DNA of 33,127 nt, taken from assembly GCA_017540175.1 (NCBI GenBank), contig JAFYBN010000112.1, positions 1 through 33,127 of the forward strand. Reading direction: 5' to 3'. The position numbers were made by a program, and so were the translations under genes. The notes below the pieces were generated by a model. The model searched no databases. It was given only the letters and a program-made list of their open reading frames with translations, and was not told where the DNA came from. The stretch comes from Clostridia bacterium (GTDB lineage Bacteria; Bacillota; Clostridia; Oscillospirales; CAG-272). Below are positions 1-33,127 of the stretch, one piece after another (position 1 is the stretch's first letter; every line of letters starts with the position of its first letter).

Positions 1-9
1 CTGCCTCCG

Positions 10-1503
10 TTAATCAAACCGGTAAATCTCTTCCTCGCCGGTCGAGAGGTTGACGTGTACCTTCGGATAGTCGCCCGCCATATTGAACGCGAGATACTCC
101 TCTTCGGTGATCCAGTCTGTTTCACGCGTGAGCTTCAGCAGGCTGAAATAGAGATCGTCGCCGAAGATCACATAATCGGACACGTCCGGTTCGCCGATGT
201 AGTATTTCCCCGCGCAGTCATATACGAGCGTCGGCTCCCCGCCCGGGTCGTCCCGATCCACGGCGTAAATCTTTCCGTTCGTATAATCGACCGTTCCGAG
301 CCGGTAGTCCGGATTCTCGCTGAGCTTCGTGGGGTCGTACAGAGAAAAATAGATTTTCGTGTTCGTGAGCTCGAAATAATAGATCTGTTCCGCCGGGAGG
401 GGGACTCTTTCGCACGTCCCGTCCGGGAGGATGCGGTAAACCGCTCCGCTTTCCTTCTCCCGGTCGCGCACGCTGAACCAGAATTCGTCCCGGTTTTCGT
501 CGTAATACCATTCGCCGAACCAGCCCGTTCCATCGAACGAGAAGAGCGTCTTCGGGTTCTCGAAATTCATGTCGTATTCGCGAAGCTCCCGCAGCGAGCT
601 GCATATGATTTTCCCGCCCCGGATCGATTTGATCCATTGATCGCCCGGGATCTCCCGCTCGAACAGGACCTCGTCCGTTTTGACGTCCAGCGCGGCGAGA
701 TAATCCCTCTGCACCGTCGTTCTGGTGTCCTTATCGATGATATTTTCGCTGTTATTGAAATACAGGACGCCGTTTTCCTCACCGTAGATATACGTTCCGA
801 CAGTTCCTTTGCATACGGTTTTGACTGTGCCTTTGTTGAGGTCCGCCTTGAAGATTTCGGTATCGCCCCAGCCAATGGTTCTTCCGAAATAGAAGAACCC
901 GTCCCCCGCCGGACAGAAGTCCGCTGATTGCCCCTCCGCGGTAAAGGGACATACGCTCGGGTCGCTGTGACTGCACAGCGGATCGGGGCAGACGTACTGC
1001 ATCCCTCCCTGCTCAAGGTTGGTATAGGTGTAGGCGAGAACCCCGGTGGTATGATGTCCGCCGCCCCTGGCAGGCAGGGTCTTTTTTGCCTTAACGTAAT
1101 AGTAATACCGATTCCCGATCACGGTGTACTGGGATGAGGTGATCCCGTCCCAGTCGCTCTGCGGCGCGCGCTTTTCCTGCACAGCGGGTGCGATCTCACC
1201 CGTCTGCGCGTTTTCCGGCGAGCTCTGTTCCGTCTGCGCGTTTTCCGGCGAGCTCTGTTCCGTCTGCGGCGAGGCGGAGGGAGAGCTTTCCGCGGCGTCC
1301 GCGGCCGGAGCTTCGACCTCGGCGGGCTGTGCAGGCGGCTCGTCTGTTTTTTCCGCCTCTTTGATCTTCTCTTCGTTCGCCGCCCTCGCTTCGGCGAGCT
1401 CGTTTTCGATCTCTGCGCGGGCGTTTCTCCGCTGACCGCAGCCGCAGACGGGCAGTACGGTGAGAAGCGCGCAGAAGCACAAAGCGATGATTCTTTTGAT
1501 CAT
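10..1503 (-). CDS. Lipoprotein with beta-propeller-like body, last gene of sigma-factor operon
   Basis: Predicted secreted lipoprotein of 497 aa. The N-terminus is MIKR, then a hydrophobic stretch ending in LPVCGCG, which fits a signal-peptidase II lipobox. A low-complexity Glu/Ala/Pro/Ser linker follows and includes two exact copies of TEQSSPENAQ. The rest (from about residue 120) has repeating YYFELTN, LYFSLL and VLYFNN strands, typical of DUF5050/TolB-like propellers that report rather than catalyse. No catalytic residues are recognised. I chose the ATG at 1503 because GGGAGGG lies 7 nt upstream; the ATG at 1509 overlaps the preceding stop (ATGA) but is too close to that site. It is translationally coupled to the membrane protein upstream. 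The role is unknown; an extracytoplasmic sensor or accessory subunit for that membrane protein is an inference. Confidence 0.75.
   Translation of the reverse strand: MIKRIIALCFCALLTVLPVCGCGQRRNARAEIENELAEARAANEEKIKEAEKTDEPPAQPAEVEAPAADAAESSPSASPQTEQSSPENAQTEQSSPENAQTGEIAPAVQEKRAPQSDWDGITSSQYTVIGNRYYYYVKAKKTLPARGGGHHTTGVLAYTYTNLEQGGMQYVCPDPLCSHSDPSVCPFTAEGQSADFCPAGDGFFYFGRTIGWGDTEIFKADLNKGTVKTVCKGTVGTYIYGEENGVLYFNNSENIIDKDTRTTVQRDYLAALDVKTDEVLFEREIPGDQWIKSIRGGKIICSSLRELREYDMNFENPKTLFSFDGTGWFGEWYYDENRDEFWFSVRDREKESGAVYRILPDGTCERVPLPAEQIYYFELTNTKIYFSLYDPTKLSENPDYRLGTVDYTNGKIYAVDRDDPGGEPTLVYDCAGKYYIGEPDVSDYVIFGDDLYFSLLKLTRETDWITEEEYLAFNMAGDYPKVHVNLSTGEEEIYRFD
1200..1262. repeat. 30-bp in-frame tandem repeat, 2 copies
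   Basis: Two consecutive 30-bp units sit inside the lipoprotein linker, and each encodes TEQSSPENAQ. A partial third unit follows. The unit is a multiple of three, so copy number could change linker length without breaking the frame. Confidence 0.8.
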
Positions 1504-1505
1504 GT

Positions 1506-3989
1506 TCATTCCCTCCCGAGCAGTCGTCGTTTCTGTGAGCCGAATTTTTGATTTTCCCAAGACCACGCCGACACGGCGATGAGCAGGGCTGCCGCCGCGC
1601 CCCAGCCGAACAGCGCGCCGAGCGAATCGGGCACGGTCTTCGGCGCAAGCAGCTTCGCGATGCCGAGCGATTCAAACCTGTTCTCTCCGAGGGTCGTGAG
1701 CAGGGACGGAATGAAGATCACGGCGAAGACCGCGGCAAACTGAGCACTCAGCCTCCGCGTCAGCGCGGAAAGCCCGGCGACCGCGGCACAGAGCGCGAGC
1801 GAACCGAACAGACGGATCAACTCAAAGCACACAAGATACTGCCCGACGGTCATGTCGAGTCCCGTCACCGCCATGTCCGGAATGCTGAGGAGTCCCGCCG
1901 AGAAAATCGTCGCGTCCGAGGTCCTCAGAACCTCATAGAGATCCACGCCCGCGAAGAAAAGCCAGACGAGGGCGGTGCCGATGAACGCCGCGCCCCATTT
2001 GCCGCTCCACGTCTTTGAAGCGCCGTTCTTCGCGGTGTGCAGGATGGACTTGAAGCCCGTGCGGTATTCCCGCACAAAGAGGTCCGAGAGCAAAATCGTC
2101 ATCAGCACAAGGAAGATGTAGTCGAGCGGCTGACGGAAGAGCCGCATGACCGCCGTCTCTTCGATGAATTCGAGGTTGTCATGCTTCGCTTCAAGCGCAG
2201 GGTCGGTCAGATAGTCGAGCCGCTCGCGGACGCGCTCGAGCGGTTTCTCCACAAGATCGGCATAGTTCCGCCGTTCGCTGATCTCCCGGTACTCTTCGAT
2301 CTCCATTTCCCCGTCCCGATAGGCGGCCTGCGCGCGCGCGTATTCCGCAAAGCACTCCGAGACGTACCGCTCTTCCTCTTCGATATACCGGATCTTCTCC
2401 TCCGTCACCGGGCCGCGCAGCTCTTTCATGTAGTCCCTGTAGACTTCCCAATACGAGCCTTCATACGGCTTGAAATACTCGGCGGACACAAAGGTTTTCC
2501 CGCCGAGCGCAAGGAGCGACAAGCCGAGAAAGACCGGCAGAAACATGGATTTCTTCATCTCATAGCCGAACACGGACAGAGAATGCGCGCGGAAGCTGAC
2601 CGCCTTTTGCGCTCTCCTGCGGAGTTTCACCCGCACGGGAAGCCGGAGGGAGAAGGTGCGGTAGGAGCCCGCCCGCAGTCCGACGGCGAACGGCAGACCG
2701 ACGAGCAGAGCGAGCAGGACAAGCCCCAGCGCGACGAGAGCCGGGATCAGCCCGACGAGCAGACCGCCGAGATTGAGCGCGCGGTATTTCGCGAAGAGAA
2801 AATCTCCCGCGGCAAGGTCTACGAAATTGAACATGCGCAGATCATAGAACGCGGAATCCGTCTGCCGCCCGGAGAGCCAGTAACCTGCCGTGAGCAGCGC
2901 GAGCAGGATGCCGTAAACCGGGAGCTCGTGATCGAGGATCTGTCCGAGAAAGATCACGAGCAGACTGAACAGGAGGAACAGCGCGGTCTGCACCGAAACC
3001 GTGAGCGCGAGGTACTGCCCCACCGTCAGGGCGTAGGGACAGAACTCAAACGCGGAGAGCGCCTGGATCGGCATGGAAAGCGGGGAAAAACCGCGCGTCA
3101 CGGCGATCACGGCAAGCGGGGAGAGTGTGAACAGAAGCGTAAGGCACACGGAAACGAGCGCTGACGCCGAAAGCTTCGCAAGGATGAGCGGAGCACAGCC
3201 ACGCTTTGAGACGCGCAGGACGTTCACGATCCGGTTCCGCTTTTCTCCGAGCCACGCTCCGGAGAAGACGACGAGGGAAGCGAGCGCGAGAAGGAGCGTC
3301 GGCAGGCGCATGGAGAAGTATTCGTTCCAGCCGAACTGACCTTCGGCGGGGATCTCCGTATCCGCGAGCGGGCGGTAGTGCAGGATCAGTTCCGCGTTGT
3401 ATTCATAGACGTACGAGCCTTTCGCGACGTCGGGATCGCTTGCCCTCTTGACGGCGGTATCCACGACGCGGCGGATATCCCGCCCGTAATTCCGGGACCG
3501 CTCCGTGATGGGTTCGACTTCGAGGAACAGCTTGGAGTCCCCGTATCCCGGCACGTCGATCAGGCGGTTCTCTAATTCTCCCTGCCCGCGGAAGTAGAAC
3601 TCCCTGCGCTCATCGTAATCCGCTCGCAGAGCGTCGTACGCCGCGCGGTCGTTTCGGTATTCATCGAGCAGGGTGTTCACCGCCTCCCGCACCTCGCCGC
3701 TGCTTCGCCAATACGATCCGGTCTCGACCGCGGCGGCGACAAGATTCGCGGCGAGGAGCACGGCGAGCAGGATGATATTGAAGCGCGTGCACAGTTTCAT
3801 GAGCTCGCGGCGGAAAAGCGGCAGGGGGCGGTCTTTTTTGAGCAGCCGACGAACGGTTCTTTTTGACAGGACGACGGCGGGGTCCGCCGCTTCGTATTCT
3901 TCGAGCTCCCGGTTTTTGATATAGGGCATCGCCGAAGCGATCAGCGCGTCCATCGGGTCTGCCGCGTTCGGTTTTTTGAAGTCAGCCAT
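1506..3989 (-). CDS. ABC-2-type permease-like membrane protein with cytoplasmic N-terminal extension
   Basis: An 827-aa polytopic membrane protein. Residues 1-65 are charged and soluble. A first hydrophobic segment (about 68-88) precedes a large extracellular region (about 90-230). Four or five membrane segments follow between about 230 and 445, then a short loop, and the whole pattern repeats from about 480 to the C-terminus with a second coiled extracellular region (about 500-600). This is how two ABC-2 permease halves joined in one chain would look. No Walker A or signature motif occurs here or in the neighbours, so any ATPase is elsewhere. The start has GGAG 6 nt upstream and overlaps the sigma-factor stop by 8 nt; its own stop lies in the downstream start region. 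The N-terminal segment occupies the position where anti-sigma factors usually sit in such operons, so it may bind the sigma factor; this is inference. Confidence 0.7.
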   Translation of the reverse strand: MADFKKPNAADPMDALIASAMPYIKNRELEEYEAADPAVVLSKRTVRRLLKKDRPLPLFRRELMKLCTRFNIILLAVLLAANLVAAAVETGSYWRSSGEVREAVNTLLDEYRNDRAAYDALRADYDERREFYFRGQGELENRLIDVPGYGDSKLFLEVEPITERSRNYGRDIRRVVDTAVKRASDPDVAKGSYVYEYNAELILHYRPLADTEIPAEGQFGWNEYFSMRLPTLLLALASLVVFSGAWLGEKRNRIVNVLRVSKRGCAPLILAKLSASALVSVCLTLLFTLSPLAVIAVTRGFSPLSMPIQALSAFEFCPYALTVGQYLALTVSVQTALFLLFSLLVIFLGQILDHELPVYGILLALLTAGYWLSGRQTDSAFYDLRMFNFVDLAAGDFLFAKYRALNLGGLLVGLIPALVALGLVLLALLVGLPFAVGLRAGSYRTFSLRLPVRVKLRRRAQKAVSFRAHSLSVFGYEMKKSMFLPVFLGLSLLALGGKTFVSAEYFKPYEGSYWEVYRDYMKELRGPVTEEKIRYIEEEERYVSECFAEYARAQAAYRDGEMEIEEYREISERRNYADLVEKPLERVRERLDYLTDPALEAKHDNLEFIEETAVMRLFRQPLDYIFLVLMTILLSDLFVREYRTGFKSILHTAKNGASKTWSGKWGAAFIGTALVWLFFAGVDLYEVLRTSDATIFSAGLLSIPDMAVTGLDMTVGQYLVCFELIRLFGSLALCAAVAGLSALTRRLSAQFAAVFAVIFIPSLLTTLGENRFESLGIAKLLAPKTVPDSLGALFGWGAAAALLIAVSAWSWENQKFGSQKRRLLGRE

Positions 3990-4566
3990 CGAATTCTCCC
4001 TCCTTCATCATCTTTTTCAGCGCGGCTTTTGCCCTCGTGAGTCTTGCGTTGACCGCGGTTTCCGATATTTTCAGCCGCTGTGCGGCGGCGCGGATACTCA
4101 TGCCGTAGTAGTATCTCAAAATGATCACGTCGTGCTGTTCGCCGCTCAGCCGGTCGATGTACGACGCGATCCGCCTCGCCCGTTCCTCGTTCAGCACGAT
4201 GTTCTCGGGGATCGCGGAATCGTCCGGGATCTCCCATCCACCCTCATTCCCATCCTCGCCGTCGGCCCCGCTGAGAGCGTCCGTCGAAAGCGTCCGCTTT
4301 CCCTTTCTCTTGCGCAGGCGGTCCTTCGCGTTGTTTTTCGTGTAGATGACAAGCAGGCGGATGATATCGCCCTCCGGGCGGCGCCGGAAATCTTCGATGT
4401 GACGGAACGCCTCCATAAAGGTGTCGCTCACCGCCTCCTCCGCGTCCTCCCGGTTTCCGAGGAGGGAATACGCGACGGCGGTCAGGCGGTCTCCATATCG
4501 CTCGATCATCCGGGCGAGGAACTTCTCCGTTTCCGGATCCAGTGCGGTCGGGAATGCAAACAGCAC
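3982..4566 (-). CDS. ECF-type RNA polymerase sigma factor
   Basis: A 194-aa sigma-70 family protein of ECF size. Region 2 is at about residues 18-60 (GDRLTAVAYSLLGNREDAEE) and region 4 at about 135-185 (LSGEQHDVIILRYYYGMSI, then a helix-turn-helix ending in LTRAKAALKKMM). The linker between them is acidic and Gly-rich. It should direct RNA polymerase to a small regulon in response to a signal held by a membrane partner. The start is GTG at 4566, with GGAGGTG 8 nt upstream. It is the first gene of a three-gene unit overlapping the membrane protein, which by analogy with other ECF loci is the candidate anti-sigma partner. The promoter in front looks like sigma-A rather than an ECF autoregulatory site. 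Confidence 0.88.
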   Translation of the reverse strand: MLFAFPTALDPETEKFLARMIERYGDRLTAVAYSLLGNREDAEEAVSDTFMEAFRHIEDFRRRPEGDIIRLLVIYTKNNAKDRLRKRKGKRTLSTDALSGADGEDGNEGGWEIPDDSAIPENIVLNEERARRIASYIDRLSGEQHDVIILRYYYGMSIRAAAQRLKISETAVNARLTRAKAALKKMMKEGEFDG

Positions 4567-4603
4567 GGGCGCGTCACCTCCTTGCGGGAAATCTTTCCCT
4601 TAT

Positions 4604-4632
4604 ATCGTACCATGTCTACCCTTCTTTTTCAA
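4604..4632 (-). promoter_or_regulatory. Promoter of the sigma-factor operon
   Basis: On the minus strand there is a -35 TTGAAA (4632-4627), a 17-nt spacer and a -10 TACGAT (4609-4604), about 38 nt before the GTG start. This is a reasonable housekeeping promoter. Confidence 0.6.
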
Positions 4633-4920
4633 GAGCCGCTTTCGCTCCGCCTCCCGCTCAAACGGGAAACGGTCTGTCGGCAGGTTTCACTTTCTATAAC
4701 GCAATTGTGCGAAAAAACACACGCAAAAAATCAAAAAAACGAAAGATCGGCAAAAAGCACAAATCTTTCGGACATTATTCGGGCAGAACGACGAAGCGCG
4801 GTGCAGACGGTCCGGCCGCCTCGAAAACACCGGGCGGCGGAAAACCGGATTCGGGACCGTCCGATTCCCTCTCAAAACTTCCCGCGCGGCGGCGAAAAGT
4901 CCGTTTTTTTGCCGAGCCCC
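4633..4920. other. Divergent intergenic stretch, no gene seen
   Basis: About 290 nt between the divergent promoters of the sigma-factor operon and the solute-binding protein. It has an A-rich tract around 4690-4760 and GC-rich sequence after that. No open frame here has a ribosome binding site and I see no convincing RNA structure. Confidence 0.5.
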
Positions 4921-4949
4921 TTGACAAAACGGCGCGAATCGGGTATGAT
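4921..4949 (+). promoter_or_regulatory. Sigma-A promoter of solute-binding protein gene, with overlapping inverted repeats
   Basis: TTGACA (4921-4926), a 17-nt spacer and TATGAT (4944-4949) form a near-consensus promoter. The inverted repeat GGGTA-N7-TACCC (4956-4972) lies at the expected transcription start. GGGTAT at 4941-4946 can also pair with ATACCC at 4967-4972. This is a plausible operator for a sugar-responsive repressor; the regulator is unknown. Confidence 0.8.
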
Positions 4950-5008
4950 TGCTTTGGGTAGATCCGATACCCTACCGAATATAATTAAGAAAGGTTTGTC
5001 TGATCCTC

Positions 5009-6544
5009 ATGAAGAAAATCGTCTCCATCCTTTTGATCCTCGCCCTGATGCTCCCCGTTTTCGCGGGCTGTTCCGAGGGCGGCGGCACGGACGAAAAAGA
5101 AAGCGAACAAACCGCCGCGAATCCGAACGCGGAAACCGAAGGCGGCGAAGAAGAAACCGAAGAGGAAACCCGGTACGCGGCGAGCATCCCCGAGGGGACG
5201 AGCTATACCGGCTCCACCTTCACCGTCCTGACCTATCCGAACGACGGAAGCATCTGGACGGACGTGGACTGGTCCGCGGAAGAGATCACTGGCGAAGTGC
5301 TCAACGACGCGGTCTACAAGCGCACGCAGAAAGTGGAAGATCTGCTTGACGTGGAGATCGCAACCGCCTATCTGACCGGGCGCGGCGACCTGAGCACGAT
5401 CGAAAGCTCCGTGCTCTCGGGCGACCACGCCTATCAGCTCGCCACGGTCGCCATGCAGAACTCCTTTACCATTGCGATGAACGGGCGCGTGCACGAGCTG
5501 AACGACTTCGCGAAGCAGGGCACGCTCGACCTCGACGCCCCGTGGTGGGATCCGAACATCCTCGGCGAGCTGTCCATCGGCAACAAGAATTTCTGCCTGA
5601 CCGGCGACATCGGCACGATGTACAAGAAATCCATCGGCGTCATCATGTTCAACAAGGTCCTCTACGAAAGCTATCAGCTCGGCGAGAAGGCGGGCGAAGC
5701 GCTCGGAACGGCAACCGCTTCCCCCTATGACCTCATGAGCGCCGGGAAGTGGACCATGGACCAGATGGTGAACCTCGGCACGACGGTTTCGAAGGACCTC
5801 GACGGCGACGGCAAAATGACGCAGGAGGACCAATACGGTCTGATCTGCTTCTGCAACATGCTCGCCATCGCGATGATCGGCGGCGAAGTGGTGTACTTCA
5901 GCAAGGACGCGGACGACATGCCCTACGACACCTTCATGAGCGAGCGGGCGGTCTCCGTGCTGGAAAAGCTCGCGACCCTCATGTACAACGCGGACATCAC
6001 CTATTCGTGGTCCCGCGCGGGCGTGGGCGAGGACCCCGCGTTCACGATGTACCAGTCCGACAAGGCGCTGTTCTACTACGGCGAGCTGCACGCGGTCGCC
6101 ACGATGCGCGACATGAACTCCGACTTCGGCATCATGCCCATGCCGAAATACGACGAGGCGCAGGCGGGCTATCACCACTGCGTGAACCCGGACGTCGCCG
6201 CGACCTACGTCATCCCGAAGGACAATCTCGACTATGAGAAGACCGGGTACATCATGGACGCGCTGGGTGCGGAGTCGAAGAACGAGCTCACCCCGGCGTA
6301 CTATGACATTTCCCTGCGCGGCAAGGTCTCCCGCGACCAGGAATCCGCCGCGTCCCTCGATGTCATCATCGGCTCGGTGCGCTACGACGTCGGCTATCTC
6401 GGCGGCTACGGCATCACCGCGATGCTCAACACCATGGCGGACGCCTACAACACCGACCTCGCCTCCCAGTACGCCCGCCAGACGAAGGTCATTCAGAAGA
6501 ACCTCGACCGCATGCTGACGAAGTTCGAAGCGCTCAATCCGTAA
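5009..6544 (+). CDS. Extracellular solute-binding lipoprotein (family 1, sugar type)
   Basis: A 511-aa ABC-type binding protein. The signal peptide MKKIVSILLILALMLPVFAGC ends in a lipobox Cys at about residue 21, followed by an acidic linker rich in Glu/Thr. The mature part starts around residue 60 (FTVLTYPNDGSIW) and is of the large family-1 type that captures oligosaccharides. A calcium-loop-like segment DLDGDGKMTQEDQYG is typical of clostridial members. No permease or ATPase gene is adjacent, so it is an orphan that probably docks onto a transporter encoded elsewhere with a shared MsmK-like ATPase. It has its own strong promoter and is followed by terminators, so it is monocistronic. The only Shine-Dalgarno-like element, AGAAAGG, is about 14 nt from the ATG. 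It is a paralogue in type of the protein at 21575. Confidence 0.85.
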   Translation: MKKIVSILLILALMLPVFAGCSEGGGTDEKESEQTAANPNAETEGGEEETEEETRYAASIPEGTSYTGSTFTVLTYPNDGSIWTDVDWSAEEITGEVLNDAVYKRTQKVEDLLDVEIATAYLTGRGDLSTIESSVLSGDHAYQLATVAMQNSFTIAMNGRVHELNDFAKQGTLDLDAPWWDPNILGELSIGNKNFCLTGDIGTMYKKSIGVIMFNKVLYESYQLGEKAGEALGTATASPYDLMSAGKWTMDQMVNLGTTVSKDLDGDGKMTQEDQYGLICFCNMLAIAMIGGEVVYFSKDADDMPYDTFMSERAVSVLEKLATLMYNADITYSWSRAGVGEDPAFTMYQSDKALFYYGELHAVATMRDMNSDFGIMPMPKYDEAQAGYHHCVNPDVAATYVIPKDNLDYEKTGYIMDALGAESKNELTPAYYDISLRGKVSRDQESAASLDVIIGSVRYDVGYLGGYGITAMLNTMADAYNTDLASQYARQTKVIQKNLDRMLTKFEALNP

Positions 6545-6625
6545 ATCCGTAAGACAAGCCGAAACACTTCCCTGCCCCGCCGAGCGGCCGGACCGGATCG
6601 CGCGAACCGCGCCGAATCCGGAGAG

Positions 6626-6645
6626 CCCCGCCCCGGCGGGGTTTT
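6626..6645 (+). terminator. Intrinsic terminator of the solute-binding protein gene
   Basis: CCCCGC-CCCG-GCGGGG (6626-6641) is followed directly by TTTT, about 80 nt after the stop codon. It forms the front edge of the hairpin array that follows. Confidence 0.65.
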
Positions 6646-6812
6646 CGCGCGCTTGTCAGGCTCCCCGCGGAGCTTTTCGCGGGGTTTTCGCGCGCTTGTC
6701 AGGCTCCCCGCGGAGCTTTTCGCGGGGTTTCGCTCGCTCGTCAAGGCCTCCGCGGAGCTTCCCGCCGGGTTTTCGCGCGCTTGTCAGGCCCCACACGGAG
6801 CTTCCCGCGAGG
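6641..6812 (+). repeat. 43-bp tandem repeat array of terminator-like hairpins, 4 copies
   Basis: Units begin at 6641, 6684, 6727 and 6769, each opening with a gttttcgcgcgcttgtcagg-like start. The first two units carry a perfect 7-bp stem, CCCCGCG-N8-CGCGGGG (6663-6684 and 6706-6727), followed by TTTT or TTT. The third and fourth have degraded stems. Each unit looks like a copied terminator hairpin. The array separates the solute-binding protein gene from the tRNA promoter, and the decay away from the gene suggests stepwise duplication. Confidence 0.75.
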
Positions 6813-6860
6813 TTTATGCAAAGTTTTTTGCTCAAAAAACGAGATTTTTGAAAAAAGGGG

Positions 6861-6889
6861 TTGCAATCCGAAATGAATTGTGGTATAAT
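6861..6889 (+). promoter_or_regulatory. Promoter of tRNA-Trp
   Basis: TTGCAA (6861-6866), a 17-nt spacer and TATAAT (6884-6889), with the tRNA starting 11 nt later. This is a strong stable-RNA type promoter. Confidence 0.85.
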
Positions 6890-6900
6890 AACTCACACAC

Positions 6901-6973
6901 AGGGGCATAGCTCAGTTGGTAGAGCAGCGGTCTCCAAAACCGCGTGTCCTGGGTTCGAGTCCTAGTACCCCTG
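6901..6973 (+). tRNA. tRNA-Trp (anticodon CCA)
   Basis: A 73-nt cloverleaf. The D stem is GCTC/GAGC, the anticodon stem GCGGT/ACCGC encloses loop CTCCAAA with anticodon CCA, and the T arm is CTGGG/CCTAG with loop TTCGAGT. The discriminator base is G73, as usual for bacterial tRNA-Trp. The acceptor stem pairs except for a C6-A67 mismatch. The 3' CCA is not encoded and must be added by the nucleotidyltransferase. Confidence 0.95.
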
Positions 6974-6982
6974 GATGTGAAA

Positions 6983-7024
6983 ACCCCCGAAAGCCTTTCA
7001 AACATTGGCTTCCGGGGGTTTTTC
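6983..7024 (+). terminator. Intrinsic terminator of tRNA-Trp
   Basis: The stem CCCCCG/CGGGGG extends through one mismatch into AAGCC/GGCTT around a short loop, and a T-run follows at 7019-7023. It begins 10 nt after the tRNA. Confidence 0.9.
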
Positions 7025-7070
7025 CTTGTGCGCAGAATTTGTGCCTAAGTGGGATGGTTTGGGCGGATTT

Positions 7071-7094
7071 CGGGCGTTTTTTCGCCCGTTTTTT
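7071..7094 (+). terminator. Second intrinsic terminator
   Basis: CGGGCG-TTTTTT-CGCCCG followed by TTTTTT. It lies about 50 nt beyond the first terminator and probably acts as a backstop. Confidence 0.7.
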
Positions 7095-7319
7095 GCTGTC
7101 AGAGCATCGAAAACGCTCCGGGGATTTTGGTAAATAGTGGTAAGAGCGGTGTCTTTGTTGAGGTTGCGGGGGCTTGTGAGGCAACGGTTTCGGGAGGGTC
7201 TGGGATTTTGGGGGTGAAGGAAAACGGGCGGGGAGTGCTCCGTTTTGGGGGAAATGGAAAGAGAGCGGCGGACCGCGTGCATCCGTGCTTCTTTTATTCC
7301 CTAGCACATATTCAAAGCT
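7095..7319. other. G-rich intergenic spacer with G-quadruplex motif
   Basis: No gene is seen. The plus strand is strikingly G/T-rich and C-poor. At 7192-7214 four G-tracts (GGG, GGG, GGG, GGGGG) are separated by 1, 3 and 4 nt, which meets the usual G3+N1-7 quadruplex definition. It lies downstream of both flanking convergent units. Confidence 0.5.
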
Positions 7320-8282
7320 TTACAGCACGGTCTCCGTCAAAATCCTGCCGTATCCTTCAAACGGATAATCAATGGTGATGACGCCTTCTTCCGTATCGCC
7401 TATGCCGCTGTATAGATCGCATTTACCGTCCTCCCGCATGACGATACCGGACGTAAACGCGCAGTCGGTGGTGTTGAATACTTTGGCGGGTCCTGCCGGG
7501 TAGCAGGTCCGCGTTCCGATCACTTTTTCATCCAGAAGAGCGTGTGTTTCCGGATCGAACACAAAGGCAACGTTGCAGTACGCCTGCATACTCCGGCCGT
7601 CTTCCCAATCGTAATGATAGCATTTATGCCCAATGATGCCGATGTAGCCGGAATCCAGCAGATAGCACTGGTTGCAACCGCCCCATTCCCCCGCCTCAAA
7701 CATCCCGTCGATGACCTTGGCTTCGCTGACGGTTTTGTCATCCAGCTCGTCCAGGGAACGGATTGTCGTGAATCCCACGATGGACAGGCTGCCGTATTTC
7801 TTTTCCGTCGCCTCATCGCGGGGGCGCGAGAATACGCCGATCCCCTTTTCGCCCATGTCGATCAAACGGATATCCTTCATGTAATCGGGACCGGTTGTAA
7901 AATAGTACAGATTCATTAAATCCTGTCCGCGGTAGAAGTTCGCCCAATAGGTTTTTACCTCATTCCGCATCCGCACGACATAAGTACCGCCCATGCAAAG
8001 CTCGCCCCGGATCACGGCGACGTACGGATCTTCGATCGTATAGATCATGGATTCCGGCACGCGCTCGAACAGGTCTTCCCCGGTTTTCCGGAACAGATAG
8101 ACCCAGGATCTCGCCCATTCCTCCCGTTTTTCCACACGGCCGAACATATAGGTTTCGCCGCGCCGCCGGAACGGGATGGAGCAGTTATACACGTCGTATC
8201 CGTCTACCCCCTTGAAAGTCAATTTTCTGCTGGAATAGACGGTTTTGTTTTTCTCGAAAGCCTCTCGTTTATCGCGAAACAT
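7320..8282 (-). CDS. DUF1861 family protein, GH130/GT108-like (mannoside-active)
   Basis: 320 aa with features of DUF1861: VYNCSIPFRRRGETYMFGR near the N-terminus, then YTIEDPYVAVIRGELCMGG, where the EDP motif resembles the GH130 active-site region. The family is a five-bladed propeller related to GH130 mannoside phosphorylases and the Leishmania beta-1,2-mannosyl phosphorylase/transferases; DUF1861 itself is poorly characterised. No signal peptide is present, so it is cytoplasmic. I chose the ATG at 8282, with GGGAGG 7 nt upstream, over the longer frame. It lies 38 nt after the alpha-mannosidase stop and is almost certainly co-transcribed with it. The pair suggests intracellular breakdown of manno-oligosaccharides, the second step possibly phosphorolytic; substrate and linkage are inferred. 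Confidence 0.75.
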   Translation of the reverse strand: MFRDKREAFEKNKTVYSSRKLTFKGVDGYDVYNCSIPFRRRGETYMFGRVEKREEWARSWVYLFRKTGEDLFERVPESMIYTIEDPYVAVIRGELCMGGTYVVRMRNEVKTYWANFYRGQDLMNLYYFTTGPDYMKDIRLIDMGEKGIGVFSRPRDEATEKKYGSLSIVGFTTIRSLDELDDKTVSEAKVIDGMFEAGEWGGCNQCYLLDSGYIGIIGHKCYHYDWEDGRSMQAYCNVAFVFDPETHALLDEKVIGTRTCYPAGPAKVFNTTDCAFTSGIVMREDGKCDLYSGIGDTEEGVITIDYPFEGYGRILTETVL

Positions 8283-8320
8283 AAATATACCTCCCATATA
8301 TTGCACATCTTTGTTCAGGA

Positions 8321-10759
8321 TCAGACTTCATACTCCGTCAGCAGGACCTTCTTCCATTCCGCAGCGCCGTCTGCCAGATAATAGGTCTCCGCGGACCAGG
8401 GCGTAACGGTATCGGTCAGGGGAACGGGCAGCAGGTCGCCCGAAACGGTAACGTGAGACGCTTTGCCTGCGGTCTCGCACAGACGGACGACAAGTCCGGT
8501 CCCGTCTTCGCTTCTCTTGACGGCGGAGAGCATGATGTTCGGGCAGTCGATCCGCAGTCCGGCGTAAGGCTTGTCGGACAGCCTGCCGGGGTGCCAGGTT
8601 TCGATGATGCTTGTCGTGGGCTTGTTCAGCTGCGCCGCAGCCTTCGTGACATCCGTCCAGTCGTCCCCCGCGGGCATCAGGATGTACCGGAAATCGATCC
8701 TGCCCTGATCGGTGTATTCGCTTTCCTCCGTCCGGGGACCGCCGTGATCGCCGTAAACGGGACTGCGGAGCACCGTATGGAAGATCGTTCCGCCCTTCAC
8801 GCTGGAACTGTAGGTGCTGGAGTTCACAATGGCATATCCGCCGCCGTCGCCCTTCACCGCTGTCCAGCGCAGACCGGGTTCTTCTTCGCCGTCGGCAGGA
8901 CGTTTCATCACGCCGAAGGGGATCTCGTAATACGCTTCCGGATGATCCACCGCCATGGGCCAGGCCAGCTTGAGCATCTTATGTTTTTCATGCCAGTCTG
9001 CGAAGGCGCGCACGCTCAGCTTGTCGGAACCGGGTTCCAGAGAGAAATACTGGGTCAGGGTGGAATCGTTGTACCGGCTCACGACCTTCACGGTCGCTCT
9101 CACGGGACCTTCTTCCGTCACGGTCACCTTCGCGTCGGAGAACCGCGCCATTTCGTCGGTAAAGAAGGATTTGCCATGACTCCACGTGTCGTGGTAATAC
9201 TCGTCGATCACCGTAGGGACAGCCGCGCGGCCGGTGATGATCTCACGTCCTGTGCGCTTGTCCGTGAAAGAGGTGATAGTACCGCTGTACTGTTCAAACC
9301 GGATCCGGTAGATCTCGTTTTCCAGAATCGTTCCGCCTGGTTCGTTCGCGGTCATATTGCCCGTCCACGGGATCGCGGCAGCTGCGGGGGCGGACGGAAC
9401 AGATACGGTTTCATTTGTCAGGTAATATACCGCATATCCCAGCGCCGGTACCTTCGCCCTGAACAGGGTATCGCTGCGCCAATGGCACGCAAGGGACGCC
9501 GAGTGTACAAGCTGAGATGGAACAGGATTGCCTCCGCAGTCCTTTACGCAGGTAAACTGCTTGTTGACCCGAACCGATTCCTCCACATCGAAGCCGTGGG
9601 GATTGAACACCACAACGGGGAGTCCCTTTTCCCTGTCAGAGGTGTCAATGATCCAGGACAGGCTCTGCAGGGCATTGTTTTCTTCCACCGCCGCCGTGTG
9701 GCGCGCCTGCCCCAGCATCAGGTCGGTATCGTCATAGGCTGCCCGGATCGAGCATCCGTCCATGGCATCGTGGAAGTGGCAGAAGCATACGTTTTTCCAC
9801 GCTTCTTCGAAAACCTTGTTCTTCGGCTTCTTCCCGCAGAACGCGGACGCCAGCATGCAGTATGCTTCCGCGGCGATCAGAGAGGATTCCGCGCGGCGTA
9901 TGCCTTCCTTGACGCGGTGCACGGCCGCCGGACAGCCGGGCGCGTGGTGCTGGAGGTCGTCGCGCAGTTCGGGAACGGGATGACCGCAGCCGCGTACTTC
10001 TTCAAAGAAGTCGTGCAGATCGGAATAGATCAGTTCCTTTTCCGGGTGTTCTTTCCCGTATTGCTCCAGCAGTTCCAGATGCCGGACGGTGGGACCGCCT
10101 CCGTGGTTGCCAACGCCGTAGAAGAAAGGCAGGGTCGGCAGGCCGGCGGGGGTATACGCGTCCAGAAACGCCATCCGTTCTTCCAGTTGATCCATTTCAT
10201 CAAACCGGAAACAATAGGGATCGGGGATCCGGCACACAGTCACGGAGGAGCCGTCCGGGGCGACCCATTCGAAAAGGTCGCTTTCCAAGTCCTTTTCGTG
10301 CGGACCTGGACGCATGAATATATAGCTGTCCATGCCGGACTTCTTCAGGATCTGGGGCATCATGGCGTTGTGGCCGAAGCTGTCCGGGCTGTATCCCACC
10401 TTTGCGGTCACGCCGAGGGTTTCCTGAAAGTATCTCTGGGAATAGAGAGACTGACGGGCAAAGGCTTCTCCGGAGGGCAAATTGCAGTCGGGCTGGACGT
10501 GCCAGCCGCCCACTACGATGAACCGGCCTTCCTTCACCCTTTCCCGGAGTTCTTCGAACATCTCCGGAACGAATTCCTCCACCCACTGATACACGGAGGC
10601 TGAGGAACACACGAACCGGAAATCCGGGAATTCCTTCATACGGTCCAGAGCGGAACGGACGGTCGCTTTCGCTTCCGCGCTCCCTTCCTGCCAGCGCCAT
10701 TGCCAGATCGGATCGAGATGGGCGTTGCCAATCAAGTATACTCTTTTCTTCAAATTCAT
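8321..10759 (-). CDS. Alpha-mannosidase, glycoside hydrolase family 38
   Basis: 812 aa, cytoplasmic, with no signal peptide. The GH38 zinc site begins with NAHLDP (H14, D16), and SPDSFGHN carries the expected nucleophile D126. Further family landmarks are CHFHDAMDGCS (about 325-335) and VGNHGGGPT (about 235-243). The C-terminal beta-sandwich part starts near LPVVVFNPHG (about 385). Family members cleave alpha-1,2/1,3/1,6-mannosyl residues from N-glycans or oligomannosides. The start at 10759 has GGAGG 4 nt upstream. It is the first gene of a two-gene unit with the DUF1861 protein; an inverted repeat lies just before its ribosome binding site. Length and motifs are complete, so it should be active. 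The exact linkage cannot be read from sequence. Confidence 0.92.
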   Translation of the reverse strand: MNLKKRVYLIGNAHLDPIWQWRWQEGSAEAKATVRSALDRMKEFPDFRFVCSSASVYQWVEEFVPEMFEELRERVKEGRFIVVGGWHVQPDCNLPSGEAFARQSLYSQRYFQETLGVTAKVGYSPDSFGHNAMMPQILKKSGMDSYIFMRPGPHEKDLESDLFEWVAPDGSSVTVCRIPDPYCFRFDEMDQLEERMAFLDAYTPAGLPTLPFFYGVGNHGGGPTVRHLELLEQYGKEHPEKELIYSDLHDFFEEVRGCGHPVPELRDDLQHHAPGCPAAVHRVKEGIRRAESSLIAAEAYCMLASAFCGKKPKNKVFEEAWKNVCFCHFHDAMDGCSIRAAYDDTDLMLGQARHTAAVEENNALQSLSWIIDTSDREKGLPVVVFNPHGFDVEESVRVNKQFTCVKDCGGNPVPSQLVHSASLACHWRSDTLFRAKVPALGYAVYYLTNETVSVPSAPAAAAIPWTGNMTANEPGGTILENEIYRIRFEQYSGTITSFTDKRTGREIITGRAAVPTVIDEYYHDTWSHGKSFFTDEMARFSDAKVTVTEEGPVRATVKVVSRYNDSTLTQYFSLEPGSDKLSVRAFADWHEKHKMLKLAWPMAVDHPEAYYEIPFGVMKRPADGEEEPGLRWTAVKGDGGGYAIVNSSTYSSSVKGGTIFHTVLRSPVYGDHGGPRTEESEYTDQGRIDFRYILMPAGDDWTDVTKAAAQLNKPTTSIIETWHPGRLSDKPYAGLRIDCPNIMLSAVKRSEDGTGLVVRLCETAGKASHVTVSGDLLPVPLTDTVTPWSAETYYLADGAAEWKKVLLTEYEV

Positions 10760-10775
10760 ATTGCCTCCGTATACG

Positions 10776-10801
10776 CGGATAATCCATCCTGCGTTTATCC
10801 G
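10776..10801 (-). promoter_or_regulatory. Operator-like inverted repeat before the alpha-mannosidase gene
   Basis: CGGATAA-N12-TTATCCG lies 16-42 nt upstream of the start codon. Perfect 7-bp arms at this position fit a dimeric regulator site. The regulator is unknown. Confidence 0.45.
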
Positions 10802-10840
10802 TTAATGATGTGGTTCGAAAGGCAGCATTCCCCCGAAAGA

Positions 10841-10876
10841 GGAAACACGGGTCCCCCGAAAGAGATCCGTGTTTCC
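10841..10876 (+). promoter_or_regulatory. Hairpin in front of an orphan mini-ORF
   Basis: A perfect 10-bp inverted repeat, GGAAACACGG (10841-10850) and CCGTGTTTCC (10867-10876), with a 16-nt loop. The direct repeat CCCCCGAAAGAG also occurs twice (10830-10841 and 10853-10864). It sits just upstream of a strong ribosome binding site. Confidence 0.5.
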
Positions 10877-10892
10877 CCAAAGGAGGAACAAC

Positions 10893-10919
10893 ATGAAGAA
10901 GCTGGATGTCGATAATTAG
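10893..10919 (+). pseudogene. Orphan 8-codon ORF with consensus ribosome binding site (MKKLDVDN)
   Basis: AAAGGAGG lies 6 nt before ATG, which opens an 8-codon frame ending in TAG. No gene follows on this strand; the next gene is convergent and ends at 10928. It looks like the 5' stub of a gene whose body was lost by deletion or rearrangement. A functional leader peptide is possible, but nothing downstream needs one. Confidence 0.4.
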
Positions 10920-10927
10920 GGTGTTTC

Positions 10928-12397
10928 TCAGTGCTTTTTCTTCGTCAAAGCAAAACCGCCGAGAGAGATAACAGCCGCGACGGCGGCGGCGACACTGAAG
11001 TCGAAGGTGTTCGGAGCTTCGGCCTTCGCTTCGAGCTCTTCGTCGACCGGAGAAGATGCGGGAGGCTCAGGTTCTGCCTGCGTCTCAGGTTCTGCCTCAG
11101 CCGGAGCTTCCGCAGCTGGAGCGTCCGTGCCGTAGAATTCAATTTCCGCAACGTCGCCGTGCTCGACTTCGTTGTGATAACGATACATGGAGTAACCAGT
11201 GTTGTTTTCGAATTCGGTGATCACATAGTAGTCGGGGTTCGTGCCTTCGCCGGAAGCCTGGAACAGAGTCGTCCAGTTCTCGCCGTCGTTCGAACCGTCG
11301 ATCGTCGCGCCGTTGAAGCGGGCGTTCCAGTTCTCACGGGAGAGGATGACGACCTTCTCGAGGACCACAGCCTTGCCGAAGTCCATGCCGCACCAGTTGT
11401 CACCGCCCTTGGACGGCGGATCGAAGTAGGAAGTCGGGTTGCCGTCAAACGCCGCGGCAGTACCGGAGCCTTCCGTGCCGTCCCAGCCGGTCGCGTTGCC
11501 GATGACCGTGCCGGAGAGGAAGTTCCCGGATTCACCGGAGGCGGGATACGTGTAGGTCGGAGCTGCAGGTTCGGGAGCGTTCGCCAGAGTCAGGCAGATG
11601 GAGGTCATACCCTGAGCTACCCAAGCCTGACCATTGCTGTTGTCGGTACGCATACAAGTATCGCCATCCCAGCCGTCGGGACCGTCTGCGTCGTTGCCCA
11701 TCGCCAGCCACAGTCCGATTTCAAGACCTCCTGCAGCCTTCAGATCGGTCAGATCATACAGGGGAGCGCCGTCACTGGAGCGGCCGACGCCGTTCACGAA
11801 GATGTAGTCCACCCACGGGATGGCCAGTTCTGCGCAGTAGTTAATGCCGTCCGCAGAGTATGCCTTGGAGTAACCGGGGATCTCGGCGGTGATGTCCTTG
11901 GTCTGTTCACCGTCCACGGTGGAGCGGAAAGCGTCGCCGCGGACCTGAACCTGCTTGTCGGCGGTGAAGCCTACGCCCAGAATGATAGGATGGCAATCTT
12001 GAAGCTGATAGTCGGGGTTGAAGCCCATCTGGACCATGTCGCCGGCACGGAACCAGTCGCCCCCCTCGGGACCGTTCTGGGAGGGAGTGGTATCGCCTTC
12101 CACGGTAACACCGACATACAGATTGTCAGCATCCCATGTGAAATAGAAGGAATACTTTTCACCTTTGAAGGAACCTACCCATGAACCGTCTGAATAGTAG
12201 TTTGAACCGTCCACCACGATGGGTGCGTTGCCGGCATATTCGCCTTCCGAGATCACACCGTCCAGCGTGGTGGGTACGCTCGTGCCGGCGATATCAAAAT
12301 TGAATTCGCCGGGTGTTGCCATGGCGGATACAGCGCATACGAATACCATGACAATGGCGATCAGCAGAGCGAGCAGAAGCTTTCTTGCGTTTTTCAT
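10928..12397 (-). CDS. Cell-surface CBM9-like plus F5/8-type-C carbohydrate-binding protein
   Basis: 489 aa. It has a signal peptide (MKNARKLLLALLIAIV to about residue 27) and a CBM9-like/DOMON module (about 40-270; TTLDGVISEGEYAG, FYFTWDADNLYVGV). A discoidin (F5/8 type C, CBM32-like) module follows at about 310-425 (WCGMDFGKAVVLEKVVI). Then come a Pro/Glu/Ala linker, the motif APNTFD, a hydrophobic segment and KKKH. This tail looks like a membrane or sorting anchor. No catalytic module is present, so it most likely tethers or captures glycan at the surface. The start has AGGAG 9 nt upstream; the longer frame reads back into a pseudogene. It sits between the mannosidase unit and the GH-A/AraC unit on the same strand. 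Confidence 0.8.
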   Translation of the reverse strand: MKNARKLLLALLIAIVMVFVCAVSAMATPGEFNFDIAGTSVPTTLDGVISEGEYAGNAPIVVDGSNYYSDGSWVGSFKGEKYSFYFTWDADNLYVGVTVEGDTTPSQNGPEGGDWFRAGDMVQMGFNPDYQLQDCHPIILGVGFTADKQVQVRGDAFRSTVDGEQTKDITAEIPGYSKAYSADGINYCAELAIPWVDYIFVNGVGRSSDGAPLYDLTDLKAAGGLEIGLWLAMGNDADGPDGWDGDTCMRTDNSNGQAWVAQGMTSICLTLANAPEPAAPTYTYPASGESGNFLSGTVIGNATGWDGTEGSGTAAAFDGNPTSYFDPPSKGGDNWCGMDFGKAVVLEKVVILSRENWNARFNGATIDGSNDGENWTTLFQASGEGTNPDYYVITEFENNTGYSMYRYHNEVEHGDVAEIEFYGTDAPAAEAPAEAEPETQAEPEPPASSPVDEELEAKAEAPNTFDFSVAAAVAAVISLGGFALTKKKH

Positions 12398-12401
12398 GGA
12401 A

Positions 12402-12696
12402 TCATTCTCCTTTTTTGAATTTCGCAGTTTCAACATCAATGTAAAATGAATCTGTAAACTGCATACCGAAGTCATAGTCTTCGATGGTCAGGTAATTGCC
12501 GTCTGCAAAATGACCGGTCTTGCCGACGATGCTGTTTTCCGTCGGGATGTCTCTGTGCGAAAGGTAGAATTATGCGGAAACACGGACTATGATACCGTCC
12601 GCCTCATGGGGCGGCGGAGCGAGAACTGCTGCCGCTGCCGCAGCCTACGGAACACAGAAGCAGACCGACACGGAAGAGTCAGCGCAGGTATCTCAT
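12402..12696 (-). pseudogene. Decayed lipoprotein gene (lipobox plus LamG/ConA-like fragment)
   Basis: At 12696 an ATG begins MRYLR, hits TGA at codon 6, then continues in frame as LFRVGLLLCSVGCGSGSSS, a clear lipoprotein signal peptide. The protein-like reading then shifts frame (LAPPPHEADGIIVRVSA), meets a TAA, and goes on as FYLSHRDIPTENSIVGK and GHFADGNYLTIEDYDF to a stop at 12402. The last part resembles the start of a LamG/concanavalin A-like domain and is truncated. Two nonsense codons, one frameshift and a lost 3' end mark it as a pseudogene. It fits a former surface glycan-binding or glycosidase lipoprotein of this locus. Confidence 0.75.
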
Positions 12697-12809
12697 GGCA
12701 TTCCCCCTTAAAACGGCTTTTTGAATTAAATCGTCTTTATTCATGAGCATTTTGCTCAGAAATACGGAGCTGCAGCCCGCAGCGGTTCTTCGCAGGATGA
12801 GATTTTGCT

Positions 12810-14474
12810 TTACAGCATCAGCTCCATCGCGGAATACGCATTCGCGGAATAGTCCTTCATGTCGCTTATGACTACATAGTCGAGCACGTCGATCAGGCGA
12901 TCCGTGCAGAGGATCAGCGGACAGTCGTCAACGCTGAATTCCACCGTATCCCCGCATTCTTTCCCGCGGAGACGGTTTGAAAACAGATCGATCGCGTAAT
13001 CGTTTTCGAAGAAGTCGTCCCTCGCAAAAGATACCCTGCCGACACTGCCTTCCAGGGACCATACGGCCGTGACGTATTTCCCGTCGTCCCGCCTGAACTG
13101 GAGACATGCGGCGCACTGGTTCAGATCATGCTCTCTTAAAAAGGAAATCTCAGAGAGTTCGTTTGCGATCACGCTGAAGATGCCGAACGCGGGCTTTACG
13201 AGATAACGCTCCGGAAACCGGTTGATATCTTCCTTCGGACGAATCGCCAGAAGACCTAAATTGGCCTCGTAGTCGGTTTCGCTGATGCCGTCGTTTGAAA
13301 AATCGTAATAATCCACCAACTGCATTGACGGCACAACCATGGAGGCAATGTAATGCTGCAGTTCAAAAGCGGCCTGCTGAATAAGGGTGCAGCCATCCAC
13401 CCCTTTATACGTGGACCAGCCCGATTCCGTATTCATAATGGGCTTTCCCGGACAGTATTTGTCCGCCAGTCCTTCAAACGCGCGATACCAGTCGACCATG
13501 GTTTCCCATGTCTGCACCGAACGGTACAAGGGGCTGACCGGAAACAGATGCATCGGATAAGGATGGATGACGAGCGCGTCGGTATAGTCCCCGACCCCGG
13601 CCTCCAGAATATCCTTCATAAACGGAACGTTCTTCCGAACCGTGCCCCCGTGAAGCACCAAAGCATCGGGGTCTTTTTCTTTTATGCAGCGATATGCTTC
13701 CTTCTGCAGCAGAGCGTATTTACGGTTGTTCTCTTTACAGAACATGCGCTTGCATTTTGCGTTGTGGTCGTATTCGCTGATGATTTCATATGCGGCGGCC
13801 TTTGTGCGAAAGGTTTCGGCGACCACGGACACGTAGTCCAAAAAACGCTCCTTCGCCTTTCCTTCAAAAGGAAACCGACCGCATCCGTAAAACCGGTCCA
13901 TGGTCCTCGCGTCCAGCATATAGCGAAGCTTGAAGCCCATTTCATGCGCCAGATCGGCGTAATCAATATGCGTCTGCGGGATGGTAAACCCATCCGCGGT
14001 CGGATTGCACTGGTCCCAGAGGACGTCGTCGAGCAGCCATCCGACGCCGACTTTTGAAAGGAGTTTGAACGCGATTTTCATCGTTTCCAGGCGCGCGGTC
14101 GAGAGATGGGTGCTGACGCCCACCTTTTCCGCTCTGCGTCTTGCCAGAGGAATGCGGGCGAACCTGGTTTCGTATTCGATCCCTTCCGCGCGGACGGAGA
14201 CAGTGAACGTTCCGTATACGCGAACGTCCGAGAAATCGACCGACAGCGAAACGGTCCCCTGCGCCGGTATTTCCCCGACGGCGATCTGCCGGGCAGACAT
14301 AAGCCGGTCCGTCTTCATTTCGCGTACTTCGATTTGGAGCTCCGTGCCTTCGAAGTTCCCGCTGCCCGTGTTGCTTACGATGATCGCCGCTTTCATCGGC
14401 GTCCCGATATCGCCGAAGTAGATATTCGCGGTTTGCTCCGTCCGCAGGTACAATTCTATTTTCTGATCGCTCAT
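12810..14474 (-). CDS. Clan GH-A glycoside hydrolase, GH39-like, with N-terminal Ig-like domain
   Basis: 554 aa, no signal peptide. Residues 1-110 form a beta-sandwich-like domain (AAIIVSNTGSGNFEG). A TIM barrel follows at about 115-450 with YEIISEYDHN (E234, likely acid/base; the usual Asn before it is Ser) and KPIMNTESGWS (E350, likely nucleophile) at the ends of strands 4 and 7. A short C-terminal beta domain closes it. The pattern is that of GH39/GH5-like enzymes, but I cannot assign a family or substrate. The start at 14474 has AGGAG 7 nt upstream. It follows the AraC gene by 103 nt on the same strand. The cytoplasmic location suggests action on imported oligosaccharides. Confidence 0.7.
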   Translation of the reverse strand: MSDQKIELYLRTEQTANIYFGDIGTPMKAAIIVSNTGSGNFEGTELQIEVREMKTDRLMSARQIAVGEIPAQGTVSLSVDFSDVRVYGTFTVSVRAEGIEYETRFARIPLARRRAEKVGVSTHLSTARLETMKIAFKLLSKVGVGWLLDDVLWDQCNPTADGFTIPQTHIDYADLAHEMGFKLRYMLDARTMDRFYGCGRFPFEGKAKERFLDYVSVVAETFRTKAAAYEIISEYDHNAKCKRMFCKENNRKYALLQKEAYRCIKEKDPDALVLHGGTVRKNVPFMKDILEAGVGDYTDALVIHPYPMHLFPVSPLYRSVQTWETMVDWYRAFEGLADKYCPGKPIMNTESGWSTYKGVDGCTLIQQAAFELQHYIASMVVPSMQLVDYYDFSNDGISETDYEANLGLLAIRPKEDINRFPERYLVKPAFGIFSVIANELSEISFLREHDLNQCAACLQFRRDDGKYVTAVWSLEGSVGRVSFARDDFFENDYAIDLFSNRLRGKECGDTVEFSVDDCPLILCTDRLIDVLDYVVISDMKDYSANAYSAMELML

Positions 14475-14577
14475 AAACTGTCTCCTGTTTTACCTTTCAT
14501 GCATTTGTCCTATGTGTGTTATAGGAACGTCTGCTCCGTCAAAGGCAATCGGTCTGTGCGTCGACCCGGGAACTATT

Positions 14578-15480
14578 CTACTTGTTGTGTGTTCCGCCGG
14601 GATCGCGGTGAGTCGCGATATCGTACTGCGTGTATTTGGAAGGGCTGACGCCGAAGCGTCTCTTGAACAGCCTTGAAAAATATGCCGGATCGGAATACCC
14701 GAGAAACTCGGATATTTCATTGATATTCATCATGGAGGTAATGAGAAGCTGGGCGGCATGATCCAGCTTAACATTGTTGATATACACGGTCACGGTCGTA
14801 TTGAAGTTCTGCCGGAAGAGCTTCAGGATATAAGATTTCGACAGACCGAAATGCTCAGCAAGATCGGTGAGCGTAACAGCTTCCGATACATTTTCGTGAA
14901 TATAATAAGCAATCCGGTTTACCAGGAAGGCAGAGGAAGAAGTGGCACTGTTCCTCAAAAGCTTGCTCAGCTCGAGCAGTATCTGTCCGAATATCAGCTG
15001 GAACTCATATTCCGCCTCCGGCTGGAGCCGATAAAGCCTGTCGTGCAGCTTTACGCATAGTGGGAGCATGACCGTTGAATGCTCCGGGAAATGAACGAGA
15101 TCCGTCAAGCAGCAGGAGGAGGAAAACTCGGCGGCTTTCTCGACGGGTTCGCAGGAATATCCGTATCCCCAGCCGTTCTTGTTCTCCGGTAAAGTTTCGC
15201 CGCAGCAGGTAATATCCGCAGTAAAATGGAAATAGTAGTAGTCGCAGAAGTCTTCCGTATCCGCCGTATAAAACGTATCCCGCGGAATGAGCAGCCAGTC
15301 GCCGGTCTTCACCTCATATGATCGGTCCGAATACCTGAACGTTGCGCTCCCGCCAATGACATAAACAAGCAGATGGAACGGAATCTTTTTCCCACGGTGT
15401 TCCCAGTGCTTCTTCTGACGATAACGACCGAAATACACGCACCACGGCATACTGTCGCGGAATGATATACTGTAATACAT
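14578..15480 (-). CDS. AraC family transcriptional regulator
   Basis: 300 aa. An N-terminal cupin-like sensor domain (about 20-110; LLIPRDTFYTADTEDFCDYYYFHF) is followed by a linker and a C-terminal double helix-turn-helix of about 100 residues (VTLTDLAEHFGLSKSYILKLF and the signature EISEFLGYSDPAYFSRLFKRRFG). It most likely activates the surrounding glycan genes on binding a sugar. I chose the ATG at 15480 (GGAG 10 nt upstream) over a GTG at 15489. It lies 39 nt after the dehydratase stop, in the same direction. The inverted repeat over the minus-strand promoter at 16737-16766 is a candidate target; that link is inference. Confidence 0.9.
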   Translation of the reverse strand: MYYSISFRDSMPWCVYFGRYRQKKHWEHRGKKIPFHLLVYVIGGSATFRYSDRSYEVKTGDWLLIPRDTFYTADTEDFCDYYYFHFTADITCCGETLPENKNGWGYGYSCEPVEKAAEFSSSCCLTDLVHFPEHSTVMLPLCVKLHDRLYRLQPEAEYEFQLIFGQILLELSKLLRNSATSSSAFLVNRIAYYIHENVSEAVTLTDLAEHFGLSKSYILKLFRQNFNTTVTVYINNVKLDHAAQLLITSMMNINEISEFLGYSDPAYFSRLFKRRFGVSPSKYTQYDIATHRDPGGTHNK

Positions 15481-15519
15481 CGGCTTCACGCTCCGTTCTT
15501 CGTGGTTTTGTACGTGAAA

Positions 15520-16680
15520 TCAGTAAAAGAATGCGGTTTCGGGCGGGCGGATATCGGTGAGCGCTCCGGTGTAGTGACGCAGCGTATGGACATGGTACGG
15601 ATGTGCCAGACAAGCCTCCTCGTTGATCTCAATACCGAGCCCGGGACTGTCGGAGATCTTTATTCGTCCATCCGCATAGACGAGCTCTTCGTTCGTCACA
15701 TCATGCCGCCAGAGCACGTCTGAAAACATGATCTCATGGATTGTGAAGTTCGGTATACACGCGGCAAGCTGGAGTGTCGCGGCGTTGGCGACCGGTCCGG
15801 AAGGATTATGCGGCGCAAAGCCGATATACCTGCATTCGGCTTCGGATGCAATCTGTCGCAGTTCCATAATCCCCCCCGCATGGCTGACGTCCGGCTGGAT
15901 GTAATCGGCGGCAGTGAGGTCGAACATCCTCCGGTAATCCTGGCGGGAATAGAGTCGTTCGCCTGCAGCGATCGCGACGGGAGATTTGTCCCGTACTTCC
16001 TTCAACGCTTCGAGACTATCGGGCGGGACCGGCTCTTCAAAGAACATCGGTTTGAATGCCTCGAGCTCCCGGGCGATCTTCACCGCCGTGGGGATGTTGA
16101 AGCGCCCGTGCCCTTCGATGAGTAAATCAAGTTTTGGGCCGACGGCTTCGCGTACCATCGCTACACAGCGTATGGCGCGTTCCATCCCCTCGGAAGAGAT
16201 TTCCAGATAGGACGATCCGAACGGATCCCACTTGAGCGCAGTTAAGCCGCGCACGGCGGCTTCCTTCGCTTTCATGGCGAACTGCTCGGGTGTCTTCGCT
16301 CCAGAAAACCAGCCGTTCGCGTAGATCCGTACGTCGTCGTTCACCTTGCCGCCCAAAAGCTGATATACCGGTACGCCGAGAGATTTGCCGAGGATATCCC
16401 ATAAAGCGCATTCCACAGCTGAAAGCGCGGACATCAGCACAGGTCCGCCGCGCCAGTAAGCGTCACGGTATACATGGTGGCGGTGATCCTCGATCCGGGA
16501 CGGGTCTTTTCCAACGAGATACTCACGAATATGCGTGAGCGCGCCGAGCAGCGCCTTCTCCTTATATTCGAGCGTGGCTTCCCCGACGCCGTCGATCCCC
16601 TCGTCGGTATAAACCTTAACAAATACCCAGTTCGTACGGAAGCAATCGACTGCAAATGGCTTAACGTCTGTGACCTTCAT
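15520..16680 (-). CDS. Mandelate racemase/enolase superfamily protein, galactonate dehydratase-like
   Basis: 386 aa, the usual length for the family. The N-terminal capping domain (1-120) is followed by a modified TIM barrel. Visible active-site features are LLIEGHGR (E189 metal ligand, H191), FFEEPV (E215/E216), AAGERL (E241), IQPDVSHAGG (D264) and APHNPSGP (H291). The two His residues and overall spacing match D-galactonate dehydratase-type enzymes, although the first ligand is Glu rather than Asp. The family removes water from sugar acids to give 2-keto-3-deoxy acids. Here it would act on the aldonate made by the divergently encoded dehydrogenase. The substrate may be galactonate, mannonate or another sugar acid. 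It is the first gene of the minus-strand unit behind a strong promoter. Confidence 0.85.
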   Translation of the reverse strand: MKVTDVKPFAVDCFRTNWVFVKVYTDEGIDGVGEATLEYKEKALLGALTHIREYLVGKDPSRIEDHRHHVYRDAYWRGGPVLMSALSAVECALWDILGKSLGVPVYQLLGGKVNDDVRIYANGWFSGAKTPEQFAMKAKEAAVRGLTALKWDPFGSSYLEISSEGMERAIRCVAMVREAVGPKLDLLIEGHGRFNIPTAVKIARELEAFKPMFFEEPVPPDSLEALKEVRDKSPVAIAAGERLYSRQDYRRMFDLTAADYIQPDVSHAGGIMELRQIASEAECRYIGFAPHNPSGPVANAATLQLAACIPNFTIHEIMFSDVLWRHDVTNEELVYADGRIKISDSPGLGIEINEEACLAHPYHVHTLRHYTGALTDIRPPETAFFY

Positions 16681-16736
16681 GTTCCGCCTGTTCCTCTCGC
16701 GATATCTGTACGATATCCGTCGCCTTACCGCACGTT

Positions 16737-16766
16737 ATTATATCACACGCTGCCCCGATATTTCAA
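16737..16766 (-). promoter_or_regulatory. Promoter of the dehydratase/AraC/GH-A unit
   Basis: On the minus strand, -35 TTGAAA (16766-16761), an 18-nt spacer and -10 TATAAT (16742-16737), 57 nt upstream of the start codon. Confidence 0.8.
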
Positions 16767-16782
16767 CTGCATTGCAATATCG
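16756..16782. promoter_or_regulatory. Inverted repeat overlapping the minus-strand -35 box
   Basis: CGATATT-N13-AATATCG (16756-16762 and 16776-16782). One arm overlaps the -35 hexamer. It lies between the two divergent promoters, so it is a candidate operator for both arms of the locus. Confidence 0.5.
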
Positions 16783-16888
16783 TCCGGAAAATAGCCGATA
16801 TCATACAAATCACGCCGGAGGAAAGCGAAGAGATTCAGACCGCGATTTGGACGATTTTCGGCATTTTCTTCACAATATGATACCTCGA

Positions 16889-16917
16889 TTGACTTCCCGG
16901 AGCGAACATGCTATAAT
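16889..16917 (+). promoter_or_regulatory. Promoter of the SDR/GH42-like/GH110-like/binding-protein unit
   Basis: TTGACT (16889-16894), a 17-nt spacer and TATAAT (16912-16917). Transcription would start near 16924, giving a leader of about 300 nt before the dehydrogenase start. Confidence 0.8.
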
Positions 16918-17229
16918 CAACTTGTCAAAACAAGGGGCAGCGACAGGATTGAAAATAGTACAGAATCACGAACCCGGACAAAATGCTCCCTACAAAGGAA
17001 AATGACGTCGGGATGGAATGATCGTGCCGTTATGAAATGATTCAGATATAGAACGCACGCCGGAGATCACCGTACACGGCAGCTCGTTTCCTTTGAGGCG
17101 GCTGAGGGGATCATCAAGAACGCCTTCTGCCCGTTCAGTTCGAAGAGAGTAATCGTCGCCGTATGCCGGTGAAGGATCATGGGAGGAAAACTCCTTCCCG
17201 TACAGTTCATGCAAAGGCAGGTGCATCTG
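16918..17229 (+). other. Long leader before the SDR gene, possible gene remnant
   Basis: About 310 nt between promoter and start codon. A short frame with a fair ribosome binding site (AAAGGAAA before ATG at 16995, 12 codons) is present. Protein-like stretches without a continuous frame (for example AAEGIIKNAFCPFSS) occur around 17090-17150. I cannot name a parent gene. No clear hairpin or riboswitch is visible. Confidence 0.3.
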
Positions 17230-18027
17230 ATGTGTAAGACCGCATTGGTCACAGGCGCGTGCGTCAACACGGGCGTGGAAATCGTAAGAAAATTCGCGGA
17301 AAATGGTTTCACGGTAATCTTTACAGGCAGAGATCCTGCGCGGGTTGAAGCCGCATTGCGCCAGCGCCGCTCGGAGTTCCGGGACGCACAAGTATACGGA
17401 TACATCCTCGATTCGCTCATAGACGAACGAACGGTAAACGAAAAGGGACTCGATGATATGTTCGCCGATTTGGACGAAAAAGGCCTGATCGTCGATTCGC
17501 TTGTGCTGAATGCCGCCGACCAAGGGCTCGGCATTAAGCCGTTCGAAAGCCCTCTCACCGATTTCATGAGGGTCATCAACACGAATATCGTCTGGAATTA
17601 CGCGATCGCGGAGCGCGCGGCAAAAAGAATGATAGAACGCGGCGGAGGCAGTATCACCTTCATCAATTCCAACACGGCATACAGGGCCATCCCGGACCGG
17701 GTCGCATACGAAACGAGTAAGGGCGGGCAGCTTTCGATGATGCGGGGGCTGGCGCTCGATTTGGGCAAATACGGTATCCGTGTGAACGCCGTCCTTCCGG
17801 GTATGATCAAAACGGACCGGTGGGTCAAAAATCCCGAATTTTACCAAACGGTACCGTCGAGATTCACGCCGCTGAACGAAGTGGCGACCGGACGGGACGT
17901 TGCGGATGCGGTGTGGTATTTCGCTGCCGCGGCTAACAATACGACGGGTGCGGAACTCATCATCGATGGCGGGAACAGCATTCAGCTCTATCCGATCATT
18001 CCCAAAAACCATGAAAATCCCGTGTGA
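17230..18027 (+). CDS. Short-chain dehydrogenase/reductase
   Basis: 265 aa, the classical SDR length. The nucleotide-binding motif is TGACVNTG, a variant of TGxxxGxG in which the middle Gly is Asn. VLNAA supplies the NAG-type motif, INSNTAY the catalytic Ser, and YETSK the YxxxK pair. The C-terminus ends with AELIIDGG. It probably oxidises a hexose or sugar alcohol released by the neighbouring hydrolases, feeding the sugar-acid dehydratase encoded divergently; the substrate is inferred. I chose the ATG at 17230 because the SDR fold begins there (CKTALVTGA) and AGGTG lies 6 nt upstream; in-frame ATGs at 17179 and 17209 would add a tail with no homology. Confidence 0.85.
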   Translation: MCKTALVTGACVNTGVEIVRKFAENGFTVIFTGRDPARVEAALRQRRSEFRDAQVYGYILDSLIDERTVNEKGLDDMFADLDEKGLIVDSLVLNAADQGLGIKPFESPLTDFMRVINTNIVWNYAIAERAAKRMIERGGGSITFINSNTAYRAIPDRVAYETSKGGQLSMMRGLALDLGKYGIRVNAVLPGMIKTDRWVKNPEFYQTVPSRFTPLNEVATGRDVADAVWYFAAAANNTTGAELIIDGGNSIQLYPIIPKNHENPV

Positions 18028-18154
18028 TATTTCGTTTATTCCGATACCGCACGGCATGTCCGATGGGCCGACCGCGACAGATCGAAAAGCCGCGGACAAT
18101 GCAAAAACAGTTTTTATGAAAACTTGGTTCTGTCGATAATTTCAGGAGGACATT

Positions 18155-20104
18155 ATGCTTGCCAAGATCGTCAGACAGAATGGGAACCGCGTATTTGAGA
18201 TCGACGGAAAGACATATCTCCCCGCGGCTTTCCGTTCTTTCAGACCGACTCCGGCCAACGTATCCCTGTTTTACCGGAACGGGATCCGTTTGTTTCAGAT
18301 GCAGTGCTCCGGTCTGAACAGCACGCTCGGACTGCCGTACTCCAACTATGGCGCTGCATGGGTCGGGGATCACCGGTACGACTTTTCGTCGCTGGATCGT
18401 CAGCTCGGTATGTTCATGAGATTTGCGCCGGAGGGGTATTTCATGCTCATGGTGCAGCTCGACATGCCGGAATGGTGGAGAAAAGAAAACAAATGCCCGT
18501 GGAACAGCTACTCCCAGCTCGGCGAGGCGCTGTTCGAGGAGAAATGGGTAAAGGACGCTTCCGATTATTTGCAGGCCTTCATCCGGTACGCCGAGGAGAA
18601 ATACGGGGACCGGGTGTTCGCCTACAGCTTTTCGGCGGGCTGCGCCACGGAATGGTTCGACGGCTGGTATGAGAGTGTGAGCGAGCGGAAGGCGGCGGAT
18701 TACCGGGAGAAGACCGGCTGTCCGGACGCGCCCGTCCCGACTGCGGCACAGGTGCGGAGCACGGACCTCCCCTCCCTGTACGGGGACGATTCGCCGGTCT
18801 ACCGGTATCAGAAGTACTGCGCCGATCTGATCCCGGATCTGATCCTCCGCTTTGCCGGGGCGGCTCAGCAGGTCCTCGAACACCGCAAGATCCTCGGTCT
18901 GTTCTTCGGATATACGGATCAGCCCGTCCACTGGCAGAATCAGACCGGGACCAACGGATACGAGAAAGTGTGGGCCAGCCCCGATATCGACATGCTCTTT
19001 TCCCCGGCGTCGTACAAGACCCGCGAAGTGAGCGGCGTAGGCTCGTACCAGTACACGGTGGACTCCATCGGCCTCCACGACAAACTGTACCTGCACGAGA
19101 TCGACCACCGCACCCACCTCGCCTCGTATCCGCTCGACAATTTCTATCTGATGGATTCAATCTATAGGACGGAGGAGGAGACGATCGCCGTTCTCCGGAG
19201 GGAACTCTGCGCAGCGGCGGTCAAGGACGGCTCGCTTTGGTGGTTCGACTTCATGGGGGGATATTACGCCTCACCGGGGCTCGAAGCGGAACTGCAAACG
19301 GAGATGTCCGTGCTCGAAAAGCTGTATGCCAAGCCGCACCGTTCCGTTTCAGAAATCGCCGTTTTCGTCGATCCCATGTCCTTCCTGCGGATGAAGGATG
19401 AAACCCGGATGCCGCAGGACTGTGTGTGGCATAACCGGGACAGCTTACACAACTGCGGAGCGCCGTACGATTACTTCAACCTCAAAGATCTGCCAGCCAT
19501 TGATCCGGGTCAGTACAAGATGTTCGTGTTCCTTAACGCCGTTGAGATGACGGACGATGTGAAACGGATCATCCGGGAAGAACTGAAGGACAAAACCAAG
19601 GTCTGGGTCTATGCTCCGAACTATGCGTCGGGAGGAATGGCTGAGGTCTGCACCGTCAAAGTGACGGAAATAGATTTGCCGGACGGGAAGATCCGTTATG
19701 GAGACGAGTCTTTCGGATTCTGCGATCCCGCCTCTCCCATGTTCTCAGTCGAAGATCCAAAAGCCGAGATCCTTGCGCGGTACGAAAACGGACTCCCGGC
19801 TGTCGGACGGAAGGGGAACGACGTGTATATCCCGACCGGCAATGTTCCCTCTGCTCTTTGGCGGGATCTCGCGCGTGCTGCAGGCGTGCACATCTATTCC
19901 GATACCCCCGGCGCACTGTATGCGGATTCCCGCTTTGTTGCAAGGCAGACTGTGCAGGAAAAGGATATCACCATTCATATGCCGTTTGACTGTACGGTCG
20001 AGGAATTGTTTTCCGGAATAATCTATACAACCAAAAACCGGGAACTGAATTACCGCGAGGAAAATGGCGGGGTACGACTGTTCCTCATTCGGGAGCGGAG
20101 GTAA
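18155..20104 (+). CDS. GH42-like (clan GH-A) beta-galactosidase-type hydrolase
   Basis: 649 aa, no signal peptide. A TIM barrel spans about 20-370, with SAGCATEWFDGWY (E166, likely acid/base) and KLYLHEIDHRTH (E315, likely nucleophile). A Rossmann-like domain follows (about 390-520; ISEIAVFVDPMSFLRM, MFVFLNAVEMTDDVKRII), matching the trimerisation domain of GH42 enzymes, then a small C-terminal beta domain. The acid/base is preceded by Thr rather than the usual Asn, so this may be one of the uncharacterised GH42-related groups. AGGAGG lies 5 nt before the ATG. The following gene starts 4 nt after the stop. Activity on beta-galactosides or related glycosides is inferred. Confidence 0.75.
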   Translation: MLAKIVRQNGNRVFEIDGKTYLPAAFRSFRPTPANVSLFYRNGIRLFQMQCSGLNSTLGLPYSNYGAAWVGDHRYDFSSLDRQLGMFMRFAPEGYFMLMVQLDMPEWWRKENKCPWNSYSQLGEALFEEKWVKDASDYLQAFIRYAEEKYGDRVFAYSFSAGCATEWFDGWYESVSERKAADYREKTGCPDAPVPTAAQVRSTDLPSLYGDDSPVYRYQKYCADLIPDLILRFAGAAQQVLEHRKILGLFFGYTDQPVHWQNQTGTNGYEKVWASPDIDMLFSPASYKTREVSGVGSYQYTVDSIGLHDKLYLHEIDHRTHLASYPLDNFYLMDSIYRTEEETIAVLRRELCAAAVKDGSLWWFDFMGGYYASPGLEAELQTEMSVLEKLYAKPHRSVSEIAVFVDPMSFLRMKDETRMPQDCVWHNRDSLHNCGAPYDYFNLKDLPAIDPGQYKMFVFLNAVEMTDDVKRIIREELKDKTKVWVYAPNYASGGMAEVCTVKVTEIDLPDGKIRYGDESFGFCDPASPMFSVEDPKAEILARYENGLPAVGRKGNDVYIPTGNVPSALWRDLARAAGVHIYSDTPGALYADSRFVARQTVQEKDITIHMPFDCTVEELFSGIIYTTKNRELNYREENGGVRLFLIRERR

Positions 20105-20108
20105 AACG

Positions 20109-21578
20109 ATGAGGACAGAGGTCATCCGGCCGGGGATCCATCTGCTGCGGAATGAAAAAGCGCGCCGGCTTCAGGAAGCAGTCATGACCGGCGCATACGG
20201 GGACAATCCGCACCTCGCTATGTTCACCCACAAAATGCACTACGAGACCGGATGGGATTTCGAAGGGGAAGAAGATCTGACCGTCGAGGCGTACGGGGCA
20301 ACTCTGCTCGCTGACGGCTTCATGACGGCCGTCGCGCTGCAGCACTGCAGAAACGTCACCGTAAAAGGGCTGACAATCGATCTCAGGCGGCGGGCATATT
20401 CCGCGGGAACGGTCGTGAAGGTCGGCGACGGCTTCTTCGACATCCGGTTTCAGCCCGACGAATGGCTTTCGGAAAAAATGCCCGCTCCCCGAATGCTGTT
20501 CACCGATCCGGAAACCGGGCAGATCTCCAGCGTCGTCAACGCCGAAGTCGAAAGCAGGGCGGTGAAGGAACGTGTGGGAGAGAACACCTTCCGGTTCTTT
20601 TACAAGCTCTCCCCCTCCCTTCTCGGATACCGGGCAGGCGTCATGCACACCTGGCACTCCTGTCCGTCGATCCTTATTTACGAGGCCGAAAACATCACCT
20701 TGAAGGATGTCACCATCCTGTCGCATCCCGGGATGGGGATCGTCGGGCACCGTGGGCACAATATCCGGCTCGAAGGCGTGAGGATCGTCCCCGCGGAGGG
20801 AATGACCGTCAGCACCAATACGGACGCGACGCATTTCGTCTCCTGCTCCGGGGAGCTGATCTATGAGGGATGCGAATTCGAGGGATGCGGCGACGACGGA
20901 GCCAACATCCACAGCTTTTATGAGACGATCCTCTCGCAGACTGGGACAAACACCTGCGAAACGGCGGTCCTTGTCCGCACGGATATCCACAGTCTCAAGC
21001 AGGAGTATCCCCTTCCGGGGGACACACTGGAATACGCCCGAAAGGACGATCTGATCCCTCGCGGGACGTTCCGGGTTCTATCATCGGTCCCCGACCCCGT
21101 CTCTCGAAAATGCACCGTTGAACTCGACAGACCGCTGCCCGATAACTGCACCGGAAACGTGCTCACCCCCGTCAACAGGTTTCCCGCACTGCGGTTTTCC
21201 GGCTGCACCGTTCGGAACAACATTGCACGGGGAATCCTGTGCCGAACCGGCAACGCAGTAATCGAAAAAACCCGCCTTGAAGGCTGTACGCTCGAAGGGA
21301 TCGCGGTGGCCGCGGAGGTGTGGTGGAACGAGAGCGGGCGGAGTGAAAACGTATTGATCCGGGACAACACCTGCGTTCGCTGTGGAATCACCGTTACCGC
21401 CGAAGCTCCCGCCCTTACCGTGCCCATTCACAAAAACATCCGTCTGGAAAACAATCGCATAGAAGGCAATGTCAGCATCGGATATGTAACCGGTCTGACG
21501 CTCGAAAACAACAAGATCGCCGGAAGTCTTTCGATAGACAACTGCGAAAAAATTTTTAACAAAGGAGAACGCAAATGA
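20109..21578 (+). CDS. Right-handed beta-helix protein, GH110-like (alpha-1,3-galactosidase type)
   Basis: 489 aa. The N-terminal third is mixed. From about residue 190 the chain has parallel beta-helix repeats (ITLKDVTILSHPGMGIVGH, NIRLEGVRIV). The segment STNTDATHFVSCSG (about 235-248) followed by GCEFEGCGDDGANIHSF (about 254-270) closely resembles the conserved core of GH110 enzymes, which release terminal alpha-1,3-galactose such as the blood-group B epitope. No signal peptide is seen, which is unusual because characterised GH110 enzymes are exported; it may act on imported oligosaccharides. The ATG at 20109 has GGAGGT 6 nt upstream. Its TGA overlaps the next ATG (ATGA). Family assignment is by remembered motif, not a search. 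Confidence 0.7.
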   Translation: MRTEVIRPGIHLLRNEKARRLQEAVMTGAYGDNPHLAMFTHKMHYETGWDFEGEEDLTVEAYGATLLADGFMTAVALQHCRNVTVKGLTIDLRRRAYSAGTVVKVGDGFFDIRFQPDEWLSEKMPAPRMLFTDPETGQISSVVNAEVESRAVKERVGENTFRFFYKLSPSLLGYRAGVMHTWHSCPSILIYEAENITLKDVTILSHPGMGIVGHRGHNIRLEGVRIVPAEGMTVSTNTDATHFVSCSGELIYEGCEFEGCGDDGANIHSFYETILSQTGTNTCETAVLVRTDIHSLKQEYPLPGDTLEYARKDDLIPRGTFRVLSSVPDPVSRKCTVELDRPLPDNCTGNVLTPVNRFPALRFSGCTVRNNIARGILCRTGNAVIEKTRLEGCTLEGIAVAAEVWWNESGRSENVLIRDNTCVRCGITVTAEAPALTVPIHKNIRLENNRIEGNVSIGYVTGLTLENNKIAGSLSIDNCEKIFNKGERK

Positions 21579-23032
21579 AACACACAGCGAAACTGTTGGT
21601 GGTCCTTGCCCTGATCCTGGCGTTCTGCTCCTGCAGCACCGATCCCGGAAAGGTCGAAACGGAACCGGCAGCGACTACCGATGCTCCGGTTCAGTCGGGA
21701 ACAGAGACCGAACCGGAGCCCGAAACCCGTTCGGACGTTGACGACATTCCGACGGACGCCAATCTCAACGGCGCAGATTTCGTCATTTTCACGCGCACGA
21801 GCGTGCCGTGGCTCAATTCCATGTTCGACGTCGAAGAGATGACCGGCGAACCTATCAATGACGCGATCTACGAACGGAACCGTTCCGTGGAAGCCCGGCT
21901 GAACACCGTCATTTCGGAAGATCATTTCGACGACGTGGACTCCCGCATTGACGAGATAATCATGTCGGGGGAAACCCGGTACGGCATGTGCGCAATCACA
22001 GACCGCATCGGATATGCAAAGATCCTCGAAGGTTACATGTATGATACGTCCGACCTGCCGTACATCGATCTGGAGAAGCAGTACTGGCAGCAGGCAGTCA
22101 ACGACGCTATGTCCATCGGGGGAAAGTATTATCTTCTCAGCGGGAACTATAACCTGACAACTTACGACTATACGCACGCCCTGCTGTTTAATAAGTATCT
22201 CTGGGACATTCTCCAGTTTGACGACATCTATACGACCGTAAAGAAGGGTGAATGGACGTTCGACGCGTTTGGCACCGTCACAGCCGCCGCACTCACGGAT
22301 TTGAACGGGGACGGTCAGATGGATAATCAGGACCAGTACGGGTACGCCTCGGTCGTTACAGAGGTGCTGCCGACCTTCTGGGTGTCCGCAGGGGAGACCA
22401 TCATGGTGAAGGACAAGGACGGATATATTCAGTACAATCTTCCCGGCAATGAACGGTTCGTGGACGTTATCAACAAAACTTTCTCCATTACAGTAGACAA
22501 TAACGGCACCGGCATCGGTATCGATTGGGGTGAATTCCAAAGCGGGACCATGTTCAAGAACAATCAGTTCCTTCTCTACAATTCCACCTTCGGGCGGATC
22601 CCGATCATGCGGGATATGGATGTAGACTTCGGAATCATCCCCTATCCGAAGTATACACTGGAACAGAAGCAGTACTACTCCAACAACGACGGTGGGAAAT
22701 ACGCTTTTGTTCCCTCTTCGAACGTTACTCCCGTGGACGCAAGCATGGTGATCGAAGCGCTCGCAAGCACCTCGAAAAAAGTCTATACTGCATATTATGA
22801 CGTTTCGCTGAAAGCAAAGGCCACCCGGGACAGAGAGTCTCTTGAAATGCTGGAGATCATCTTCGACACGAGAGTCCTGGACCTCGGGCGTACTATGTGG
22901 CAGGAACTGTTCGTCGAAAAAATGGCGAGACCGATGTTCGAGAACAACGACCGCAACATGAGCTCCCTTCTGGCTTCCTTCGAATCCATGGTTCAGGAAG
23001 ATGTGAAGCGGATCAATGAGTCTGCGAAGTAA
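21575..23032 (+). CDS. Extracellular solute-binding lipoprotein (family 1, sugar type)
   Basis: 485 aa. The signal peptide MKHTAKLLVVLALILAFCSC carries a lipobox Cys, then a Thr/Glu/Pro-rich linker. The mature binding protein begins near residue 68 (ADFVIFTRTSVPWLN). A calcium-loop-like DLNGDGQMDNQDQYG occurs at the same relative place as in the protein at 5009, and both share a YxRxxxVExxL segment and a C-terminal YYDVSL/YYDISL motif, so they are paralogues. AAAGGAG lies 7 nt upstream, and ATGA overlap couples it to the GH110-like gene. It probably captures the oligosaccharide that this operon degrades. No permease follows. Confidence 0.85.
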   Translation: MKHTAKLLVVLALILAFCSCSTDPGKVETEPAATTDAPVQSGTETEPEPETRSDVDDIPTDANLNGADFVIFTRTSVPWLNSMFDVEEMTGEPINDAIYERNRSVEARLNTVISEDHFDDVDSRIDEIIMSGETRYGMCAITDRIGYAKILEGYMYDTSDLPYIDLEKQYWQQAVNDAMSIGGKYYLLSGNYNLTTYDYTHALLFNKYLWDILQFDDIYTTVKKGEWTFDAFGTVTAAALTDLNGDGQMDNQDQYGYASVVTEVLPTFWVSAGETIMVKDKDGYIQYNLPGNERFVDVINKTFSITVDNNGTGIGIDWGEFQSGTMFKNNQFLLYNSTFGRIPIMRDMDVDFGIIPYPKYTLEQKQYYSNNDGGKYAFVPSSNVTPVDASMVIEALASTSKKVYTAYYDVSLKAKATRDRESLEMLEIIFDTRVLDLGRTMWQELFVEKMARPMFENNDRNMSSLLASFESMVQEDVKRINESAK

Positions 23033-23796
23033 ATCCGGAAGATTCGAAATGATCAGACTAAGGTCTTCATCGCGTTCTGACACATAATAGAATCTCCCCC
23101 AATCCGATCGACAACTGAAAAGTCATTCAACCAAGGCGATGCGCTTGTCGATCCTCGCCAAATTTTACCAAGAGGCAACTCCCGCATCTCTTTATGCGGG
23201 GAGATACGGCAGAGAGCGGGTACTGTTGTCCGGCAAAGGCAGCAGAACGAATATGGGACGGTATCAAAAACTTCCGCGATCTTGTATAACTACGCGTACC
23301 TATTCTTTCTTAATCCTTCTGCTGACTGTTTTCACCCTGCACCCCAGCACCCGCCGACCTCATTTGCCGCGTCATGCTTCATGTCATCTGTCACATGACC
23401 GAAGCGTAAACATCCAGAGTAAAAGCTCTCTAATCCAGGGCGTGTTCACACTATCTGAAAAGAGTTGGATTCGAGGTTTTCCGCCAGATAAAGCGCGTTC
23501 CCGCAGGAATACTGTCGTATTTTAAGGGAAAGCAACGCCGGTTGACGGAAAAAGATCCGGAATCCATTCTTAAAAGATTGTGTGAACATGCCCTGATTCA
23601 GACATCGCGCCATTTGCTTATAAACCGTCGATATCGGCTGTGATTTCGATGTGGATCACGCCGCGAAAACCGAACTGCAGCTGATAAACAGCCTATCCGG
23701 ACAACAATAAGGATCCTTCGGGAGCGCTTAAAATAAAACCATAGCATCTGCCAAGAAAAACTACCCAGAGGATCGCAAAAAGCCTGGCACAATATC
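23033..23796. other. Long intergenic stretch without an intact gene
   Basis: About 760 nt. It holds a hairpin CTCCCGCAT/ATGCGGGGAG (23179-23203, one bulge, no T-run) and the inverted-repeat element at 23436-23595. No open frame has both a start and a ribosome binding site. No convincing terminator follows the solute-binding protein gene. Confidence 0.55.
23436..23595. mobile_element. 160-bp MITE-like element with 21-bp terminal inverted repeats
   Basis: The left end reads CAGGGCGTGTTCACAC and continues TATCT; the reverse complement of the right end reads CAGGGCATGTTCACAC and continues AATCT. They match at 19 of 21 positions. The interior lacks a transposase, though one frame stays open across it (23433-23645). 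Ends of this kind suggest a non-autonomous insertion element. No clear target duplication is visible in the flanks, so this could also be an old IS remnant. Confidence 0.5.
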
Positions 23797-23825
23797 TTGC
23801 AAATTCACAACACAGGCGGTATAAT
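23797..23825 (+). promoter_or_regulatory. Promoter of the GH5-like gene
   Basis: TTGCAA (23797-23802), a 17-nt spacer and TATAAT (23820-23825), 35 nt before the start codon. Confidence 0.8.
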
Positions 23826-23860
23826 CGGATCATAAGCAAGATGAAGGAGATGACTGTCAT

Positions 23861-25363
23861 ATGCCCGCGCAAAACTACAAACAGATTTCCGGCATGGCTT
23901 CTTCGAGGAGGTCCCCGCCGATACGCCTCCTTGCCTTGCTTCTCGTACTGGTCACATGCTGGTCGTGCGGCAGCCGGACCCCGGACGAGCATGAGACCGC
24001 CCCGCCGGTTACCGAAAGCGTCCCGGCGGATGAGGCGCAGCAGCTGGAGGAGGACCTCGGAGAGGAGCCGCCCGTGGAGATGCCGCCCGACGATGAAAAC
24101 ATACCTGACCAAACAGGCACAGAGGAAAAAACCATGTCGGCATATTTTGATTACGCGCTTCCCGCCCCGGGCGAGACGAACCCGTCGCGCCTCGGCCTGC
24201 ACGCCGCGGAGGGGGGCGAAATACAGCTCGCCGGGAAACGGTTCTGCGGCTTCGGCGTGAACTATTTCGGCGCGTTCGCCCATTACTGGTATGCCAATTA
24301 CTATCAGGTTCCGTTCGTCAAAGCGTTCGCCAAGCTGAAGGAATACGGCGTGGATTTTGTCCGCATGCCCTTCGGCGGCTACTGGACGGACTATTACAAG
24401 GCGTTCGCGAAGGATCCCGACGCCGTCCTGCGCTACCTCGACCGCGTGGTGGAGGAAGCGGAAAAGGCGCACATCGGGATCATCGTCTCCCTGTTCTGGC
24501 ACGACACCGCCCTGCCGCTGTACCTCGGCGAGCACCGCTCGGCGATGGGCGATCCCGAGAGCGAAACGGTCGGGTTCGCGCTCGACTATACCGCCGCGAT
24601 CGTCAGCCGGTACGCGGATTCTCCCGCCGTCTGGGCGTGGGAGATCGGCAACGAGTACAATCTTTCGGCAGACCTGTGCGACACCTCCGGATGGAGCTGG
24701 CTGAGCGGGTACCCCGGCGAGGAGCCGAGCGGCTTCGATTACTATTCCTCCGATGAAATGATCACGTTCTATACTTTGATCGGCTCGAAGATCAGGGAAT
24801 ACGACGGGTGGCGCATGATCGAGACCGGGAACGGGGAAATGCGTTCCTTTGCGAAGGCGAGCGCCGAGCGGTCCCGGAAGATGAATCAAAAGAAGCATGC
24901 GTGGTCGGTCGACTGGACGACGAACACCCGGAGCGACTTCGACGAAATGAACGCGCGGATGACGCCCGATCCCCTCAACTGCGTCTGCTTCCACCTGCAG
25001 CACGGGACCGGGGACGGCACAGGGAAATACGTCGAAACGATGACGCCGTGGGGAAAGAAGGTCACACAGCGGGAGTATTTCACCGCGTACAAGGAGGCCG
25101 CCGACGCCTGCGGGAAGGCCTGCATCTTCGGCGAGATGGGCGATTTCATGGACATGAACAACGCGCCGGATATCGAAGAACACTTCCGCAGCCTGATCGA
25201 CGATATCCGCGCCTCGGGCATCCAGATCGCCCTGACCTGGCAGTTCCAGGATTTCACCGACGCGGGGAACGACGGCATGAAGCTACGCGTGCTCGGCGAG
25301 GCAAACGCAGCCTTGAGGGCGGACGGAGTTTGCGATGCCGAAGCCGCGTTCGTCATTGAATAA
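23861..25363 (+). CDS. GH5-like endo-glycosidase lipoprotein (cellulase/mannanase superfamily)
   Basis: 500 aa. An N-terminal hydrophobic segment (about 22-36, LLALLLVLVTCWSC) ends in a lipobox-type Cys. A Glu/Asp/Pro-rich spacer runs to about residue 95. The TIM barrel (about 110-490) has GFGVNYFG at strand 1, VRMPFGGYW, WAWEIGNEYN (E265 acid/base) and CIFGEMGDF (E425 nucleophile), the layout of GH5. In this locus a beta-mannanase or mannosidase role is attractive but not proven. It would be anchored outside the membrane. AAGGAG lies 11 nt before the ATG, which is rather long. It has its own promoter and terminator, so it is monocistronic. Confidence 0.8.
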   Translation: MPAQNYKQISGMASSRRSPPIRLLALLLVLVTCWSCGSRTPDEHETAPPVTESVPADEAQQLEEDLGEEPPVEMPPDDENIPDQTGTEEKTMSAYFDYALPAPGETNPSRLGLHAAEGGEIQLAGKRFCGFGVNYFGAFAHYWYANYYQVPFVKAFAKLKEYGVDFVRMPFGGYWTDYYKAFAKDPDAVLRYLDRVVEEAEKAHIGIIVSLFWHDTALPLYLGEHRSAMGDPESETVGFALDYTAAIVSRYADSPAVWAWEIGNEYNLSADLCDTSGWSWLSGYPGEEPSGFDYYSSDEMITFYTLIGSKIREYDGWRMIETGNGEMRSFAKASAERSRKMNQKKHAWSVDWTTNTRSDFDEMNARMTPDPLNCVCFHLQHGTGDGTGKYVETMTPWGKKVTQREYFTAYKEAADACGKACIFGEMGDFMDMNNAPDIEEHFRSLIDDIRASGIQIALTWQFQDFTDAGNDGMKLRVLGEANAALRADGVCDAEAAFVIE

Positions 25364-25374
25364 TATGCTTCACA

Positions 25375-25408
25375 AAAGAAGCCGTTTCCATGCGGAGGCG
25401 GCTTCTTT
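25375..25408 (+). terminator. Intrinsic terminator of the GH5-like gene
   Basis: A perfect 10-bp stem, AAAGAAGCCG (25375-25384) and CGGCTTCTTT (25399-25408), with a 14-nt loop, 12 nt after the stop codon. The A/T-ended stem could work in both directions and would also stop transcription from the integrase side. Confidence 0.9.
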
Positions 25409-25466
25409 CACGTTGTCGGTCGGATTTGATTTCGGCGATACGAAACGCGCTGTCTGGACTGAAGAT

Positions 25467-25523
25467 GAGCGGAACGCCAAGTGCGTTGCTTCTAGGTGAT
25501 TCCGTCATGGAACGACGTTCCGC
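25467..25523. promoter_or_regulatory. Palindromic sites between GH5 gene and integrase (possible attachment/arm sites)
   Basis: GCGGAACG (25469-25476) is repeated inverted as CGTTCCGC (25516-25523). A perfect palindrome, GGAACG-A-CGTTCC, lies at 25509-25521. Such repeats just downstream of an integrase gene may be recombinase arm or core sites; direct evidence is lacking. Confidence 0.35.
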
Positions 25524-25556
25524 CTCACCCTCTTAAACATAGTTCCGCATGAAGAT

Positions 25557-26774
25557 TTACAGCGCAAACCCATCCGTGATCCCGACCAGCCGGGTGCTGT
25601 CACGCTTGACGTAGTACATCTCCGTGATCTCCGACGTGCTGTGTCCGAGCAGGTCGGCGACCTGTTTCGGCGAGAGGCAGAGGAGCGAACCGTCGGGCTG
25701 CTTGACGCCGTTGACCAACCGCGAAGCGAAGGTATGCCGGAAGCTGTGGAGCCCCTTCTGTTCGATCCCTGCGTTCTTCAGGATCTTGTAGTACCGCTTG
25801 CGGAAGTTGACGGGGCGGGTGTACTTCCCCTGCTGGTCGCATACGAGGGGCGTGTTCTCGCCGAAGTAGAATTCCTTCCGCAGATCCTTGATCGCTTCGA
25901 TAGCGGTGTCGTTGAGGGGAACGTCGCGCTTGCTCGTCGCGCTCTTGAGCTTCCCGACCTTGACCTCCCTTCCGCTGTCGATCTCCGCGCCTTCGCGGCG
26001 GTAGACTTCCTTCACGCCGCGCTGTACATGAAGCACACGGTTGTCCAGATCGACGTCGCTGTTGAGCAGACCGAGCAGTTCTCCCGAGCGCAGACCGGTG
26101 TTGAGCAGGAGTGTGAACGCGCTGGCCTGCATGTACTTCCGCACGCCGTTGCCGTACAGCGAGAAGGCTTCCGCCTTGAACTTGTCGAGCTCCTCATCCG
26201 TGAAGACCGTGACCGTCTCGCAGGTGGGGAGATTTTCCTTGTCCTGCGCCGCGAGGAAGTTCGCCTTCTTCATCATCGGCGCGGCGGTCATCGGACTGCG
26301 GGTGATGAGCTCCTGCTCCGTCAGGCTCTTGTAATACTCGTTCAGGAGGTTGTGAACCTTCTTCACGGTGCTGTATGCGTACCCTTCGTTCATCATCCGG
26401 TTCAGCAGACTCTTCACGTCGGCGGCGGTGACGTCCTCGACGATCTTGTCGCCGATGTACGGGTAGATCTGGTGGCGCGCAGTGCATTCGTACCGGTCGT
26501 AGGTCGTACGCTCGATGCTCGGCAGTTTGAAGACCTCGAGCCACCGCTGCATGCTTTCCTTCAGCGGACGCCGGATCTCGTCGGATTCGATCCGGTCGTC
26601 GTAGAAGTGTTCGGTGTACTCTTTCATCTTCTTCTCGACGTCCTTCTTACCCGTGCCGGAGAACGCGCGGCGCATACGTGTCCCGGCTTCGTCGAGATAC
26701 CACACCGTCCCGTGCCATCGTCCGTCGTTGCATTTGCTGGCCGTACCGTTTGTCAGCAGTTTTTTCTGTGCCAC
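25557..26774 (-). CDS. Tyrosine recombinase/integrase
   Basis: 405 aa, the size of Tn916-type integrases. An N-terminal arm-binding region (about 1-60; GRWHGTVWYLDEAG) is followed by a SAM-like core-binding domain (about 70-165) and the catalytic domain (about 190-400). The catalytic set is complete: R229 in NTGLRSGE, Lys in KLKSATSK (277 or 282), H343 and R346 in HSFRHTFA, H378 in LLGHST, and Tyr387/388 in EMYYVK. It catalyses excision and insertion of the element. The start is GTG at 26774 with GGAGGG about 9 nt upstream; that site overlaps the stop region of the preceding 33-codon gene, so translation is probably coupled. No separate excisionase is recognised. Confidence 0.95.
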   Translation of the reverse strand: MAQKKLLTNGTASKCNDGRWHGTVWYLDEAGTRMRRAFSGTGKKDVEKKMKEYTEHFYDDRIESDEIRRPLKESMQRWLEVFKLPSIERTTYDRYECTARHQIYPYIGDKIVEDVTAADVKSLLNRMMNEGYAYSTVKKVHNLLNEYYKSLTEQELITRSPMTAAPMMKKANFLAAQDKENLPTCETVTVFTDEELDKFKAEAFSLYGNGVRKYMQASAFTLLLNTGLRSGELLGLLNSDVDLDNRVLHVQRGVKEVYRREGAEIDSGREVKVGKLKSATSKRDVPLNDTAIEAIKDLRKEFYFGENTPLVCDQQGKYTRPVNFRKRYYKILKNAGIEQKGLHSFRHTFASRLVNGVKQPDGSLLCLSPKQVADLLGHSTSEITEMYYVKRDSTRLVGITDGFAL

Positions 26775-26780
26775 TGTTTT

Positions 26781-26882
26781 TTATCCCTCCTTTCTCGTTT
26801 TCGTTACCACATACCATACCACAACCCTGTCCGGAAGTCCAGTTCCGGAGCCGGCTGCGCCGAACTTTATCAGTTCAGACAT
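26781..26882 (-). CDS. Small 33-aa protein between relaxase and integrase
   Basis: An ATG at 26882 has AAGGAG 5 nt upstream and opens a 33-codon frame (MSELIKFGAAGSGTGL...TRKEG) ending in TAA at 26781. It starts 19 nt after the relaxase stop and ends 6 nt before the integrase start, with the integrase ribosome binding site inside its last codons. It is mildly hydrophobic in the middle (VVVWYVV) with a basic tail. It contains the 20-bp palindrome at 26830-26849. I recognise no family. It may be a coupling leader or a tiny excisionase-like factor. Confidence 0.55.
   Translation of the reverse strand: MSELIKFGAAGSGTGLPDRVVVWYVVTKTRKEG
26830..26849. promoter_or_regulatory. 20-bp palindrome upstream of integrase
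   Basis: TCCGGAA-GTCCAG-TTCCGGA, with perfect 7-bp arms, lies inside the 33-codon gene and about 55 nt before the integrase start. It is operator-like and could also form an RNA hairpin that masks translation. Confidence 0.5.
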
Positions 26883-26901
26883 ATCTGCTCCTTCCCTCTG
26901 C

Positions 26902-28602
26902 TCATGACAAGGTCGGACCGCTGTACTGTTCCTCGTCGTCGTCTTCGTCTTGATCGTTGTTCTGTTTGTCTTTCGGGTCGTAATCCGAATCGGAATCCGC
27001 CCCGCCATACTCCGTCTCACCGTAGTAGTACTCATATCCGTCTTCGCCGAGATCTTCCATGTCGGGAACTTCCTTCTTTGGTTTGTCGTCTTCTCCGTCA
27101 AAGAGATCGGACGCGTCGGTGACCTCTTCCCTGTCGTCGTACTCATATCCGTCCTCTCCGAGGTCCTCCATTTCCGAATCGTCACTGCTCCGACCGTCCG
27201 TACCGTCCTTGAAGAGATCGTCCGCGTCCTGACCCTCGCTCCCCTGCACATGCGAAACGGAATCCGCACGCGCTATACCGAACCGTTCCCGCGCCTCATC
27301 CAGTTCGTCAGCACGAGCGCGTTCGATCAGGTACGCGATCACCGCGAGCGGGATGCCGAGCGCCGCGCCGACGTTTTTCGCCTCCCGCTCCGCGTCGAGC
27401 TCGCGCTGTACCTCTTCGTGCGTCTTCCCTTTCAGCGAAGGACGAGGAAACAGACCAGCGAGAAGATCAACGTACCGAGGAAGATGGTCCATCCAAACAT
27501 CGCCGTCAGCCTCCGCGACGCGCTCTCGACCGACTTCGTGTTCTTCATCACGGCGAACCGCAGATCGTCCATCGTCAGCTCCACAGAGCTTTTCACGCGA
27601 AACTTCCCATCCGGTAACTGCTCCTCCCGCTGCTGATCCAGCAAAGATTTCAGCTCCGCGATCTCCTTCGAATGCTCCCGGAGCGTTTCCGTCAGCTCCG
27701 CGTTCATCGATTCCAACCGTCTGAGCACCTCGTCCTGCGACGTTGAACGCGGGATCGGCGTGTTCATCCGTGTCAGTTCGTCCATGCTCAATCTCCTCGA
27801 GGATCCGTTTTCGTATTGCGAATTCAACCTCCATGACCTCCTTCAGGTACTTCGTGTCGGACAGACTTCGGTCCCGACACCGTTTTTGTTTGCCGTCTCT
27901 GTGCGGTGGTTCGTTCAGACAGACGTATGTGATGTGTTTCCGGTCCGCGCGCCAAACCGTTTCGTAACCGAACTCACGCATCCGCACACGGAATTGATCC
28001 GGCGTCCACGACGTCTCCATGCTCATGGTGATCGCGCTGCGCAGACGGAACTTCCACGAGTCCGAACGGACGGCAGAGCGGTATTCGCCGTTCTTGACAT
28101 CCCGGACGTCCGGTTTCCGCGCGTACGGTTTCAGCACAGAGAGACCGTGTGCTGCACAGATCCCGTCGCTGAGCTGACGGAGTGTCTGCAGCGTTTTCGG
28201 CGTCTGCCGAAGCTTCAACCCCGTTTCGTGATTCACACTGTTGATAACAAAATGGTTGTGCAGGTGCTCCCGGTCGACGTGCGTCGCGACCAGCACCTCG
28301 TGACCGGGCCATGCGCGCGCCGCGAACTCGAGACCGATCTCGTTCACCTCCTGCGGCGTGACCGCTTCGTCCGGCGAGAACGACTGGACATAGTGATAGA
28401 AATACGTGCCGCCGCACTTTCCCCATGCCTGCTTCGTCGCCATGAACTGATCGAGCGCATACGCGGGAACGCAGTCCTCGCCCGAAGTACAGAACGCTTT
28501 TTCACCGATCTGCGTCTTGTGCGGCTGCAGACAGTAGTCGATCACACGTCCCAGCGCAGACCGCGAACTGTTCCCGCCGCTCTTGTATTTGATATACGTC
28601 AC
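26902..28602 (-). CDS. mobA: Relaxase, MobA/VirD2 (MOB-P) type
   Basis: 566 aa. The N-terminal relaxase domain (about 1-200) has the histidine motif ATHVDREHLHNHFVIN (H108, D110, H113, H115, H117) that positions the metal, and N-terminal Tyr candidates such as Y23. It nicks at oriT and stays bound to the 5' end. The middle (about 270-390) is low in predicted structure because another gene occupies the same DNA in a second frame. The C-terminus (from about 455) is very acidic and carries two copies of MEDLGEDGYEY. It starts at a GTG whose last two bases begin the mobC stop (GTGA), so it is coupled to MobC; the only AAGGAGG is 19 nt upstream. Confidence 0.9.
   Translation of the reverse strand: MTYIKYKSGGNSSRSALGRVIDYCLQPHKTQIGEKAFCTSGEDCVPAYALDQFMATKQAWGKCGGTYFYHYVQSFSPDEAVTPQEVNEIGLEFAARAWPGHEVLVATHVDREHLHNHFVINSVNHETGLKLRQTPKTLQTLRQLSDGICAAHGLSVLKPYARKPDVRDVKNGEYRSAVRSDSWKFRLRSAITMSMETSWTPDQFRVRMREFGYETVWRADRKHITYVCLNEPPHRDGKQKRCRDRSLSDTKYLKEVMEVEFAIRKRILEEIEHGRTDTDEHADPAFNVAGRGAQTVGIDERGADGNAPGAFEGDRGAEIFAGSAAGGAVTGWEVSREKLCGADDGRSAVRRDEEHEVGRERVAEADGDVWMDHLPRYVDLLAGLFPRPSLKGKTHEEVQRELDAEREAKNVGAALGIPLAVIAYLIERARADELDEARERFGIARADSVSHVQGSEGQDADDLFKDGTDGRSSDDSEMEDLGEDGYEYDDREEVTDASDLFDGEDDKPKKEVPDMEDLGEDGYEYYYGETEYGGADSDSDYDPKDKQNNDQDEDDDEEQYSGPTLS
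27432..27785 (-). CDS. Coiled-coil membrane-anchored protein nested in mobA (MobB/MbeB-like position)
   Basis: 117 aa, in a different frame, wholly inside mobA (relaxase residues about 272-390). The ATG at 27785 has GAGGAG 7 nt upstream, a strong site. The protein starts MDELTRMNTPIPRS, continues as a Glu/Leu-rich coiled coil (VLRRLESMNAELTETLREH; about 18-55), then a mixed segment, and ends in a single transmembrane helix (about 95-115; WTIFLGTLIFSLVCFLVL). This is a coherent membrane protein, not a shadow, whereas the relaxase frame here is Gly/Ala/Arg-rich. In ColE1-type plasmids mbeB and mbeD are likewise nested in mbeA and encode small coiled-coil or membrane proteins needed for mobilization. 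A similar role is inferred from position and architecture. Confidence 0.72.
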   Translation of the reverse strand: MDELTRMNTPIPRSTSQDEVLRRLESMNAELTETLREHSKEIAELKSLLDQQREEQLPDGKFRVKSSVELTMDDLRFAVMKNTKSVESASRRLTAMFGWTIFLGTLIFSLVCFLVLR

Positions 28603-28925
28603 CGTTGCGATGCCTTGCTCACCTCCTTTTGGATCGCGGCCAGTCCGGCGGCGACCGCGCCGAGCTGCTCGTTGATTTCGTTCAGACCGACGACATAGAT
28701 CTCGCCGCTGTTGGCCTTCCGCGTGAGCTGATTGACGTTGTTCCCGATCCGGCGCAGCTCCGCCAGCATCGGTTTGAGATCATCGAGGATGACGATGGGC
28801 TTGTCCATTCCGGCGCTGACAAGATACTCCGTCCGGCTCATCTTCGCGCGTTTTGCGTTTGCGTCGATCACGGAAAGCTCATGGTCGCTGAACCGGATCG
28901 GTACGACGTTGTTTCGTTTTCTCAT
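28599..28925 (-). CDS. mobC: Mobilization protein MobC
   Basis: 108 aa. The N-terminal ribbon-helix-helix (about 8-42; VVPIRFSDHELSVIDANAKR, MSRTEYLVSAG) should bind oriT. The C-terminal half has the MobC family segment LRRIGNNVNQLTRKAN (about 59-74) and a helical tail. It helps open the DNA strands at oriT for the relaxase and may repress the operon. I chose the ATG at 28925, with GGAGG 6 nt upstream; the longer frame reads into a non-coding structured region. Its stop overlaps the relaxase GTG. Confidence 0.88.
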   Translation of the reverse strand: MRKRNNVVPIRFSDHELSVIDANAKRAKMSRTEYLVSAGMDKPIVILDDLKPMLAELRRIGNNVNQLTRKANSGEIYVVGLNEINEQLGAVAAGLAAIQKEVSKASQR

Positions 28926-28952
28926 GAAAATCCTCCGTTTCTTCGTGATTTT

Positions 28953-29135
28953 GGGGGCTGTGGATCGTTTCCAAAGGGGTGCGGGTCCTCCCGCCGAGCG
29001 GTGGCCGGGGATAGCCGGACGCTCTGCTCGCCTTCCACAGCCCCCACATTTTCCCTTCCGGAAGATGGTAAAAACGGCACTTTGAGGGCATGCTGATTTC
29101 GGGTGCAGAGGACTGACAGTCACCACCCCGAAATC
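28953..29135. other. Candidate origin of transfer (oriT): nested inverted repeats upstream of mobC
   Basis: The gap between mobC and the HTH gene is full of inverted repeats. GGGGGCTGTGG (28953-28963) pairs with CCACAGCCCCC (29035-29045). Inside are GCGGG-TCCT-CCCGC (28981-28994) and CCGG...CCGG around 29005-29018. Next come CTTCCGGAAG (29055-29064) and GATTTCGGG/CCCGAAATC (29095-29103/29127-29135) enclosing ACTG-A-CAGT. On the minus strand CTATCCCCGGC (from 29014) partly resembles the IncP-type nick region (CTATCCTG then CCCGGC). Location beside mobC fits oriT; the nick site is not proven. Confidence 0.5.
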
Positions 29136-29139
29136 GTAT

Positions 29140-29550
29140 TCACGTCGCCTCCTTGCGCGGATGTTTGCGGTCGTACTCCTGCAGACGCCGCTCCGTGTTT
29201 GCGCGCGCGAGCTGATTTCGGAACCTTGCGTCGAGCACTTCGCCGAACGGAAGGATGCGGAAGCACAGGTTCCCGTTGCGCTTCTTTCCGTCCTTCGACG
29301 TGAAAAACGTCGGCTCGGTTCGGATCAGACCCTTCTGCTCAAGCAGGGAAACATACTTCCCGACGGTGTTTCTGCTCATGCCGCACGCCGAACCGATCGT
29401 GTCGTAGCTCGGGTAACATGTGTACGTTTTCCGATCCTCGCACCGGATCAGGAACGCGTAGACCAGAATTTCTCCGCCCGACAGTCCCAGGTCGAAGATC
29501 TCGTTCGGCAGGACGAACTGATTGCGCAGGCGTTTTTGTTTTTCGTTCAA
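29140..29550 (-). CDS. Winged helix-turn-helix protein, replication/plasmid-type
   Basis: 136 aa. Residues 14-90 form a winged HTH of the type found in replication initiator N-termini and in helix-turn-helix proteins of clostridial mobile elements (VLPNEIFDLGLSGGEILVY, then CYPSYDTIGSACGMSRNTVGK, then SLLEQKGLI). The C-terminus is basic (RRLQEYDRKHPRK). The start is TTG at 29550 with GGAGGTG 5 nt upstream; no nearby ATG or GTG fits. Upstream lies a duplicated iteron-like region, so it may bind those repeats as initiator or copy control factor. That function is inferred. Confidence 0.75.
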   Translation of the reverse strand: MNEKQKRLRNQFVLPNEIFDLGLSGGEILVYAFLIRCEDRKTYTCYPSYDTIGSACGMSRNTVGKYVSLLEQKGLIRTEPTFFTSKDGKKRNGNLCFRILPFGEVLDARFRNQLARANTERRLQEYDRKHPRKEAT

Positions 29551-29565
29551 TCGAACACCTCCGTT

Positions 29566-30090
29566 TTGTTTCCGCTTCGTGTGCGGATATCATGCTGAAA
29601 ATTTTCTTGCACCCCTTCCGAAAATATCGCGAGATCGCGTGCATCCCAATAACGACAACGCTTTCCGCGATTTTTTAGCGAGTCCGAAGCGTCACGCTTC
29701 GCGTCACAACTGCGCATGACGATTCTGTTGCCGCGCGTTTCGTGACATGACGACGCCTTTTTCAATAAGATCCTTCGGTTTTTTCACTTTCTCTGATTCT
29801 GTTTTCCGCATCGAGCGGATGTCATGCTGAAATATTTCTCGCACCCCATCCGAGAATTTCGCGAGATTGCGTGCATCTCAATAACGACAACGCTTTCCGC
29901 GATTTTTTCGCGAGTCCGATGCGTCACGTTTCGCGTCACAGCTTCGCCTGACAATTCTGCCGTCACGCATTTCGTGACGCAATCCGCACGCCATTTTTTG
30001 AAAACGCGAGTCCGCGCAAACCCAATCGTGACAACGGTTTCCGGGATACTGTGACGCGATGACGCCTTTTTTCAACAAGACCCCTCGAGA
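29566..30090. repeat. 232-bp direct duplication, 2.3 copies, with iteron-like GCGTCAC motifs
   Basis: Copy A starts near 29566 and copy B near 29798 (for example gcggatatcatgctgaa at 29583 and gcggatgtcatgctgaa at 29815). A partial third copy ends at 30090 in the 3' end of the helicase gene. Each copy carries GCGTCAC/GTGACGC-type heptads, often as inverted pairs (GTCACG-N5-CGTGAC at 29962-29978), and CGCGA-N5-TCGCG hairpins. At least eight GTCAC/GTGAC occurrences lie within about 370 nt. The end of each copy resembles the ribosome binding region of the HTH gene, so the unit is a duplicated leader. It may act as an origin of replication. Confidence 0.65.
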
Positions 30091-32003
30091 ATTTTCCGCA
30101 CTTCGTCTTTTCTGATTTTGCAAACGCGGACGCTTCTCGTTCCGATGTGGATGCTCTCGGTGTTTGCGGTACCTCTCGCATCGAGCAGACCTTCCTCCCG
30201 CATCTGTTTTGACAGCGCCTTTGACGACAGCGTGAACGACTGATTCGAGTTCTCGCAGAACCGTTTGACCTCCCCGACGCACCTGTCGAGCAAAAGGAAA
30301 TAGTAGTCATCGTCTTCGTATCCGACGAGATTGTTCTCCGGACGCGGATCGTTTTTGTCCGTGACCGTCACCATTCCGCACTCGATCATCGCGAACAGAT
30401 TCCGCAGAAAGATATGCGTGGGCTTGTCCGCGACGACCGCGGCTGACTGTTTGCGCGCGTGATCCAGAAGGATTTTGTCAAACTCCGCGAGCATCTCCCG
30501 ACGCTGTTCATCAGACAAAGCGTTTTTCTCTTTGAGGAGCATGGTCAGCATCTGGTATCCCGTCTCGAGACAGCTCAGCGTATCCGGCAACCGGTCGTGG
30601 AACGTGATCCCGGCGGACGTCAGCTTCGCACGCCATTCGTGACGCAGTTCGGAGAATTTCTGACGGAGCCATTCGACGAACGCGTCTTCCTTCTCTTCCG
30701 TCAACAGAAACTTCCCGCGCAGCCATACGAGGTACGCGTACATGCACCGCTGCAGCAGACCGTCCCGCGCCTTGTCCTGGATCTCCTGCAGGACGCCGAG
30801 GTCGATGCCGTCCTGCTTCAGTTCGACGATGAACAGGCGCGCGAGACTGCTCTCTCCGATGTCCGGAACGAACTCCGCCGTCATGATCACGTTCCCCTGC
30901 GGCGGTCTGGTCCTGCGCAGTGTAATGTCGGACGTCAGACGGTTCCTCTGCGCACGGTCGCCATAGCCTCTCACGAGCTTCTCCGCGATCGTGTTCATGT
31001 TCGTCACGTCCTGCTTCGTGGACGGATGCGAATCGTCGACGCAGGTCAGCACGTCGTCGAGATGACTGGCGGCAAGCAGGATGCTGTTCGGCGTGTCCGC
31101 GAACGACATGGGCAGATCCGATTCGGAGAAGACTCCGAAGAACGACAGCGCGAGCGCAGAGAGCGTACTCTTCTTCGCGCCCGTCCGACCGATCAGCGTG
31201 AAAACAAACTTCGGCTCGTGTCCTGCTTTGCGCAGGAAGCTGTTCAGCGGAGAAAGAAAGACCAGCGCGAAAAGCGGATGCAGAACGTCCGGCGGCACGA
31301 TTTCGAGCTGCATCATCGCCGTGAGGATTCCGAGATCGGACGGATCTTCTTCGCACACCATTCCGTAGTTCGCGCACTTCCCGCTCAGCTCCACTTCGCA
31401 GAACGTGCTGCCCGGGAGAAGGAAATGCAGTTCGCCGTTCTGTCTCACCCATCCGGTGTGCGCGTAGATCGAACGCTGATCCGCATGTGCGGACGATCCT
31501 TTCATGGCGTTGACGATGTGCTTCTCCACCGAGCCCGTCACATCCAGTCGGCACCGCGCCGGGAGCTTCTCGCTCACCCAGTCCATCTTGCCGAACGAGG
31601 AGGCCGGGACGCGGAACGCCGGAAGCAGTTCTCCGTTCTCGTCGATAACCTCGACCTCGTATTCCCGTGTGACCTCTTCCCCGTCGTCGTACAGGATCTC
31701 GCAGGCGATCCGCGGGACGAAATTGCAGAGCCGAACCGTTGTTTCGCCTCCCTTGACTTCTTTTCTGTACCCGAGGCAGTTGTCCTTGACAGTGTACGGC
31801 GAGGCGAAGAGCTTCGTCGTCTCCGGGTCCGGCTCGTCCTCTTTCTCCGCTTCAACGTACGCCTCTTCGATTTCCTCCGGCGCGTACACCCGGTTCAGCG
31901 ACGCGATGAGTTCCGCGTCGGTCATGTTTTCCGCCGACGTTTCCGTTTTGATTTCCTCCTTCGTTTCCGTTTCGATTGCCTGCCCGATTTTGTTTTCCGT
32001 CAT
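30072..32003 (-). CDS. DUF927-like P-loop helicase/replication protein
   Basis: 643 aa. An acidic N-terminus (1-65) is followed by a domain of about 200 residues. The ATPase core has a variant Walker A, FTLIGRTGAKKST (G272-T280; Lys replaces the Gly before the catalytic Lys, as in other mobile-element DUF927-type proteins), and a Walker B-like VLTCVDDSHP (about 310-320). The C-terminal part is helical. Such proteins are thought to be replicative helicase/primase-type factors of integrative elements. I chose the ATG at 32003, with AAAGGAG 5 nt upstream; its ATG overlaps the stop of a 22-codon ORF. The stop lies at the edge of the iteron-like repeats. Confidence 0.7.
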   Translation of the reverse strand: MTENKIGQAIETETKEEIKTETSAENMTDAELIASLNRVYAPEEIEEAYVEAEKEDEPDPETTKLFASPYTVKDNCLGYRKEVKGGETTVRLCNFVPRIACEILYDDGEEVTREYEVEVIDENGELLPAFRVPASSFGKMDWVSEKLPARCRLDVTGSVEKHIVNAMKGSSAHADQRSIYAHTGWVRQNGELHFLLPGSTFCEVELSGKCANYGMVCEEDPSDLGILTAMMQLEIVPPDVLHPLFALVFLSPLNSFLRKAGHEPKFVFTLIGRTGAKKSTLSALALSFFGVFSESDLPMSFADTPNSILLAASHLDDVLTCVDDSHPSTKQDVTNMNTIAEKLVRGYGDRAQRNRLTSDITLRRTRPPQGNVIMTAEFVPDIGESSLARLFIVELKQDGIDLGVLQEIQDKARDGLLQRCMYAYLVWLRGKFLLTEEKEDAFVEWLRQKFSELRHEWRAKLTSAGITFHDRLPDTLSCLETGYQMLTMLLKEKNALSDEQRREMLAEFDKILLDHARKQSAAVVADKPTHIFLRNLFAMIECGMVTVTDKNDPRPENNLVGYEDDDYYFLLLDRCVGEVKRFCENSNQSFTLSSKALSKQMREEGLLDARGTANTESIHIGTRSVRVCKIRKDEVRKILEGSC

Positions 32004-32068
32004 CGACGCTCCTTTCCGACCTTGCGGTCTTGTTTTGATTCGTGTGTTTTCTCTGCGACCATCGTCAT
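32000..32068 (-). CDS. 22-aa leader peptide coupled to the helicase gene
   Basis: The ATG at 32068 has GGAGGG 6 nt upstream and opens a 22-codon frame (MTMVAEKTHESKQDRK...ERR) whose TGA overlaps the helicase ATG (ATGA). The helicase ribosome binding site lies within its last codons. It is very basic and polar and no family is recognised. It probably serves translational coupling. It could be a short DNA-binding peptide, but nothing shows this. Confidence 0.45.
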   Translation of the reverse strand: MTMVAEKTHESKQDRKVGKERR

Positions 32069-32336
32069 CACCTTCCCTCCTGCCGCAGGGGTTGATCTGT
32101 ATTTTGGATTTTGCTAAACTGATTTGACGGGGATCGTCATTTCCCGACACCGAAAAGAAAAACTGCTCGGCACGAAATTGTGGGAGCAGTATCTGTATTG
32201 CGAGTTGGACGTATCACGGGAAAACAAAAAGACGCCTCCGCTGTCCATGAAGACATCTTGTCGATTCGATTCCAAAACCGAATACCCGTGTTACACTTGA
32301 TTCTGCGTGAAGGTGCACTTCCGCCTTGGCGATGAT
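32069..32336. other. Spacer upstream of helicase operon
   Basis: About 270 nt between the leader ORF and the tandem repeat array. No open frame here has a ribosome binding site and no convincing promoter is seen. Transcription of the helicase unit probably starts here or inside the array. Confidence 0.4.
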
Positions 32337-32765
32337 CCGTTTTGACAGACTTATCCCTTGGCATGATCGCATTTGAACGCAACTCACCCTGGCGAAGTCC
32401 GTTTTCGAAAAAAACAGTTCCGTCGGAACCTCTCTTCCGTTTTCTGCGGAAGGACAGACTTCCCCCTTGGTGTGATCGTATTTGAACGCAACTCACCCTT
32501 GGCGAAGTCCGTTTTTGAAAAAACAGTTCTGTCAGAACCTCTCTCCCGTTTTCGCGGAAGGATAGACTTCCCCCTTGGCATGATCGCATTTGAACGCAAC
32601 TCTCCCTTGGCGAAGTCCGTTTTCGAAAAACAGTTCCGTCAGATGACCTGCTCTTCCGTTTTCTGCGGAAAGATAGACTTCCCCCTTGGCGTGATCGTGT
32701 TTGGACGCAATCCACCCTTGGCGAAGTCCGTTTCTGAAAAAACTGTCCCTTGGTGAAGTGACCTT
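32337..32765. repeat. Tandem array of about 109-bp non-coding repeats, about 4 copies
   Basis: The marker ATTTGAACGC (or GTTTGGACGC) recurs at 32371, 32480, 32588 and 32699, giving periods of 109, 108 and 111 bp. These are not all multiples of three, so no protein repeat is maintained. Each unit holds two CCCTTGG heptads, a GAAGTCCGTTTTYGAAAA segment with a TTTTCGAAAA palindrome, and a hairpin such as CTTCCG-N7-CGGAAG. It lies between the helicase operon and a hairpin-rich end segment. Confidence 0.8.
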
Positions 32766-32879
32766 TTGAAAAAACTCTCTTCTCGCTCAGCTGTGTTTGT
32801 AGAGCGAACTTGTATGTTTGTATGTTGCATGCACGGTTTTTCCTGACCGTCAGGTCGGATTTGATACTCATCTTCCCCG

Positions 32880-33127
32880 CGCGGTCTTACCGTGCCTGCC
32901 AGAACCATATGTAACCACAACAGACGGACAGTTGCTGGCTGTCTCCATGGGCGTCTCACCCCCTGGCCGGGTCCTCCGGCAGCTGCGTACAGAAGTATCA
33001 TTAACCCCGCTGTCTGTCATCGCGCATCCGCCGGTAGCAATCCGACGGTCTGGCTGTATCAGCCAAGTCGCTCGCCCTGCACAGGCAACAACGGGAACGT
33101 ATCTGTTGTTGGGTATTCAGTTGTCAA
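32880..33127. ncRNA. Candidate structured RNA or recombination structure at window end
   Basis: About 250 nt packed with consecutive stems: GACAG/CTGTC (32927-32943), GCCGG/CCGGC (32966-32980), CCGCCGG/CCGACGG (33028-33048), TGGCTG/CAGCCA (33051-33065) and CAACAAC/GTTGTTG (33085-33110). GACGGACAG can also pair long-range with CTGTCTGTC (around 32923 and 33010), with one G-U if read from the plus strand. No open frame fits. The strand is not settled, since one stem favours each direction. I recognise no known RNA class. It may be cut by the window edge. Confidence 0.4.

What the first reader, a model, noticed from the sequence alone, without database searches (positions are those of the whole stretch)
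27432..27785. Gene fully nested inside the relaxase gene in another frame
A 117-codon frame with a strong ribosome binding site (GAGGAG, 7 nt) lies wholly within mobA and encodes a coherent protein: coiled coil followed by a C-terminal transmembrane helix. The relaxase frame over the same bases is compositionally odd, as expected where the second gene dominates. ColE1 mbeB/mbeD show that nesting in a relaxase gene can be functional, but I know of no description for this integrative-element relaxase group. It could anchor the relaxosome to the membrane or a helper coupling protein.
Basis: partly seen in the sequence, partly recalled or inferred. Interest (0 to 1): 0.75.

Follow-up and report, generated by a model that had tools for sequence, protein, structure and literature searches.

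The report
Membrane-protein gene hidden inside relaxase gene
A gene for a small membrane-anchored protein lies hidden, in another reading frame, inside the DNA-transfer enzyme gene of this mobile element, and dozens of related elements keep it, so it is very probably a real partner of that enzyme that gene lists tend to miss.

Summary
The nested gene is real; its start was misplaced. Homology puts it at TTG 27827 (131 codons, 27432-27827, minus strand) with AAGGAGG 9 nt upstream, not at ATG 27785. Of 70 distinct relatives of this MOBP-type relaxase, 59 keep an intact +1-frame ORF (117-191 aa, C-terminal membrane segment) at the same place; 11 do not, three of them with one stop in the nested frame while mobA is open. 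In 26 independent pairs, mobA fourfold sites diverge 0.38 upstream, 0.11 in the overlap, 0.38 downstream. Lys-Glu codons of mobA under the ribosome site are AAG GAG in 45 of 47 carriers (13 expected). In 11 of 15 Bacillota and Fusobacterium plasmid loci fetched, mobB starts at the corresponding mobA motif but runs past the mobA stop. ColE1 mbeB has the same frame and a similar place. Best reading: a MobB-like, tail-anchored relaxosome accessory engulfed by mobA; function is inferred. In two pairs of near-identical relaxases the nested body and the mobA tail both differ completely, hinting at a helper-specificity cassette. Known in kind; a new variant.

The parts
27432..27827 (-). nested gene (mobB-like), 131 codons plus stop, TTG start, +1 frame relative to mobA; N-terminal motif, charged helical-looking part, C-terminal membrane segment
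27837..27843 (-). Shine-Dalgarno AAGGAGG, 9 nt upstream of TTG 27827, inside the mobA motif KYLKEVMEVEF
27438..27494 (-). membrane segment of the nested protein (residues 112-130, Kyte-Doolittle mean 2.28 over 19)
26902..28602 (-). mobA, relaxase (Pfam Relaxase PF03432, E 1.9e-35), 566 codons, GTG start
28141..28536 (-). Pfam relaxase domain within mobA
26902..27431 (-). mobA C-terminal tail after the nested stop (530 nt): HEEVQRELDAEREAKNVGAALG-type segment and acidic tail
28599..28922 (-). mobC (matches Pfam NikA-like and MobC), overlaps the mobA start by 4 nt; start ATG chosen by me within a longer ORF
25557..26774 (-). tyrosine recombinase (Phage_integrase)
29140..29550 (-). helix-turn-helix protein (HTH_36)

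Best explanation
27432-27827 (-) is a protein-coding gene of the MobB kind in a mobC-mobA mobilization module of an integrative element. Shown by sequence comparison: translation can start from a Shine-Dalgarno site built into mobA codons at the end of the catalytic domain, and selection in the overlap favours the +1 frame, while mobA reads the same bases as a polar linker between its catalytic domain and its C-terminal tail. Inferred: the product is a tail-anchored membrane protein (helical part in the cytoplasm, short C-terminus outside) that binds the relaxase or relaxosome, holds it at the membrane and presents it to the coupling protein of a helper conjugation system, as R1162/RSF1010 MobB does and ColE1 MbeB presumably does.
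For: 59 of 70 distinct relaxases of the clade carry an intact +1 ORF with a C-terminal membrane segment. Start codons ATG 46, TTG 9, GTG 4; Shine-Dalgarno match of at least 5 nt in 57 of 59; AAG GAG in 45 of 47 Lys-Glu motifs (13.1 expected from the same genes), against 0 of 13 Lys-Glu relaxases outside the clade without the gene. Fourfold sites of mobA differ at 703/1836 upstream, 125/1090 in the overlap, 108/286 downstream; in the overlap mobA codon position 1 (the nested wobble) diverges more than position 3 in 21 of 26 pairs, while upstream position 3 leads in 26 of 26. In codon permutations the frame is open with the observed membrane score in at most 5% of 2000 draws for each of 28 relaxases, and in none for 18 of 28. 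55 of 59 have one membrane segment at a cut-off of 1.6 (2 have two, 2 none); in 44 of 59 the flank before it is more positive than the short one after it. Neighbours are mobC and mobA. Two coupling-protein families (PF02534, PF12696) have no match in the host draft genome, as expected of an element that needs a helper. R1162-type MobB: C-terminal membrane domain, N-terminal part interacting with MobA, raises transfer; RSF1010 mobB lies in mobA/repB in another frame (passages of PMC4655240 and PMC2200642).
Against: 11 of 70 relaxases lack an intact nested gene, three of them with mobA open and one stop in the nested frame, so it is lost or dispensable in some, or those are errors in draft assemblies, from which most of the set comes. 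5 of 26 pairs do not show the +1 rhythm in the overlap. No Pfam, NCBIfam or PHROG family is matched by more than 4 of 15 nested proteins (Apolipoprotein, a coiled-helix signal). Profile comparison gives 71.5% with plasmid MobB over 53 coil columns and 3.3% with ColE1 MbeB, so kinship with known MobB proteins rests on position, frame and architecture. No expression, localization, binding or transfer data. The structure prediction did not run. The host genome is 93.5% complete, and other coupling-protein families were not searched.
Confidence: 0.75

Rival explanations
1. The nested frame is translated and selected, but the product is not a relaxosome anchor: it acts on its own, for example as an entry-exclusion, toxin-like or regulatory membrane peptide co-expressed with mobA.
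For: No link to the relaxase was tested. The nested body can change while the mobA tail stays similar (L034/L035 against L036/L037, L117 against L015), which a free-standing protein would allow. ColE1 MbeD, another gene inside mbeA, is annotated as a mobilization/exclusion protein.
Against: Found at the end of the catalytic domain of this relaxase group, at the corresponding place in mobC-mobA plasmids and at a similar one in ColE1; nested and tail distances correlate beyond catalytic distance (partial r 0.50, reached in 0 of 2000 permutations).
Confidence: 0.15
2. The overlap is chance: the relaxase linker leaves the +1 frame open and the hydrophobic run is a by-product of mobA composition.
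For: In the window the frame stays open in 42% of synonymous-codon permutations.
Against: Fourfold sites constrained in the overlap, start and ribosome site kept against codon usage, membrane segment in 59 of 70; in 14 of 28 relaxases openness alone is reached in only 0.05-3.2% of permutations.
Confidence: 0.02
3. The constrained overlap reflects a DNA or RNA signal rather than a second protein.
For: Fourfold constraint alone could also come from a nucleotide signal.
Against: The divergence has the +1 codon rhythm in 21 of 26 pairs, with an open frame of 117-191 codons, a conserved start and ribosome site, and widely varying sequence and length.
Confidence: 0.02

Closest known systems
mobB of Bacillota mobC-mobA plasmids (pRJ6, pSE50D-3, pML7046-1 with DUF334, pML7057-1, pRIVM6519-1, an E. 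faecium, a Priestia and a Carnobacterium plasmid; also Waltera p19YCFAH0.3Co2-2 and C. difficile pCD-METRO)
   Same: Related relaxases (about 28-39% identity to the window's or to L106's), mobC before mobA where listed, mobB starting in the +1 frame at the corresponding mobA motif, charged helical part and membrane segment(s) in the C-terminal half.
   Different: There mobB runs 127-679 nt past the mobA stop; here it ends 530 nt before the end of mobA. Sequence kinship is not shown.
ColE1 MbeB (inside mbeA)
   Same: MOBP relaxase, MobC-family protein upstream, nested gene in the +1 frame with an AAAGGAG site, start near the end of the relaxase domain (about 16 residues from the clade's point in a MAFFT alignment that is weak there), helical part plus membrane segment.
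   Different: MbeB carries about 65 residues after its membrane segment, ColE1 has a second nested gene (mbeD), the relaxases are barely alignable (BLASTP E 0.012), the nested proteins are not similar (3.3%).
RSF1010/R1162 MobB (inside mobA/repB)
   Same: Inside a relaxase gene in another frame, C-terminal membrane domain, needed for efficient transfer (passages).
   Different: MOBQ relaxase (table in PMC12857230); sequence not compared because the RSF1010 record was not in the collection.

Membership tests
ColE1 MbeB family | gene inside a MOBP-type relaxase gene in another frame | tested here: met
ColE1 MbeB family | start with ribosome site near the end of the relaxase domain, +1 frame | tested here: met
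   (about 16 residues apart, weak alignment)
ColE1 MbeB family | sequence similarity to MbeB | tested here: not met
   hhalign probability 3.3; no MbeB family among Pfam/NCBIfam matches
Bacillota mobC-mobA-mobB MobB | gene of a mobC-mobA module with a relaxase of this group | tested here: met
Bacillota mobC-mobA-mobB MobB | start in the +1 frame at the same mobA motif | tested here: met
Bacillota mobC-mobA-mobB MobB | sequence similarity to plasmid MobB / DUF334 | tested here: inconclusive
   hhalign 71.5%, 53 coil columns; DUF334 not among matches of the 15 nested members
RSF1010/R1162 MobB | C-terminal membrane segment | tested here: met
   (hydropathy)
RSF1010/R1162 MobB | MOBQ relaxase partner | tested here: not met
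   partner matches Pfam PF03432 above cut-off; NCBIfam matches are SAG1250, TraI_MobP and MobP1 models, all below their cut-offs
RSF1010/R1162 MobB | binds the relaxase and raises transfer | not testable with these tools
   needs an experiment

The most novel reading that the evidence does not exclude
Nesting works as a lock: the nested mobB body and the mobA C-terminal tail that follows it form one exchangeable cassette that matches the relaxosome to a particular helper secretion system, while mobC and the catalytic domain (origin recognition) stay behind. Two pairs of relaxases with 92-93% identical catalytic domains carry dissimilar nested bodies and dissimilar mobA tails, and the same two cassette types recur on both backbones (L138 with L164, L141 with L097).
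Probability: 0.3. Interest if true: 0.75.

Novelty: new variant of a known kind. Interest (0 to 1): 0.6.

Why it matters
It is a long-kept, fully overlapping gene pair in Gram-positive mobile elements with unusually clear statistical evidence, and it suggests that mobB beginning inside mobA at the end of the catalytic domain may be a general plan of MOBP modules from ColE1 to gut Clostridia. In the ten plasmid records where it could be judged, annotation omits or shortens this mobB, so an accessory factor of plasmid and element mobilization may be widely overlooked. The paired change of nested body and relaxase tail makes the question of what decides helper compatibility open to comparison.

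Tried and rejected
Chance openness: rejected at clade level, although the window alone could not exclude it (duplicates L003, L005, L018, the unrelated L052 and the broken L007 were dropped before that count). Sequence homology to known families: P0001 has no Pfam or NCBIfam match above cut-off, no tblastn hit at E 0.1 in 72,556 plasmid or 50,697 phage records, and a hit in 2 of 147 related genomes, the window's own included; relatives were therefore found through the relaxase. PDB profile hits (best E 5e-06, a three-helix bundle; then apolipoprotein and designed helical proteins) were taken as coiled-helix composition. Origin: the tree gives one clade of 71 rows (59 nested, 11 none, 1 overrunning; SH-aLRT 80), but rooting and long branches leave the order of events open (rows under 150 bits other than the named plasmids, contig-truncated rows and L192 were left out), so I do not claim that mobA grew over mobB rather than the reverse. 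My regular expression for mobA tail types was crude (8 of 59 unclassified, L138 misfiled); the distances are used instead. Literature: (ten searches, listings capped at 10-25 papers) showed no paper describing a nested gene in this relaxase group in the held open-access library. I saw only passages of eleven papers and read none whole; the classic pC221 and R1162 papers were not seen, and what I know of them beyond those passages is recalled.

Full report
Check of the observation. The minus-strand frame 27432-27785 is open, lies inside mobA (26902-28602, Pfam Relaxase E 1.9e-35) in the +1 frame and has GAGGAG 7 nt before its ATG. mobA keeps residues Y23, H108, D110, H115 and H117, invariant in an alignment of 20 relaxases including it; that they are the catalytic signature of HUH relaxases is recalled. 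The neighbours are a MobC/NikA-like protein (28599-28922), a tyrosine recombinase (25557-26774) and an HTH_36 protein (29140-29550), so this is read as the mobilization module of an integrative element. The window is one whole contig of a 3.9 Mb draft genome in 125 contigs.

Start site. Relatives put the start upstream of the one given. In 56 of 59 carriers the ORF begins at the codon that overlaps the x-E of the mobA motif KYLKExMExEF; in L093, L014 and L168 it begins 2-3 codons later. Start codons are 46 ATG, 9 TTG and 4 GTG, with a Shine-Dalgarno match of 5-7 nt in 57 of 59. In the window this is TTG 27827, preceded by AAGGAGG; the relative in G024 has ATG. The downstream GAGGAG reads GCGGAG in G024, and an internal ATG with a comparable site occurs in 2 of 59.

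More than chance? In the window alone the frame stays open in 42% of synonymous permutations of mobA, but never together with the membrane score in 2000 draws; in 14 of 28 relaxases openness alone falls to 0.05-3.2%, and open with the membrane score was never reached in 18 of 28. Of 70 relaxases with distinct catalytic domains scoring at least 313 bits to the clade profile, 59 have the intact ORF with a 19-residue segment of mean hydropathy at least 1.5. The 11 others, read in three frames: L007 (which also lacks a start at the aligned point), L121 and L134 have one stop in the nested frame with mobA open; L038, L094, L171, L107 and L163 have the overlap region deleted or replaced; L133 has mobA stopped early with the nested frame open; L166 is frame-shifted; L132 runs off its contig. 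L009 and L173, with truncated relaxase frames, fell below 313 bits; in L009 one shift breaks both frames, L173 was not examined.

Selection. In 26 pairs that share no sequence, nucleotide alignments that favour neither frame give mobA codon-position divergence (positions 1/2/3) of 0.146/0.111/0.374 upstream, 0.331/0.276/0.242 in the overlap and 0.241/0.213/0.436 downstream. Fourfold sites differ at 703/1836, 125/1090 and 108/286. Position 1 exceeds position 3 in the overlap in 21 of 26 pairs (sign test p 0.0025) and position 3 exceeds position 1 upstream in 26 of 26; position 3 is lower in the overlap than upstream in 23 of 26. The exceptions include pairs with replaced nested bodies and pairs under 62% catalytic identity. 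The window's own pair with G024 shows 0.19/0.14/0.09 in the overlap against 0.12/0.09/0.31 upstream. The mobA Lys-Glu pair under the ribosome site is AAG GAG in 45 of the 47 carriers that have Lys-Glu, where the codon usage of the same genes predicts 13.1; among relaxases outside the clade without the gene, 0 of 13 with Lys-Glu use AAG GAG. The nested frame therefore dominates selection in the overlap, and mobA there is a polar linker (20% hydrophobic residues against 34%).

Architecture. The nested proteins have 117-191 residues and share little sequence (A1, 15 members, mean column identity 29%). Many begin with MNSxS or a variant and an ELKxxN-like stretch. The soluble part is 28% charged residues on average; 55 of 59 have exactly one membrane segment at a cut-off of 1.6, 2 have two and 2 none; the flank before the segment is more positive than the short one after it (median 6 residues) in 44 of 59. 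This fits a tail-anchored protein with a cytoplasmic helical part. The coiled coil was judged by eye and from weak matches to helical families; no coil program or structure prediction was run.

Relation to plasmids. The window relaxase finds 1546 plasmid records, all under 60% identity, the largest groups being Enterococcus 721, Lactococcus 321 and Staphylococcus 206. I fetched 15 plasmid loci (L101-L105, L185-L194). Eleven (L101-L105, L185, L187, L189, L190, L193, L194) have a +1 ORF starting at the corresponding mobA motif and running past the mobA stop, with one or more membrane segments in its C-terminal half; four (L186, L188, L191, L192) do not (L193 is cut by the record end). In the ten where it can be judged none lists that start: seven list a shorter 3' piece and three list nothing there, though this gene table is incomplete. 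In the three pairs among three staphylococcal plasmids the overlap from the conserved start has fourfold differences of 1/25, 1/35 and 3/25, against 40/79, 31/80 and 42/80 upstream, so the long form is probably the real one there, 68-138 codons longer than annotated. The more distant pair L103/L105 shows 4/12 against 42/79 and equal divergence at the three positions, which neither supports nor excludes it. G122 (L028) has the same overrunning form.

ColE1. In ColE1 (NC_001371) mbeB lies inside mbeA in the +1 frame, preceded by AAAGGAG, and starts about 16 residues from the clade's start point in a MAFFT alignment that is weak there (the clade profile matches MbeA only over profile positions 92-125). 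The nested proteins are not similar. This is either an ancient shared plan or convergence at a convenient place, the end of the catalytic domain.

Distribution and cassettes. On a tree of 161 catalytic domains (quick method, long branches present) the nested state sits in one clade of 71 rows, support 80, with 11 non-carriers and one overrunning form inside it; overrunning forms also occupy two other lineages, of 9 and 3 rows. Two pairs with 92-93% identical catalytic domains (L138/L141 and L097/L164) have dissimilar nested bodies (distance 0.88 and 0.94 after the first 22 residues) and dissimilar mobA tails (0.96 and 0.99); L138 is nearest to L164 (0.53) and L141 is close to L097 (0.51), although the catalytic domains of each of these are only 62% identical. 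In L138/L141 nucleotide identity in 60-base steps is mostly 75-97% up to the first 60 bases of the nested gene, 2-65% from there to beyond the mobA stop at +716, and 67-83% again from +840; in L097/L164 it does not recover within the DNA compared. Other pairs change the nested body but keep a similar tail (L034/L035 against L036/L037; L117 against L015). Nested and tail distances correlate beyond catalytic distance (partial r 0.50, reached in 0 of 2000 permutations; the permutation ignores tree structure beyond that distance).

How it works. Shown by sequence: conserved start, open frame, frame-specific selection, membrane segment, linkage to mobC-mobA. Inferred: the product anchors the relaxosome at the membrane and hands it to a helper coupling protein. 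The host draft genome has no match to two coupling-protein families, in line with a mobilizable element. The functional model is R1162/RSF1010 MobB (passages of PMC4655240, which cites Meyer 2011, and of PMC2200642; the title of Parker and Meyer 2007 in a reference list, says that the R1162 relaxase signals require MobB).

Novelty. Nested or overlapping mobB is known: ColE1 (overlap also noted in a passage of PMC6118388), RSF1010 and the partly overlapping mob genes of pKKS49 (passage of PMC6157413). Ten searches of the held library showed no description of this Clostridia family. New here are the fully nested family, the evidence that it dominates selection, the ribosome site conserved inside a mobA motif, the probable mis-annotation of plasmid mobB starts, and the paired changes of nested body and mobA tail.

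Noticed in passing
L101:3216-3998, L102:3192-3998, L194:3132-3938: Staphylococcal plasmid mobB appears to start 68-138 codons upstream of its annotated start, inside the relaxase gene.
   Followed up: yes
L138, L141, L097, L164: Nested body and mobA tail both replaced on near-identical catalytic domains; looks like cassette exchange.
   Followed up: partly
window 26902-27431: mobA of the window has a long acidic tail in which MEDLGEDGYEY occurs twice.
   Followed up: no
window 32137-32871: ORF made, by eye, of repeated RTSPR..CVQ..S.QGGSLSFRRKRK-like units; perhaps a DNA repeat region rather than a gene.
   Followed up: no
window 30072-32150: 692-codon ORF with a P-loop-like GRTGAKKST stretch (by eye) but no Pfam match at E 0.001; perhaps a replication or helicase-like protein of the element.
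   Followed up: no
L198 (ColE1) 2120-3730: The plasmid gene table lists mbeB and mbeD but not the relaxase mbeA that contains them.
   Followed up: no
L106-L108: Short human faecal contigs filed as bacteriophage carry this relaxase, L106 and L108 also the nested gene; by eye they also encode recombinases and look like mobilizable elements.
   Followed up: partly
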